From the NCBI GenBank assembly GCA_007692645.1, contig REBR01000214.1:1-46281 (forward strand): a stretch of DNA of 46,281 bases. The letters are read 5' to 3'. The position numbers and the translations under genes were made by a program. Of this stretch, positions 1-46,281 are shown in pieces; positions within the stretch are counted from its first letter, which is position 1; the number at the start of each line of letters is the position of its first letter. The notes under the pieces were generated by a model that saw only the letters and a program-made list of their open reading frames with translations, did not search any database and was not told where the DNA came from. Origin of the DNA: Halomonadaceae bacterium. GTDB taxonomy: Bacteria > Pseudomonadota > Gammaproteobacteria > Pseudomonadales > Oleiphilaceae.

Positions 1-1199
1 ACCCGGTTAGTGCGATAACCCACCCGCACGCCGGGCATCCACCAGCGGTGACTGGAATAGGCGGCGGTAACCGTGGCCCACTGCTGGGCATCCCCCACCA
101 GGTCACGGCTGGCATTCACGTCATAACTGCCGGACAGGGAGTAGTTGCGGTTTTCACTGAACACGGCCCCTTCCAGCTGCAGCTGGCGCTCCATGGTGTG
201 GGTCTCGCTGGTGCTGATCCGGTCGCCAAAGAAAGCAGCGGTAAAGCAGTTGGTGCGGGCCACCTCAGAGGAGCGGTTAGCGCAGTCGGTGCCGATGTCC
301 GGGTAGCGCAGTGTCGGTTCATTCAGGTTGCGCAGGGTGCCGCCGAGGCGGTAGGTGCGTGCGTCCCAGATAACACCCAGGTCCAGGCCAAGGGCGGTGT
401 CCCGGCGCCGGGTGTCGTCCACTTCATCCCGCAGGTCATCCCCCAGATTATCGCTGTCGGAGTCATCCAGGGAGATCACGCTCTTGGTCAGTTCCATGGT
501 GTAGTAGTTCAGCCGGCCACCCACCAGCAGTTGCCCCTCGTCCAGGAACAGGGCGGTGCTGCTGTAACCCAATGACAGGGTGGCGCCAATGCCCCCTTTA
601 ACGTAGGCGGATGAGTTGGTGAAAAGCTCAAAATCATCACCCGAGGACTGAACCTCTATGGGGGCGTCTAGTATGGACACCCGTGCCGACATCGAGCCAC
701 TTAAGCCGATGGCAAACTCACCGCCAATGACCGGAAGGCCGACCCCCAGGGGCATCAGTGGGGGTTGAACCCCCACATCCAGCTTGAGGTAGCCGTCCCG
801 GCCCAGCTCCACCAGCAGTTCATCCAGCTCCAGCTTAAGGGCTTCGGCATCGTTTAGGCTCAGGTTATCCCGATCCAGTTCATCGGCGATGCGGTCAACC
901 CGGTCTTCCAGATTATCTATGGGGCCGAATTCATAGCCCACCGCAAAAGCCCCCATCCCGGTCCAGAAACCGCGACGGTCTGATGCCGACAGGGAAGCGG
1001 GGTTATGGAAGGTGTTCTGCACGGTGCGTGGGTGGCTGGCCCCCCCGAAGCTCATGTTCTGGCCCGTGGGCAAGGCACTCAGTGTGCTCTGGGCCATGGC
1101 CGGGCCTGAGAGTGCCACCAGGGCAGCGGTACCGGCAAGAAAGAGCGGCGTACGCCATGAAAGGGCATAGCGGCGCTGGTGTGACAGGGACTCAGGCAT
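1..1199 (-). CDS. TraF_2-family (PF13729) outer-membrane beta-barrel-like protein, C-terminus cut by the window edge
   Basis: The frame is open from the ATG at 1197-1199 to base 1 with no stop, so about 399 residues are seen and the C-terminus lies outside the window. GGAG sits about 9 bases before the ATG. The N-terminus is a clear signal peptide with a hydrophobic stretch ending in GPAMAQ. Next comes an N-P-A-S motif (HNPASLSAS), which is common in FadL/TraF-like porins. The rest is a short acidic helical part (DELDRDNLSLNDAEAL) and long alternating strands typical of a barrel. I recognise the family as 'conjugal transfer protein TraF' (PF13729). Most chromosomal members have no known link to conjugation, and no other tra gene is seen here. 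The function is therefore unknown; outer-membrane location is inferred. Confidence 0.8.
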   Translation of the reverse strand, partial: MPESLSHQRRYALSWRTPLFLAGTAALVALSGPAMAQSTLSALPTGQNMSFGGASHPRTVQNTFHNPASLSASDRRGFWTGMGAFAVGYEFGPIDNLEDRVDRIADELDRDNLSLNDAEALKLELDELLVELGRDGYLKLDVGVQPPLMPLGVGLPVIGGEFAIGLSGSMSARVSILDAPIEVQSSGDDFELFTNSSAYVKGGIGATLSLGYSSTALFLDEGQLLVGGRLNYYTMELTKSVISLDDSDSDNLGDDLRDEVDDTRRRDTALGLDLGVIWDARTYRLGGTLRNLNEPTLRYPDIGTDCANRSSEVARTNCFTAAFFGDRISTSETHTMERQLQLEGAVFSENRNYSLSGSYDVNASRDLVGDAQQWATVTAAYSSHRWWMPGVRVGYRTNR

Positions 1200-1747
1200 C
1201 GTCCGAAACTCCGTTGGTAGTGCAGCCATGCTGAACCATGGTGCTTAACTTCATACACGATTAAAGATGGCGATAGGGCCCTGGTGCGAAGCAGTCTGGC
1301 ATCGCAGTAATGGTGGTAATCAGCCCCTAACAGGATTACAAAGAGTTTAGAATATGCAGGCTGTAGTGCTTGTTTTATTTTGTAATGTTTGTCATGAATT
1401 ACTGTAGCCGGACCCGGCATGGGAAGCCCGGCTGAATGACGTCTCGGGGAAGTTTTCGGCACTCAGGGACAGGGGGCTTTCCTATGAGAGTGAGCAGATG
1501 CGAGATACAGACTCACCGGCAAACCAACCAGGTTCTTAGTAGGAGGTTAAAAAAGAAGCTTATAGGAAACAGGCATTTAATAAGCTCAAGGCTATGCTTG
1601 TAAGGTATGGACTAGTGGACGTAAGATTTAGTGTATAAATGTTAGGGGGTTGAGTGCGGTTTTTGTCTACATTACGGGGGGCGGCGGTACCGTTTAGTGG
1701 CAGAAAAACGTGCCGGCTTTTCGGTGGAGTGATTAGAGACGGTTTTT
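1200..1747. other. 548-base intergenic region between divergent genes
   Basis: No convincing gene is present. The stretch is AT-richer than its surroundings, especially 1540-1660, which fits promoters for the TraF_2 gene (leftward) and the REC-HDOD gene (rightward). A GC hairpin can be drawn with arms AGCCGG (1406-1411) and CCGGCT (1428-1433). It is not followed by a T-run in either direction, so it is not called a terminator. I could not assign a -10/-35 pair with confidence. Confidence 0.5.
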
Positions 1748-2914
1748 ATGGATGACGCCCGGTCAATTCTGGTCCTGGAAAATGATGTGCGGACTCAGAA
1801 CCTGATTAAAATGCTATTGGAATCCCTTTACCCCGGTGCCCGCCTTATGATTCTGGATCAGGTGGAACGGGCTGAAGCCCATTGTGGTGCCTATCAGCAG
1901 GCCCTGGTGATTGTTAACTGGGATCTGCCCGGTGCCGACAGTACCCGTTTAATCCGTAGTATTCGCAAAACAGACAGTACCACGCCAATTATGATGCTGA
2001 CTGGGCGCTCAGATCGCAACAGCGTGCTGAAGGCTGCCAGATTGGGTATTCAGGGATTCATTGCCTTACCGTTTGACGTAAAAGTATTGAAGGCGCGTCT
2101 TGAGGCAATCCTGCCCCCGTTGGAATCAGCCTCCTCAGCCTCAGCGGTTGAGCTGGTGCCCATGTTGCGCAGCGCCCTGGATCAGGGGGTGAGGCTTTCA
2201 AGCGGGGTGTCTCCCGGAGAGCTATCTGAGCTTATGGAACAGGCGGATTCCCTGTCCATCAACGACCTGTTGGAGCGTTGGCGTGGCCACCCTCAGCTGA
2301 TCGGGGTGCTGTTGAATGCCGCCAATTCCGCCAGCCTGAGGCGTACCGGACAGGCTTGCAGCACGTTGAAAGAGGCGCTGTCGGTGCTCGGTGTTCAGAT
2401 CAGCCTTGGGCATGGGTTTGTGCTGGCAATGGATGTCCGTGGTTCTCTTCGTGAGCCACGGCTGCTGGCACGGGCAAATCAGCTGATGCAAAGCAGTGAG
2501 CAGGTTGGACTCTGGGCAAGCCGGCTGGCCTTTCTTGTCAGGGGTAAAGCCGCCCTCTGCCTGACGGCGGGGCAGCTGTGTGCTCTGGGTGAATTTGCCA
2601 CACTGACTGTGTGTCAACGCTTTGTGGATGCAGGGGGTGCGTTGGATGATGAAGTTCTGGAGAAAACCCTGGTTGACTGGAGCCCGTTACTTGGTAACCG
2701 TCTTAAATCCGACTGGCGCTTGCCGTTGTCACTCAAGGATTTGATTGGGGCTGCCTATGGGTTGGGCAGGGGCCACCAGCCCGCAGACCGTATCGCCATG
2801 AGAGCCGCCATGTTGCTGGCGAAGGACCAGTGGGGTGCGCCAGAGCTGGATAAGCTGCTGAGTCGGCTTGGTATTGAAAAGGAAGTATTGCTGGCGGGTG
2901 TGGTTGCTGAGTAA
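1748..2914 (+). CDS. Response-regulator receiver domain fused to HDOD-like domain, with receiver Lys replaced
   Basis: This is a 388-residue protein. Residues about 5-120 form a CheY-like receiver with an acidic pocket near E11/D13, the expected phospho-acceptor D59 (VNWDLPG) and T85 (MLTGRS). The usual K-P-F lysine is L107 (ALPF), so phosphorylation signalling may be altered. Residues about 150-360 resemble HDOD, a catalytically dead HD-type domain used in signalling, with helices of the type LMEQADSLSINDLL and a central ALSVLGVQ segment. The output partner is unknown. HDOD proteins with receivers often connect to c-di-GMP or motility circuits, but nothing nearby proves this. The Shine-Dalgarno sequence is poor (GAGACGG upstream). 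The gene ends just before a palindromic repeat at a convergent junction. Confidence 0.8.
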   Translation: MDDARSILVLENDVRTQNLIKMLLESLYPGARLMILDQVERAEAHCGAYQQALVIVNWDLPGADSTRLIRSIRKTDSTTPIMMLTGRSDRNSVLKAARLGIQGFIALPFDVKVLKARLEAILPPLESASSASAVELVPMLRSALDQGVRLSSGVSPGELSELMEQADSLSINDLLERWRGHPQLIGVLLNAANSASLRRTGQACSTLKEALSVLGVQISLGHGFVLAMDVRGSLREPRLLARANQLMQSSEQVGLWASRLAFLVRGKAALCLTAGQLCALGEFATLTVCQRFVDAGGALDDEVLEKTLVDWSPLLGNRLKSDWRLPLSLKDLIGAAYGLGRGHQPADRIAMRAAMLLAKDQWGAPELDKLLSRLGIEKEVLLAGVVAE

Positions 2915-2919
2915 AAAAA

Positions 2920-2966
2920 GGGGACAGACCACGTTTATTGCGAGCAATAAAGCGTGGCCTGTCCCC
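2920..2966. repeat. Palindromic repeat copy 1 (GGGGACAGACCACG family)
   Basis: Left arm GGGGACAGACCACGTTTATTG and right arm CAATAAAGCGTGGCCTGTCCCC form a near-perfect hairpin with a CGAG loop. The element lies 5 bases after the stop of the REC-HDOD gene and 28 bases before the end of the convergent ATP-grasp gene. A stem with A/T-rich inner arms at this position could act as a two-way terminator. The family recurs four more times in the window. Confidence 0.95.
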
Positions 2967-2993
2967 CGACTTACCCCGACTTAGGGCAAGCCT

Positions 2994-4301
2994 CTAGACG
3001 TAAAAGTCCAGATCTTCCTGCTTTTTCAACAGATCCCGCAACTTGATCGGGTCATCACCACTAAAGAAGATCAGCCCCCAATGGGTGCCAAAAGCGGCCC
3101 GGTCAGGCACGGTTTCTTCCGTAGGCGCCACCAGTTCGTGGGATTCAAAATAGGGGTGCTCCGTGGTTTCCGGGGGCATTTCCAGCTTGCTGACCACCCG
3201 GCGGCGCGGGTATACACCAAAGCAGCCGGCGTAGCACTTCGCATCCACTACTTCCTTGGGAAAGAAGGCAGCCACTTCTTCTTTGGTGCTTTTGGGATCA
3301 AACACCAGCATGGATGCCTGGTAGGCACTGAAGCCATAAGCACGCTCGATCAGTTCAAACGCCTTGAACCCGGGGGGACGGTAGGCCACTTCGCCAAAGT
3401 ACATCTCGCCGTCGGCGGTGACGAAGTATTCCGGGTGAATCAGACCAAACTTGATGTCGAAAGTCTTGATCAGCAGCTCGATCTGCTTGGTAATCGCGGT
3501 ACGCCAGCTCTCAAGTTGCTCGGTGGCGGGAACGAAGACCGAGTAGCCCAGGGTTACGTATTCGGAAATATTCAGGAACTGGATTTTGCCATCGTGAATC
3601 CAGGCTTCCACTGCAAATTCCCAGCCATCCAGGTGGCTTTCCATCAGCAGGGGGTATTCCTCTTGGGGAATACTGTCGATCTCTTCGATATTGCGGATCA
3701 TCCGGTGACCGAGACAGCCGGCCTTGTCGAAGGCTTTCACGTGAATCGGGTCATCCAGATCGCCATCCAGCTTGAGCAGGGTCTGGTTAACCCGCTTCAT
3801 AAAGCGGATGATGTCTTCCTTTTCGTGGGCTTCTTCGAAGATGCCGACACGAATGCCACCGAGCTGGGCGCGGCGCTTCATCAGGGCTTTGTCACGGAAC
3901 AGAATGGACTGGCCGTACATGCGCGGGCTGTCCATCAGTACTGAGTTAATGGCGCCGGACCACTCAACGGTCTCCTCGAAGAGGGGGATGGCCACATCCA
4001 CGCCTTCGGCTTTCAGCCGTTCAGCAATCTCCAGGGAGCGGTCATTGATCCGCAAAAAGTTCCAGGGGATAAACGGGATATTATTGGCGGTACAGAAGTC
4101 CGCGGCCCATTCCGGTGCAATCACGATATAACGGCGGTCAAACTTCTGGGCGGCCTTAATGGCATTCACGCTCCAGCCAAGTAAGGCTATATAGCCTTTG
4201 TTGGGATCTTTGGGGGTCTCTGTACCACGAACGGAATCCATGGTGGGGTCGAGCCAGGCTTTTACCGAGGTGGGTAATTGCTTTTCTGATGTAACAGACA
4301 T
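2994..4301 (-). CDS. ATP-grasp family carboxylate-amine/thiol ligase
   Basis: This 435-residue soluble protein has no signal peptide. The N-terminal domain (about 35-130) looks like the Rossmann-type pre-ATP-grasp domain (GYIALLGWSVNAIKAA). An ATP-grasp domain follows (about 135-330) with R and K residues in FRDKALMKRRA. The metal-binding acidic segments appear as LDGWEFAVEAW and HPEYFV...GEMYFGEVAYRPPG. The family couples ATP hydrolysis to an acyl-phosphate intermediate and then joins an amine or thiol. The substrate cannot be told from sequence. AAGGAT sits 9 bases before the ATG. It is divergent from the 656-residue protein at 4561, with 259 bases between them, and the pair is enclosed by two copies of the same palindrome. 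That suggests a two-gene module. Confidence 0.82.
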   Translation of the reverse strand: MSVTSEKQLPTSVKAWLDPTMDSVRGTETPKDPNKGYIALLGWSVNAIKAAQKFDRRYIVIAPEWAADFCTANNIPFIPWNFLRINDRSLEIAERLKAEGVDVAIPLFEETVEWSGAINSVLMDSPRMYGQSILFRDKALMKRRAQLGGIRVGIFEEAHEKEDIIRFMKRVNQTLLKLDGDLDDPIHVKAFDKAGCLGHRMIRNIEEIDSIPQEEYPLLMESHLDGWEFAVEAWIHDGKIQFLNISEYVTLGYSVFVPATEQLESWRTAITKQIELLIKTFDIKFGLIHPEYFVTADGEMYFGEVAYRPPGFKAFELIERAYGFSAYQASMLVFDPKSTKEEVAAFFPKEVVDAKCYAGCFGVYPRRRVVSKLEMPPETTEHPYFESHELVAPTEETVPDRAAFGTHWGLIFFSGDDPIKLRDLLKKQEDLDFYV

Positions 4302-4560
4302 TCGATGATATCCTTGTTGGTCAACCCGGAGTAGTGGCGCTGGCAGTGGCGCGCTTCAGGTGAACCAGGCCTTGCGGCTGTGGAGTATGCAGGGGATTGA
4401 GTGGCTTTACTGCGGACTTTTTTATCCCAATCGACGCTACTAATGTAGCCTTTTTGGTTGCAAATAGAAACGAATGCGCCGGAATCATTTGCTTTCGAAG
4501 CGCCTGAAGTGCTTCTTTGGGCCATTCCCAACGGCAGATTAAGCAAGCAAGGATAATCGT
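4302..4560. promoter_or_regulatory. Shared divergent promoter region (ATP-grasp / Cys-protease-like gene)
   Basis: These 259 bases separate two divergent starts, each preceded by an AAGGAT-type ribosome-binding site (about 4311-4316 on the minus strand; AAGGATAATC directly before 4561 on the plus strand). Promoters for both genes must lie here unless they are further upstream. I see no clear -10/-35 pair or operator palindrome. Confidence 0.4.
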
Positions 4561-6531
4561 GTGAATAGTTCTCTCTCTGATTCAGTGGCCAACCCCGCGG
4601 TAACCACCTTTGACAAGGCGCTGGAACAGCTCGCACTGGCCCGCCAGAATGACCCGAAAGCGCGCAATACCCAAGTACTGGAAGCCGCCCTTGCCGTGAT
4701 GCAGGCACCCGGTGGTCTGGATGCCCTGTATGCCCGGGTGCCGGCCATGGAAGCGAATGGTGTGTTTACCAACGGTGACTGGGGCAAGCCGGCTATTTTG
4801 CAGCCCGCCCTTGCGGTGCGCACCCTGCGCCAGGGAGCACCAGACTTTACGGCGATTGAAGCCCTGAGTGAGCTTCGCCTGTTGGCGGTGGCCATGGGGG
4901 ATTACCGCCATCCCGGTATTTCAGCGGAGCGGGCCAGGAATTTCCTCACCCAGGTTACGGCACTGAATCTGGATCTGCTCTCAGGCCAGATGAGTGAGGC
5001 GGACCGGGAGCGGCCCCAGGGACTGGGGCAGATCGTCAATTCCCTGTATCAGTACCTGCTGGAGCGGCTGGGCTACGAGAGTATTCTGGAGAGCCTGGTG
5101 GATGAAGTGCGCCGCTTGCTGGCGCAACGCCCGATCCAGACCGACAGCATCAAGCAGATGGTCAGCCAGATAGCCAAATGCCTGTTTGACCCGGAAATTG
5201 ATACCACCGGCATGCACAAAGCGGCCCGCCTGGTGAGTGCCCTGTTTGGTGCCAGCACAGGCTGCCGGGATGACCCGGGCTTTGCGGTTTATGGTGAGCG
5301 CCTGGGCGCTATGGACGAAGCGGCACTGACTGAAGAAGCCCACAGCTTTGCCCGTGCCATGCATGAAACCGGCATGGTGTCTCCCTACCACCCCCTGCTG
5401 CTAAGGCATCTGCGAGGTCAATGGGACGAGCTGATACCCCAGGCTTTGGGCCTGAGTATTACCGGCAACGATGTCCTGCAATGTTACCGCCAGATCGTGC
5501 TGAAACTCATTGACGATGCTATCCACCCGGAAACCAGCCAGGCGGTCTATGGGCTGGCTCTGTTTCTTGAGCGCGGCTCACTGTTCACCCCTGCCGTGGC
5601 TGCAGGGTTGTGGCGGCAAATTGAATTAAGACTGAGCCAGGCGGTAGCGGCACAAATCAGTGAGGTTTTCGGTGATGCTCTTCCTCCCAGGGTGTTTTTG
5701 CTGGCGGGGGTCCTCAGCCTGCTGGGTCAGCCATTGGGTATTGGTCAGGGCAATAACCCCACCTGCCAGTCGGTTATCGGTCTTTCCATGTGGGCTTTTA
5801 ATGACGCGGATTACCTGTTGCAGCTCGTGGTCTGGGCCGCCCGTGATGACGATGTGCTCATGCGCTTTGAAGGCCAGCACATTAACTCCCAGCACCTGGA
5901 ACCCGGCCTGGCGAAAGAAGCGCCCACGGATGTGGACCCGGTGTCATTGATTCTGGTGCCTCACCTTGACCGCATCTATGGCGAGATGGGGCGCCTGTGT
6001 GGGGAGCGGGACGACGACCTGCACCGCTGGATCAATCCGGAAATGTACGGCTGGTGGGTGGGCCATGGCTTTATCAGCGGTATCAGCCAGGAAACCGGTA
6101 AGATCCATGATTATGAGGATTTTATCCGCCACTTCTATGCCTGTTACCACCCCTACTACAACGGCAATATCCCTGTGATTCACCCGCAACCCGCAGGTAT
6201 CGCCGTTACCGACAGTGGTGGGCGCCTGGTGGGGCGCCACGCCATCACCATCGTCCGGGTCAACCTGGATCGTGCGGGGGAGATGCGACTTTACTTTTAC
6301 AACCCCAACAACGACAGCGGCCAGGACTGGGGGCAGGGAATCAACTGCTCCACTCAGAGCAATGGCGAGCGCCACGGGGAAGCATCACTGTCGTTTGCTG
6401 AGTTTGCGTCGCGTTTGTGTGTATTCCATTACGACACCCGGGAGTTGGGGGAGCTTTCGGTGGTGCCAGAACAGGATATTGCCCATGCCACCAAGCTTGG
6501 CCGTACCAGCTGGGCTGCAGATTACGAGTGA
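4561..6531 (+). CDS. Unrecognised 656-residue protein with papain-like C/H/N signature at the C-terminus
   Basis: I do not recognise the family. The start is GTG with AAGGA about 8 bases upstream; no better ATG exists nearby. Residues 1-380 are mostly helical and lack signal peptide or membrane segments. The last 270 residues carry a pattern expected for a papain/transglutaminase-type fold. It consists of Q396 six residues before C402 (QGNNPTCQS), the same spacing as papain Gln19-Cys25; then H560 (GRHAITIV); then N581 or a neighbour (YFYNPNND, 581-585) on the following strand. This would place an oxyanion Gln and a Cys-His-Asn triad in order. A peptidase, amidase or acyltransferase role is inference. 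The divergent ATP-grasp ligase suggests one gene makes and the other cleaves or transfers an amide-type bond. Confidence 0.75.
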   Translation: MNSSLSDSVANPAVTTFDKALEQLALARQNDPKARNTQVLEAALAVMQAPGGLDALYARVPAMEANGVFTNGDWGKPAILQPALAVRTLRQGAPDFTAIEALSELRLLAVAMGDYRHPGISAERARNFLTQVTALNLDLLSGQMSEADRERPQGLGQIVNSLYQYLLERLGYESILESLVDEVRRLLAQRPIQTDSIKQMVSQIAKCLFDPEIDTTGMHKAARLVSALFGASTGCRDDPGFAVYGERLGAMDEAALTEEAHSFARAMHETGMVSPYHPLLLRHLRGQWDELIPQALGLSITGNDVLQCYRQIVLKLIDDAIHPETSQAVYGLALFLERGSLFTPAVAAGLWRQIELRLSQAVAAQISEVFGDALPPRVFLLAGVLSLLGQPLGIGQGNNPTCQSVIGLSMWAFNDADYLLQLVVWAARDDDVLMRFEGQHINSQHLEPGLAKEAPTDVDPVSLILVPHLDRIYGEMGRLCGERDDDLHRWINPEMYGWWVGHGFISGISQETGKIHDYEDFIRHFYACYHPYYNGNIPVIHPQPAGIAVTDSGGRLVGRHAITIVRVNLDRAGEMRLYFYNPNNDSGQDWGQGINCSTQSNGERHGEASLSFAEFASRLCVFHYDTRELGELSVVPEQDIAHATKLGRTSWAADYE

Positions 6532-6543
6532 CTGGCATAAAAT

Positions 6544-6590
6544 GGGGACAGACCACGTTTTTTGAAGTGCTAAAAACGTGGTCTGTCCCC
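6544..6590. repeat. Palindromic repeat copy 2 (GGGGACAGACCACG family)
   Basis: Arms GGGGACAGACCACGTTTTT and AAAAACGTGGTCTGTCCCC flank a short TGAAGTGCT loop. It is followed by partial echoes (TCTGACTCG twice and TGTCCCCTCTGACT, 6591-6624). It lies between the convergent ends of the 656-residue gene and the Na/Pi cotransporter gene, where the T/A-rich inner stem could serve both as terminator. Confidence 0.95.
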
Positions 6591-6622
6591 TCTGACTCGA
6601 CTCTGACTCGTGTCCCCTCTGA

Positions 6623-8362
6623 CTAAGCTCTGGTGCCGATCATCCGCATCGCCTTCAAGCGCCGTCCCGCGGCAGACTCATTGACGTTAAGCACGTGGTC
6701 ACCGATCCGCTCCAGACGATTCAGTATGTCGATAAAAACCACACCGGCCCGGGCGGAGTAGGCGCCTTTTTCCAGTCGGGCGAAATGGTTGTCCCGGAAG
6801 ATATCCCGCAGTTTGTCCAGCTGCTCTTCCAGTTCGATAGCCTTTGACAGATCTACATCAATTGGCCTTTTGGCCACGTTGGCGGTCATGAAAGTGATAG
6901 CACCCTGCAGTGATGTCATCATCTTTACCATCTCTTCCGTGGCCAGCTCGGGCCATTCCGCATTGGATTCCCGCATACGCTCGATCAGTTTGCCGATCTG
7001 ATAGTAAATGTCGGCGATACGCTCCAGATCATTGATCATGGTTTGCATAAAGCGAATCTGCTCGGTGGTTTCGTGTTCCAGATGTGTCCGCTCGCCGATA
7101 CGTACCAGAAAGTCCGATATCTCGATTTCGAGCTGGTCCGTGGCCTCTTCGTATTTGTGAATCTTTTGCAGCAGCTTCTCCCGGTCTGCATCCGGGTTAA
7201 ACAGCAGGTCGGTCGCCGCCTCGTGCATCTTTTCGATAATACCCGCGAATTGCTGGGTTTCTTTCTGAGCCTGCTCAATGGCCAGGGTCGGGGAGGACAT
7301 CATGCCGGCGCTGATGAATTTCAGGTGGAATTGATCATCCTCACCGCCACGGTCCGGCTGGATATATTCCACAAAGCGGATCAGGTAGGGCACAAACGCG
7401 AACAACAGCACCACGTTGAGTATGTTGAACGTGGTATGGAATAGGGACAGCGCCAATGTGGCGTTGGAGCGGGATTCAATATCGCCGGTCATTACCGACA
7501 TAGTGCTGTTGGTGAAAGTCTGGATGGCAGAATCCATCAGATGCAGTACCGGGAAAATGATGGCCATCATCCAGATCACGCCGATGATGTTGAAAAAGAA
7601 GTGGAATCTTGCGGCCCGTTTGGCGTGGACGTTACCCACCAATGCGGCGAGGTTGGCGGTGACCGTGGTGCCGATGTTCTCCCCCAGGATCATGGCTGCC
7701 GCTATGGGGAAGGAGATCCAGCCTTCAAACAGCATCACCAGGGTAATGGCGGTGGCGGCAGAAGAGGACTGGGTCAGCAGGGTGAGCAGGGTACCCACTG
7801 CAATAAACAGGATTAACGAGAGGTAGCCGTAATCAGTAAAAGCGTCCATGAAGGCAAACATCGCCGGGTTGGCGTTGATGTCCGGTACGGCCCCTTTGAG
7901 GAATTCCAGACCGATAAACAGGATACCAAAACCCACCATGGTCTCGGCCAGGTTGCGTAAACGGCTGTTTTTCGAAAACAGAAAAACAAAGAAAATCCCG
8001 ATCAGAGCGACCGCAATGGGGGTGATCGCAAACTTGAAGCCGAACAGGGCGACCATCCAGGCGGTAATGGTGGTGCCGATATTGGCCCCCATGATGACCC
8101 CGGTGGATTGCACAAAAGTGAGCAGCCCGGCATTCACGAAACTCACCGTCATGACAGTGGTGGTGGTGGAAGACTGGGTAATGGCGGTGGTGCCAAAGCC
8201 GGTGACTACGCCGGTAAAGCGGTTGCGGGTCATGCCCCCGAGAATGCTCTTAAGCCGATGACCGGCCACATTCTGCAGCCCTTCACTGAAGATCTTCATG
8301 CCAAAAATGAAGATGCCCAGTGAGCCGATCAGCTGCAGAAAATCAAACAGGGTGTAGGTCAT
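6623..8362 (-). CDS. Na+/phosphate cotransporter family protein with C-terminal PhoU-like domain
   Basis: This 579-residue protein has two inverted Na_Pi_cotrans repeats in the inner membrane. They carry the signature QSSTTTT (63-69) and QSSSAAT (198-204). About 8-9 hydrophobic segments lie between residues 8 and 330. Residues about 345-560 are a soluble helical domain with the repeated E/D-rich pattern of PhoU (NDLERIADIYYQIG and LNRLERIGDHVLN). Family members import phosphate using Na+ or export excess phosphate; the direction is not set by sequence. The gene is divergent from osmC. A Pho-box-like pair of heptamers lies about 130-150 bases upstream of its start. The Shine-Dalgarno is modest (AAAGG). 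Confidence 0.9.
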   Translation of the reverse strand: MTYTLFDFLQLIGSLGIFIFGMKIFSEGLQNVAGHRLKSILGGMTRNRFTGVVTGFGTTAITQSSTTTTVMTVSFVNAGLLTFVQSTGVIMGANIGTTITAWMVALFGFKFAITPIAVALIGIFFVFLFSKNSRLRNLAETMVGFGILFIGLEFLKGAVPDINANPAMFAFMDAFTDYGYLSLILFIAVGTLLTLLTQSSSAATAITLVMLFEGWISFPIAAAMILGENIGTTVTANLAALVGNVHAKRAARFHFFFNIIGVIWMMAIIFPVLHLMDSAIQTFTNSTMSVMTGDIESRSNATLALSLFHTTFNILNVVLLFAFVPYLIRFVEYIQPDRGGEDDQFHLKFISAGMMSSPTLAIEQAQKETQQFAGIIEKMHEAATDLLFNPDADREKLLQKIHKYEEATDQLEIEISDFLVRIGERTHLEHETTEQIRFMQTMINDLERIADIYYQIGKLIERMRESNAEWPELATEEMVKMMTSLQGAITFMTANVAKRPIDVDLSKAIELEEQLDKLRDIFRDNHFARLEKGAYSARAGVVFIDILNRLERIGDHVLNVNESAAGRRLKAMRMIGTRA

Positions 8363-8492
8363 GAATCTGGCCTTTGTCGGGGGTTGTGCCGGCTATGGAT
8401 CCGGGGCACGGTATGTGGGAATCACTGCAGGAATTTGGGGCATGCATAATAAGTGATGAGTAACTTTGCGGGGTATAGTTTACTCATTTTTC

Positions 8493-8510
8493 CTGTCATG
8501 AAAATGTCAT
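8493..8510 (+). promoter_or_regulatory. Pho-box-like direct heptamer pair
   Basis: The sequence CTGTCAT-GAAA-ATGTCAT gives two CTGTCAT-type heptamers at an 11-base period, as in the E. coli PhoB site. It lies in the 264-base region between the divergent Na/Pi cotransporter and osmC genes. As written it points towards osmC, where no good -10 follows. On the minus strand a TAAACT hexamer lies 10 bases beyond it, pointing at the transporter gene, but the heptamers are then in the unusual orientation. Regulation by PhoB is therefore only a suggestion. A small palindrome (CGCCA-GTTT-TGGCG, 8580-8593) sits closer to osmC. Confidence 0.45.
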
Positions 8511-8626
8511 TAATAAAAAACCGTCTTCACAGACTGCGTAAAACCACCTTAGAGTGAAAGCCGTAGCTCTTAAATGTGTCGCCAGTTTTGGCGTAAATAG
8601 CTGAATCAATAAAGGAGTTTCATACC

Positions 8627-9049
8627 ATGAAACGTAATGCCAGCGCCCATTGGGCGGGGGATCTCAAAAGCGGGAAAGGCACGGTCTCCACGGAAAGCGG
8701 TGTGTTGGAGATGCAGCAGTATTCCTTCGGCACCCGCTTTGAAAGCGGAAAGGGAACCAACCCAGAGGAATTGATCGGTGCGGCTCATGCGGGTTGTTAT
8801 TCCATGGCCCTGTCCATGATTCTGGGAGAGTCCGGGCTGACCCCAGAGAGTATCGACACCAGGGCCAGTGTCTCACTGGAGCAGGTGGAAGGGGGGTTTG
8901 CCATTACGGCTATTCACCTGACGGTGCAGGCAAAAATTCCAGGGGCCAGTGAAGAGGGGTTTGTGGAGGCGGCAAATGCGGCGAAAGAGGGTTGTCCGGT
9001 GTCCAAGTTGCTGAATGCCAATATTACGTTGGATGCCAAGCTGGTTTAG
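8627..9049 (+). CDS. osmC: OsmC-type organic hydroperoxide reductase
   Basis: At 140 residues the protein has the full OsmC length. The two redox cysteines are C57 (HAGCYSMAL) and C123 (EGCPVSKLL), with R38 (GTRFE) and the E48/E49 pair (NPEEL) expected around the active site. The N-terminal [17 protein letters not shown] matches the OsmC subgroup better than Ohr. The enzyme reduces organic hydroperoxides in the cytoplasm with thiol electrons, usually from lipoylated proteins. AAGGAG lies 9 bases before the ATG. In enterobacteria osmC is induced by osmotic and stationary-phase stress; that control is not visible here. It is transcribed away from the Na/Pi cotransporter and ends 9 bases before a double palindrome. 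Confidence 0.92.
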
Positions 9050-9058
9050 GCGTTAACC

Positions 9059-9153
9059 GGGGACAGACCACGTTTTTTAAATGGGGACAGACCACGTTTT
9101 TGGCACTTCAAAAAACGTGGTCTGTCCCCATTTAAAAAACGTGGTCTGTCCCC
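9059..9153. repeat. Double nested palindromic repeat, copy 3
   Basis: Two direct copies of GGGGACAGACCACGTTTT (9059 onward and 9083 onward), joined by TTAAAT, are followed by two inverted copies. The whole 95 bases fold into one long hairpin around GGCACTTC. It lies at a convergent junction, and the last C overlaps the stop codon of the oxidoreductase gene (TAG, read on the minus strand at 9153-9155). It looks like one element inserted within another or tandem-duplicated. Confidence 0.95.
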
Positions 9154-11324
9154 TAGCTCCGAACGGCAACACTCACGGACTTAAACGCGGGCGTCTTACT
9201 GCGCTCATCACGCTCTCGCCCTACCAGCACATTCGCCTCCGGGTAATAGGTCATCAGGTTGCCTCTGGGCAGGTCAAAGGCTTTCACCGCCAGGTGATGC
9301 ATGGCACCGGTTGCGGATTGCAGGCTGACCCGTTGTCCTTCCTGCAGTGACATTGCGGCCATATCGGCAGCGTTCATCAGTACGGTTGTGCGCTCTGCAA
9401 CGCTGCGGTAACTGTCGGTTTCTTCGTAGATGATGGAATTGAACTGTCCTTCAGAGCGGACGCTCATGAGTTTGAACGGGTAATCCCTGTTGGCAGTGTC
9501 ACTCACCGACGGGTGAGTGATGAATCTTGCCCGGCCGCTGTCGGTGCGAAACTCCGGGGTGTGCAACAGGCGGTTACGCACATGGAATTCCTGCCTGGCC
9601 ACATCAATGTCATCCAGGGCTTCCATGCCGGGTATGCAGGCGGCGATGGCTTTGCGGATGGTGCTGTGGCTGGCGAAGCGGGCAAAATCAAAAACGCTGG
9701 TATCGATCAGCCTGCTGGCCAGTGTGGCAATGATGGCGGACTCGGGTTTGACGTTATCGAGCCGGCGGATGCCGCCATCGCTAAGGCGCACGTAATTGAA
9801 CATGGACTCCTGGGTAGTGGACTCCAACTCTTCATCACGGGCGGTGACCGGCAGTATCAGGGATTCGCTGTGGTCGTTGCCCTGCAGGTGCCCCTGGTTC
9901 AGGGTGGTGGTCAGGAACAGTTTGAAACCGATGCGGTCCAGTGCCTGGTTGGCCCATTGGCTGTCGGGGGTGGCGTTGTAGAGGTTGCCGCCCATGATCA
10001 GGGCGTTGTGGATGCCACCCTGGTGGGCGGTTTCCAGGCAGGCCAGGGTGTCCATGCCCCGGGTCAGGGGCAGGGTGATATTCAGGTGCTTCTCCAGGGT
10101 GGCGATCACCTCTGTGGCCAGCACTGGTTTGACGCCGATGGTACCCACCCCCTGAACGTTGCTGTGTCCACGCAGTGGTAACAGGCCGGCGGCTTTTTTC
10201 CCCACCATGCCCCGCAGCAATGCCAGGTTGGCGATGTACTCCACGTTGTTGCTGCCAGTCAGGTGATGGGTAATGCCCATGCCCCAGGCAAACACCACAT
10301 TCCGGGCCTTACCGTAAATCCGGCTGACGGTTTCTATGTCAGCCCGCCTGAGCTGGGTGTGGGTTTCAATATCGGCCCAGGAAGTCTGCTCAAGGTCCTT
10401 CCGGAAAGCGTCGAAGTCCTCGGTGTGCTGATGGATGAAATCCAGGTTCTCGGCGCCGGATTCCAGCACCCCTTTGGCAATGCCCTTTAACACCCAGAGA
10501 TCGCTGGCGATGTTGGGCTGCAGATAATAGGAGGCGATTTCCGTGCCGCCACTGAGCATGGATGTGGGGCTTTTCGGTACGGCAAACTTGACCAGGCCCG
10601 GCTCCCGGGCCGGATTAATCACAATCACATGGCCACCACGGTCCCGGATGCCCTTGAGCTGGTGCACCAGCCGGGGATGGTTGGAGGCGGGGTTAGCCCC
10701 GATCAGAAACAGCAGATCACAGTGGGCCAGATCCTCAAGCTCTACTGTTGCAGTGCCAGTGCCGATGGTGGATTTCAGGCCGACGCTGGTGGCCTGGTGG
10801 CAGTAGTAGGAACAGTTGTTGACGTTATTGGTGCCGTAGAGCCGGGCGAACAGCTGCAGTAGAAACCCGGCTTCGTTGGAGGAGCGTCCTGAGCTGTAAA
10901 AGAAGCTTCTCTCAGGGGGTGAAGCGGCAAAGCGCTCAGCAGCCAGATCATAGGCGGCGTCCCAGGACAGGGGCTGGAACCGGTCGCTGTCCTTTGCTTT
11001 ATAAAGCGGGACGTTCAGCCTGCCGAGATGCTCCAGTTCCCGGGGCCTGAGTTGCTTGAGCTCAGTGATGGGGTGATGGAAGATTTCCCGGGGAATGGGC
11101 GGCTGGATGTCCGTGGACTGGGCCTGGATGCTCTTGTTGCACACCGACGGGTACTCGCCCTTTTCATTGGTCATGCCACCCAGCTGTCCACCCATGCCAA
11201 GCCCACAGGCCTTACAGGCGTTGCGGGCCTTGAGAGCTTTGGCGGAGTTCAGCAGGCCGATGCGCCGCACGGTGGACAGGGTGTAGAGGACCTTCTTACC
11301 GCCACCACCAATAACGTCGGACAT
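9153..11324 (-). CDS. YdeP/FdhF-type molybdopterin oxidoreductase, alpha-subunit-like (TIGR01701 type)
   Basis: This is a 723-residue cytoplasmic protein without a Tat signal. The N-terminus keeps Cys residues C37, C40 and C62 in ACKACGLGMGGQLGGM...VCNKS, the pattern of the YdeP-like subgroup. The molybdopterin domain follows (about 95-560; LFLIGANPASNHPRL and INPAREPG). A C-terminal molydop-binding domain lies at about 600-715 (MNAADMAAMSLQEGQRV). Members are related to formate dehydrogenase H, but the substrate is not settled; in E. coli ydeP is linked to acid resistance. No FdhD, small subunit or quinone partner is adjacent, so it may act alone. AAGGTGA precedes the ATG by 7 bases. The promoter must lie in or beyond the repeat at 11349-11438. 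Confidence 0.85.
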   Translation of the reverse strand: MSDVIGGGGKKVLYTLSTVRRIGLLNSAKALKARNACKACGLGMGGQLGGMTNEKGEYPSVCNKSIQAQSTDIQPPIPREIFHHPITELKQLRPRELEHLGRLNVPLYKAKDSDRFQPLSWDAAYDLAAERFAASPPERSFFYSSGRSSNEAGFLLQLFARLYGTNNVNNCSYYCHQATSVGLKSTIGTGTATVELEDLAHCDLLFLIGANPASNHPRLVHQLKGIRDRGGHVIVINPAREPGLVKFAVPKSPTSMLSGGTEIASYYLQPNIASDLWVLKGIAKGVLESGAENLDFIHQHTEDFDAFRKDLEQTSWADIETHTQLRRADIETVSRIYGKARNVVFAWGMGITHHLTGSNNVEYIANLALLRGMVGKKAAGLLPLRGHSNVQGVGTIGVKPVLATEVIATLEKHLNITLPLTRGMDTLACLETAHQGGIHNALIMGGNLYNATPDSQWANQALDRIGFKLFLTTTLNQGHLQGNDHSESLILPVTARDEELESTTQESMFNYVRLSDGGIRRLDNVKPESAIIATLASRLIDTSVFDFARFASHSTIRKAIAACIPGMEALDDIDVARQEFHVRNRLLHTPEFRTDSGRARFITHPSVSDTANRDYPFKLMSVRSEGQFNSIIYEETDSYRSVAERTTVLMNAADMAAMSLQEGQRVSLQSATGAMHHLAVKAFDLPRGNLMTYYPEANVLVGRERDERSKTPAFKSVSVAVRS

Positions 11325-11348
11325 ACCGGTTCACCTTGTTGAAATGGA

Positions 11349-11438
11349 GACAGGCTTAAATGGGGACAGGCATAAATGGGGACAGACCACGTTTTTAGCA
11401 CTTCAAAAAACGTGGTCTGTCCCCATTTAAGCCTGTCT
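11349..11438. repeat. Palindromic repeat copy 4, within a 360-base divergent intergenic region
   Basis: The inner hairpin is GGGGACAGACCACGTTTTT (from 11378) with AAAAAACGTGGTCTGTCCCC (to 11424). Outside it is a second pair of arms, GACAGGCTTAAATGGGGACAG (from 11349) and its inverse ending at 11438, plus an extra partial unit in the left arm (GGGGACAGGCATAAAT). Unlike the other copies it lies upstream of genes: 25 bases before the oxidoreductase start and 246 bases before the subtilase start. The rest of 11325-11684 shows no gene; AGAGGT at about 11671 is the subtilase ribosome-binding site. Confidence 0.93.
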
Positions 11439-11684
11439 ACACCTGAAATTCTAATTATTCGTTTCGTGAACCATTAAAGATGTGAACTGTGACGCCCGCA
11501 CCGCCCCCCTAAGAACCTTCTGGTTACCATGAAATGCAGAGCGCCCAGCTTTCAGTGCTGATGCTCCCGTGGTTCCTGGCGGGTCTGTGGGCCGGGATAA
11601 AAAAAGAGACTCTGCAGCTGCCAGCTTGCTTACCGATGATTTTGGTGTGCTTCAGGGGTCCTGATAATAATAAGAGGTCATATT

Positions 11685-13559
11685 ATGCGCTGGGGTTATG
11701 CAGTTCGGGTTTTCGGCGTGATGTTGCTGATGGCAGCTTCATTGTTATTTCAGGCCACCGTGGCCGGTGAACCATTACCGGAGGCTGAGTCCGGCAGGCT
11801 CTCAGGGGCCAGGGAGCTGGTTGGGCTGAATGGTCTGTTTCCCGGGGAATTTATTCGGGACCAGTACATTATCACTCTGGATCCGGACATTACCCGGCGC
11901 TTCGGAGTTCCCATTTTGGATGATGCTATCGGCATTGTGCTGGCCGGCATCGGGGCCCGGGATGTGTTGCACACTTACCGCCATGCGTTGACTGGCATGT
12001 CACTGCGACTGACGCCGCTGCAGGCCTCTCTGCTTGAGCGCTTTCCCGGGGTACTGGGAGTCGAGCAGGACCAGGTGATCCAGATTGCGGCACCCGGTAA
12101 TGCCACCTGGGGCCTGGATCGTCTGGATCAGCGGGCTTTGCCGTTGGATGGTGTTTATGGGCCGCCGGATCAGGGTGGTGCCGGAGTCCATGTGTATATT
12201 CTGGATACCGGGCTGCGGAATACTCATGGGGAGTTTACCGGGCGGGTGCTGCCTGGGCGTAATTTCTCCCGTAACAGCAGCATCTTCTACTTCTGGGATA
12301 ATGCCATAGACCCGGCCAATACCAGCGACTGCAATGGCCATGGCACCCATGTGGCCGGCACGGCGGTAGGGCAGGTTTACGGCGTAGCGCGGTCTGCCCG
12401 GGTAGTGCCGGTGCGGGTGATGAATTGCAGTGGTACGGGCAGTCTTTCGGCAGTGATTGCCGGCCTGGACTGGGTAACTGAGCATCACCGTAAACCGGCT
12501 GTGGCGAACCTCTCTCTGGGTGGGGGCGGCAGTCAGGCCATGGACGACGCGGTACGTAATGCAGTGGCCCGGGGCGTCACCGTGGTGGCTGCTGCCGGTA
12601 ACAGCAATCAGGATGCCTGTGGCGGTTCCCCCAGCCGGGTGCCTGAGGTGATCAGCGTCGGTGCCAGCACCAGGACAGATGCCCGGGCCGGGTTCTCCAA
12701 CTTCGGTCGTTGCGTGGATATTTTTGCCCCGGGAGAAGAGATTACCGCCGCCTGGCATCAGGGCAATCAGGAGTTGCGCACCATTAGCGGTACTTCCATG
12801 GCCGCACCCCACGTGGCCGGCGTAGCAGCACTTTATCTGGGCAGAGAGTCCAGCGCCACACCGGCAGAGGTGCTGGGCGCCCTGCGCTCAGAGGCTACCA
12901 CCGGAGCCCTCAGGGGCATTGGCTCGGGTTCCCCTAATCTGCTGGCTTATGTGGCTCCCGGTGCGGGCAGTGAGCCGGGTTCCGGCGACCGGGTGCCAGT
13001 GGCGGCTTTCACGTTTAATTGCGAGGACACCCGCTGTGTGTTCGATGGCAGCGGCAGCACGGATGATGTGGCTGTGGCTTCCTGGGACTGGCAATTTGGC
13101 GATGGTCAGCGTGCTAACGGCGAAGTGGTCAGCCACAATTATGATCAGGCCGGTGAGTACCGGGTGACTCTGACGGTGTCAGACACCAGTAACCAGACCG
13201 CCCGGCGCAGTCATGATGTGGTGATCGAAGACAGTAGCGCGCCGGTTTGCCCGGACTGTAGTCGCTACACTGGCGAGCTACGCAGTGGCCAGGAAACCAC
13301 CATTCAAATCCGCGATTTTCTCCGCAGCAGCGGCACTATCATTGGTTACCTCACTGGCCCCCCGGGCACCGATTTTGATCTGTATCTGGAGCAGCGCCGG
13401 TGCGTGTGGGGGATTTTCTGTAGCTGGGCAACCCAGGCCACTGGGGTTGGTACTGCCAGTGAGAAAGGGTTGGAGGCCAGGGTGGGCAGTGGAAATTATC
13501 GTTGGCGGGTGCGGGCGAGCCAGGGGGGCGGGGGGTTTGAGTTGTTAAGTAATCCTTAA
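11685..13559 (+). CDS. Secreted subtilisin-like serine protease (S8) with PKD and pre-peptidase-like C-terminal domains
   Basis: This is a 624-residue exported protease. A signal peptide (1 to about 28, hydrophobic VMLLMAASLLFQATVA) is followed by an inhibitor_I9-like propeptide (about 55-130; RDQYIITLDPDI...GVEQDQ). The catalytic domain (about 140-425) has triad D174 (YILDTG), H219 (GHGTHVAGT) and S371 (GTSMAAPHVAG). A PKD domain follows (about 435-525; FDGSGSTDDV and DWQFGDG). The last 90 residues contain a DFDLYLE segment, typical of a pre-peptidase C-terminal (PPC) domain usually removed on maturation. The role is extracellular proteolysis, probably nutritional. The ATG is chosen from AGAGGT about 7 bases upstream. 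It is a single gene convergent with the haemoglobin operon, whose last stop is only 12 bases away. Confidence 0.93.
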   Translation: MRWGYAVRVFGVMLLMAASLLFQATVAGEPLPEAESGRLSGARELVGLNGLFPGEFIRDQYIITLDPDITRRFGVPILDDAIGIVLAGIGARDVLHTYRHALTGMSLRLTPLQASLLERFPGVLGVEQDQVIQIAAPGNATWGLDRLDQRALPLDGVYGPPDQGGAGVHVYILDTGLRNTHGEFTGRVLPGRNFSRNSSIFYFWDNAIDPANTSDCNGHGTHVAGTAVGQVYGVARSARVVPVRVMNCSGTGSLSAVIAGLDWVTEHHRKPAVANLSLGGGGSQAMDDAVRNAVARGVTVVAAAGNSNQDACGGSPSRVPEVISVGASTRTDARAGFSNFGRCVDIFAPGEEITAAWHQGNQELRTISGTSMAAPHVAGVAALYLGRESSATPAEVLGALRSEATTGALRGIGSGSPNLLAYVAPGAGSEPGSGDRVPVAAFTFNCEDTRCVFDGSGSTDDVAVASWDWQFGDGQRANGEVVSHNYDQAGEYRVTLTVSDTSNQTARRSHDVVIEDSSAPVCPDCSRYTGELRSGQETTIQIRDFLRSSGTIIGYLTGPPGTDFDLYLEQRRCVWGIFCSWATQATGVGTASEKGLEARVGSGNYRWRVRASQGGGGFELLSNP

Positions 13560-13571
13560 TCAGAAAAGGGA

Positions 13572-14015
13572 TTAGTCCCCACTGGTATTGACGATATCCC
13601 CGTGCATGGGGGCCAGAAGGGCGAGCAGGCGATTTTGGGCGCTGGTGGAGACGGCGTTGGCCTCCATGGCCAGGATGAGCTGTTCGTTCAGGGCGTTGAA
13701 CTGGGTGTTTGTCACCCCCATTTTTGCGTGGGATTCGGTCATGTCCATACCGCTGTAGGTGCAGGGGCCACCGCTGAGGTCACAGATCTGGTCTGAAAGT
13801 TGGCGATGGAAGTGTGCCACGTCAATGCCCCGAAACTGAAAGGCGATACGGGGGTCATCTGCGATCCGGTACAGGAGATCTTCCACAATGGTTTCTATCC
13901 CCTGACGTTCTCCAAGATCCTGATACAGAGCATCGTCCTGCTGTTGCGAGGTTACCTGACAGCCCCCGGTGAGAAAGAGGGTAGCGGTGAGTACGAGTGC
14001 TGTTGAGAAGCGCAT
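13572..14015 (-). CDS. Group I truncated haemoglobin with lipoprotein signal
   Basis: The protein is 147 residues: an N-terminal signal with a lipobox-like LTGGC (C19) followed by a globin of about 115 residues. The globin begins YQDLGERQGIETIV. F59/F61 (AFQFRGID) are at the CD corner, and the proximal histidine is H96 in ESHAKMGVT...F, the TrHbN hallmark. Group I truncated globins bind O2 or NO and detoxify NO. Anchoring in the periplasm would be unusual, since most are cytoplasmic. It is the last gene of a four-gene minus-strand set with short gaps (15 bases to the DUF3034 gene). GGAG lies 8 bases before the ATG. The lipobox is not ideal (T at -3), so simple secretion is an alternative. Confidence 0.87.
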   Translation of the reverse strand: MRFSTALVLTATLFLTGGCQVTSQQQDDALYQDLGERQGIETIVEDLLYRIADDPRIAFQFRGIDVAHFHRQLSDQICDLSGGPCTYSGMDMTESHAKMGVTNTQFNALNEQLILAMEANAVSTSAQNRLLALLAPMHGDIVNTSGD

Positions 14016-14030
14016 GATAATACTCCGGGG

Positions 14031-14912
14031 TCAGAATGAACCTTCAATGGAAAGATAGGGGCCCCGTTGGTCCTCAAGCCCCACAATGTCCCCCAGTTCG
14101 ACCCAGGCGGCGGTGACGGACAAGTGGCGGTCGGGTAACCAGGCCAGGTAGAGGCTCCACCAGTCGTCTTCAGGGACAGCACTCAGGTTATCGGGTTTCT
14201 GGCGGTACTCCGCTCCCATCAGCCAGCGCCGGTTGGCAAAGATGCCGATGCTGCTTTCGATCTGGGCTTCGTGGCTGTTGTTCCTGTCGCCGCCGAAGCC
14301 GAGCAGGCCGCCCTGGTTGGCACGGGTGCTGCGGAGGGTGGTGTTTACCAGGACGTTGCGGTGGAAGAAGGCCCCAAAGAAGAGCTTGCTACCGGCAAGA
14401 TACAGGTCGCTACCGTTGTCGCTTCGGGCGCCAACGGCCCCGGGGATAGCGCTGTTGCGGTTTCGTTTGTGCTGTATACCCAGGGACCACTGGCCTAAGG
14501 GGCTGTAAAGTACATCCCCATGAAGGCGGACTTTGGCGCCAAAGATATCCTGTTTGGCCGCATCCTGTTCAAGGGCTGGCCCAAGGGTGTCGAGGCTCAG
14601 GTTCTGTCGTGCCAGGCTGAATTCGAAACGGTTGCGCCAGTTTACGGCGGCGCTGGTCACCGTAAGGCTGTAGTCATCAAATTCGCCACGGGACAGGGCA
14701 ACGGTGCCGCCCCATTCCTCATCGCTGGCGTACCCGGCCAGTAATGCCCAGGGTACAAGGCCGCCCCCGGCGCTTCCTTCAATGGAGGTGACGCCGCCGG
14801 TACCCCAGAGGCGGCTACCGGGGTCAGCGTAAAGCCCCTGGCTGAAAAGGCAGATGAGTATCAGGATGCCAGATCCCAAGAGCGGGTGATTTTTGTTCAT
14901 TTTCAGGTTCAT
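14031..14912 (-). CDS. DUF3034 family outer-membrane-like protein
   Basis: The protein is 293 residues with a signal peptide (about 1-29; LILICLFSQGLYA). The mature N-terminus, GSRLWGTGGVTSIEGSAGGGLVPWALLAGY, is the well-conserved start of DUF3034 (PF11231). The rest is alternating polar/non-polar strands ending in SIEGSF with a terminal Phe, as in outer-membrane barrels. The function is unknown. In related bacteria the family is often found beside a 'methylamine utilization' cupredoxin-like protein and an EAL protein, as here. Two starts are possible (14912 and 14900); the first is kept, though AGGG directly abuts it and would suit the second better. Confidence 0.85.
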   Translation of the reverse strand: MNLKMNKNHPLLGSGILILICLFSQGLYADPGSRLWGTGGVTSIEGSAGGGLVPWALLAGYASDEEWGGTVALSRGEFDDYSLTVTSAAVNWRNRFEFSLARQNLSLDTLGPALEQDAAKQDIFGAKVRLHGDVLYSPLGQWSLGIQHKRNRNSAIPGAVGARSDNGSDLYLAGSKLFFGAFFHRNVLVNTTLRSTRANQGGLLGFGGDRNNSHEAQIESSIGIFANRRWLMGAEYRQKPDNLSAVPEDDWWSLYLAWLPDRHLSVTAAWVELGDIVGLEDQRGPYLSIEGSF

Positions 14913-14960
14913 CCCTGTGTGAAGCTAGTGTCCCCAGGGGAGCCGGGGCTCCGTTACGGG

Positions 14961-17279
14961 TTAAGCAAGCCTGGCAAATTCATCGGCCCAGGGCATCAGC
15001 TGATCACCGGGCATTGGCCGCGCCATAAAAAAGCCCTGTGCCTTTTCACACCCCCAGCTTTGTAACATTCTCAGGCTTGGTTCGTTTTCGATACCCTCTG
15101 CCACCACACTCAGGCCCAGGCTATGGGCCAGTTCAATAGTGGATTTGACGATCAGCTGGTCCTGGCTCTGGGTGTTCAGCTTCAACACAAAGGATTTATC
15201 AATCTTGAGCTCGGTGACCGGTAATTGGCGTAACTGAGCCAGTGATGAATAGCCGGTGCCGAAGTCATCCACGGACAGATTGACCCCGATTTTTCGTAAT
15301 CGGTGAAGGGTGTTGAGCGCGGTGCCGGCATCCTGCATAAGGGCGCTTTCTGTTATCTCAAACGTTAGCCGGTCCATGCGGTCATGCCAGTCACTGAACA
15401 GTGACTCAATGGTGTCAGGCAGGTGGCTGTCGCCAAGGTCCAGGGCTGAGAGGTTAATTGCGACGCCAATGTGGGGTAAGTCCCGGTGCCATGCGGCGCT
15501 GTCCCGGGCGATCTGACCCATAATGAAGTGGGTCAGTTCCTGGGTCTGGCCGGAGCGCTCTGCCAGGGTAATAAACTCTTCAGGATTGATAAAACCAAGC
15601 TCCGGATGGCGCCACCGAACCAACGCTTCCACTTGTACAAACGCCATATTCTTGAGTTCGATCTTGGGTTGATAGTTCATGTACAGATCGCCCTGCTCAA
15701 TGGCTAGCTCTAAGTCCCGGATCAGGCGCAGTTCCCGCAGGTGCAGCTCATCACCGCCGGATTCGTAGACTGCGAATCGCTGGCCATTGTGCTCGGCGTT
15801 TTTCAGTGTCAGGTTTATTCGCCGCCGGACTTCATCCAGGGATTGCGCATCCTGGGGCAGTGTCAGAGCGGCAATGATAAGCTGGGGTTTGATCGGGCTC
15901 TCGTTGACCAGCATGCTGGACTCACAGTGGCTGCGCAGGGTGGTGATCAACTGTTGCAGTGGGTTTTCCTCCATTGCGGGAAGCAACGCAATGAACTCTT
16001 TGCCACCGGTGCGGGCGATGGTCCCTGAGGGGGGTAGCAGGCCCTTAAGACGCAATGCCGTGGCAATAATGAGCTGATCACCGATGTGAAAACCAAGGGT
16101 TTCGTTAATGGCATGAAAATCGCCAATGGAAAATCCCAGTAGTATCTGTTCTCGCTGTTGCTCGAAGGCGCTCTGAAGTTGCCTTTCAATAAATTTGCGG
16201 TTGGGTAAACCGGTGAGGTCGTCATGATAGGCGCTGTGGGTGATCCGGTTTTCCCGGTTGATGATGCGCAGGCGCATGTTGATCAGAGCGCGGCGTAACA
16301 GACTGATTTCCCCACCCCCACGATTGGGGGGCGGAGTGACGTCCCGCTGGTCGCCGATGTTCACAGCAAAGTCCGCCAGTTCCAGCACGGGCCGTACCAG
16401 TGCCCTGGCTGTCAGCAGCACCAACAGAGCGGCCACAGTAAGGGCAATCAATACCAGAATCAGTGTCTCCAGTGCCAGCCTGTAATAGCTCCCCATGGCA
16501 TCGGCTCGGTCGGTCAGCACCAACAGGTTGATGGGCAACTCGGGTGGGCCACCCAGAACAATGCTGCGAGTGAAGTAACGGCTGCCATTGAAGAGATCCT
16601 TGCTACTGTTTGCCTCCCCCCCCATCGCCACTTCCAGAAGACTTTCATCCAGGCTGCCGGCCAGCAGGCGTTCTCCTGGGTGACTGCCCCGGGTGAACAG
16701 AATGTCGGTCTGGGTCAGTTTGCTGATGAAACCGGCAAAACCGTCATTGAGTTGAAAGCCGGCCACCAGCCAGCCCCGTATACCCGGGCCGCGCACCGGC
16801 ACTATCAGTATCTGATAGGCTTCTTCTTGCCAGGTGTGCATCTGTGAGGCCGCACCGAGACGATGTGCCTCATCCAGGAGTTGCTGGAAGGGTAAAGGGG
16901 TGTTGTTATCCAGACCCTGAAGGTTAGCAATCAGCTGCCCTTCAGCATCCGTCAGCATGGCCAGATCGGCGCCAGCACGGGCAGCGTGATTTTCCAGGGC
17001 ACTGGTTATGGTGGCCAGATCACGGCTGGCCATGGCGGATTTGAAGCCGAAATCCTGCACCACCACCTCGAGGCTGGATGTGACCAGCTGGGTGCGACTC
17101 TCGATGGTCTGCCGGGCTACGTTTTCCGCCACTTCAAGCTGGCGGTCTGCACGGGCTTTTTCCTCTTCAAAAAGGTTCAGCATCATCAGCCCTGCAATGC
17201 TGACGCTGGTGACGATTACCAGGGTCAGCATGGCCAGCATAAGGCGTCCGCGAAACCCGAGCGCTTTGCATTTACCCAT
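14961..17279 (-). CDS. Membrane c-di-GMP phosphodiesterase: sensor - HAMP - degenerate GGDEF (GGKEF) - EAL
   Basis: The protein is 772 residues. A transmembrane helix (about 13-35) leads into a periplasmic sensor (about 36-265) of Cache/CHASE type. A second helix (about 268-292) and a HAMP-like linker (about 293-345) follow. The GGDEF domain (about 350-505) has GGKEF at 425-429, so the catalytic Asp is Lys and cyclase activity is unlikely. The EAL domain (about 515-765) keeps EAL 551-553, NL around 609-610, E641 and DDFGTGYSSL 671-680, as expected of active phosphodiesterases. It should lower c-di-GMP in response to a periplasmic signal. AGGA lies 7 bases upstream, next to the stop of the cupredoxin gene (3-base gap), showing an operon. 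The neighbouring cupredoxin-like protein could supply or modulate the signal (inference). Confidence 0.93.
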   Translation of the reverse strand: MGKCKALGFRGRLMLAMLTLVIVTSVSIAGLMMLNLFEEEKARADRQLEVAENVARQTIESRTQLVTSSLEVVVQDFGFKSAMASRDLATITSALENHAARAGADLAMLTDAEGQLIANLQGLDNNTPLPFQQLLDEAHRLGAASQMHTWQEEAYQILIVPVRGPGIRGWLVAGFQLNDGFAGFISKLTQTDILFTRGSHPGERLLAGSLDESLLEVAMGGEANSSKDLFNGSRYFTRSIVLGGPPELPINLLVLTDRADAMGSYYRLALETLILVLIALTVAALLVLLTARALVRPVLELADFAVNIGDQRDVTPPPNRGGGEISLLRRALINMRLRIINRENRITHSAYHDDLTGLPNRKFIERQLQSAFEQQREQILLGFSIGDFHAINETLGFHIGDQLIIATALRLKGLLPPSGTIARTGGKEFIALLPAMEENPLQQLITTLRSHCESSMLVNESPIKPQLIIAALTLPQDAQSLDEVRRRINLTLKNAEHNGQRFAVYESGGDELHLRELRLIRDLELAIEQGDLYMNYQPKIELKNMAFVQVEALVRWRHPELGFINPEEFITLAERSGQTQELTHFIMGQIARDSAAWHRDLPHIGVAINLSALDLGDSHLPDTIESLFSDWHDRMDRLTFEITESALMQDAGTALNTLHRLRKIGVNLSVDDFGTGYSSLAQLRQLPVTELKIDKSFVLKLNTQSQDQLIVKSTIELAHSLGLSVVAEGIENEPSLRMLQSWGCEKAQGFFMARPMPGDQLMPWADEFARLA

Positions 17280-17282
17280 TGG

Positions 17283-17957
17283 TCATCCTGAAAAGCGATC
17301 CTGTAGGCTATCAAAGCGTCCGCCACTCTTAGCGGGCCTCAGGTCTAATTCAATGGCGTGGCTGCCAGGACCAGGGAGGGAAACCTCCTGATAGGTAGAA
17401 GGATCCCGCATTCTGGTATGCCAGACCCTGACAGTAAGGGGGTAGGTGTTGGCGTCCAGTTCAGCAGCAGTAAAACGGACCTTGCCGTCTTCTGCGCTTT
17501 GGCCCAGGTGCTTAGTATCCGCCACGATAATAAACCCCTGCATTTGATCGTGGATATTGCACCCCAGTTCGACAATGCCAGGCCGGTCGAAGTGGACCGG
17601 CTTTTCGTGTTCCTGGGCGTAGAGTTCAAGCTCAAAGGTCTTGGGGGCAGAAAAGGAATAAACATGGTGATAGGTGTTGTCTTTGTTGGGGAAGGCGACA
17701 CGGCTTCCCACTGGCGCCACCAGTACATGGGGGTCAAAGGCCCGGTGGCGCTGAATAACCTCAAGTGTTTCTGAGCCCTCTGCCGCCTTGGTTTGTGGCA
17801 GTAATACCACAGCGTCTGCAAGGGGTGACCCGGAGTCTGAGTCAATCAGGGTGATCTCCAGGGTTTGACCAGTGGCTGGCATTGCCATGGCAATTGCAGT
17901 AATCAGGACAACCATGAACGAAGTTCTTAATCTGATGCCTCCTTCAATGTGGCTCAT
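17283..17957 (-). CDS. Periplasmic cupredoxin-like protein ('methylamine utilization' type)
   Basis: The protein is 224 residues with a signal peptide (cleavage near MPATGQ, about residue 31). A plastocyanin/azurin-like fold follows: VGSRVAFPNKDNTYHHVYSF supplies a His, and ELGCNIHDQMQGFIIV supplies Cys, His and Met in the spacing of a type-1 copper site. The annotation 'methylamine utilization protein' is inherited from distant homologues, and there is no methylamine dehydrogenase here. It is the first gene of a four-gene operon (cupredoxin, EAL, DUF3034, truncated globin). AGGGAG lies about 6 bases before the ATG. A periplasmic copper or redox sensing role for this operon is inference. Confidence 0.83.
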   Translation of the reverse strand: MSHIEGGIRLRTSFMVVLITAIAMAMPATGQTLEITLIDSDSGSPLADAVVLLPQTKAAEGSETLEVIQRHRAFDPHVLVAPVGSRVAFPNKDNTYHHVYSFSAPKTFELELYAQEHEKPVHFDRPGIVELGCNIHDQMQGFIIVADTKHLGQSAEDGKVRFTAAELDANTYPLTVRVWHTRMRDPSTYQEVSLPGPGSHAIELDLRPAKSGGRFDSLQDRFSG

Positions 17958-18202
17958 GGCTGCTCCCTTTTAAGTTTAGGTAATATTAGTCCCATACGTG
18001 CATAGTGCACTGTTTATTCAATTATCGGACGGCTGGAAACGTAGTCTTTTTGTAAAGCCCATCCAGATCCAGCAGGAGGATCCCTGGCACAGGGATTGTT
18101 ATACCCTCTTGGTTTTATCCGAAGGGCATCTGTCAGCTGCCTGGAATGTCTTATTTTTTTGAGTGCGCGTTTCCTGGCTAATCACAGTTGTGTGAGTTCT
18201 GC

Positions 18203-18243
18203 TTGATCCCCGTCAAAAAAATAGCGAAATGCTGCTCTATCAT
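18203..18243 (+). promoter_or_regulatory. Anr/FNR-like box and -10 for the CBS-otr operon (within intergenic 17958-18323)
   Basis: The box TTGAT-CCCC-GTCAA (18203-18216) differs from the FNR/Anr consensus TTGAT-N4-ATCAA at one position. A -10-like TATCAT (18238-18243, 5 of 6 matches) begins 28.5 bases from the box centre, close to a class II FNR promoter geometry. It points to the CBS gene at 18324. The remainder of this 366-base gap must also hold the leftward promoter of the cupredoxin operon; I saw no clear site for it. Confidence 0.65.
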
Positions 18244-18323
18244 TATCTGACACTCTGCTTGAGCCAGTAATCCGGCACGAACAGAATTGGAGCATAAACG
18301 CTCTATTTTCAGGGGAGATTGTC

Positions 18324-18818
18324 ATGTTGATAAAGGATGCAATGAGCAGCGAAGTAGTTTCATGTCTGGCCAGAACCTCACTGCAGGAAATCGCCATTCT
18401 GATGTGGGACAACGACTGTGGGGCTGTCCCGGTCGTCGACGACGAACAGCGCCCAGTGGGTATGGTTACCGATCGGGACATTGCCATGGCGGCAGCGCTT
18501 CAGTACAAGCCGCTGTGGGAACTCACCGCAGAGAACGTCAGCAGCAATAAGGAGGTTATCTGTTGCAAGGCGAGTGATGGCATTGCGGATGCACTTGGCC
18601 TGATGCAGAAGTTTGCGGTGCGCAGGCTCCCTATTATCAATCAGTACGGTCAACTGACTGGCATACTGTCAATGGGCGATATCCTGTCCTTCACCCAGGC
18701 GGCCCGGTCCCGGGCCAAGAAAACCAGCAACAGTAACATTGACGCGTCTGAAGTCATGGGTTTTCTCAAGCATGTCAGCGGACATCACAAAGCCCATAAA
18801 GTCATGCAGGCGGGTTGA
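18324..18818 (+). CDS. CBS-pair domain protein
   Basis: The protein is 164 residues: two CBS motifs in tandem (about 1-58 and 70-130) with the usual signatures MVTDRDIA and ILSMGDIL. A basic 35-residue tail follows (RAKKTSN...HHKAHK). CBS pairs bind adenine nucleotides and act as energy sensors; short stand-alone forms include mycobacterial Hrp1. AGGGGAG is 6 bases before the ATG. The gene sits 37 bases ahead of the octahaem cytochrome and shares its Anr-box promoter, which suggests low-oxygen expression. Its partner protein is not known. Confidence 0.9.
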   Translation: MLIKDAMSSEVVSCLARTSLQEIAILMWDNDCGAVPVVDDEQRPVGMVTDRDIAMAAALQYKPLWELTAENVSSNKEVICCKASDGIADALGLMQKFAVRRLPIINQYGQLTGILSMGDILSFTQAARSRAKKTSNSNIDASEVMGFLKHVSGHHKAHKVMQAG

Positions 18819-18855
18819 GCGAAAGCCCTCCCATTCAGACAGGAGTGGCGGGACT

Positions 18856-20475
18856 ATGGTGGAACCGGAAATAAGCCGTTTTCACCTGAGTGCGGGACGC
18901 GCCTCTTTTCGTGCTGCTTTGGCGGTTGTGTTGGTTTGCACCGCCATGTCTGGTTTTGCGTCTCAGCGTCCACCCCCAACCGCCGATCACTCGCAATTTG
19001 ACGTGCTCAAGGGCCCCTTTGAGAACGCCCAGGATGTGACGCACGCCTGCCTGAGTTGTCACACCGAAGCCGGTAAACAGATCCGCGCAACCACGCACTG
19101 GACCTGGATATATGATCACGCCGAGACCGGCCAGGAATTGGGCAAGAGAAAGGTGATTAACAGTTTCTGTGGCATGGTGGTAACCAATGAACCGCGCTGC
19201 ACTTCCTGCCATGTGGGCTATGGCTGGGAAGACATGAATCAACCCCCGCCCAAGGCGGATGCCGCCGTAGATTGCCTGGTGTGCCATGACACCACTGGCG
19301 ATTACCGGAAATTCCCAACCCTGTCTGGCCACCCCACCTACATCCCCAGAGAATGGCCTGCCGGCAGCGGTAAAATGGTCTATCCCCCGGATCTGGAAAC
19401 CATTGCGCGAAACGTGGGTGCCAGCGGCCGGGCCACCTGCGGTAGCTGCCATTTCTATGGCGGCGGTGGTGATGGGGTAAAGCACGGTGATCTGGATTCT
19501 TCACTGATTGACCCGCCACGGACTCTGGACGTTCACATGTCGAAAGGTGGGCTGGATTTTACCTGCGCCGACTGTCACACCAGCTGGGGGCACAACATTG
19601 CCGGCAGCCGTTATCACATTACGGCCAGCGATACAGCGGGTATTGATGTGCCACTGCGCCCGGCCCCCGGTCGTGCCAGCTGTGCATCCTGCCATGGCGT
19701 GACCCCCCACCGGCAGAAAAAGCTGAATGATCACGGTGACACCCTCGCATGCCAGAGCTGTCATATACCGGAATTTGCCCGGGGCGGGGTGCCCACCAAG
19801 ACATGGTGGGACTGGTCCACTGCCGGGCAGTTGGATGAGGCGGGTGAGCCGTTTGTTGAGTACGATGAGTACGGCTATATCAGCTACATGAGTGAAAAAG
19901 GCCACTTCCGCAGCGAGGAAAACCTGGTGCCAGATTATGCCTGGTTTGATGGGGTCATGAGGTACACACTGGCCGATGAAAGGCTGAACGTTGAAACTCC
20001 CCCGGTGAGGATCAACCAGGCTGAGGGGCGCCCGGGGGATGGGAATTCCCGGATTTGGCCTTTCAAGATCATGCGCGGTAAACAGCCCTATGACACCGAG
20101 CTTGAAACCCTGCTCGCTACGCACGTTTTCGGCGAGAAAGACCGGGCACTGTGGAGCAACTTTAACTGGACGGAGGCGCTGCAGGCCGGCAGTGATTTAT
20201 CCGGCAGGCCTTTCAGTGGGCACTACGATTTTATTGAAACCACGATGCACTGGCTGGTCACCCATATGGTGCCCCCGGCTTCTGAGGCGCTCAACTGTGT
20301 GGCCTGCCATAGTAGTGAAAGTCGGTTGGCCGGTGTTCCCGGTATCTATATGCCCGGTTATCACCGCAGCCACTGGTTGGATTTTGTTGGCTGGCTGCTG
20401 GTGACGCTGACCCTGGTGGCTGTTGTGCTGCATGGGCTGGCCCGTGTAGTGCTTAGAGCGAGGCGTGGGCCATGA
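18856..20475 (+). CDS. Octahaem c-type cytochrome, tetrathionate-reductase (OTR) family, membrane-anchored
   Basis: The 539-residue protein starts at the ATG following AGGAG (18841-18845); an upstream in-frame ATG at 18739 would overlap the CBS gene. A signal segment (about 18-35) exports it. Eight CXXCH haem sites are visible, at C65, C115, C140, C195, C237, C276, C299 and C481. Seven lie in the N-terminal half and the eighth near the C-terminus. A transmembrane helix (about 508-533) would anchor it to the inner membrane facing the periplasm. OTR-family enzymes reduce tetrathionate, nitrite or hydroxylamine in vitro; the natural substrate is unsettled. K97 or K99, upstream of haem 2, are candidates for the lysine haem ligand known in Shewanella OTR. 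The stop overlaps the next gene (ATGA). Confidence 0.92.
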   Translation: MVEPEISRFHLSAGRASFRAALAVVLVCTAMSGFASQRPPPTADHSQFDVLKGPFENAQDVTHACLSCHTEAGKQIRATTHWTWIYDHAETGQELGKRKVINSFCGMVVTNEPRCTSCHVGYGWEDMNQPPPKADAAVDCLVCHDTTGDYRKFPTLSGHPTYIPREWPAGSGKMVYPPDLETIARNVGASGRATCGSCHFYGGGGDGVKHGDLDSSLIDPPRTLDVHMSKGGLDFTCADCHTSWGHNIAGSRYHITASDTAGIDVPLRPAPGRASCASCHGVTPHRQKKLNDHGDTLACQSCHIPEFARGGVPTKTWWDWSTAGQLDEAGEPFVEYDEYGYISYMSEKGHFRSEENLVPDYAWFDGVMRYTLADERLNVETPPVRINQAEGRPGDGNSRIWPFKIMRGKQPYDTELETLLATHVFGEKDRALWSNFNWTEALQAGSDLSGRPFSGHYDFIETTMHWLVTHMVPPASEALNCVACHSSESRLAGVPGIYMPGYHRSHWLDFVGWLLVTLTLVAVVLHGLARVVLRARRGP

Positions 20476-21074
20476 CGCGGGTAATGATCTATAAGCGGTT
20501 CGAACGCTTCTGGCACTGGTGCCAGGTGTTGCTTATTTTTACCCTGTTGTTCACGGGCTTCGAGATCCATGGGACCTATTCGGTACTCGGTTTTGCAGAG
20601 GCGGTCCGTTTCCACTCTCTGGCTGCCTGGGGGTTGGTGGTCTTATGGCTGTTCGTGGTGTTCTGGCTGTGTACCACCGGAGAATGGCGACAGTATGTGC
20701 CTACCCGGAAAGGCCTGTTTGCAGTGCTCCATTACTACCTGATCGGAACCTTTACTGGCGCAGCGCACCCTTATCGCAAAACCAGCAGGGCGAAACACAA
20801 CCCACTCCAGCGCCTGGCTTACCTGTCTTTCAAGCTGGTCATTGTGCCGGTTATCTGGGTCAGTGGTTTGTTGTATCTGTTTTATCGGGACTGGCCGGTG
20901 ACCCTGGCTGAGTCACTGGCCCTGGAAACCGTGGCCATGGTGCACACCGCCGCGGCTTTCGGGGTGCTGGTGTTTATCATCGCCCACGTTTATATGGCCA
21001 CTATGGGGCCGACACTGACGAGTCTCATAAAACCAATGATCACCGGCTATGAAGATCTGGATGAAGAGGATTGA
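20472..21074 (+). CDS. Di-haem cytochrome b-type membrane subunit
   Basis: The protein is 200 residues with four to five hydrophobic helices (about 14-35, 48-68, 115-140, 160-182). It has histidines in FERFWHWCQ, VRFHSLAAWG, MVHTAAAFG and FIIAHVYMA positioned as b-haem ligands, as in cytochrome b561 / FdoI-type subunits. It would pass electrons from the quinol pool across the membrane to the periplasmic octahaem cytochrome. The ATGA overlap with the cytochrome gene indicates translational coupling and supports a working complex. The protein ends in an acidic cytoplasmic tail (YEDLDEED). Confidence 0.88.
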   Translation: MTRVMIYKRFERFWHWCQVLLIFTLLFTGFEIHGTYSVLGFAEAVRFHSLAAWGLVVLWLFVVFWLCTTGEWRQYVPTRKGLFAVLHYYLIGTFTGAAHPYRKTSRAKHNPLQRLAYLSFKLVIVPVIWVSGLLYLFYRDWPVTLAESLALETVAMVHTAAAFGVLVFIIAHVYMATMGPTLTSLIKPMITGYEDLDEED

Positions 21075-21148
21075 CCTATCCACCGGCTTGAGCTGCATCT
21101 GACCCTAATCAGCCCGGGATCAATTGGGTGACGCTTTTTCCGGTACGC

Positions 21149-22390
21149 TCATGAAAGCTCGATACGATCCGTAATGCCACTGCGCAGGGCCAGCAGCATG
21201 GTCAGGTATTCCCGCAGCTGGCGGGTCAGCAGGAAATTTTCCCGCACAAACTGGCGTGCCTTTTCTCCCATCTCCTGCCCCCGCTCAGGCCGTTGCAGCA
21301 GGTAGCGAATGCGCAGCGCCGCCCCTTCGGGGGTATTGACCAGAAAACCGGTGTGGTAGTTAATCACCTGCAGGCGAATGCCTCCGGTGTCGCCACCAAT
21401 AACGGGTTTACCTTTCCACATGGCTTCAGTGACGGTCAGGCCGAAGCCCTCCCGCAGGGATTTCTGCAAGACCACATCGGCACAGCGCTGGAGTGCATTA
21501 ATGATGCGGTGGGCATCCGGCGCCAGTAACAGCAGGTGGATATCCCTGTCGTGGTTGGCCGCGTTTTGCGCCTCAAGGTGCACGGCTTCGCCTTCCGGGT
21601 CGTCGCTGGCAGTGCCGCCGGCCAGCACCAGTTGCAGGCCGGGCACGAACTTTCTGGCCAGCCGGAAGGCTTCAATCACCCCCAGTGGATCCTTGAAGCG
21701 GTCGAAGCGTGATACCTGCAGAATCATCGGTCGCTGGGGGTCGAGACCAAATTGCTGCTGCACCGCGGCTATTTCTTCCCGGCTCAGTTCCAGGTTCTTG
21801 TCACTAAGAGGGTCGATACTGGGGGGGATCAGGTACTCCGGGTGGGGCAGAGCCTGGGCGAAGGAGGCCAGAGAAAACACGCTGGCGTCATAGTCGGTAA
21901 GGAAGCGCCGCAGGTAGCGCCAGACATGGCGGTCCGGGTGGCTGGCGTCGATATGGCAACGCCACACCCAGGTGCCTTTGCGGTTCGGGCACAGCCCCAG
22001 CAGAGGGGCTGGTTGCGGATCGTGAATAAACACCATGTCGGCTTCTTCCAGCACCGGGCGCAAGCGCTCGGCGGTCCTGGCATTGGTCTCTTGATAGGCC
22101 CGCAACAGATGCTCGGGGATCACTGTGCGATGACCCTGCAAGCCATTATGAAAGGCCTTGGTGCATTGATAGAAATCCCTTTCCCCGGTGATCACTTCCC
22201 AGCGGGTATTGAGACCCAGCTCGCACATCAGGGGCACCAGCTTATGCAGAATTTCCGCCACGCCACCGCCGACCCGGGTGGAATTGACATGGACGACTTT
22301 CATGCCCCGCAGAGGGGCGGCAAGCTGGCGGAGCTGGTCAACGATATCCGTTCCAGCGACTTCGGCATAGGATTCAAGCAGGTTAGACAT
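21149..22390 (-). CDS. treT: Trehalose glycosyltransferring synthase (TreT-type GT4 glycosyltransferase)
   Basis: The 413-residue start (ATG at 22388-22390) is preferred over one 13 codons upstream because AGGAG lies 8 bases before it. The GT-B fold is clear. The N-terminal domain has VHVNSTRVGGGVAEIL, the characteristic opening of TreT. The C-terminal domain has the nucleotide-sugar motif REGFGLTVTEAMWKGKPV and then GGDTGG. TreT makes trehalose from NDP-glucose and free glucose, and in some organisms works reversibly. It overlaps the upstream DUF5752 gene by 8 bases and ends the treY-treZ-DUF5752-treT set. Related GT4 trehalose phosphorylases are the main alternative. Confidence 0.85.
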   Translation of the reverse strand: MSNLLESYAEVAGTDIVDQLRQLAAPLRGMKVVHVNSTRVGGGVAEILHKLVPLMCELGLNTRWEVITGERDFYQCTKAFHNGLQGHRTVIPEHLLRAYQETNARTAERLRPVLEEADMVFIHDPQPAPLLGLCPNRKGTWVWRCHIDASHPDRHVWRYLRRFLTDYDASVFSLASFAQALPHPEYLIPPSIDPLSDKNLELSREEIAAVQQQFGLDPQRPMILQVSRFDRFKDPLGVIEAFRLARKFVPGLQLVLAGGTASDDPEGEAVHLEAQNAANHDRDIHLLLLAPDAHRIINALQRCADVVLQKSLREGFGLTVTEAMWKGKPVIGGDTGGIRLQVINYHTGFLVNTPEGAALRIRYLLQRPERGQEMGEKARQFVRENFLLTRQLREYLTMLLALRSGITDRIELS

Positions 22391-23066
22391 GGGTTGAGCT
22401 CCTGTGGGAATTGGCGAAGAGGGCGGCAAGCTGCTCGCGCAGTTCGCTCAGGGAAATGAAGTAGGGGTCGATGGCAGCCAGCCCCTGGGCTAATCCGGTG
22501 TAGCGTTGCCCCCATGCCGACAGCCAGGCACGGAAGTCGTCTTCACCCCGGGGCAGGCGTTGGCGGGCATCAATAAAATGGTAGAACACGCTGCCCGGTG
22601 ACAGGCCGGCGATGACCTCGGCGAGCTGTTCCGGTTGCTCAACAGTGCGACCCGTGTCGAACACCACGATCTGGGAGCGGATAAACTGGAACTGCCTGTC
22701 CACCGGCGTCCACGGGTTCGCACTGTCTTCCTCCAGGCGTTGCTCCACCACATCGAGCAGGGCCTGGCGCATGTCTTCCGGGTTTGCAAAGCCTGATGGG
22801 TCGATGGCAGCAAGCCGTTCTGCCAGGGTGGCATCGTGCAGGGCATGTTTGGCCCACTCCCCCAGGTCGTTGCCGTATTCCCGCTCTTCAAATCCCGGGT
22901 GCAGCAGGCCGCCCCAGAAATGGTAATAGAGGCTGCTGCCGGGCACCGTTTTCAGGTGGTCCCGCAGTTCCTTGAGCGTTTGCACCTTATCTCCCGTGGC
23001 CAGGGCAATAAGGGCACAGTCCTTGATGGCAAAGGGCGTCAACGGGGCAGTGGGTGCATGGGCCAT
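22383..23066 (-). CDS. DUF5752 family protein
   Basis: The protein is 227 residues, soluble, with no signal. It carries an internal repeat of the type LYYHFWGG (about 46-53) and VFYHFIDARQRLPRGEDDF (about 158-176), each followed by W-rich acidic helices (LGEWAKHALHD and FRAWLSAWG). This is the pattern I associate with DUF5752 (PF19027), often next to TreT-like enzymes. The function is unknown. The 8-base overlap with treT suggests the two proteins act together, for example as a regulatory or accessory subunit of the synthase (inference). The gene begins 20 bases after the treZ stop. Confidence 0.8.
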   Translation of the reverse strand: MAHAPTAPLTPFAIKDCALIALATGDKVQTLKELRDHLKTVPGSSLYYHFWGGLLHPGFEEREYGNDLGEWAKHALHDATLAERLAAIDPSGFANPEDMRQALLDVVEQRLEEDSANPWTPVDRQFQFIRSQIVVFDTGRTVEQPEQLAEVIAGLSPGSVFYHFIDARQRLPRGEDDFRAWLSAWGQRYTGLAQGLAAIDPYFISLSELREQLAALFANSHRSSTHV

Positions 23067-23085
23067 GGTTCTCTCCCTGTGTTGG

Positions 23086-24819
23086 TCATGATGGATCTAC
23101 TGCCAGTATCGCCACGGATTCTCCAGGCATAAATATCGCCTCGTCCTCCAGCACCGCCCCGGTCCGTGAGGCCAGCAATAATTGCTTCGGCTGTCGCTGC
23201 GGGTAAGGGATGCGCTGCCGGGCTTGGGCTAAATTGCAGGCAATGAGGATTGTTGAGCGTTCTAACAGCAACCAGCGGGCATCCTCATCAAAGTGCACGT
23301 TACTCCTGGCAAGGCAGTCGTCAGTCAATGCCGGCGTGGCTCGGCGCAAGCCAATCAGTGCCTTGTGCCAGGCAAGCATGTGGGTGTGGGGGGGCAGCTT
23401 GCGTTCCGGCCAGTTCAGGCGGCAGGCCTCGAAGGTGTTCTGGTCCTGGGGATCGGGAAGACTCTCAGGGTCGATGCCGGTAGCGGCAAACTCGTTCCCC
23501 CGACCCTCCCGCACCTTTTGTGCCAGCACCGGATCCTGGTGGTCGGTGAAGTACTGAAAAGGGGTGCTGGCTGCCCACTCCTCCCCCTGAAACAATAGCG
23601 GTACAAAGGGTGCCGTCATTAACAGCGCCGCACCGATATGGAGTAAACCCTCAGAGAGAAGCTGTGCGCTGCGCTCACCGTGGGGCCGGTTGCCGGTCTG
23701 GTCATGGTTTTGCAAAAAGCCGATAAAGTGGCGCCCGGACAGTCCGCTGGGGGGACGACCGTGTCGCTGCTGACGGTATTGCGAATAGCGGCCATCGTAG
23801 ACCAGGCCCTGGGTGAGCGCCTTGGCCAGGTCGGCCAGGTGACCGAAATCCTGGTAGTAGCCGCCCTTCTCGCCGGTCAGAACGCTGTGCAGGGCGTGGT
23901 GGAAGTCTTCGTTCCACATGGCATCCAGGCCGTAACCGCCGGCTTGTGGTGAGCCCATCAGGCGCGGATCGTTGCGGTCGTTTTCGGCGATCAGTACCAG
24001 GTGTCGCCCCAGCTGTGCTGCCAGCCCCTGCACGGCCTGGTGAAGTTGCTCGAGAAAGGGCAGGGCAGAGGTGTCGATGATGGCATGCACGGCGTCGATG
24101 CGCAGGCCGTCGATATGGTAGTCCCGCAGCCACATGAGGGCATTGTCGATGAAGAAATCCCTCACCTGATCGCTACCGGCCCGGTCCAGGTTGACGGCAT
24201 CCCCCCAGGGGGTGTTGTAGGCGTCGGTGAAGTAGGGGCCAAAGCGGGCCAGGTAATTGCCCTCTGGGCCCAGGTGGTTGTAGACCACATCCAGGAGCAC
24301 TGCCAGGCCCTTGCGGTGGCAGGCGTCCACCAGCCCCTTGAGACCCTCGGGGCCGCCGTAGGCATGGTGGGGAGCGTAGAGGTCGACGCCATCATAGCCC
24401 CAGCCCCGCTCCCCGGGGAATTCCGCCACCGGCATCAGCTCGACATGGGTAATACCCAGATCCACCAGGTGGTCCAGGTGCTTGATGGCCCCCGCAAAGG
24501 TTCCCTCTGGTGTGAAGGTGCCAATGTGGATTTCCTCAATAATGGCGCAAGCCAGCGGTGGCGCTTGCCAGCCGCTATCGCCCCAGGCAAAGCGGTGGTG
24601 GTCCAGGCAGCGGGACGGTCCATGCACACCCGCGGGCTGCCAGGGCGAGCGCGGGTCCGGAAAGGGCCCCTCGCCGTCCAGCAGAAAGCCATAGTCTGTG
24701 CCGTGGGTTACGGCGGTTAATTGCCACCAGCCACCGGTTAAAGGCTGCATGGCCCTTCGGCTGCCGGCGATTTCAACCTCGACTTGACGGGCATTGGGGG
24801 CCCATAGGTGAAGGTTCAT
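23086..24819 (-). CDS. treZ: Malto-oligosyltrehalose trehalohydrolase (TreZ, GH13)
   Basis: The protein is 577 residues, a normal TreZ length. An N-terminal CBM48-like domain (1 to about 85) is followed by the GH13 barrel with nucleophile D242 (LRIDAVH), acid/base E279 (LIAEND) and D373 (LQNHDQTGN). The YNHLGPEGNYL segment is typical of TreZ and glycogen-branching relatives. It cuts the trehalose cap from malto-oligosyltrehalose. The ATGA overlap with treY shows coupling in the order treY-treZ. Without TreX or a glycogen synthase in the window, the source of the alpha-glucan is not seen. Confidence 0.95.
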   Translation of the reverse strand: MNLHLWAPNARQVEVEIAGSRRAMQPLTGGWWQLTAVTHGTDYGFLLDGEGPFPDPRSPWQPAGVHGPSRCLDHHRFAWGDSGWQAPPLACAIIEEIHIGTFTPEGTFAGAIKHLDHLVDLGITHVELMPVAEFPGERGWGYDGVDLYAPHHAYGGPEGLKGLVDACHRKGLAVLLDVVYNHLGPEGNYLARFGPYFTDAYNTPWGDAVNLDRAGSDQVRDFFIDNALMWLRDYHIDGLRIDAVHAIIDTSALPFLEQLHQAVQGLAAQLGRHLVLIAENDRNDPRLMGSPQAGGYGLDAMWNEDFHHALHSVLTGEKGGYYQDFGHLADLAKALTQGLVYDGRYSQYRQQRHGRPPSGLSGRHFIGFLQNHDQTGNRPHGERSAQLLSEGLLHIGAALLMTAPFVPLLFQGEEWAASTPFQYFTDHQDPVLAQKVREGRGNEFAATGIDPESLPDPQDQNTFEACRLNWPERKLPPHTHMLAWHKALIGLRRATPALTDDCLARSNVHFDEDARWLLLERSTILIACNLAQARQRIPYPQRQPKQLLLASRTGAVLEDEAIFMPGESVAILAVDPS

Positions 24820-27476
24820 GACTGCGCTGCCTCACGTTCGAGCAGCGCCACTGGAAACCGGGACAGTAGCCTGGCAATGGGCAGACATCCCCCTTCCAGG
24901 GTTTCCCCGGTCAGCGGGCTGTGCCAGCGACCGGTGGGTATCTGGATATGCGTGTCACCCCAGTCGCCCCCCAGGCTAATCACCAGGCGGGGCACCAGTG
25001 TCAGCACGCGGTTGCCCCGTAAAAAGGCGATGACATGATCGGCTTTGCTGCCCACCGCCTCCAGGGGGCTGTAGTCGCCGCCGGCACCGAAAGCCTGGGC
25101 ACAGCGACGTCGCAGATGCAGGGCCTGGTGAATGAGCCACAGTTTGGTCAGCCCCTGGTGGGCGCGGGCGATGATCTGTTCGCAATCCAGCTCTGGCAGT
25201 TGCGCCAGCAGGGCGGTGCGAAGCTCGAAATCCACCGGTCGGCGGTTGTCCGGGTCCACCAGGCTGTGTTCCCACAACTCGCTGCCCTGGTAAATGTCCG
25301 GCACCCCGGGGGCGGTGCACTTGAGCAGGGTCTGAGCCAGACTATTGCTCTGCCCGGCAGTTTCCAGCGGGGCCAGAAATTCCTCAAGGTCAGCGCAAAA
25401 GGCCGCGTCTGCGAGTATCCCGGCCACGAAATCCTGCACCGCCGCTTCATAGTCCCCCTGGGGCTGGGTCCAGGAGCTATGCTGCTTGGCCTCGCGCAGG
25501 GCCTTCTCCATATAGTGGCCCATGCGGGCGCTATCGATAGGCCAGGCGCCCGCCAGCGTCTGGTAGATCAGGTATTCGGTGGCCGGGTCGGGGACATCCT
25601 GGCGGTGATACCGCCGGTTATGGTCCATCCAGCGGAGCACCACCTCGCCCCACTGTTCAGGAATCTCTGAGAGCACCATCAGACGGGCCCGCACATCTTC
25701 GCCACGCTTGGTGTCGTGGGTGGCTGTGGCCAACATGGAGTGGGGCCGGCTGGCCCGGGCCTGGCGGCAGGCCCGGTGAAACTCCGCCGGGGTCACGGCA
25801 AAATGGCCCGGGTCAGCGCCCACCTCGTTGAGACTCAGCAGGCGGGTATAGCGGTAAAAAGCGGTGTCTTCCATGCCCTTGGCCATGGCAGGCCCCGTCA
25901 ATTGCTGAAAGCGCAGAGCCAGTTCGGTTTCCTGATCGCCGGGGCGCTGCAGCAACAGCAGCTCCTGCAGGAAGGTAAGCAGCTCAGGGTCCATCTCCGG
26001 TTGTCGGCTGCGGGCCCGGGCGAGGGCTTGCAGAATATAGCGCCGGTCTGTCTCCGACACACCCTCATCTGCGCTTCTCACATAGGTGCGGTAGACAGGA
26101 AAGCAGGTGGCGACGGTGAGCAGCGCCCGATAGAGTTGATCCCGGGTATAATCCCGGTGGCGACGGTGTCGCTCACAGATAGTGATGAACAGGGACGTTA
26201 GCCGGTTCAGTTCGCTGGCCAGCAGTTCCCGCAGTACCTGCTCTTTGCAGTGGAGCACCAGGGTGGGGAAGTCAGTGGTTTCGCCGGTGATTTTTTCAAG
26301 TAGCCGGGTCAGGGGCTTTTCGCCCCGTGGGTCTACAAACAGACCGCCCACCAGATTGAGAAAATCATACCCGGTGGTGCCGGCCACCGGCCAATCGGCG
26401 GGCAGACTTTCGCCCCGTGCAAGAATCTTTTCTGCCAGGATCCAGGTATCAGGGCAGCGCTGTGCCAGGCGATGAAAATACTGACCGGGATCCCGCAGCC
26501 CGTCGGGGTGGTCGACACGCAGGCCCTCCACCTGCCCCTGGCTTACCCAGGCCAGGGGCAGAGCGTGTACCGCCTGGAACACGTCTTCATCTTCCATGCG
26601 CAGACCGGCGAGTTCATTGATATCGAAGAAACGCCGGTAACCCAGGTCGTGCCTGGCCGTGCGCCAGAAGGCCAGTCGGTAATTCTGTCGGTCGATCAAC
26701 CGGTCCAGTCGGTCGGGGTCTGTGTTGTAGCGCTCCACCGCGGCATCCATGGCGGCGGCCACTGACTTGTCTTCGCCACAGAGGCGGGTAAGCAGCTGCT
26801 GAATGACCATTTCATCCCGGTAACGGCGCTCCGCCAGGGTTGGATTGCAAATGTCGGGACGGGGAAGGCGGTTGCATGACTCGGCGATAAATTCCAGCAG
26901 TTCCGAGCCGGCCTCCTTTGCGGCCCCCCCCAGCAGCGCACCCAGGCTGGAGCAATCAAGAGGAAAAGTATGCTTATGGTAGTGGAGTGTGAAAACGCCA
27001 TTATCCTGATTCAGCTGTAATTGCCGGTCTTCAAGAATTCGCCCGTAGTGATCGCCAAGTACCGGCAGCATGACTTTGTTGGGCCAGCGCTCCTCGGACG
27101 CCATCCAGTCCACGTCGAAGAATCGGGCATAGCGACTGGAAGGACCGTTTTTGAGGACATCCCACCACCAGGGGTTCTGGTCCCCGACGATGGCCATATG
27201 CTCGGGTACGATGTCCAGTACCTGGCTCATGTGCCATTTTGCGAGCACTGAACACAGGTGCCGGCGAGCGGTCTCCCCCCCCAACTGCTCGTCTACCTGG
27301 GTGGGATCAACCACGTCATAGCCGTGCTCGCTGCCCCTGGCTGACTGGAGGTATGGCGAGAGATAAAGGTGGCTGATACCCAGCCTGGCCAGGTAGGGAA
27401 CGATTCGGGCTGCGTGCTCAAGCCCAAATGCCGGGCGCAGCTGCAGGCGGTAGGTGGCGACAATCCTGGCAGACAT
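24816..27476 (-). CDS. treY: Malto-oligosyltrehalose synthase (TreY, GH13)
   Basis: The protein is 886 residues. The start TYRLQLRPAFGLEHAARIVPYL and the SPYLQSARGSEHGYDVVD block are diagnostic of TreY. Catalytic D322 (EGLRVDHPDG) and E349 (WILAEK) are present, and ATHDTKRGEDVRARL is the later conserved block. It turns the reducing end of a malto-oligosaccharide into a trehalose unit by intramolecular transglucosylation in the cytoplasm. It is the first gene of the leftward trehalose operon. The 416-base region upstream contains an Anr-like palindrome that could serve this gene as well as the rightward operon. Confidence 0.95.
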   Translation of the reverse strand: MSARIVATYRLQLRPAFGLEHAARIVPYLARLGISHLYLSPYLQSARGSEHGYDVVDPTQVDEQLGGETARRHLCSVLAKWHMSQVLDIVPEHMAIVGDQNPWWWDVLKNGPSSRYARFFDVDWMASEERWPNKVMLPVLGDHYGRILEDRQLQLNQDNGVFTLHYHKHTFPLDCSSLGALLGGAAKEAGSELLEFIAESCNRLPRPDICNPTLAERRYRDEMVIQQLLTRLCGEDKSVAAAMDAAVERYNTDPDRLDRLIDRQNYRLAFWRTARHDLGYRRFFDINELAGLRMEDEDVFQAVHALPLAWVSQGQVEGLRVDHPDGLRDPGQYFHRLAQRCPDTWILAEKILARGESLPADWPVAGTTGYDFLNLVGGLFVDPRGEKPLTRLLEKITGETTDFPTLVLHCKEQVLRELLASELNRLTSLFITICERHRRHRDYTRDQLYRALLTVATCFPVYRTYVRSADEGVSETDRRYILQALARARSRQPEMDPELLTFLQELLLLQRPGDQETELALRFQQLTGPAMAKGMEDTAFYRYTRLLSLNEVGADPGHFAVTPAEFHRACRQARASRPHSMLATATHDTKRGEDVRARLMVLSEIPEQWGEVVLRWMDHNRRYHRQDVPDPATEYLIYQTLAGAWPIDSARMGHYMEKALREAKQHSSWTQPQGDYEAAVQDFVAGILADAAFCADLEEFLAPLETAGQSNSLAQTLLKCTAPGVPDIYQGSELWEHSLVDPDNRRPVDFELRTALLAQLPELDCEQIIARAHQGLTKLWLIHQALHLRRRCAQAFGAGGDYSPLEAVGSKADHVIAFLRGNRVLTLVPRLVISLGGDWGDTHIQIPTGRWHSPLTGETLEGGCLPIARLLSRFPVALLEREAAQS

Positions 27477-27659
27477 GTCGGGGCTCCGGCTTTTGCCATG
27501 ACAGCCTTGTTGCTGTCAGTGGTTATACCTGTGTTCTGGTAACCCTTCACCTGTCGAGGCCAAGTGACAGCAGAGCGCTCAGTCCGCGAGCTGGGTGTTG
27601 GATGGATATTGAGCTGTGAGTTCGTTTTCCCATAATCGAACAAACTCATGGGTCCTGGC

Positions 27660-27701
27660 TTGACTACGGTCAAATTAGTGCAGGTTGTCCCGGCTTAGTA
27701 T
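27660..27701 (+). promoter_or_regulatory. Anr/FNR-like box and -10 in the divergent trehalose control region (27477-27892)
   Basis: TTGAC-TACG-GTCAA (27660-27673) is a perfect palindrome with one departure from consensus in each half-site. Rightwards, TAGTAT (27696-27701) begins exactly 29.5 bases from the box centre. Leftwards, GATTAT (27632-27637, minus strand) lies at the same distance. Both have 4 of 6 matches to TATAAT. It could therefore control both trehalose operons. The rest of the 416-base gap holds only the leader ORF described separately. Confidence 0.55.
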
Positions 27702-27812
27702 GACTTACTGTTCTTTCAGGGAGCCGTCTGTTCAATATTGCGGTAAAAACCTTGCCGCTGTTGCGGGCTGGGGGGAGCGCATTGTTGCCATAACTTGGGG
27801 GAGGAATAGCCG

Positions 27813-27896
27813 ATGATCGAAGCGGGCTCCAGGGCCAGGGATGAAATGGAGCAAAATCACTGGCTTTTCAAACCGGTGCAGGTGACAGGGCAATGA
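27813..27896 (+). CDS. 27-residue leader ORF overlapping the HAD-fusion start (ATGA)
   Basis: An ATG at 27813 follows GAGGA (27801-27805) by 7 bases, a stronger ribosome-binding site than that of the next gene. It reads 27 codons (MIEAGSRARDEM...) and stops at TGA 27894-27896, which overlaps the ATG at 27893 of the HAD fusion. The frame differs from that of the HAD gene, so it is not an N-terminal extension. It may be a translational-coupling leader. It shows no amino-acid run suggesting attenuation. Coding status is uncertain because of its size. Confidence 0.45.
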   Translation: MIEAGSRARDEMEQNHWLFKPVQVTGQ

Positions 27897-29527
27897 AAGA
27901 AGATCCCGCCGTCAATCCCAATCAGCACCCACTGTATCCTCTGGAACCGGTGGAAATCGATGCTGTGATATTCGATCTCGACGGCGTGATTACCGACACC
28001 CGCTGCGCCCACGAAGCAGCCTGGAAACAGCTTTTCGATGAATATCTGGAAGAACATGTAAAAGCACATCAGTCTGGCTGCGGGTCATTCAGCCATGAGG
28101 ATTACAGGGAATATCTCGACGGCAAGCCTCGCTATGAAGGGGTGCGTGATTTTTTGGCCTCCCGACACATCCAGCTACCCTGGGGCGATCCCGCCGATAG
28201 CCCGGAGCAAGAAACGGTTTGCGGTCTGGGCAACCGCAAAAACCACTACTTCAGCCAATGGCTTGAAAGCCATACCGTAGACACCTTTGCGGATGCCCTT
28301 GATGTTTTGCAAAGGCTCTACAGGGCCGGTGTCAGAACAGCGATTATTTCAGCGAGCAAAAACTGCGAAGCCGTGCTTGCTAATGCGGGCATTACGGATT
28401 TGTTTGCGGTGAAAGTGGACGGCGTTGATATGGCTGAGCAGAGCCTGCCGGGCAAGCCTGATCCTGCCATCTTTCTGCAGGCCGCACAGCGGCTTGGTGT
28501 GAGCCCTGAGCGGACGGTCGTTGTTGAAGATGCGCTCGCCGGTGTAAAAGCGGGAGCCCGGGGCGGTTTTGCCCTGGTGGTTGGCGTCAACCGGGGTGAA
28601 TCGGGCCACGCAGAGGCACTGCGACACTACGGTGCGGATGTGGTTACCAACACACTGACCGAACTGCTGAAGGATCCGCAACCCGGTGTCTTGTCTGCGC
28701 CTGTTGAAGAAATCGCGCTGTTCCGGGAAGCCCGAAACGCGGTCAGGGCGCGTTTGCGTAACAAACATATCGCTCTGTTTCTGGATTATGACGGTACTCT
28801 GACCCCGATCGTGGAAGACTATCGCAAGGCGCAATTGAGTTCGACAATGCGCGCCACCATCAGCGAGCTTGCCCGCAGCTGCACCGTGGCTGTTATCAGT
28901 GGCCGGGACCTGGACGATGTCCGCAAGCTGGTGGGCCTTGATCAGGTGTTCTACGCAGGCAGTCATGGTTTCGATATTGCCGGCCCCAAGGGCTGGCATG
29001 TGGAACTTCAGCAGGGAAAAGAGTTTCTGCCTGACCTGGATGCCGCTGAGGCCGGTTTGAGGGAAAAACTCCGGGAGATTGGCGGCGCCTCTGTGGAGCG
29101 CAAAAAATTCTCCATCGCTGTCCACTACCGGCAGGTAGCAAGCGATGATGTGCTGTCAGTGGAAGAGGCGGTGGACAGGGTGCTGTCTGAGCATCCCCGG
29201 TTGCGCAAATCCTCCGGTAAAAAGGTCTTTGATGTGAAGCCCCGCAGCCACTGGAACAAGGGGCAGGCGCTGCTGTGGTTGCTTGAGAGATGCGACCTTG
29301 GAGGGGACGATGTGGTGCCGATCTATATTGGCGACGATACCACGGATGAAGATGCGTTCCATGTGCTGAGGCAGGCCGAAAGAAACGGTGGTGACGGCAT
29401 AGGTATTATCGTGGGGGATGACAGCGGGCGCCCAACCCTGGCCCATTACGCCCTGGAAGGCACTGATGAGGTGGCCGATTTTCTCCAGTGGCTGGTCGCG
29501 ATCACTGCCACAGGAGCCAAGGGATGA
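27893..29527 (+). CDS. Fusion of beta-phosphoglucomutase-like HAD and trehalose-6-phosphate phosphatase (OtsB)
   Basis: The protein is 544 residues with two HAD enzymes in tandem. The first (about 22-262) has the nucleophile motif D28-L-D30 ([11 protein letters not shown]), IISASKN and GKPDP, as in beta-phosphoglucomutases. The second (about 290-540) has D298-Y-D300 (LDYDGTLTP), ISGRDL, SHGFDI and [10 protein letters not shown], the trehalose-phosphatase signature. The first should convert beta-glucose-1-P to glucose-6-P; the second should release trehalose from trehalose-6-P. No otsA is in the window. The gene is coupled by ATGA to a GH65 phosphorylase, which yields beta-glucose-1-P. HAD + OtsB + GH65 is the order fused into one chain in mycobacterial Rv2006 (OtsB1). 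Confidence 0.92.
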
Positions 29528-31992
29528 GCGATAAGGGGTGGCTGCTGGAGTATGCGGGATACGAGCCTGAGCATGAGGGGCTGCGGGAGACGCTGTGCGC
29601 CCTTGGCAATGGGTATTTCTGCACCCGGGGCGCGGCCCCCGATGTTATAGCCGATAAGGTTCATTATCCGGGTACCTATCTCGCTGGCGGCTACAACCGG
29701 CTGACCACTGAGATTGAAGGTCGCGAGATCGAGAACGAGGATCTGGTGAACCTCCCCAACTGGCTTGTTCTGATGATTCGGGTCGATGACGGCCCCTGGC
29801 TGCAGCCGGACCAGGTGTCCTTTGTGGATTATCGCCAGGTGCTGGATCTTCGCCGGGGTGTGCTGACCCGCATACGCCGTTTTCGCGACTCCCAGGAGCG
29901 CACCATAAGGGTCGAGGAGCGGCGTTTTGTCAGCATGGTGAACCCGCATCTGGGTGGCCTGGAAGTGACCATTACAGCGGAAGACTGGTCAGGCTGCCTG
30001 ACCCTGCGCTCTGGCCTGGACGGGACGGTCACCAATGCAGGGGTGGCACGTTATGGGAATCTGAATGGGCAGCATCTGGAACCGTTGGATGGGGGGGCGC
30101 TGGGGGAAGACACCATCTGGCTGAGAAGCCGAACCGTGCAATCCCGGGTCGAGATCGCCCAGGCAGCACGAACCTGCCTTTTCCATAACGGCAACGTTGT
30201 GCAGCCGAATCGTGCCACAGACCTACGCCATGATCGTGTTGCCCAGGAAATCGTCGTTGATGTAGCGGCGGGAGATACTATCAGGGTTGAGAAAATGGCT
30301 GCGATTTTCACCTCCAGGGACCGGGGGATCTCAGAGCCGCTCATTGCAGCACAGGATGAAGTCAGCGGGGCTGATGATTTCAGTGCACTCCTCGCCGGCC
30401 ATGAACAAGCCTGGAAGCACCTGTGGGAACTGTTTGAGCTGGAGATCGACAGTGACGGCGGCGTGGAACTCTCCACGAAACTGCGACTGCACATTTTTCA
30501 TCTGTTGCAGACCGTCACCCGTCATACCAGGGATCTGGATGTGGGTGTGCCCCCCCGGGGCTGGAACGGGGAGGCTTATCGCGCACATATCATGTGGGAT
30601 GAATTGTTTATATTCCCCCTTCTTCTTGCCCATTCCCCCGCCAGTTGCCGGGCTCTTTTGCAGTATCGTTATCGTCGATTACCCGCTGCGCGACAGTTGG
30701 CCCGGGAGGCGGGATACCGTGGGGCCATGTTCCCCTGGCAGAGCGGCAGCAATGGGCGGGAAGAAAGCCAGGTGCTGCACCTTAACCCGAAATCGGGTCG
30801 CTGGATTCCCGACAACAGTAACCGCCAGCGTCACGTCAGTTCCGCTATCGCCTACAACCTCTGGCACTACTATGCCATGAGCGGCGATGGTGCGTTTATG
30901 GAGGAATGGGGCGCCGAAATGCTGATCGAGATCGCCCGCTTCTGGGCCAGTATTGCTTCCTGGAATGGTAAGCGTGGGCGTTATGACATCCGCGGCGTGA
31001 TGGGACCGGATGAGTACCACACCGCTTACCCCGGCGCCGACCCGTCCACAGAGGGCGGGCTGGATAATAATGCTTACACCAATGTGATGGCGGCCTGGGT
31101 GCTCACCCGCGCATGCCAGGTACTGGACATCCTGCCGCCGGATCGTGCCCGCCAGGTTCGTGAAGAACTGCATATCACCAGTGAGGAAATCGAACAGTGG
31201 CATGATGTCAGCCGTAAGCTGTTCGTTGCTTTCAATGAAGAGGGAATCATCAGCCAGTTTGAAGGTTACGACGACCTGAAAGAGTACGACTGGAAAGGGG
31301 CCCGGGAAAAATACGGTGATATCCACAGACTTGACCGTATTCTCGAAGCCGAAGGGGATGACACGAATCACTATAAGGCGTCAAAACAGGCGGATGTTCT
31401 GATGCTGTTCTATCTGTTTACGGCAGAAGAACTGCAGCGCATTTTTGAACAGTTGGGTTATCCGTTTGACCCACACAGCATACCGAAAAATGTGACTTAT
31501 TATCTGGCCAGAACCTGCCATGGTTCGACCCTGAGCTGGGTGGTGCATTCGTGGGTGCTGGCGCGAACCGATCGGCCGCACTCCTGGAGATTGTTTCAGA
31601 ATGCCCTGGACAGCGACATCAGCGACATTCAGGGGGGCACGACAGCGGAAGGTATCCATCTGGGGGCAATGGCCGGCACCGTGGATCTGATTCAACGCTG
31701 TTATCTGGGCCTTGAAGTTCAGGGTACTGTGCTTGTGTTCAACCCTACCTTGCCGGAGCAGATTCATCGCCTGAAAACCTGCCTGTGGTACCAGCGTCAG
31801 AGACTGGACCTCGAAGTGACGAAAGACCTGCTGCGGGTCAGCAGCCGTCAACTCATAGCAGCTCCGATCACCATTGCCTACCGGGGCCTGTTTCATACGC
31901 TCAATCCTGGCTCACACTATGAATTCCGGCTTATCAACCCCCGGGTACTTGACCCTCGCGATAATCACAGCGGGACGCTGAACACACGATAA
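29524..31992 (+). CDS. GH65 disaccharide phosphorylase, probably trehalose (or kojibiose/maltose) phosphorylase
   Basis: The 822-residue start at 29524 is chosen from AGGAG (29512-29516) and the ATGA overlap with the HAD fusion. The N-terminal GH65 domain (1 to about 260), the (alpha/alpha)6 catalytic barrel (about 320-700) and the C-terminal beta domain are all present. The catalytic acid is E497 (GVMGPDEYH). KASKQADVLMLFYLF and the TCHGSTLSWVVHSW block are typical of inverting phosphorylases. The reaction is alpha-disaccharide + Pi giving beta-glucose-1-P + sugar. Specificity is inferred from neighbours: trehalose genes on both sides and a beta-phosphoglucomutase upstream. Kojibiose or maltose phosphorylase cannot be ruled out. 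Confidence 0.9.
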   Translation: MSDKGWLLEYAGYEPEHEGLRETLCALGNGYFCTRGAAPDVIADKVHYPGTYLAGGYNRLTTEIEGREIENEDLVNLPNWLVLMIRVDDGPWLQPDQVSFVDYRQVLDLRRGVLTRIRRFRDSQERTIRVEERRFVSMVNPHLGGLEVTITAEDWSGCLTLRSGLDGTVTNAGVARYGNLNGQHLEPLDGGALGEDTIWLRSRTVQSRVEIAQAARTCLFHNGNVVQPNRATDLRHDRVAQEIVVDVAAGDTIRVEKMAAIFTSRDRGISEPLIAAQDEVSGADDFSALLAGHEQAWKHLWELFELEIDSDGGVELSTKLRLHIFHLLQTVTRHTRDLDVGVPPRGWNGEAYRAHIMWDELFIFPLLLAHSPASCRALLQYRYRRLPAARQLAREAGYRGAMFPWQSGSNGREESQVLHLNPKSGRWIPDNSNRQRHVSSAIAYNLWHYYAMSGDGAFMEEWGAEMLIEIARFWASIASWNGKRGRYDIRGVMGPDEYHTAYPGADPSTEGGLDNNAYTNVMAAWVLTRACQVLDILPPDRARQVREELHITSEEIEQWHDVSRKLFVAFNEEGIISQFEGYDDLKEYDWKGAREKYGDIHRLDRILEAEGDDTNHYKASKQADVLMLFYLFTAEELQRIFEQLGYPFDPHSIPKNVTYYLARTCHGSTLSWVVHSWVLARTDRPHSWRLFQNALDSDISDIQGGTTAEGIHLGAMAGTVDLIQRCYLGLEVQGTVLVFNPTLPEQIHRLKTCLWYQRQRLDLEVTKDLLRVSSRQLIAAPITIAYRGLFHTLNPGSHYEFRLINPRVLDPRDNHSGTLNTR

Positions 31993-32005
31993 AGGAGTTA
32001 AAGTG

Positions 32006-34432
32006 ATGAAAGATGAACATAGCCTGATTTTTTGGTTCGAAGACCTCGGTCGCAGCGATGGTGACAAGGTGGGCGGTAAGAACGCCTCCCTGGGGGAAAT
32101 GGTCAGTCAGCTGCAGGCCTCTGGAGTGCAGGTGCCCTCGGGTTTTGCCACCTCGGCAGCTGCCTATTGGTTTTTCATCGACCACAATGGGCTGCGTAAA
32201 AAACTGACTGAGGCAATGGCCAATCTGAAGAAAGACTACAGCAACCTCGCCGAGGTGGGGGGGGCTGTGCGGAAAATGATCCTCAAGGGGACTTTTCCCG
32301 GCCCTTTGGCGGAAGCCATAAGCCAGTCTTATCGGGATCTTGCCCTGCGCCTGGAACGGGACGATCCTGACGTGGCCGTGCGCAGTTCGGCTACCGCTGA
32401 GGATCTGCCGGAGGCGAGTTTTGCCGGGCAACTGGAGTCTTTCCTGAATGTTCGCGGCGAGCAGGACCTGCTCAACACGGTGCAACGTTGCTATGCCTCA
32501 CTGTTCACCAATCGGGCCATTGCCTACCGGGAAAACAATGGCTTTGATCACATGGAGGTGGCTCTGTCCGTGGGCGTGCAGCAGATGGTGCGCTCCGACC
32601 TGTCTTCCTCCGGGGTGATGTTCTCCATTGATACGGAAACCGGATTTCCCAATATCACCCTGATAACCGGTGCCTGGGGGCTGGGGGAGACGGTGGTCCA
32701 GGGCATGGTTGACCCGGATGAATTTCATGTCTTCAAGCCATTACTGGATATTGACGGTGTGCGTCCCATTGTTGATAAAACCCTGGGCCAGAAGGCCCGC
32801 AAAATGATCTATGGCAAAGGTAAATCCCCCACCAAGCTGTTGGATACCAGCAAGCAGGAGCGCGCCACCTTTGTGCTGGATGACGACGAAGTCCTGCAGC
32901 TGGCCCGCTGGTCCAGTGCTATTGAGAAACACTACGGCCAACCCATGGATATGGAGTGGGCGAAAGATGGCGAGACAGACGCCCTGTATATCGTGCAGGC
33001 CCGGCCCGAAACCGTTCAGTCCCGTAAAGAAGCGGCGACGCTCAAGTCCTATCACATGAAGGAGGAAGGGAAGCGTCTGGTGACTGGTCTGGCCGTTGGG
33101 GATTCCATCGCGGCGGGCAAGGTCCTGCGCCTGGAAAGCCCCGATGAGATAGACCGCTTCGAGGATGGGGCGGTGCTGGTTACCGGCATGACGGACCCGG
33201 ACTGGGTACCCATCATGAAGCGCGCCTCTGCTATTGTCACCGATCGGGGTGGTCGCACCAGCCACGCGGCCATCGTCAGCCGGGAACTGGGGCTGACGGC
33301 CCTGGTGGGGGCCGGTAATGCCACGGAGAAACTCAAGAGCGGGCAGATGGTTACGGTGTCCTGTGCCGAGGGGGATGAGGGGGTGGTTTATGAGGGGGAG
33401 TTGGAGTTTGAGGAGCGGGCACTCGACCTTAGCGACATTCCCGAAACCCGTACCAAGGTGATGCTCAACCTGGCGAACCCATCCTCCGCCTACCGCTGGT
33501 GGCGCCTGCCCGCTGATGGTGTGGGGCTGGCGCGGATGGAGTTCATTATCGGCAACATGATCAAGATCCACCCCATGGCACTGGTGCGCTACGAGACCCT
33601 GAAAGACAAGGCCACCAGACGTCGAATTGACCAGTTGACCTTGGGTTACAGGGACAAATCCGAGTATTTTGTCGACACCCTGGCCCGGGGCATGGCCCGG
33701 ATAGCAGCGGCGTACCACCCGAAACCGGTGATTGTGCGCATGAGCGATTTCAAAACCAACGAATACGCCGGCCTTATCGGTGGTGCGGCATTTGAGCCGA
33801 AGGAGGAAAATCCGATGCTTGGATGGCGCGGTGCCTCCCGTTATTACGATGAAGGTTACCGTGAAGGTTTTGCCCTGGAGTGCCGTGCGGTGCGCCGGGC
33901 CCGTGAAGAGATCGGCATGGACAATATTGTCATCATGATCCCCTTTTGCCGCTCCCCCGCCGAGGCGGATAAAGTGCTGGCGGTGCTGGCCGAAGAAGGT
34001 CTTGTGCGGGGCAAGCATGGCCTCGGGGTTTATGTCATGGCTGAACTTCCGTCCAATGTGTTTCTCGCGGAAGCCTTCGCTGAGCGCTTTGACGGCTTTT
34101 CCATTGGCTCCAACGACCTGACTCAACTGGTGCTCGGTATCGACCGTGACAGCGACCGGCTGAAGAACCTGTTCGACGAGCAGAACGAGGCAGTAAAGAT
34201 GGCCATTGCTGATCTTCTGGAAAAGGCGAAACGCTCCGCAACCCCTGTGGGCTTCTGTGGCCAGGCCCCCAGCGACTACCCGGCATTTGCCCGTTTTTTG
34301 GTGGACCACGGCATCGACTCGATTTCGGTGACCCCAGACAGCTTCCTGGCCGTGAAGCAGAAGATCGCAGAGGCAGAACTTACCCAGGTTCCTTCAAGCG
34401 AATACGAACAGAGCAAGGAGCCCGCCCAGTAG
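32006..34432 (+). CDS. ppsA: Phosphoenolpyruvate synthase (pyruvate, water dikinase)
   Basis: The protein is 808 residues. AAAGGAG overlaps the GH65 stop and lies 8 bases before ATG 32006; a GTG at 32003 is less well placed. It has an N-terminal PPDK nucleotide-binding domain (about 15-340) and the phospho-histidine H420 (GGRTSHAAI, equivalent to E. coli H421). The C-terminal PEP/pyruvate domain carries GFCGQAPSD. It makes PEP from pyruvate + ATP for gluconeogenesis; in some organisms it may run towards pyruvate. Its position in the trehalose operon ties PEP supply to sugar storage. The last 39 bases overlap the end of the convergent lactate permease gene. Confidence 0.95.
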   Translation: MKDEHSLIFWFEDLGRSDGDKVGGKNASLGEMVSQLQASGVQVPSGFATSAAAYWFFIDHNGLRKKLTEAMANLKKDYSNLAEVGGAVRKMILKGTFPGPLAEAISQSYRDLALRLERDDPDVAVRSSATAEDLPEASFAGQLESFLNVRGEQDLLNTVQRCYASLFTNRAIAYRENNGFDHMEVALSVGVQQMVRSDLSSSGVMFSIDTETGFPNITLITGAWGLGETVVQGMVDPDEFHVFKPLLDIDGVRPIVDKTLGQKARKMIYGKGKSPTKLLDTSKQERATFVLDDDEVLQLARWSSAIEKHYGQPMDMEWAKDGETDALYIVQARPETVQSRKEAATLKSYHMKEEGKRLVTGLAVGDSIAAGKVLRLESPDEIDRFEDGAVLVTGMTDPDWVPIMKRASAIVTDRGGRTSHAAIVSRELGLTALVGAGNATEKLKSGQMVTVSCAEGDEGVVYEGELEFEERALDLSDIPETRTKVMLNLANPSSAYRWWRLPADGVGLARMEFIIGNMIKIHPMALVRYETLKDKATRRRIDQLTLGYRDKSEYFVDTLARGMARIAAAYHPKPVIVRMSDFKTNEYAGLIGGAAFEPKEENPMLGWRGASRYYDEGYREGFALECRAVRRAREEIGMDNIVIMIPFCRSPAEADKVLAVLAEEGLVRGKHGLGVYVMAELPSNVFLAEAFAERFDGFSIGSNDLTQLVLGIDRDSDRLKNLFDEQNEAVKMAIADLLEKAKRSATPVGFCGQAPSDYPAFARFLVDHGIDSISVTPDSFLAVKQKIAEAELTQVPSSEYEQSKEPAQ

Positions 34433-35950
34433 CGTATACACAAGGGTGACATGCAGGGTCCGACGCAGCACTTCCCCTTCTTTGCCGGAGAGCCCCACCA
34501 CGGCACTGGCGGCGATAATGTTGTGGGGGGCAATGAGGTTGCCAATGGCTGCGCCAAAGCCCTGGGCACCTTGCAAAGCCAGGGCTGAGTGGCCGGAGCG
34601 CTCAGCGCTGGCCTGCTGGAATTCGCTAAACAGAATGTTGGAGGCGGTTGCGGAACCGGTAACGAAGGTGCCGAGCACCCCCACAAAAGGCGCAAACAGG
34701 GGCCAGAGGCTGCCCGCTGATGCGGCGGCACTGATTGCCAGTGTTTCAATCATCTGTGAATGCACCATGATGCGGGACAGGCCAAGCATGGCTGCCAACG
34801 CCAGTGCTACCGGCACCAGGCGGCGCAGGGCCCGGGACATGGCACCTGCCAACTCGGCTTTCATTTTGCTGCCAAGCAACTTGCGCTGCCACCAGGCCCC
34901 ACCGATAAAGCTGATAAAAAGCAGCGTGCCGGGGTGATAGAGATAGGCGACCCGACCCTCAAAGACAGTAAACTGCCATTGCAGGACGATACTGCTTAAA
35001 GTCCCCTGAATGGGCGGTATCAGTCTCGTCAGCAGAATCAGACCTATTAGCACCAGATAGGGGGCGCCGGCCCTCGCCAGTTCACCAATGCCCTGGGGTT
35101 GTTGGTACCTAGCCCGGTCTGTCCCTTGGTGTTTTCGCCACAACAATAAGCCAGCTACAAAAATCCCAGCCCCCACCAGAGCGCCTCCCAGGGTGGGCAG
35201 CTCTGGTCCCACGTATCGGGCAATCAGATAATAGGGCAACAAAAACAAAACGGCGGCGGCGAAAGTCCAGAACCACACCGATCGATGTAACGTGACTTCC
35301 CGGGGGACTGCCTGATTAATGAAAAGCATCACAAAGAACGCCATCAAAAGGCCAAGCAGGCCGTGATAGGCTGCAATGGAAGTGGAAAGCTCCAAGGCGC
35401 TGAATGGGGACGCGGCAACGAGGGGCAGTATTGGTGTACCAATAGCGCCGAAAGACACGCCAATACCGTGGCCGATAAGAACAATGGTCACTGACTCGAC
35501 TTTGCCAAAGCCCATGCTGACCAGAAAAGGTGCAGCCAGCGCAGCCGCGGTGCCAAAGCCTGCTGCACCTTCCATAAATAAGGCGAAAAACCAGGCGATC
35601 AGTAAGGCGGTGAGGCGCGGGTCTGCAGAAAGGTTACCGATGGCATTCTGTATTCTGGTTATCGCACCGCTGGCCTGCTGCAGCTCATAAATGCACAGGG
35701 CAGGGAAAATAATCCAGAGGATCGTTGCGGCACCGAATACGGCTTCTGCCAGAGCGCCAGCCAGGGCTCCTGTCATACCCAGCTCTGGTAACACCCGGGT
35801 GCCGAAACCAAAGGCCAGGGTTGCCAGCACGACTGTCAGCAACAATCCAGCGCTGCCTGCACTGGCCGCTGACCAGCGGAACCCCAGCATCAGCACCAAT
35901 ATAACCAGTATCGGCAAGCCGGCCAGCAGAGTCTGAATCTCGGGCTCCAT
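34394..35950 (-). CDS. Lactate permease (LctP/LldP family)
   Basis: The protein is 518 residues with about 12-13 hydrophobic segments and the family block GVLGTFVTGSATASNILFSEFQ near residues 420-440. GAAGFGTAAALAAPFL is the other conserved block. It is a proton symporter for L- or D-lactate and glycolate, which can export when the gradient favours it. The start overlaps the ldhA stop (ATGA) and has no clear Shine-Dalgarno of its own, so translation is probably coupled. Pairing with a fermentative D-lactate dehydrogenase suggests lactate export or re-uptake rather than growth on external L-lactate. The 3' end overlaps ppsA by 39 bases. Confidence 0.92.
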   Translation of the reverse strand: MEPEIQTLLAGLPILVILVLMLGFRWSAASAGSAGLLLTVVLATLAFGFGTRVLPELGMTGALAGALAEAVFGAATILWIIFPALCIYELQQASGAITRIQNAIGNLSADPRLTALLIAWFFALFMEGAAGFGTAAALAAPFLVSMGFGKVESVTIVLIGHGIGVSFGAIGTPILPLVAASPFSALELSTSIAAYHGLLGLLMAFFVMLFINQAVPREVTLHRSVWFWTFAAAVLFLLPYYLIARYVGPELPTLGGALVGAGIFVAGLLLWRKHQGTDRARYQQPQGIGELARAGAPYLVLIGLILLTRLIPPIQGTLSSIVLQWQFTVFEGRVAYLYHPGTLLFISFIGGAWWQRKLLGSKMKAELAGAMSRALRRLVPVALALAAMLGLSRIMVHSQMIETLAISAAASAGSLWPLFAPFVGVLGTFVTGSATASNILFSEFQQASAERSGHSALALQGAQGFGAAIGNLIAPHNIIAASAVVGLSGKEGEVLRRTLHVTLVYTLLGGLLALFVFA

Positions 35951-36951
35951 CAGGAAACATGTTCTGTGGTTACACAGTGCATTTCACCACTGCTGTTTTC
36001 ATAGGCAGCGATATTGGACAATGTGACCTGGGCAATAGCGGTAAGGGCTTCTTGGGTAAAAAACCCCTGGTGGCCGGTAATCAGCACATTGGGGAAGGTG
36101 AGCAGGCGCATAAAAACGTCGTCATCAATAATTTCCTGGGACAGGTCGGAAAAAAACAGGTCACTCTCTTCTTCGTAAACATCCAGCCCGAGGTAGGCGA
36201 TTTTCCGGGACTTCAGGCCTGTGATGATGGCCTGTGTATCCACCACTTTGCCCCTGCTGGTATTGATCAGCATGACCCCTTGTTTCATTTGGCTGACTGC
36301 GTTGTCATCAATCAGATGGCGGGTTTGCGGTATCAGCGGGCAATGCAGGGAGATAATGTCCGACTCCCGGAATAACTGATCCAGCTCCACGTAATGGGCG
36401 AACTGCCGGACCTCTGGGTCTGGATCAGGGTCACTGGCGAGTATCCGGCATCCCAGGGAATGCATGATGCGGGCAAAAACATGGCCAATTTCCCCGGTGC
36501 CTACAACCCCCACGGTTTTTCCCCGGATATCAAACCCCAGCAACCCATCCAGGGAGAAGTTTCCTTCCCGCACCCGATTGAAAGCGCGATGGGTTTTGCG
36601 GTTCAGGCCCAGAATCAGAGCCAGCGCATGCTCTGCCACTGCGTGGGGTGAATAGGCCGGCACCCGGACTATTGTCATCCCGAGTTTGTCGGCACAGTGC
36701 AGATCCACATGATTAAACCCTGACGAGCGCAGTGCGATCAGTCTTGTGCCCTGGCGGTGAAGCGCATGCAGGACAGGGGCACTCAGGTCGTCATTGACAA
36801 AGGCACAAACAGCGGGAAAACCATCTGCAAGAGAGGCGGTATCCGGGATTAATTTAACTTCAAAAAAGCACATATCATGGCCGAATTGAGCGTTGACGGT
36901 GTTGAGAAACTCCCGGTCGTACTCTTTTGTGCTAAAAACGGCAACTTTCAT
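35950..36951 (-). CDS. ldhA: D-lactate dehydrogenase, NAD-dependent, fermentative type
   Basis: The protein is 333 residues from the ATG at 36949-36951 (AGGAG 7 bases upstream). A longer frame starting at 37023 is rejected because the predicted transcription start lies inside it. The opening MKVAVFSTKEYDREFL is typical of LdhA. The NAD motif is GTGEIG (151-156). The catalytic residues R233 (TSRG), E262 (YEEE) and H294 (TGHQGF) match the classical Arg/Glu/His set. It reduces pyruvate to D-lactate to regenerate NAD+ when respiration is limited. It is the first gene of an ldhA-lctP operon behind an Anr-like box. Confidence 0.93.
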   Translation of the reverse strand: MKVAVFSTKEYDREFLNTVNAQFGHDMCFFEVKLIPDTASLADGFPAVCAFVNDDLSAPVLHALHRQGTRLIALRSSGFNHVDLHCADKLGMTIVRVPAYSPHAVAEHALALILGLNRKTHRAFNRVREGNFSLDGLLGFDIRGKTVGVVGTGEIGHVFARIMHSLGCRILASDPDPDPEVRQFAHYVELDQLFRESDIISLHCPLIPQTRHLIDDNAVSQMKQGVMLINTSRGKVVDTQAIITGLKSRKIAYLGLDVYEEESDLFFSDLSQEIIDDDVFMRLLTFPNVLITGHQGFFTQEALTAIAQVTLSNIAAYENSSGEMHCVTTEHVS

Positions 36952-37021
36952 GGTCTGCTCCTGAGCCGGGCTCACAGGTACTGCTTGCAGGGCCCTGATG
37001 TTGAAAACGGATGAATAGCCC

Positions 37022-37063
37022 ATTATTTCAGTAACCCGTGTGCTCTCCTTTGACCACCATCAA
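37022..37063 (-). promoter_or_regulatory. Anr/FNR-like box and -10 upstream of ldhA
   Basis: The box TTGAC-CACC-ATCAA (37050-37063) differs from consensus at one position. On the minus strand AATAAT (37027 down to 37022, 5 of 6 matches) begins 29.5 bases from the box centre. This gives a predicted start near 37015 and a leader of about 64 bases. Rightwards, AATAGT (37086-37091) is a weaker alternative for the GGDEF gene at 37222. The gap 36952-37221 otherwise shows nothing clear. Confidence 0.65.
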
Positions 37064-37221
37064 TGCCCCGGTATTCCGCTCAGGGAATAGTAGGGTTCAA
37101 GGATGGTTTTTCGTGGGGGCTGTAAAAACAGTCCTTGCTACTACTTGTTGCCGGTGTGCGTAGGCGTTGCATGGAATATGATTATCCATGCTGCGTTTTT
37201 TGGCGTTCAGGGTGAGATGAA

Positions 37222-38526
37222 ATGAAAGATATCAGTACTAATCGTGAGCCCGCTGAATTGCGTCAGATTTTGGATTATCTTGGTGTCGCTGCTTTCGTGA
37301 TTGATGTGGTGTCGGCTGATGAGTTTCGCCTGGCTGCAATCAATGCTCGCCATGAGCAGCTTAGCGGGATGAAGCACAGCGAGGTGGCCGGGCGCAGTGT
37401 CGATGAGTTGCTTTCCCCAGAGATGGCTGCAGCGATCAAGATCCGGTACCGCCGTTGTGTCGAAAGCAAGGCCGCCACTGATTATCAGGAGACCCTGGAT
37501 CTTCCCATCGGCAAGACTTACTGGCAGACGACCCTGGTGCCTTTTTTTGGTGAATCTGGTGAAGTCACTCGGCTATTGGGTACCGCCGTTGAAATTAGTG
37601 ATCAGATGCGCTTAAAGCTGGAAACACGCTATCAATCCACTGTAATGAGTGCCTACCTGGATGAGTCGACGGACGGCATCCTGGTGGTGGATGCCAACAA
37701 CCAGATCAAAACATGGAATCGCCGGTTCCTGGAAATATGGAATATTCCTGTGGACATCATGCAGGCCGGCGACGGCGACGCGGCGCTGCAGGCCGTTCTC
37801 AAGCAGGTGCATGCCCCCGATAGGTTTGTGCAGCGCATCAGGAAACTCTACACCTTGCTAAAAGAGGACGAACAAGGGGTTTGCATCAAGATGAAGGATG
37901 GCCGGGTACTGGAGCGCAATTCCCAGGGCCTGCATGGAGCCGCGGGAGACTACTGGGGCCGTATCTGGTTCTATCGGGATGTTACCGATCTACAGCGCAT
38001 GACAGAACATCTCCAACACATGTCGCAAACAGACCCGCTGACAGGAATCCCTAACCGCTGGACGCTGAGCGAGGCGCTGGAGAAGGAATACCGCAGGGCG
38101 CAGCGCCATGGTCATCACCTCAGCGTGCTTATGCTTGATTTGGACCATTTCAAGCAGATCAATGACCGCCATGGTCACGGCACCGGAGATGCCGTACTCA
38201 GGGAGTTTGTTCAGATTGTGATGCCCGAAATTCGCACCAGTGACTGTTTTGCCCGCATGGGTGGCGAAGAATTTGTCATTCTTTTGCCGGAAACCAGTTT
38301 GAGTTCGGCCCGTCAGCTGGCTGAGCGACTGTGCCGGGCTGTTGCCGCGTATACATTTAACAGCGCCGATAACGGTTTCACCGCTACGGTGAGCATCGGT
38401 GTAGCGACACTCAGGAGAAATGATGATAACCCGGAGCATTTGCTCAGTCGTGCAGACCAGTGTCTTTATACCGCTAAATCCGAAGGCCGTAACCGGGCTC
38501 ACCCAAGTGGCGATAGCGAAGATTGA
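37222..38526 (+). CDS. PAS-PAS-GGDEF diguanylate cyclase
   Basis: The protein is 434 residues, soluble, with no membrane segment. Two PAS-like domains (about 12-130 and 138-258; the second opens with STDGILVVDANNQIKTWNRRF) precede a GGDEF domain (about 262-430). The domain has TDPLTGIPNR, the active-site GGEEF at 347-351 and an inhibitory RxxD site (R338-T-S-D341). It should make c-di-GMP and be feedback-inhibited. It opposes the EAL phosphodiesterase encoded at 14961-17279. GGTGAG precedes the ATG. It is divergent from ldhA, so redox or oxygen sensing by the PAS domains is attractive but unproven; no haem- or flavin-binding residues could be assigned. Confidence 0.9.
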   Translation: MKDISTNREPAELRQILDYLGVAAFVIDVVSADEFRLAAINARHEQLSGMKHSEVAGRSVDELLSPEMAAAIKIRYRRCVESKAATDYQETLDLPIGKTYWQTTLVPFFGESGEVTRLLGTAVEISDQMRLKLETRYQSTVMSAYLDESTDGILVVDANNQIKTWNRRFLEIWNIPVDIMQAGDGDAALQAVLKQVHAPDRFVQRIRKLYTLLKEDEQGVCIKMKDGRVLERNSQGLHGAAGDYWGRIWFYRDVTDLQRMTEHLQHMSQTDPLTGIPNRWTLSEALEKEYRRAQRHGHHLSVLMLDLDHFKQINDRHGHGTGDAVLREFVQIVMPEIRTSDCFARMGGEEFVILLPETSLSSARQLAERLCRAVAAYTFNSADNGFTATVSIGVATLRRNDDNPEHLLSRADQCLYTAKSEGRNRAHPSGDSED

Positions 38527-38562
38527 GAAAGCCAATACATGACCCGAACGGGACACCAGGCA

Positions 38563-39948
38563 TTACTTGCCCTGGTCACCGAATGCTTTACCGTGAAGCT
38601 CGCGAAAGCTGTCGAGAAAGTAGCCCACCACGCGACGGGGTTCATGGATCATGCTGGCATCCGTTATGAGTCCAAACTGCACAGTTCCGGCATAACTCAT
38701 TATGCTCAGGCCGACCCCCAGATGTCCGGATTGCGGTACCCAGACCAACGGCTGCAGGATGCGTGCCCCGGCGATGGTCATCGGGGATGTTGGCCCAGGC
38801 AGGTTGGTCATCACCAGGGAGGATTTGTCACTGATCTGGTCCAGGGCAAACTTCTCAAGGGCCGCAGGGCCTAAGCCCAGGAGCTCCAGCAGGCCAAATG
38901 TCACCTTCGGCTGGGCGGAGCCTTTGACGTCCGTCAGCGCTTTTTTGACCTTGTGGAAACGTTTGATTGGATCGGGTTCATCCAGCGGCAGCTCCACCAG
39001 AACCAGACCGAACTGGTTGCCCAGTGATTTGATGGGCACGTCTTTGGGGCGCAGGTTGAAGGGAATGGTGACGTGGATGTTGCCCTTGATGTAGCGGTCC
39101 ACCTCCCCAAGGTAGCGCCTCAGGGCGCCGGCAACACTGGCCACGAGCACGTCGTTGACGGTAGCTTCCAGCTGATGGGCAAGTTCTTTTACCTCAGCAA
39201 GAGATAAGGGCTCGGCCCAGGCGATCCGCTTGCGTCCTGACAGCTTGGCATGCAGGCGGGTGTCCGGGTCTCTGGGCATCATGCCGAGATGGCCGAGCTC
39301 CTCGGCGATGTGTTGGCCCTCCTTGAGCCAGTGCTTTATGTGCTCAGGATGGCGCGCCACCGCCATGCCTTCCTCCAGCAGCTCGTGCCCCAGATGCATT
39401 CCCTGCCGGGCGAGCTGCCCCACAGAACCGATCAGGGACTGAACCAGGTTTTCTGCTTTGTGTGGATGGCTTTGGGGTTGCGCAACCTGGCCTTCATCGG
39501 TGAGGGACATCAGCACCTGAACCAGGGCAAGCCCGTCTGCAATACAATGATGCAGGCGGGCCACCAGCGCCGCTCCGCCGCGATAATGATCCACCAGATG
39601 GAATTGCCAGAGTGGATGGCGGACATCCAGTGGGGTGCTGGCGAGGTCCGCAACCAGTTCCTCCAGGGCTTCCTGGTCGCCGGGATCGGGCAGGGCGATG
39701 TGATGCAGATGATTCTCCAGGCTGAAATGGGGATCCGCCTCCCAGAAGGCCCGGCCATCGTGTTCGACGACGCGCTGGGAGAAGCGGTTGTAGCAAAGTA
39801 ACCGTTCTTCCAGCAGCTTGCGGAAGTGCTCCAGGTTCACCTGTCTGTCGAGCACGAGAACACCGGTGATCATCATGGGGTTATCGTCCCGCTCCATGTG
39901 CCACCAGGCGGTGTCAACGGCGGTCATCAGTTCCGGCCTGTCACTCAT
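38563..39948 (-). CDS. Wax-ester synthase / diacylglycerol acyltransferase (WS/DGAT)
   Basis: The protein is 461 residues. The catalytic motif is HHCIADG (133-139), a variant of HHxxxDG. The family blocks PFNLRP and NLPGP (in VMTNLPGPTSPM) are also present, as is the typical opening DTAWWHMERDDNPMMITGVLVL. It esterifies acyl-CoA to fatty alcohols or diacylglycerol, making neutral-lipid inclusions at the inner membrane. The gene ends 36 bases from the convergent GGDEF gene. An Anr-like box lies about 130 bases upstream, suggesting expression when oxygen is low; the mycobacterial homologue Tgs1 is likewise hypoxia-induced. The Shine-Dalgarno is weak. Confidence 0.93.
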   Translation of the reverse strand: MSDRPELMTAVDTAWWHMERDDNPMMITGVLVLDRQVNLEHFRKLLEERLLCYNRFSQRVVEHDGRAFWEADPHFSLENHLHHIALPDPGDQEALEELVADLASTPLDVRHPLWQFHLVDHYRGGAALVARLHHCIADGLALVQVLMSLTDEGQVAQPQSHPHKAENLVQSLIGSVGQLARQGMHLGHELLEEGMAVARHPEHIKHWLKEGQHIAEELGHLGMMPRDPDTRLHAKLSGRKRIAWAEPLSLAEVKELAHQLEATVNDVLVASVAGALRRYLGEVDRYIKGNIHVTIPFNLRPKDVPIKSLGNQFGLVLVELPLDEPDPIKRFHKVKKALTDVKGSAQPKVTFGLLELLGLGPAALEKFALDQISDKSSLVMTNLPGPTSPMTIAGARILQPLVWVPQSGHLGVGLSIMSYAGTVQFGLITDASMIHEPRRVVGYFLDSFRELHGKAFGDQGK

Positions 39949-40047
39949 GCATCATCCCCGATGTTCCCTGGACAAAAATCTAACCTTGCTGAAGATTCCG
40001 GCAACCAAAGATGTCTTATGAATGCCCGGTTTGTTATTGCTCCTGAC

Positions 40048-40088
40048 AGACTACCAATTACTGCCTCGAACGAATTGATCTGGGTCAA
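40048..40088 (-). promoter_or_regulatory. Anr/FNR-like box upstream of the WS/DGAT gene
   Basis: TTGAT-CTGG-GTCAA (40075-40088) differs from consensus at one position. A weak -10 candidate TAGTCT (40053 down to 40048, 3 of 6 matches) lies 28.5 bases from the centre on the minus strand. The only gene it can serve is the WS/DGAT gene starting at 39948, because the other neighbour ends here. Confidence 0.55.
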
Positions 40089-40142
40089 CACCGTCCTTAC
40101 TTAAGCCCCACCTTACTGAAACCCATGCAACGCCTTGCCACG

Positions 40143-41462
40143 TCACCGCTCCAGTTCCGCCAGTTGTTGCTCAATCCGCTGCAATTGGCTTTGTTTGCTG
40201 TTCAGTGCCTGTTGCAGGCGTTGCAGGTCATTGCGGGCCTGAGTGATGTTTTCATTGCCTTTCGCCTGCAGGGCCCTGTGGGTCTGCTCTGCGTTTTGCA
40301 GTTCTGTATCGATTTCCGACAGGGCGCCCTGGAACACGTTACGGGCCTCTTTCTGAGTGGCACGGTTTGCCTGAGTACTTTCTTCACTCAGTGCAGCCAG
40401 CTGCTCACGGTAGTGTTGTGTGGCGACCTGCAGGGCTTCTCTGCGCTGCTCCCTGGCGGCTGCTTCTTTTTCACTAATGGGCGCAAGTTGGTCGCGGTAG
40501 TGGGTTTCGATGGTTTGCCGCTGGTTCTGCAGTCGGGTTTGGGCTTCGCTATTGAAGGCTCTGAACGCGTCGCGCTCCAAACGGCTTCGGGCGTCTCTGA
40601 TATCTGCCTGGTGCTGGTCCCGGGCCTGATTAAGACGCTGTGACCGTTGTTGCTGAGCCGATGCCCGTTCTTTGCGATTGGCTTCAACCTGGTCACTGTA
40701 GGCGGCTTCGATCTCCCCGATCCGTTGCTGATGGGTTTCCCTTAATGCCGCTTCCTGTTGGGAGCGTTCAGCCCGAAGTTCCACGTTGCTTTTCTGCAGT
40801 CCCTGCCGGTGTTGCGCGTTCAGCTGTTGACGCTGTTCCCGGTTGGCCTGCTGGATGCTGGCCAGTGTCGCCGAGGATTCACTGAGCGCCCTGGTATGGT
40901 CTTTCCGCAGCTGTTCCAGGGCTGCCTGTGCCTCGCGGACGGCTTGCTGTTGCTGGCTGATCTCCTGACTGAGTGACTCACCGTTGTCCTTGGCGCGTTT
41001 GATCAGGTTACGGTAGGCGGAGGTTCCCATGACCACATGGTTCCCCTGGAAGGCGGAGGCGGGACGGCCGCCGTCATCCGGGTAGCCGCTCTCCATGTAG
41101 AAGTCCGAATGCCAGTCGCCGCCATAGAGGACCAGCTCACCAATACCGTGCACATTGAATCGCTGGTTTTTTTTCTGCACCTGCTCCAGTACCGGGCTGC
41201 TGAGAAGACTGGCACGTTGCTGATACAGGTGCTCGGCGGGGTAAATGGTGGCCTCGTAACGGACCTGATAGACCGGTTGTGCCTCAGTGCCGACATTTTC
41301 CCTGGCAATCACCTTGAACTGGCGGGCTTCCCAGGGGGGCAGGTTTTCTTGAAGATACTGGGTGAAGGCTTTGCTGACATCCGGCCCATTGTTACCACTG
41401 CAGGCAGTGAGCAGGAAAAGCAGGACAATTAATATTGCCAGGGAGCGGGTGGAGGTTTTCAT
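40143..41462 (-). CDS. Coiled-coil lipoprotein of unknown function
   Basis: The 439-residue start is placed at the ATG at 41460-41462, preceded by AAAGGA; a frame 25 codons longer lacks such a site. The signal peptide ends in LLTAC with C21 as the lipidation site. Residues about 25-150 form a small globular part (QFKVIARENVGTEAQPVYQVRYEATIY). From about 160 to the end is an almost unbroken coiled coil rich in Q, E, A and R with repeated QQR/EQR patterns, finishing QRIEQQLAELER. I do not recognise the family. A long helical lipoprotein could span part of the periplasm as a tether or scaffold (inference). Confidence 0.78.
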   Translation of the reverse strand: MKTSTRSLAILIVLLFLLTACSGNNGPDVSKAFTQYLQENLPPWEARQFKVIARENVGTEAQPVYQVRYEATIYPAEHLYQQRASLLSSPVLEQVQKKNQRFNVHGIGELVLYGGDWHSDFYMESGYPDDGGRPASAFQGNHVVMGTSAYRNLIKRAKDNGESLSQEISQQQQAVREAQAALEQLRKDHTRALSESSATLASIQQANREQRQQLNAQHRQGLQKSNVELRAERSQQEAALRETHQQRIGEIEAAYSDQVEANRKERASAQQQRSQRLNQARDQHQADIRDARSRLERDAFRAFNSEAQTRLQNQRQTIETHYRDQLAPISEKEAAAREQRREALQVATQHYREQLAALSEESTQANRATQKEARNVFQGALSEIDTELQNAEQTHRALQAKGNENITQARNDLQRLQQALNSKQSQLQRIEQQLAELER

Positions 41463-41679
41463 GGTCTGAACATCCTTTGTTAGCCATTGCACTGCCAGGC
41501 CATGGACGTCAGCGGATTGCCCCATAACTGGCTGCAATCGCTGTCAGGCAGGGCTGACTACCACCGTGTGCTTCGCTGCAGTTGATGAAATGAACTCCTC
41601 GAAAAGTTTAAAATAAAACCTGTATAACTAGTAATGATTCATGGGCATTAACTTGAAGTGGTTCTCAAATTTTACCCGG

Positions 41680-42099
41680 TCAACGGACAATGAAAACCGA
41701 TACCTTGCTGCGCTTAACAATGGTTGCGCCATTGGAGTGCACAATATGCAACCTGTCGCCGATACCCGGTGCATGAGATGCCATAACGACCAGGTCCGTG
41801 CCGGTTTCCTCAATCACTTTGAGTAACTTTTCGTCCAGTTCCACTGCCGTGTCAGGACTTTCTATCACCCGACTTTGGGTATCAATCCCATGGGCCTGTC
41901 CCTGTTCCTGAGCAAATAGCGCCAGTTTTTGGGTTAATTCTTTTGGGTTATGGGCTGCAGCCGAGGGTGCCGTATTGGTAACAGTCGCATAACAAAGTGT
42001 GGCGTTGTAGTGTTTGGCCATATCGATGGCGGTGTTTAATGCTTTAGCCATCTTGTCTGTATGTGACAGGTCTACTGGTACCAGAATTTTACTGTACAT
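41680..42099 (-). CDS. Universal stress protein (UspA family), short form
   Basis: The protein is 139 residues, starting YSKILVPVDLSH. AGGA lies 8 bases before the ATG at 42099 but directly abuts an in-frame ATG three codons earlier (42108), so the shorter start is preferred. The last third, LVVMASHAPGIGDRLHIVHSNGATIVKRSKVSVFIV, keeps the Usp fold. The ATP-binding pattern G-2X-G-9X-G(S/T) is weak, so nucleotide binding is uncertain. It is divergent from a second usp gene. Two Anr-like boxes lie between them, one suitably placed for each gene. Confidence 0.9.
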   Translation of the reverse strand: MYSKILVPVDLSHTDKMAKALNTAIDMAKHYNATLCYATVTNTAPSAAAHNPKELTQKLALFAQEQGQAHGIDTQSRVIESPDTAVELDEKLLKVIEETGTDLVVMASHAPGIGDRLHIVHSNGATIVKRSKVSVFIVR

Positions 42100-42164
42100 A
42101 ACGCACATCCTCGATAACGGTAAGGCAATAAAGGGCCACTTGAAAACGGGTAGTTGTATTTAAC

Positions 42165-42205
42165 ATGCTATATGTTGCTGTGCTCCTTGCATTGATCTGT
42201 ATCAT
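42165..42205 (-). promoter_or_regulatory. Anr/FNR-like box and -10 for the leftward usp gene
   Basis: TTGAT-CTGT-ATCAT (42192-42205) differs from consensus only at its last base. On the minus strand TAGCAT (42170 down to 42165, 4 of 6 matches) begins 28.5 bases from the box centre and about 70 bases before the usp start at 42099. Confidence 0.6.
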
Positions 42206-42265
42206 GATTGTGGACTGACGGCCTTCAGGTGCATTCCCCTCCCCTCCCGGTTCTATGAAGGTTGG

Positions 42266-42307
42266 TTGATACAGGTCAACCGCCTTATCCAGCCTTTGAT
42301 ATACATT
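42266..42307 (+). promoter_or_regulatory. Anr/FNR-like box and -10 for the rightward usp gene
   Basis: TTGAT-ACAG-GTCAA (42266-42279) differs from consensus at one position. TACATT (42302-42307, 4 of 6 matches) begins 29.5 bases from the centre; TATACA two bases earlier is an alternative. The usp start is at 42388. Confidence 0.6.
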
Positions 42308-42387
42308 GGCTATTCAGGCCCTGCTGTTATTGCATCACCACTGGTGGCATTCAACAGGTCCCTTTAGTGTCACCAAGGAGAGTGGAC

Positions 42388-42858
42388 ATGATGTATGACA
42401 TCCCCGAAAAGTTGCTGGTTGCTGTGGACGGCTCAGGTGGGTCCAGCGGCTCTGTTTCCCTTGCCTGCGCCATGGCCTCTGGTCTGGGTATTCCTGTGGA
42501 ACTGGTATTTGTGTTCCAGGCCGGCAGCGACTTACTGGTGGGTTTGCCCGGAGGGGGTATTGGCCGTGCCGATCGCCAGTATTTTATTCCCGGCGCCATT
42601 GAAAAACTGCGGGAAGAGGCGACAAAACATGTTTTCCAGGTGGCCAGAGAATCCGTAGGGGATAGAGAGGTTGTGATTGAGGAAACCGTGCTGTCGGGTA
42701 CCCCTGCGGATCAATTGCTGAAGCACGCCAGTGACACGCCAGGCGCAGCCATTGTGATGGGGCGCCGTGGCCAGTCCGGCCTGACGGAGCTGATTATGGG
42801 CAGTGTCAGTCAGCGGGTGATACATAAGGCAAAGTGCCCGGTGATTTTGGTGCCGTAA
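42388..42858 (+). CDS. Universal stress protein (UspA family), ATP-binding type
   Basis: The 156-residue start follows AAGGAG (42375-42380) by 7 bases. The protein opens EKLLVAVDGSGGSSGSVSLA, and the C-terminus carries the nucleotide motif G-RR-G-(9)-GS (MGRRGQSGLTELIMGSVSQR) followed by KCPVILV, as in ATP-binding Usp proteins. A central insertion (LLVGLPGGGIGRADRQYF) makes it slightly longer than the norm. Such proteins support survival under energy stress, and several are induced by Anr in Pseudomonas. It stands alone on this strand and is convergent with a membrane-protein gene 17 bases away. Confidence 0.92.
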   Translation: MMYDIPEKLLVAVDGSGGSSGSVSLACAMASGLGIPVELVFVFQAGSDLLVGLPGGGIGRADRQYFIPGAIEKLREEATKHVFQVARESVGDREVVIEETVLSGTPADQLLKHASDTPGAAIVMGRRGQSGLTELIMGSVSQRVIHKAKCPVILVP

Positions 42859-42875
42859 CCCAGGTGCAATAACAT

Positions 42876-43487
42876 TTAACCCTGAAACCTCCTGCGCCAT
42901 AGCAGTATGGTGCCATGCACCGGCAGGTAGACCAACGCCGGCAGCAGAATTATCAGCAATGGCAGGTACACCTGAGCCGGCAAGCCCTGCAGTGCCTCGA
43001 AAGGCGGGTGGGCCCAGTTGATGTGGCGCTCTGGATCAGTGAACAGGTAGCTGGCAAGGATCAACAATACGGTAATGGCGGTTTGCAGGGGCAGTGCCCG
43101 GGGGGCGTAGCCGAGGCGGTATACCCCATAGACACAGACCGGTGGTAAGAACACGTGGTAGAGGGAGAGCAGGCGCAGCCAAAGGGGCAGGTCACTATCA
43201 AACATGTAATCAGTGCCGGTAACGGGCGGATTGCCGGTGATAAAGGCTATGCCCACATCCAGTGTCCAGACGCTGCCGACTAACAGTACCGCCAATAGCT
43301 GAGTGGAAAGCAACAAAGGGCTTTCCCGCCAGAGTCCTGCCAGGATAAGAAAGTTGGCCAGGTTGCACAGCCAGAAATAGTTCTGCGGGCCCAACTGCCA
43401 TAAGTACAGGGGGGCCCAGATCAGTACCCACAGACTGAACAGCAGCTTCAGCCAAAGGGGAATGCCTGCCATATCATCAGCTCCCAT
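42876..43487 (-). CDS. Polytopic membrane protein, family not recognised
   Basis: The protein is 203 residues with about six hydrophobic segments (near 12-32, 36-52, 58-82, 103-123, 132-152 and 172-195) and short charged loops. The C-terminus is basic (WRRRFQG), consistent with a cytoplasmic tail by the positive-inside rule. Pro/Tyr/Trp-rich loops (APLYLWQLGPQNYFW) give no motif I can name. AAGGAG lies 9 bases before the ATG. It lies convergent with the usp gene and divergent from the Abhydrolase_9 gene. No function is proposed. Confidence 0.75.
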   Translation of the reverse strand: MGADDMAGIPLWLKLLFSLWVLIWAPLYLWQLGPQNYFWLCNLANFLILAGLWRESPLLLSTQLLAVLLVGSVWTLDVGIAFITGNPPVTGTDYMFDSDLPLWLRLLSLYHVFLPPVCVYGVYRLGYAPRALPLQTAITVLLILASYLFTDPERHINWAHPPFEALQGLPAQVYLPLLIILLPALVYLPVHGTILLWRRRFQG

Positions 43488-43603
43488 TACCTCTCCTTTT
43501 TGCTTATGGTGCCGGGTTTACTGGAGAATGTCCCGAATGAGCCCAGTCTCTTATAGACTATACGCCTCTTTCAGTTGCCAACATTCGTCACCAGGACCAA
43601 CCC

Positions 43604-45235
43604 ATGACCCGTATTGGACAGCACTTTTCCACCATTGGTCTGATTCTGGGCACCTTCTTTTTTGCCCTTTCACTGACACCTAGTCTGGTACCCCGTGGGG
43701 ACACCATGCAGGGCATTATTTCCGGTGCTTCTATGGCAGCAGGCTATGGGGTGGGGGTGCTGGGTTGGATTCTGTGGCGCTATTTCGAGCTGCCCTCACC
43801 ATCAGACCGCTGGCAGCGCATTATTCAGAGTGTGGTGGCGGTTTTGTGCGGTTTGTTGGCGGTCAGTTTTTTGCTTCAGGCAAGCCAGTGGCAGAATGCC
43901 CTCCATGACCTCATGGGAATGGAAGAGGTTCCGGGGGTTCGGGCGCTCTGGGTGGGGCTGGTGGCGGTGCTGGTGTTTTTGGTGACGCTGGTGGTGGGTA
44001 AGCTGTTTACTGCCCTGTGGAATTTTCTCTCCCGTCACCTGCGTCGAGTGGTGCCCCACCGGGTCTCTGTGGTGATCGGTTTGCTGTTGTCGTTCTATCT
44101 GTTCTGGTCAGTGGTAGACGGGGTGCTGTTCTCGACCCTGCTGGAAAGCGTGGACCGCTCCCATCAACAGGTGGATGCCCTGATTGAACCGGAGCGGGAG
44201 CAGCCCCAGGACCCTCTGCGGGCCGGCAGTCCGGATTCACTGATTCCATGGAAGTCCATGGGTCGCCAGGGGCGGCGTTACCTCGCTGGTGGGCCAACGG
44301 CACAGAGCATCGCTGAGTTTACAACAGCGCAGACCAAAGACCCCCTGCGGGTCTATGTAGGCCTGAACGCTGCTGAGACACCAGAAGAGCGAGCTGCCCT
44401 GGCCCTGGCAGAGCTGCAGCGGGTGGGCGGATTTGAACGCTCTACCCTGGTGCTGATTGCCCCCACAGGCACCGGCTGGGTAGACCCGGCAGGGGTCAAT
44501 ACCCTTGAGCACCTGCATCGGGGTGATATCGCCAGCGTTGCCGCCCAGTACAGCTACCTGCCCAGCCCACTGTCGGTGCTGGCAGATGGTAACTATGGGG
44601 TGGAAACCACCCGGGCCCTGTTTCAGGCGGTTTACGGTCACTGGCAGTCATTACCGGAAAACCAGAGGCCGGCACTGTATCTGTTCGGTATGAGCCTGGG
44701 GGCCCTGAACCTGGACCGGTCGTTTGATTTCTTCGATATCATCCATGAGCCGTTTAATGGGGCGCTCTGGGTGGGTCCACCTTTCCGCATGGACACCTGG
44801 CGCGATGTAACCCAGCGCAGGCGCCCGGATACCCCGGAGTGGCTGCCCCGTTTCCGGGACGACTCGGTTATCCGCTTTGCCAATCAGTCTGGTGGTCTCG
44901 AGGAGGGTGAGGCCCCCTGGGGTGATTTCCGTATTGCGTTTCTGCAGTACGCCAGTGACCCCATCACCTTCTTTTCACCGGATTCTTTCTATCAGGAGCC
45001 GACCTGGATGCGTGACCCCCGGGGCCCGGATGTCTCTCCGGACCTGAGCTGGTTTCCTATTATCACCATGTTGCAGCTGGCCGCCGATATGGCCGCCGGC
45101 TCGGCGCCCCCGGGCTACGGCCATGTGTATGCCGCAGAACATTACTTCGATGCCTGGGTAGCCCTGACAGAACCCCAGGGCTGGGATGAGGAGTCGCTAT
45201 CCCGTCTGCGGGAGCACTTTGTGGAAATGGAATAA
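43604..45235 (+). CDS. Membrane-bound alpha/beta-hydrolase, Abhydrolase_9 family (PF15420/PF10081)
   Basis: The protein is 543 residues. The N-terminal third has four to five transmembrane helices, opening with the family mark FFALSLTPSLVPR. The C-terminal part (about 225-540) is an alpha/beta-hydrolase with nucleophile S364 in GMSLG. Later blocks are HEPFNGALWVGPPF and YASDPITFF. The active site would face one side of the inner membrane, so a lipid or cell-wall ester is a reasonable guess, but no substrate is established. AGGA precedes the ATG. It is followed directly by the composite repeat at 45239. Confidence 0.9.
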   Translation: MTRIGQHFSTIGLILGTFFFALSLTPSLVPRGDTMQGIISGASMAAGYGVGVLGWILWRYFELPSPSDRWQRIIQSVVAVLCGLLAVSFLLQASQWQNALHDLMGMEEVPGVRALWVGLVAVLVFLVTLVVGKLFTALWNFLSRHLRRVVPHRVSVVIGLLLSFYLFWSVVDGVLFSTLLESVDRSHQQVDALIEPEREQPQDPLRAGSPDSLIPWKSMGRQGRRYLAGGPTAQSIAEFTTAQTKDPLRVYVGLNAAETPEERAALALAELQRVGGFERSTLVLIAPTGTGWVDPAGVNTLEHLHRGDIASVAAQYSYLPSPLSVLADGNYGVETTRALFQAVYGHWQSLPENQRPALYLFGMSLGALNLDRSFDFFDIIHEPFNGALWVGPPFRMDTWRDVTQRRRPDTPEWLPRFRDDSVIRFANQSGGLEEGEAPWGDFRIAFLQYASDPITFFSPDSFYQEPTWMRDPRGPDVSPDLSWFPIITMLQLAADMAAGSAPPGYGHVYAAEHYFDAWVALTEPQGWDEESLSRLREHFVEME

Positions 45236-45238
45236 ATT

Positions 45239-45460
45239 GGGACAGACCCGAATGGCACTTACTTAAGCCTCTTTTGAATACCTGGGTTCTGCCATGGCTT
45301 ACTGCACAGCGGGTTTTACCTGTGGGAGCGGCCATGGCCGCGATGAAGTCACTCCGCTACAGGCGCTCTGGCAGGGGTTTTGGAATGACCTCGAAAGGCA
45401 TCGCGGCTATAGCCGCTCCCACAGGTATGGCTTAAGTAAGTGCTATTCGGGACAGACCCC
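45239..45460. repeat. Composite REP/BIME-like element
   Basis: Outermost are direct tags GGGACAGACCC (45239-45249 and 45449-45459). Inside are 23-base inverted arms (45247-45269 and 45429-45451, one mismatch; core CTTAAGTAAG on the right). Innermost are two inverted REP-like units, TGTGGGAGCGGCCATGGCCG (from 45321) and its counterpart AGCCGCTCCCACAGGT (to 45426). GTGGGAGCGGC-type REPs are common in Pseudomonas and relatives. The element fills the gap between convergent Abhydrolase_9 and gph and differs from the five GGGGACAGACCACG hairpins, although the tag is similar. Confidence 0.9.
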
Positions 45461-45462
45461 AT

Positions 45463-46176
45463 TTATGAGTGCCAGGTTTCCTCTGCCAGCAGCGACTCCA
45501 GGGAGTCTACCACCCGGTCTGGTTGATACTTTGCAATGGGCTCACCGTGGTTATACCCATAGCTCACGGCAATAACCGGGATGCCCACTCCCCGGGCAGC
45601 CGCAATGTCTGCCCTTGAGTCACCAATCATAATGCTGTTGTCCCGATCGCCATGTAATTTTTCCATGGCGGCTTGCAGGGGTTCAGGGTCGGGTTTGCGC
45701 AAAGGGCTGCCATCCGCCCTGGTGAGGCTGTCGCCACTGATCACCGCGGCAAAAAAGTGGGCAAGGTCCAGTTGCCTGAGCAGGGGCAGGGTGAAGGTTT
45801 CCGGTTTGTTGGTGACAACTGCCAGTGCGCAGCCCTGTTCTCTGGCTCCCCGCAGAAAGGGCAGTACCCCTGGATACAATTGGCTTTGCTGGCCGTTGCA
45901 TTGGTGGTAGGCAGAGTAGAAAGCGGTTTTTGCCCGGTTAAACAGCTCAGCGTCCGGCGCAGTGGTGGGCTCGTCCTGATCCGCAAGGGCCCGCTCGATC
46001 AGCCGGGTGGCACCGTCACCGACCCAGCGGCGAACCTGAGCCAGTCCGGCGGGAGGGCGTTCCAGGGAGCTGAGCATGGTATCCACTGCCGTGGCCAGAT
46101 CCGGGACACTGTCCACCAGTGTTCCGTCCAGATCCAGCAGGATAACGGTTGGCCATTTCGGGTGTTGGAGACTCAT
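45463..46176 (-). CDS. gph: Phosphoglycolate phosphatase-type HAD hydrolase
   Basis: The protein is 237 residues from the ATG at 46174-46176. An upstream in-frame ATG at 46248 would read through the palindromic repeat and is rejected. The HAD motifs are D15-L-D17 (LLDLDGTLVDS), VVTNK, RKPDP and MIGDSRAD, with a C1 helical cap (about 25-95), as in Gph. It removes 2-phosphoglycolate made during DNA repair or oxygenase side reactions. The Shine-Dalgarno is weak. Other HAD phosphatases of this subfamily cannot be fully excluded. Confidence 0.88.
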   Translation of the reverse strand: MSLQHPKWPTVILLDLDGTLVDSVPDLATAVDTMLSSLERPPAGLAQVRRWVGDGATRLIERALADQDEPTTAPDAELFNRAKTAFYSAYHQCNGQQSQLYPGVLPFLRGAREQGCALAVVTNKPETFTLPLLRQLDLAHFFAAVISGDSLTRADGSPLRKPDPEPLQAAMEKLHGDRDNSIMIGDSRADIAAARGVGIPVIAVSYGYNHGEPIAKYQPDRVVDSLESLLAEETWHS

Positions 46177-46235
46177 GGGTTTTGCCTGAACGTTATTGAA
46201 TGAATGGGAATAGAGCCGTTGTAATGGGCTTAAAT

Positions 46236-46281
46236 GGGGACAGACCACGTTTTATCGACTTCAATAAAACCTGGTCTGTCC
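46236..46281. repeat. Palindromic repeat copy 5, cut by the window end
   Basis: The left arm GGGGACAGACCACGTTTTAT and right arm ATAAAACCTGGTCTGTCC run to the last base. The right arm has CCTGG where the other copies have CGTGG. It lies 60 bases upstream of the gph start. Confidence 0.9.

Follow-up and report, generated by a model that had tools for sequence, protein, structure and literature searches.

We identified a set of four neighbouring genes, encoding a cupredoxin, a Cache-HAMP-GGDEF-EAL receptor, a DUF3034 barrel and a truncated globin, as a cassette that is real, widely conserved and apparently undescribed. The set lies in a stretch of 46,281 nucleotides from a Halomonadaceae bacterium (contig REBR01000214.1), referred to here as the window. 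By sequence or structural model, its parts were recognised as a barrel, two proteins with predicted export, namely a globin and a type-1 copper protein, and a receptor with an intact EAL domain. From gene context, we infer with a probability of about 0.45 that the four genes encode one trans-envelope cassette which controls the breakdown of the lifestyle signal c-di-GMP. Beyond the window, the same type of cupredoxin is found with further receptors and barrels, and this wider cupredoxin-receptor family is a more interesting finding than the window locus.

Organization of the four-gene locus

Four minus-strand open reading frames fill positions 13572-17957, with intergenic gaps of 3, 48 and 15 nt (Table 1). 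The first-pass annotation had described four minus-strand genes with short gaps, of which three carry export signals and one a periplasmic sensor domain. This anatomy is right, as hydropathy analysis revealed hydrophobic N-terminal segments in the cupredoxin, the DUF3034 protein and the globin and Pfam recognised dCache_3 in the receptor. The terminator-like hairpin of Table 1 comes from a scan that returned 10 such structures in the region against 5.3 expected, and no sigma-70-like promoter was found 5′ of the cupredoxin gene. The source genome (3.57 Mb in 288 contigs, 88% complete) contains a single Bac_globin match and 29 EAL matches.

Table 1. Positions of the four genes and of a terminator-like element in the window.
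Feature	Position	Strand	Length	Basis
Predicted type-1 cupredoxin, periplasmic, amicyanin/pseudoazurin-like, Sec signal	17283..17957	-	224 aa	Pfam, alignment, model, Foldseek
Predicted inner-membrane receptor, TM-dCache_3-TM-HAMP-degenerate GGDEF (GGKEF)-EAL	14961..17279	-	772 aa	Pfam, alignment, hydropathy
DUF3034 protein, predicted 12-strand outer-membrane beta-barrel, Sec signal	14031..14912	-	293 aa	Pfam, model, Foldseek
Predicted exported group-1 truncated globin, probable lipoprotein (FLTGGC), Cys78/Cys85, proximal His96	13572..14015	-	147 aa	Pfam, alignment
Weak terminator-like hairpin, end of globin gene	13567..13580	-		Consensus scan only

Predicted properties of the four proteins

The cupredoxin matched Pfam Cupredoxin_1 slightly below the cut-off (5.7e-6; 26.7 bits, cut-off 27). 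Its predicted copper ligands H97, C133, H136 and M139 are invariant columns in 80-81 aligned rows, and its model (pLDDT 91.8) matched amicyanin and pseudoazurin in Foldseek, so that both fold and ligands point to a type-1 cupredoxin. The window protein has the cupredoxin fold in common with these two proteins, and its C-x2-H-x2-M loop is of the amicyanin type. However, the TM-scores over the query were mostly 0.34-0.40, and the window protein differs from both in an extra C-terminal region with an invariant W179 and a near-invariant H180, and in having a receptor as the usual neighbour of its type. The database name 'methylamine utilization protein' fits the amicyanin-like similarity; a role in methylamine metabolism was rejected, with no methylamine dehydrogenase noticed among the scanned neighbours.

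In the receptor, Pfam identified EAL (6.5e-69), GGDEF (2.2e-23) and dCache_3 (2.3e-11) domains as well as HAMP below the cut-off (0.0011), and hydropathy indicates two transmembrane segments, one on each side of the Cache region. The EAL residues E551, R555, N609, E641, E644, D671, D672, K692, E728, E731 and Q748, which we take to be the catalytic positions, are conserved in all 82 rows with letters and predict a phosphodiesterase. The GGDEF motif reads GGKEF in the window and is canonical in only 17 of 81 rows with letters; with this degenerate motif, which departs from GG(D/E)EF, a diguanylate cyclase was ruled out as the output. The output of the window receptor is thus probably c-di-GMP hydrolysis by the EAL domain.

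The third protein belongs to DUF3034 (Pfam, 6e-100). With the source genome counted, 61 of the 101 family genomes and 16 of the 276 class genomes contain this domain. Its model has 12 long strands (pLDDT 86.3), and the nearest solved folds in Foldseek were FapF, OmpG, Omp33 and KdgM. Together with the N-terminal signal, the closed barrel of the model predicts an outer-membrane beta-barrel, and the barrel model and Foldseek matches rule out a soluble domain.

For the globin, a whole-domain Pfam Bac_globin match (3.2e-11, residues 30-142), matches to group-1 truncated haemoglobins (TrHb1) in the PDB down to 4.7e-12 and a proximal His96 (F8), present in all 146 distinct DUF3034-linked globins, predict a haem-binding group 1 truncated haemoglobin. 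Export is predicted as well, since all 85 homologues have a hydrophobic N-terminus. The lipobox proposed by the first-pass annotation stood up better in the homologues than in the window: a strict pattern matched 64 of the 85 and 7 more were accepted by eye, among them the window globin, in which TGGC ends the hydrophobic stretch and a threonine at -3 makes the lipobox weak. The other 14 carry an ordinary hydrophobic signal without lipobox. We regard the window globin as a probable lipoprotein.

Cys78 and Cys85 are each present in 145 of 146 DUF3034-linked globins. Among 22 TrHb1 whose loci, as far as fetched, lack DUF3034, the seven with this cysteine pair, two of which (L181, L183) come from genomes with DUF3034 elsewhere, all have a hydrophobic N-terminus, as compared to none of the 15 without the full pair (Fisher p 5.9e-6); the 12-residue hydropathy mean ranges from 1.7 to 3.4 in the former and reaches at most 0.8 in the latter. 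Judged by sequence, the pair is a marker of exported TrHb1 and is consistent with a disulphide that would form outside the cytoplasm. As far as sequence can show, these N-terminal signals and the export-tracking cysteines exclude a cytoplasmic globin. Distal positions, located through an alignment to 1dlw, are largely apolar in the DUF3034-linked globins (B10 L/I/V/M in 138/146, E7 F/L/I/V in 146/146, E11 L/F/I/M in 145/146), and other TrHb1 in our sample are often apolar at the same positions.

Conservation and co-occurrence of the gene set

Among the best 80 of at least 495 relatives, retrieved with a DUF3034 query led by the window protein and thus leaning to close kin, 76 loci carry the full quartet in the order cupredoxin-EAL-DUF3034-globin on one strand. 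This shared order excludes chance clustering and bears out the operon, globin included, that had been proposed for the window. The loci span Marinobacter, Halomonas/Vreelandella, Pseudomonas, Idiomarina, Xanthomonas and others. In two of the four exceptions the quartet is cut off on its upstream side near a contig end (L092, L114), and the other two (L077, L105) have only DUF3034 and globin, even though kilobases of upstream sequence are present. Within the 80 loci, one quartet is divided into halves 4.7 kb apart (L113) and the EAL frame is split in two others (L050, L051). Six more family genomes (L136-L141) all contain the full set.

Complete sets also occur in rearranged form: Caballeronia plasmids have the order DUF3034-globin-cupredoxin-EAL, and on a Novosphingobium plasmid EAL-cupredoxin is divergent from DUF3034-globin. 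The retention of all four genes despite rearrangement on betaproteobacterial and alphaproteobacterial plasmids argues for a functional linkage, with EAL-cupredoxin and DUF3034-globin apparently forming two sub-units.

Across the 276 class genomes, DUF3034 was present in 11 of 12 with a globin match of at least 120 bits (p 3.6e-15) and in 10 of 17 with a cupredoxin match of at least 150 bits (p 2.2e-10), with thresholds set after the lists were seen and p values that ignore phylogeny. We examined 14 of the 15 other class genomes with DUF3034, leaving out a fragment at a contig end (G285). Seven of these loci are full sets, one with broken frames (L124). In L126, DUF3034, globin and cupredoxin are followed by an ECF sigma factor; L127 combines DUF3034 and cupredoxin with a kinase and has an exported globin further along its contig, at a distance of about 10 kb; and L135 shows DUF3034 and globin at a contig end. 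The remaining four (L123, L129, L133, L134) carry a divergent DUF3034 without the other three genes in the stretch read, which counts against the cassette.

Cupredoxins with other receptors and barrels

When the genomes of the class were searched with the cupredoxin alignment, strong homologues appeared in genomes without DUF3034. The first-pass annotation had overlooked this pairing with other outputs and barrels, in which EAL looks like one of several outputs. In the loci examined, the cupredoxin stands beside Cache-HAMP receptors which end in an adenylate/guanylate cyclase (L202, L206, L208; a cyclase also in L288), a Ser/Thr kinase (L127, L211, L212, L214, L305) or a histidine kinase (L203). 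GGDEF-EAL receptors accompany it in L204 and L205 (one gene between in both), L207 (divergent) and L209, where Pfam found HAMP but not a Cache domain. The type-1 ligand motif is kept in nearly all checked cupredoxins with cyclase, kinase or barrel-only partners.

At the level of the phylum, the search covered 397 genomes and returned 69 places, distributed over 63 of them. Of these places, 58 were newly fetched (L251-L308), eight had been examined earlier and three (G012, G021, G027) were left out. An adjacent receptor with EAL, cyclase or kinase output was found in 46 of the 58 loci: 30 are full quartets, 14 combine the cupredoxin with EAL but lack DUF3034, and one each has a cyclase and a kinase. 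Six loci, in which the cupredoxin lies with a barrel-like protein, and a single cupredoxin-DUF3034-globin locus (L283) have no adjacent receptor and count against the cassette; for the other five, neither receptor nor barrel was found. The first two groups point to a receptor-independent role of the cupredoxin. Weak homologues in L216-L218, which neighbour c-type cytochromes or MauG-like proteins in the ordinary electron-transfer setting, also count against the cassette. Taken with the receptor-less loci, these homologues suggest that the receptor was a later addition to an older role of the cupredoxin in electron transfer or transport.

In a cupredoxin tree with hand-given labels, every fifth full-set row and a rough bootstrap, gene contexts were clustered, requiring 16 changes where shuffling gave a mean of 41.5, and a single change accounts for the four cyclase-linked rows; L213 was labelled kinase with its kinase about 1.75 kb away. 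The related loci suggest a repeated exchange of the output domain, among EAL, nucleotide cyclase, Ser/Thr kinase, histidine kinase and perhaps an ECF sigma factor, around a cupredoxin that was kept.

Barrels vary as well. At 14 of the 58 loci, and likewise in L203, L207 and L209, a member of a family matching the exemplars L209:3374-4654 or L275:5239-6495 adjoins the cupredoxin or receptor. Pfam evidence for this family is weak, with BBP2 scores of 25.4 and 22.8 bits where the cut-off is 26.2, and the members in L280 and L203 had none. Porin_5 lies above the cut-off beside the kinase-type receptors of L127 and L305, and a protein resembling OMP_b-brl below the cut-off accompanies the cupredoxin in L205 and L288, with a relative in L202. 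With barrel calls that rest on sub-threshold Pfam matches except for DUF3034 and Porin_5, we have moderate confidence that the cupredoxin is repeatedly paired with an outer-membrane barrel of changing family.

It is possible, although we regard it as a tentative generalisation, that a common architecture underlies these loci, in which a barrel (DUF3034, BBP2-like, OMP-like or Porin_5) would pass a redox or metal cue to a periplasmic cupredoxin, the diffusible messenger for a Cache receptor, and in which both the barrel and the output (phosphodiesterase, cyclase, Ser/Thr or histidine kinase) would be exchangeable. The window might then represent the DUF3034 version, with the exported globin lipoprotein as its front end.

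A candidate trans-envelope signalling cassette

In the cassette we favour, the DUF3034 barrel and the globin, probably lipid-anchored, would give a cue at the outer membrane to the cupredoxin. The cue, most likely a redox or haem-ligand state, would be conveyed through oxidation or metallation of the copper. Gene pairing suggests that the cupredoxin works in the periplasm as partner of the Cache receptor, and as the part shared by all versions it probably carries the signal. The Cache receptor would then probably read this signal and its C-terminal domain would form the output. By reading the state of the cupredoxin, the Cache domain would alter EAL phosphodiesterase activity and thereby the c-di-GMP level. 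Of the first-pass interpretation, the copper and haem set in the envelope that would feed an EAL domain with intact predicted catalytic residues is supported, and the ligand is not. Redox through barrel and globin is our first choice for the stimulus of the cupredoxin, and copper loading the second.

Alternatively, the cupredoxin could donate electrons to the exported globin, which would reduce O2, NO or peroxide in the envelope, and the EAL protein would report flux or product. The closest cupredoxin folds, amicyanin and pseudoazurin, are electron carriers, a periplasmic truncated haemoglobin of a cable bacterium has been proposed to reduce O2 (PMC12093952), and cupredoxin loci without adjacent receptor exist. 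Yet most receptor-linked cupredoxins outside the quartet have neither globin nor DUF3034 in the stretch read, so that the globin as electron acceptor appears dispensable for the cupredoxin, and we consider this scheme unlikely. Still less probable in our view is copper sensing, in which the barrel would admit copper, the loaded cupredoxin would signal via the Cache domain and the globin would be auxiliary. Such a role would agree with the retention of type-1 ligands beside EAL partners and, by motif, in nearly all other cupredoxins checked. However, type-1 sites as a rule bind their copper tightly and use it for redox, and the scanned part of each locus showed no gene family for copper resistance near the cupredoxin. 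Nor does copper sensing account for the retention of an exported haem protein in the DUF3034 version.

NO as the ligand, which the first-pass annotation had put forward among others, fared worse, with no comparative evidence in its favour. Apolar pockets in haem sensors favour NO or CO over O2, and binding of NO by the exported globin could generate a signal that activates the EAL domain; the B10, E7 and E11 residues of the DUF3034-linked globins would suit this, but the same positions are frequently apolar in the other TrHb1 of our sample. Furthermore, among the 101 family genomes, nirS-like genes (E at most 1e-100) are rarer where DUF3034 is present (20 of 61) than where it is absent (26 of 40; p 0.002), and NnrS in 48 of 61 compared to 37 of 40 (p 0.09), which gives no positive link; both p values ignore phylogeny. 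The source genome, at 88% completeness, shows neither. FNR/DNR-like boxes were present in 16 of 96 upstream regions compared to 10% of shuffles, which is not a clear enrichment, and NsrR, NorR, Fur, CueR-like and ArcA patterns showed no clear enrichment in these regions either, all patterns being hand-written. Endogenous NO from denitrification is thus weakened as a stimulus on genomic grounds, external NO would be compatible with these counts, and we hold NO sensing to be improbable.

Relation to known systems

The favoured cassette has several partial parallels. The output of YfiBNR makes c-di-GMP. As described in excerpts (PMC2837407, PMC4655355, PMC4887326), this system consists of the outer-membrane lipoprotein YfiB, the periplasmic YfiR and the membrane diguanylate cyclase YfiN; compared by architecture alone, it resembles the window set in combining an outer-membrane part, a periplasmic protein and an inner-membrane c-di-GMP enzyme, but it comprises no copper protein, globin or barrel there. 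In NspS-MbaA, described as a polyamine receptor in an excerpt of PMC8967002, and in other c-di-GMP receptors with a periplasmic partner, a periplasmic protein likewise works with a membrane c-di-GMP enzyme, whereas the periplasmic partner in the window set is a predicted type-1 cupredoxin. Globin-coupled sensors and H-NOX also link a haem protein to c-di-GMP turnover, according to parts of a review on c-di-GMP inputs (PMC8846402); unlike these, the window globin is a separate protein with predicted export. The main text of that review has 18 occurrences of globin and 10 of nitric oxide, and none of copper, cupredoxin or outer membrane. The truncated haemoglobin of the cable bacterium resembles the window globin in being exported, but the passage that proposes its role in O2 reduction makes no c-di-GMP link (PMC12093952), and the part of PMC3770913 that discusses trHbs of iron oxidisers draws no link to EAL genes nearby. 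No description of the four-gene cassette was found in the literature searched, with most subscription journals outside the search; DUF3034 is named once in each of two papers found, neither of which, by title, concerns the cassette.

Blue-copper proteins are known mainly as electron carriers, and many receptors of c-di-GMP networks are still without a known stimulus. If the proposed cassette is correct, a blue-copper protein would connect the outer membrane with a second messenger inside the cell by carrying a signal, and copper or redox would join the inputs of c-di-GMP networks. It would also provide a function for DUF3034 and for exported truncated globins with a probable disulphide. Since culturable laboratory species carry the four-gene set, the proposal is testable. 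DUF3034 and the exported TrHb are conserved across Pseudomonas, Halomonas, Marinobacter, Xanthomonas and others.

Genes flanking the cassette in the window

Close upstream of the cassette, which comprises the cupredoxin, EAL receptor, DUF3034 and globin genes, a multihaem c-type cytochrome gene followed by a cytochrome b561 gene lies on the opposite strand. At the other end, an S8 protease gene is convergent with the globin gene, with 12 nt between their ends.

Features flanking the cassette and at homologous loci (L, locus from another genome)
Feature	Position	Strand	Basis
S8 protease (additional domains: inhibitor I9, PKD)	window 11685-13559	+	domain match
CBS-domain protein, ahead of the cytochrome pair	window 18324-18818	+	domain match
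Multihaem c-type cytochrome (Cytochrome_cB, c7-like) and cytochrome b561 protein	window 18739-21074	+	domain match
Putative second EAL receptor, Halomonas sp. M20	L062:10564-12042		profile match, 536 bits
Putative second EAL receptor, Pseudomonas chlororaphis	L116:10351-12813		profile match, 930 bits
Hemerythrin-domain protein	L202:2177-3271

Variation at homologous loci

The second EAL-receptor matches in L062 and L116 are each located immediately downstream of the globin gene. In Halomonas/Vreelandella loci L063, L066, L068, L069, L070, L071, L079, L089 and L115, an ORF with a weaker EAL/GGDEF-profile match (~130 bits) directly follows the globin gene and is convergent with it. Stops interrupt the DUF3034 and EAL frames of the quartet in L124; the corresponding frames are intact in its relative L131.

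Outside the quartet, the cupredoxin gene is accompanied by a putative outer-membrane barrel-like protein, without an adjacent receptor, in L275, L280 and L284. In L280, this pair is preceded by TonB-dependent receptor and 2OG-Fe(II) oxygenase genes, and L275 and L284 carry ORFs of similar size to these two. In L202, where the receptor accompanying the cupredoxin is of the cyclase type, the hemerythrin-domain gene adjoins that receptor gene and is encoded on the other strand.
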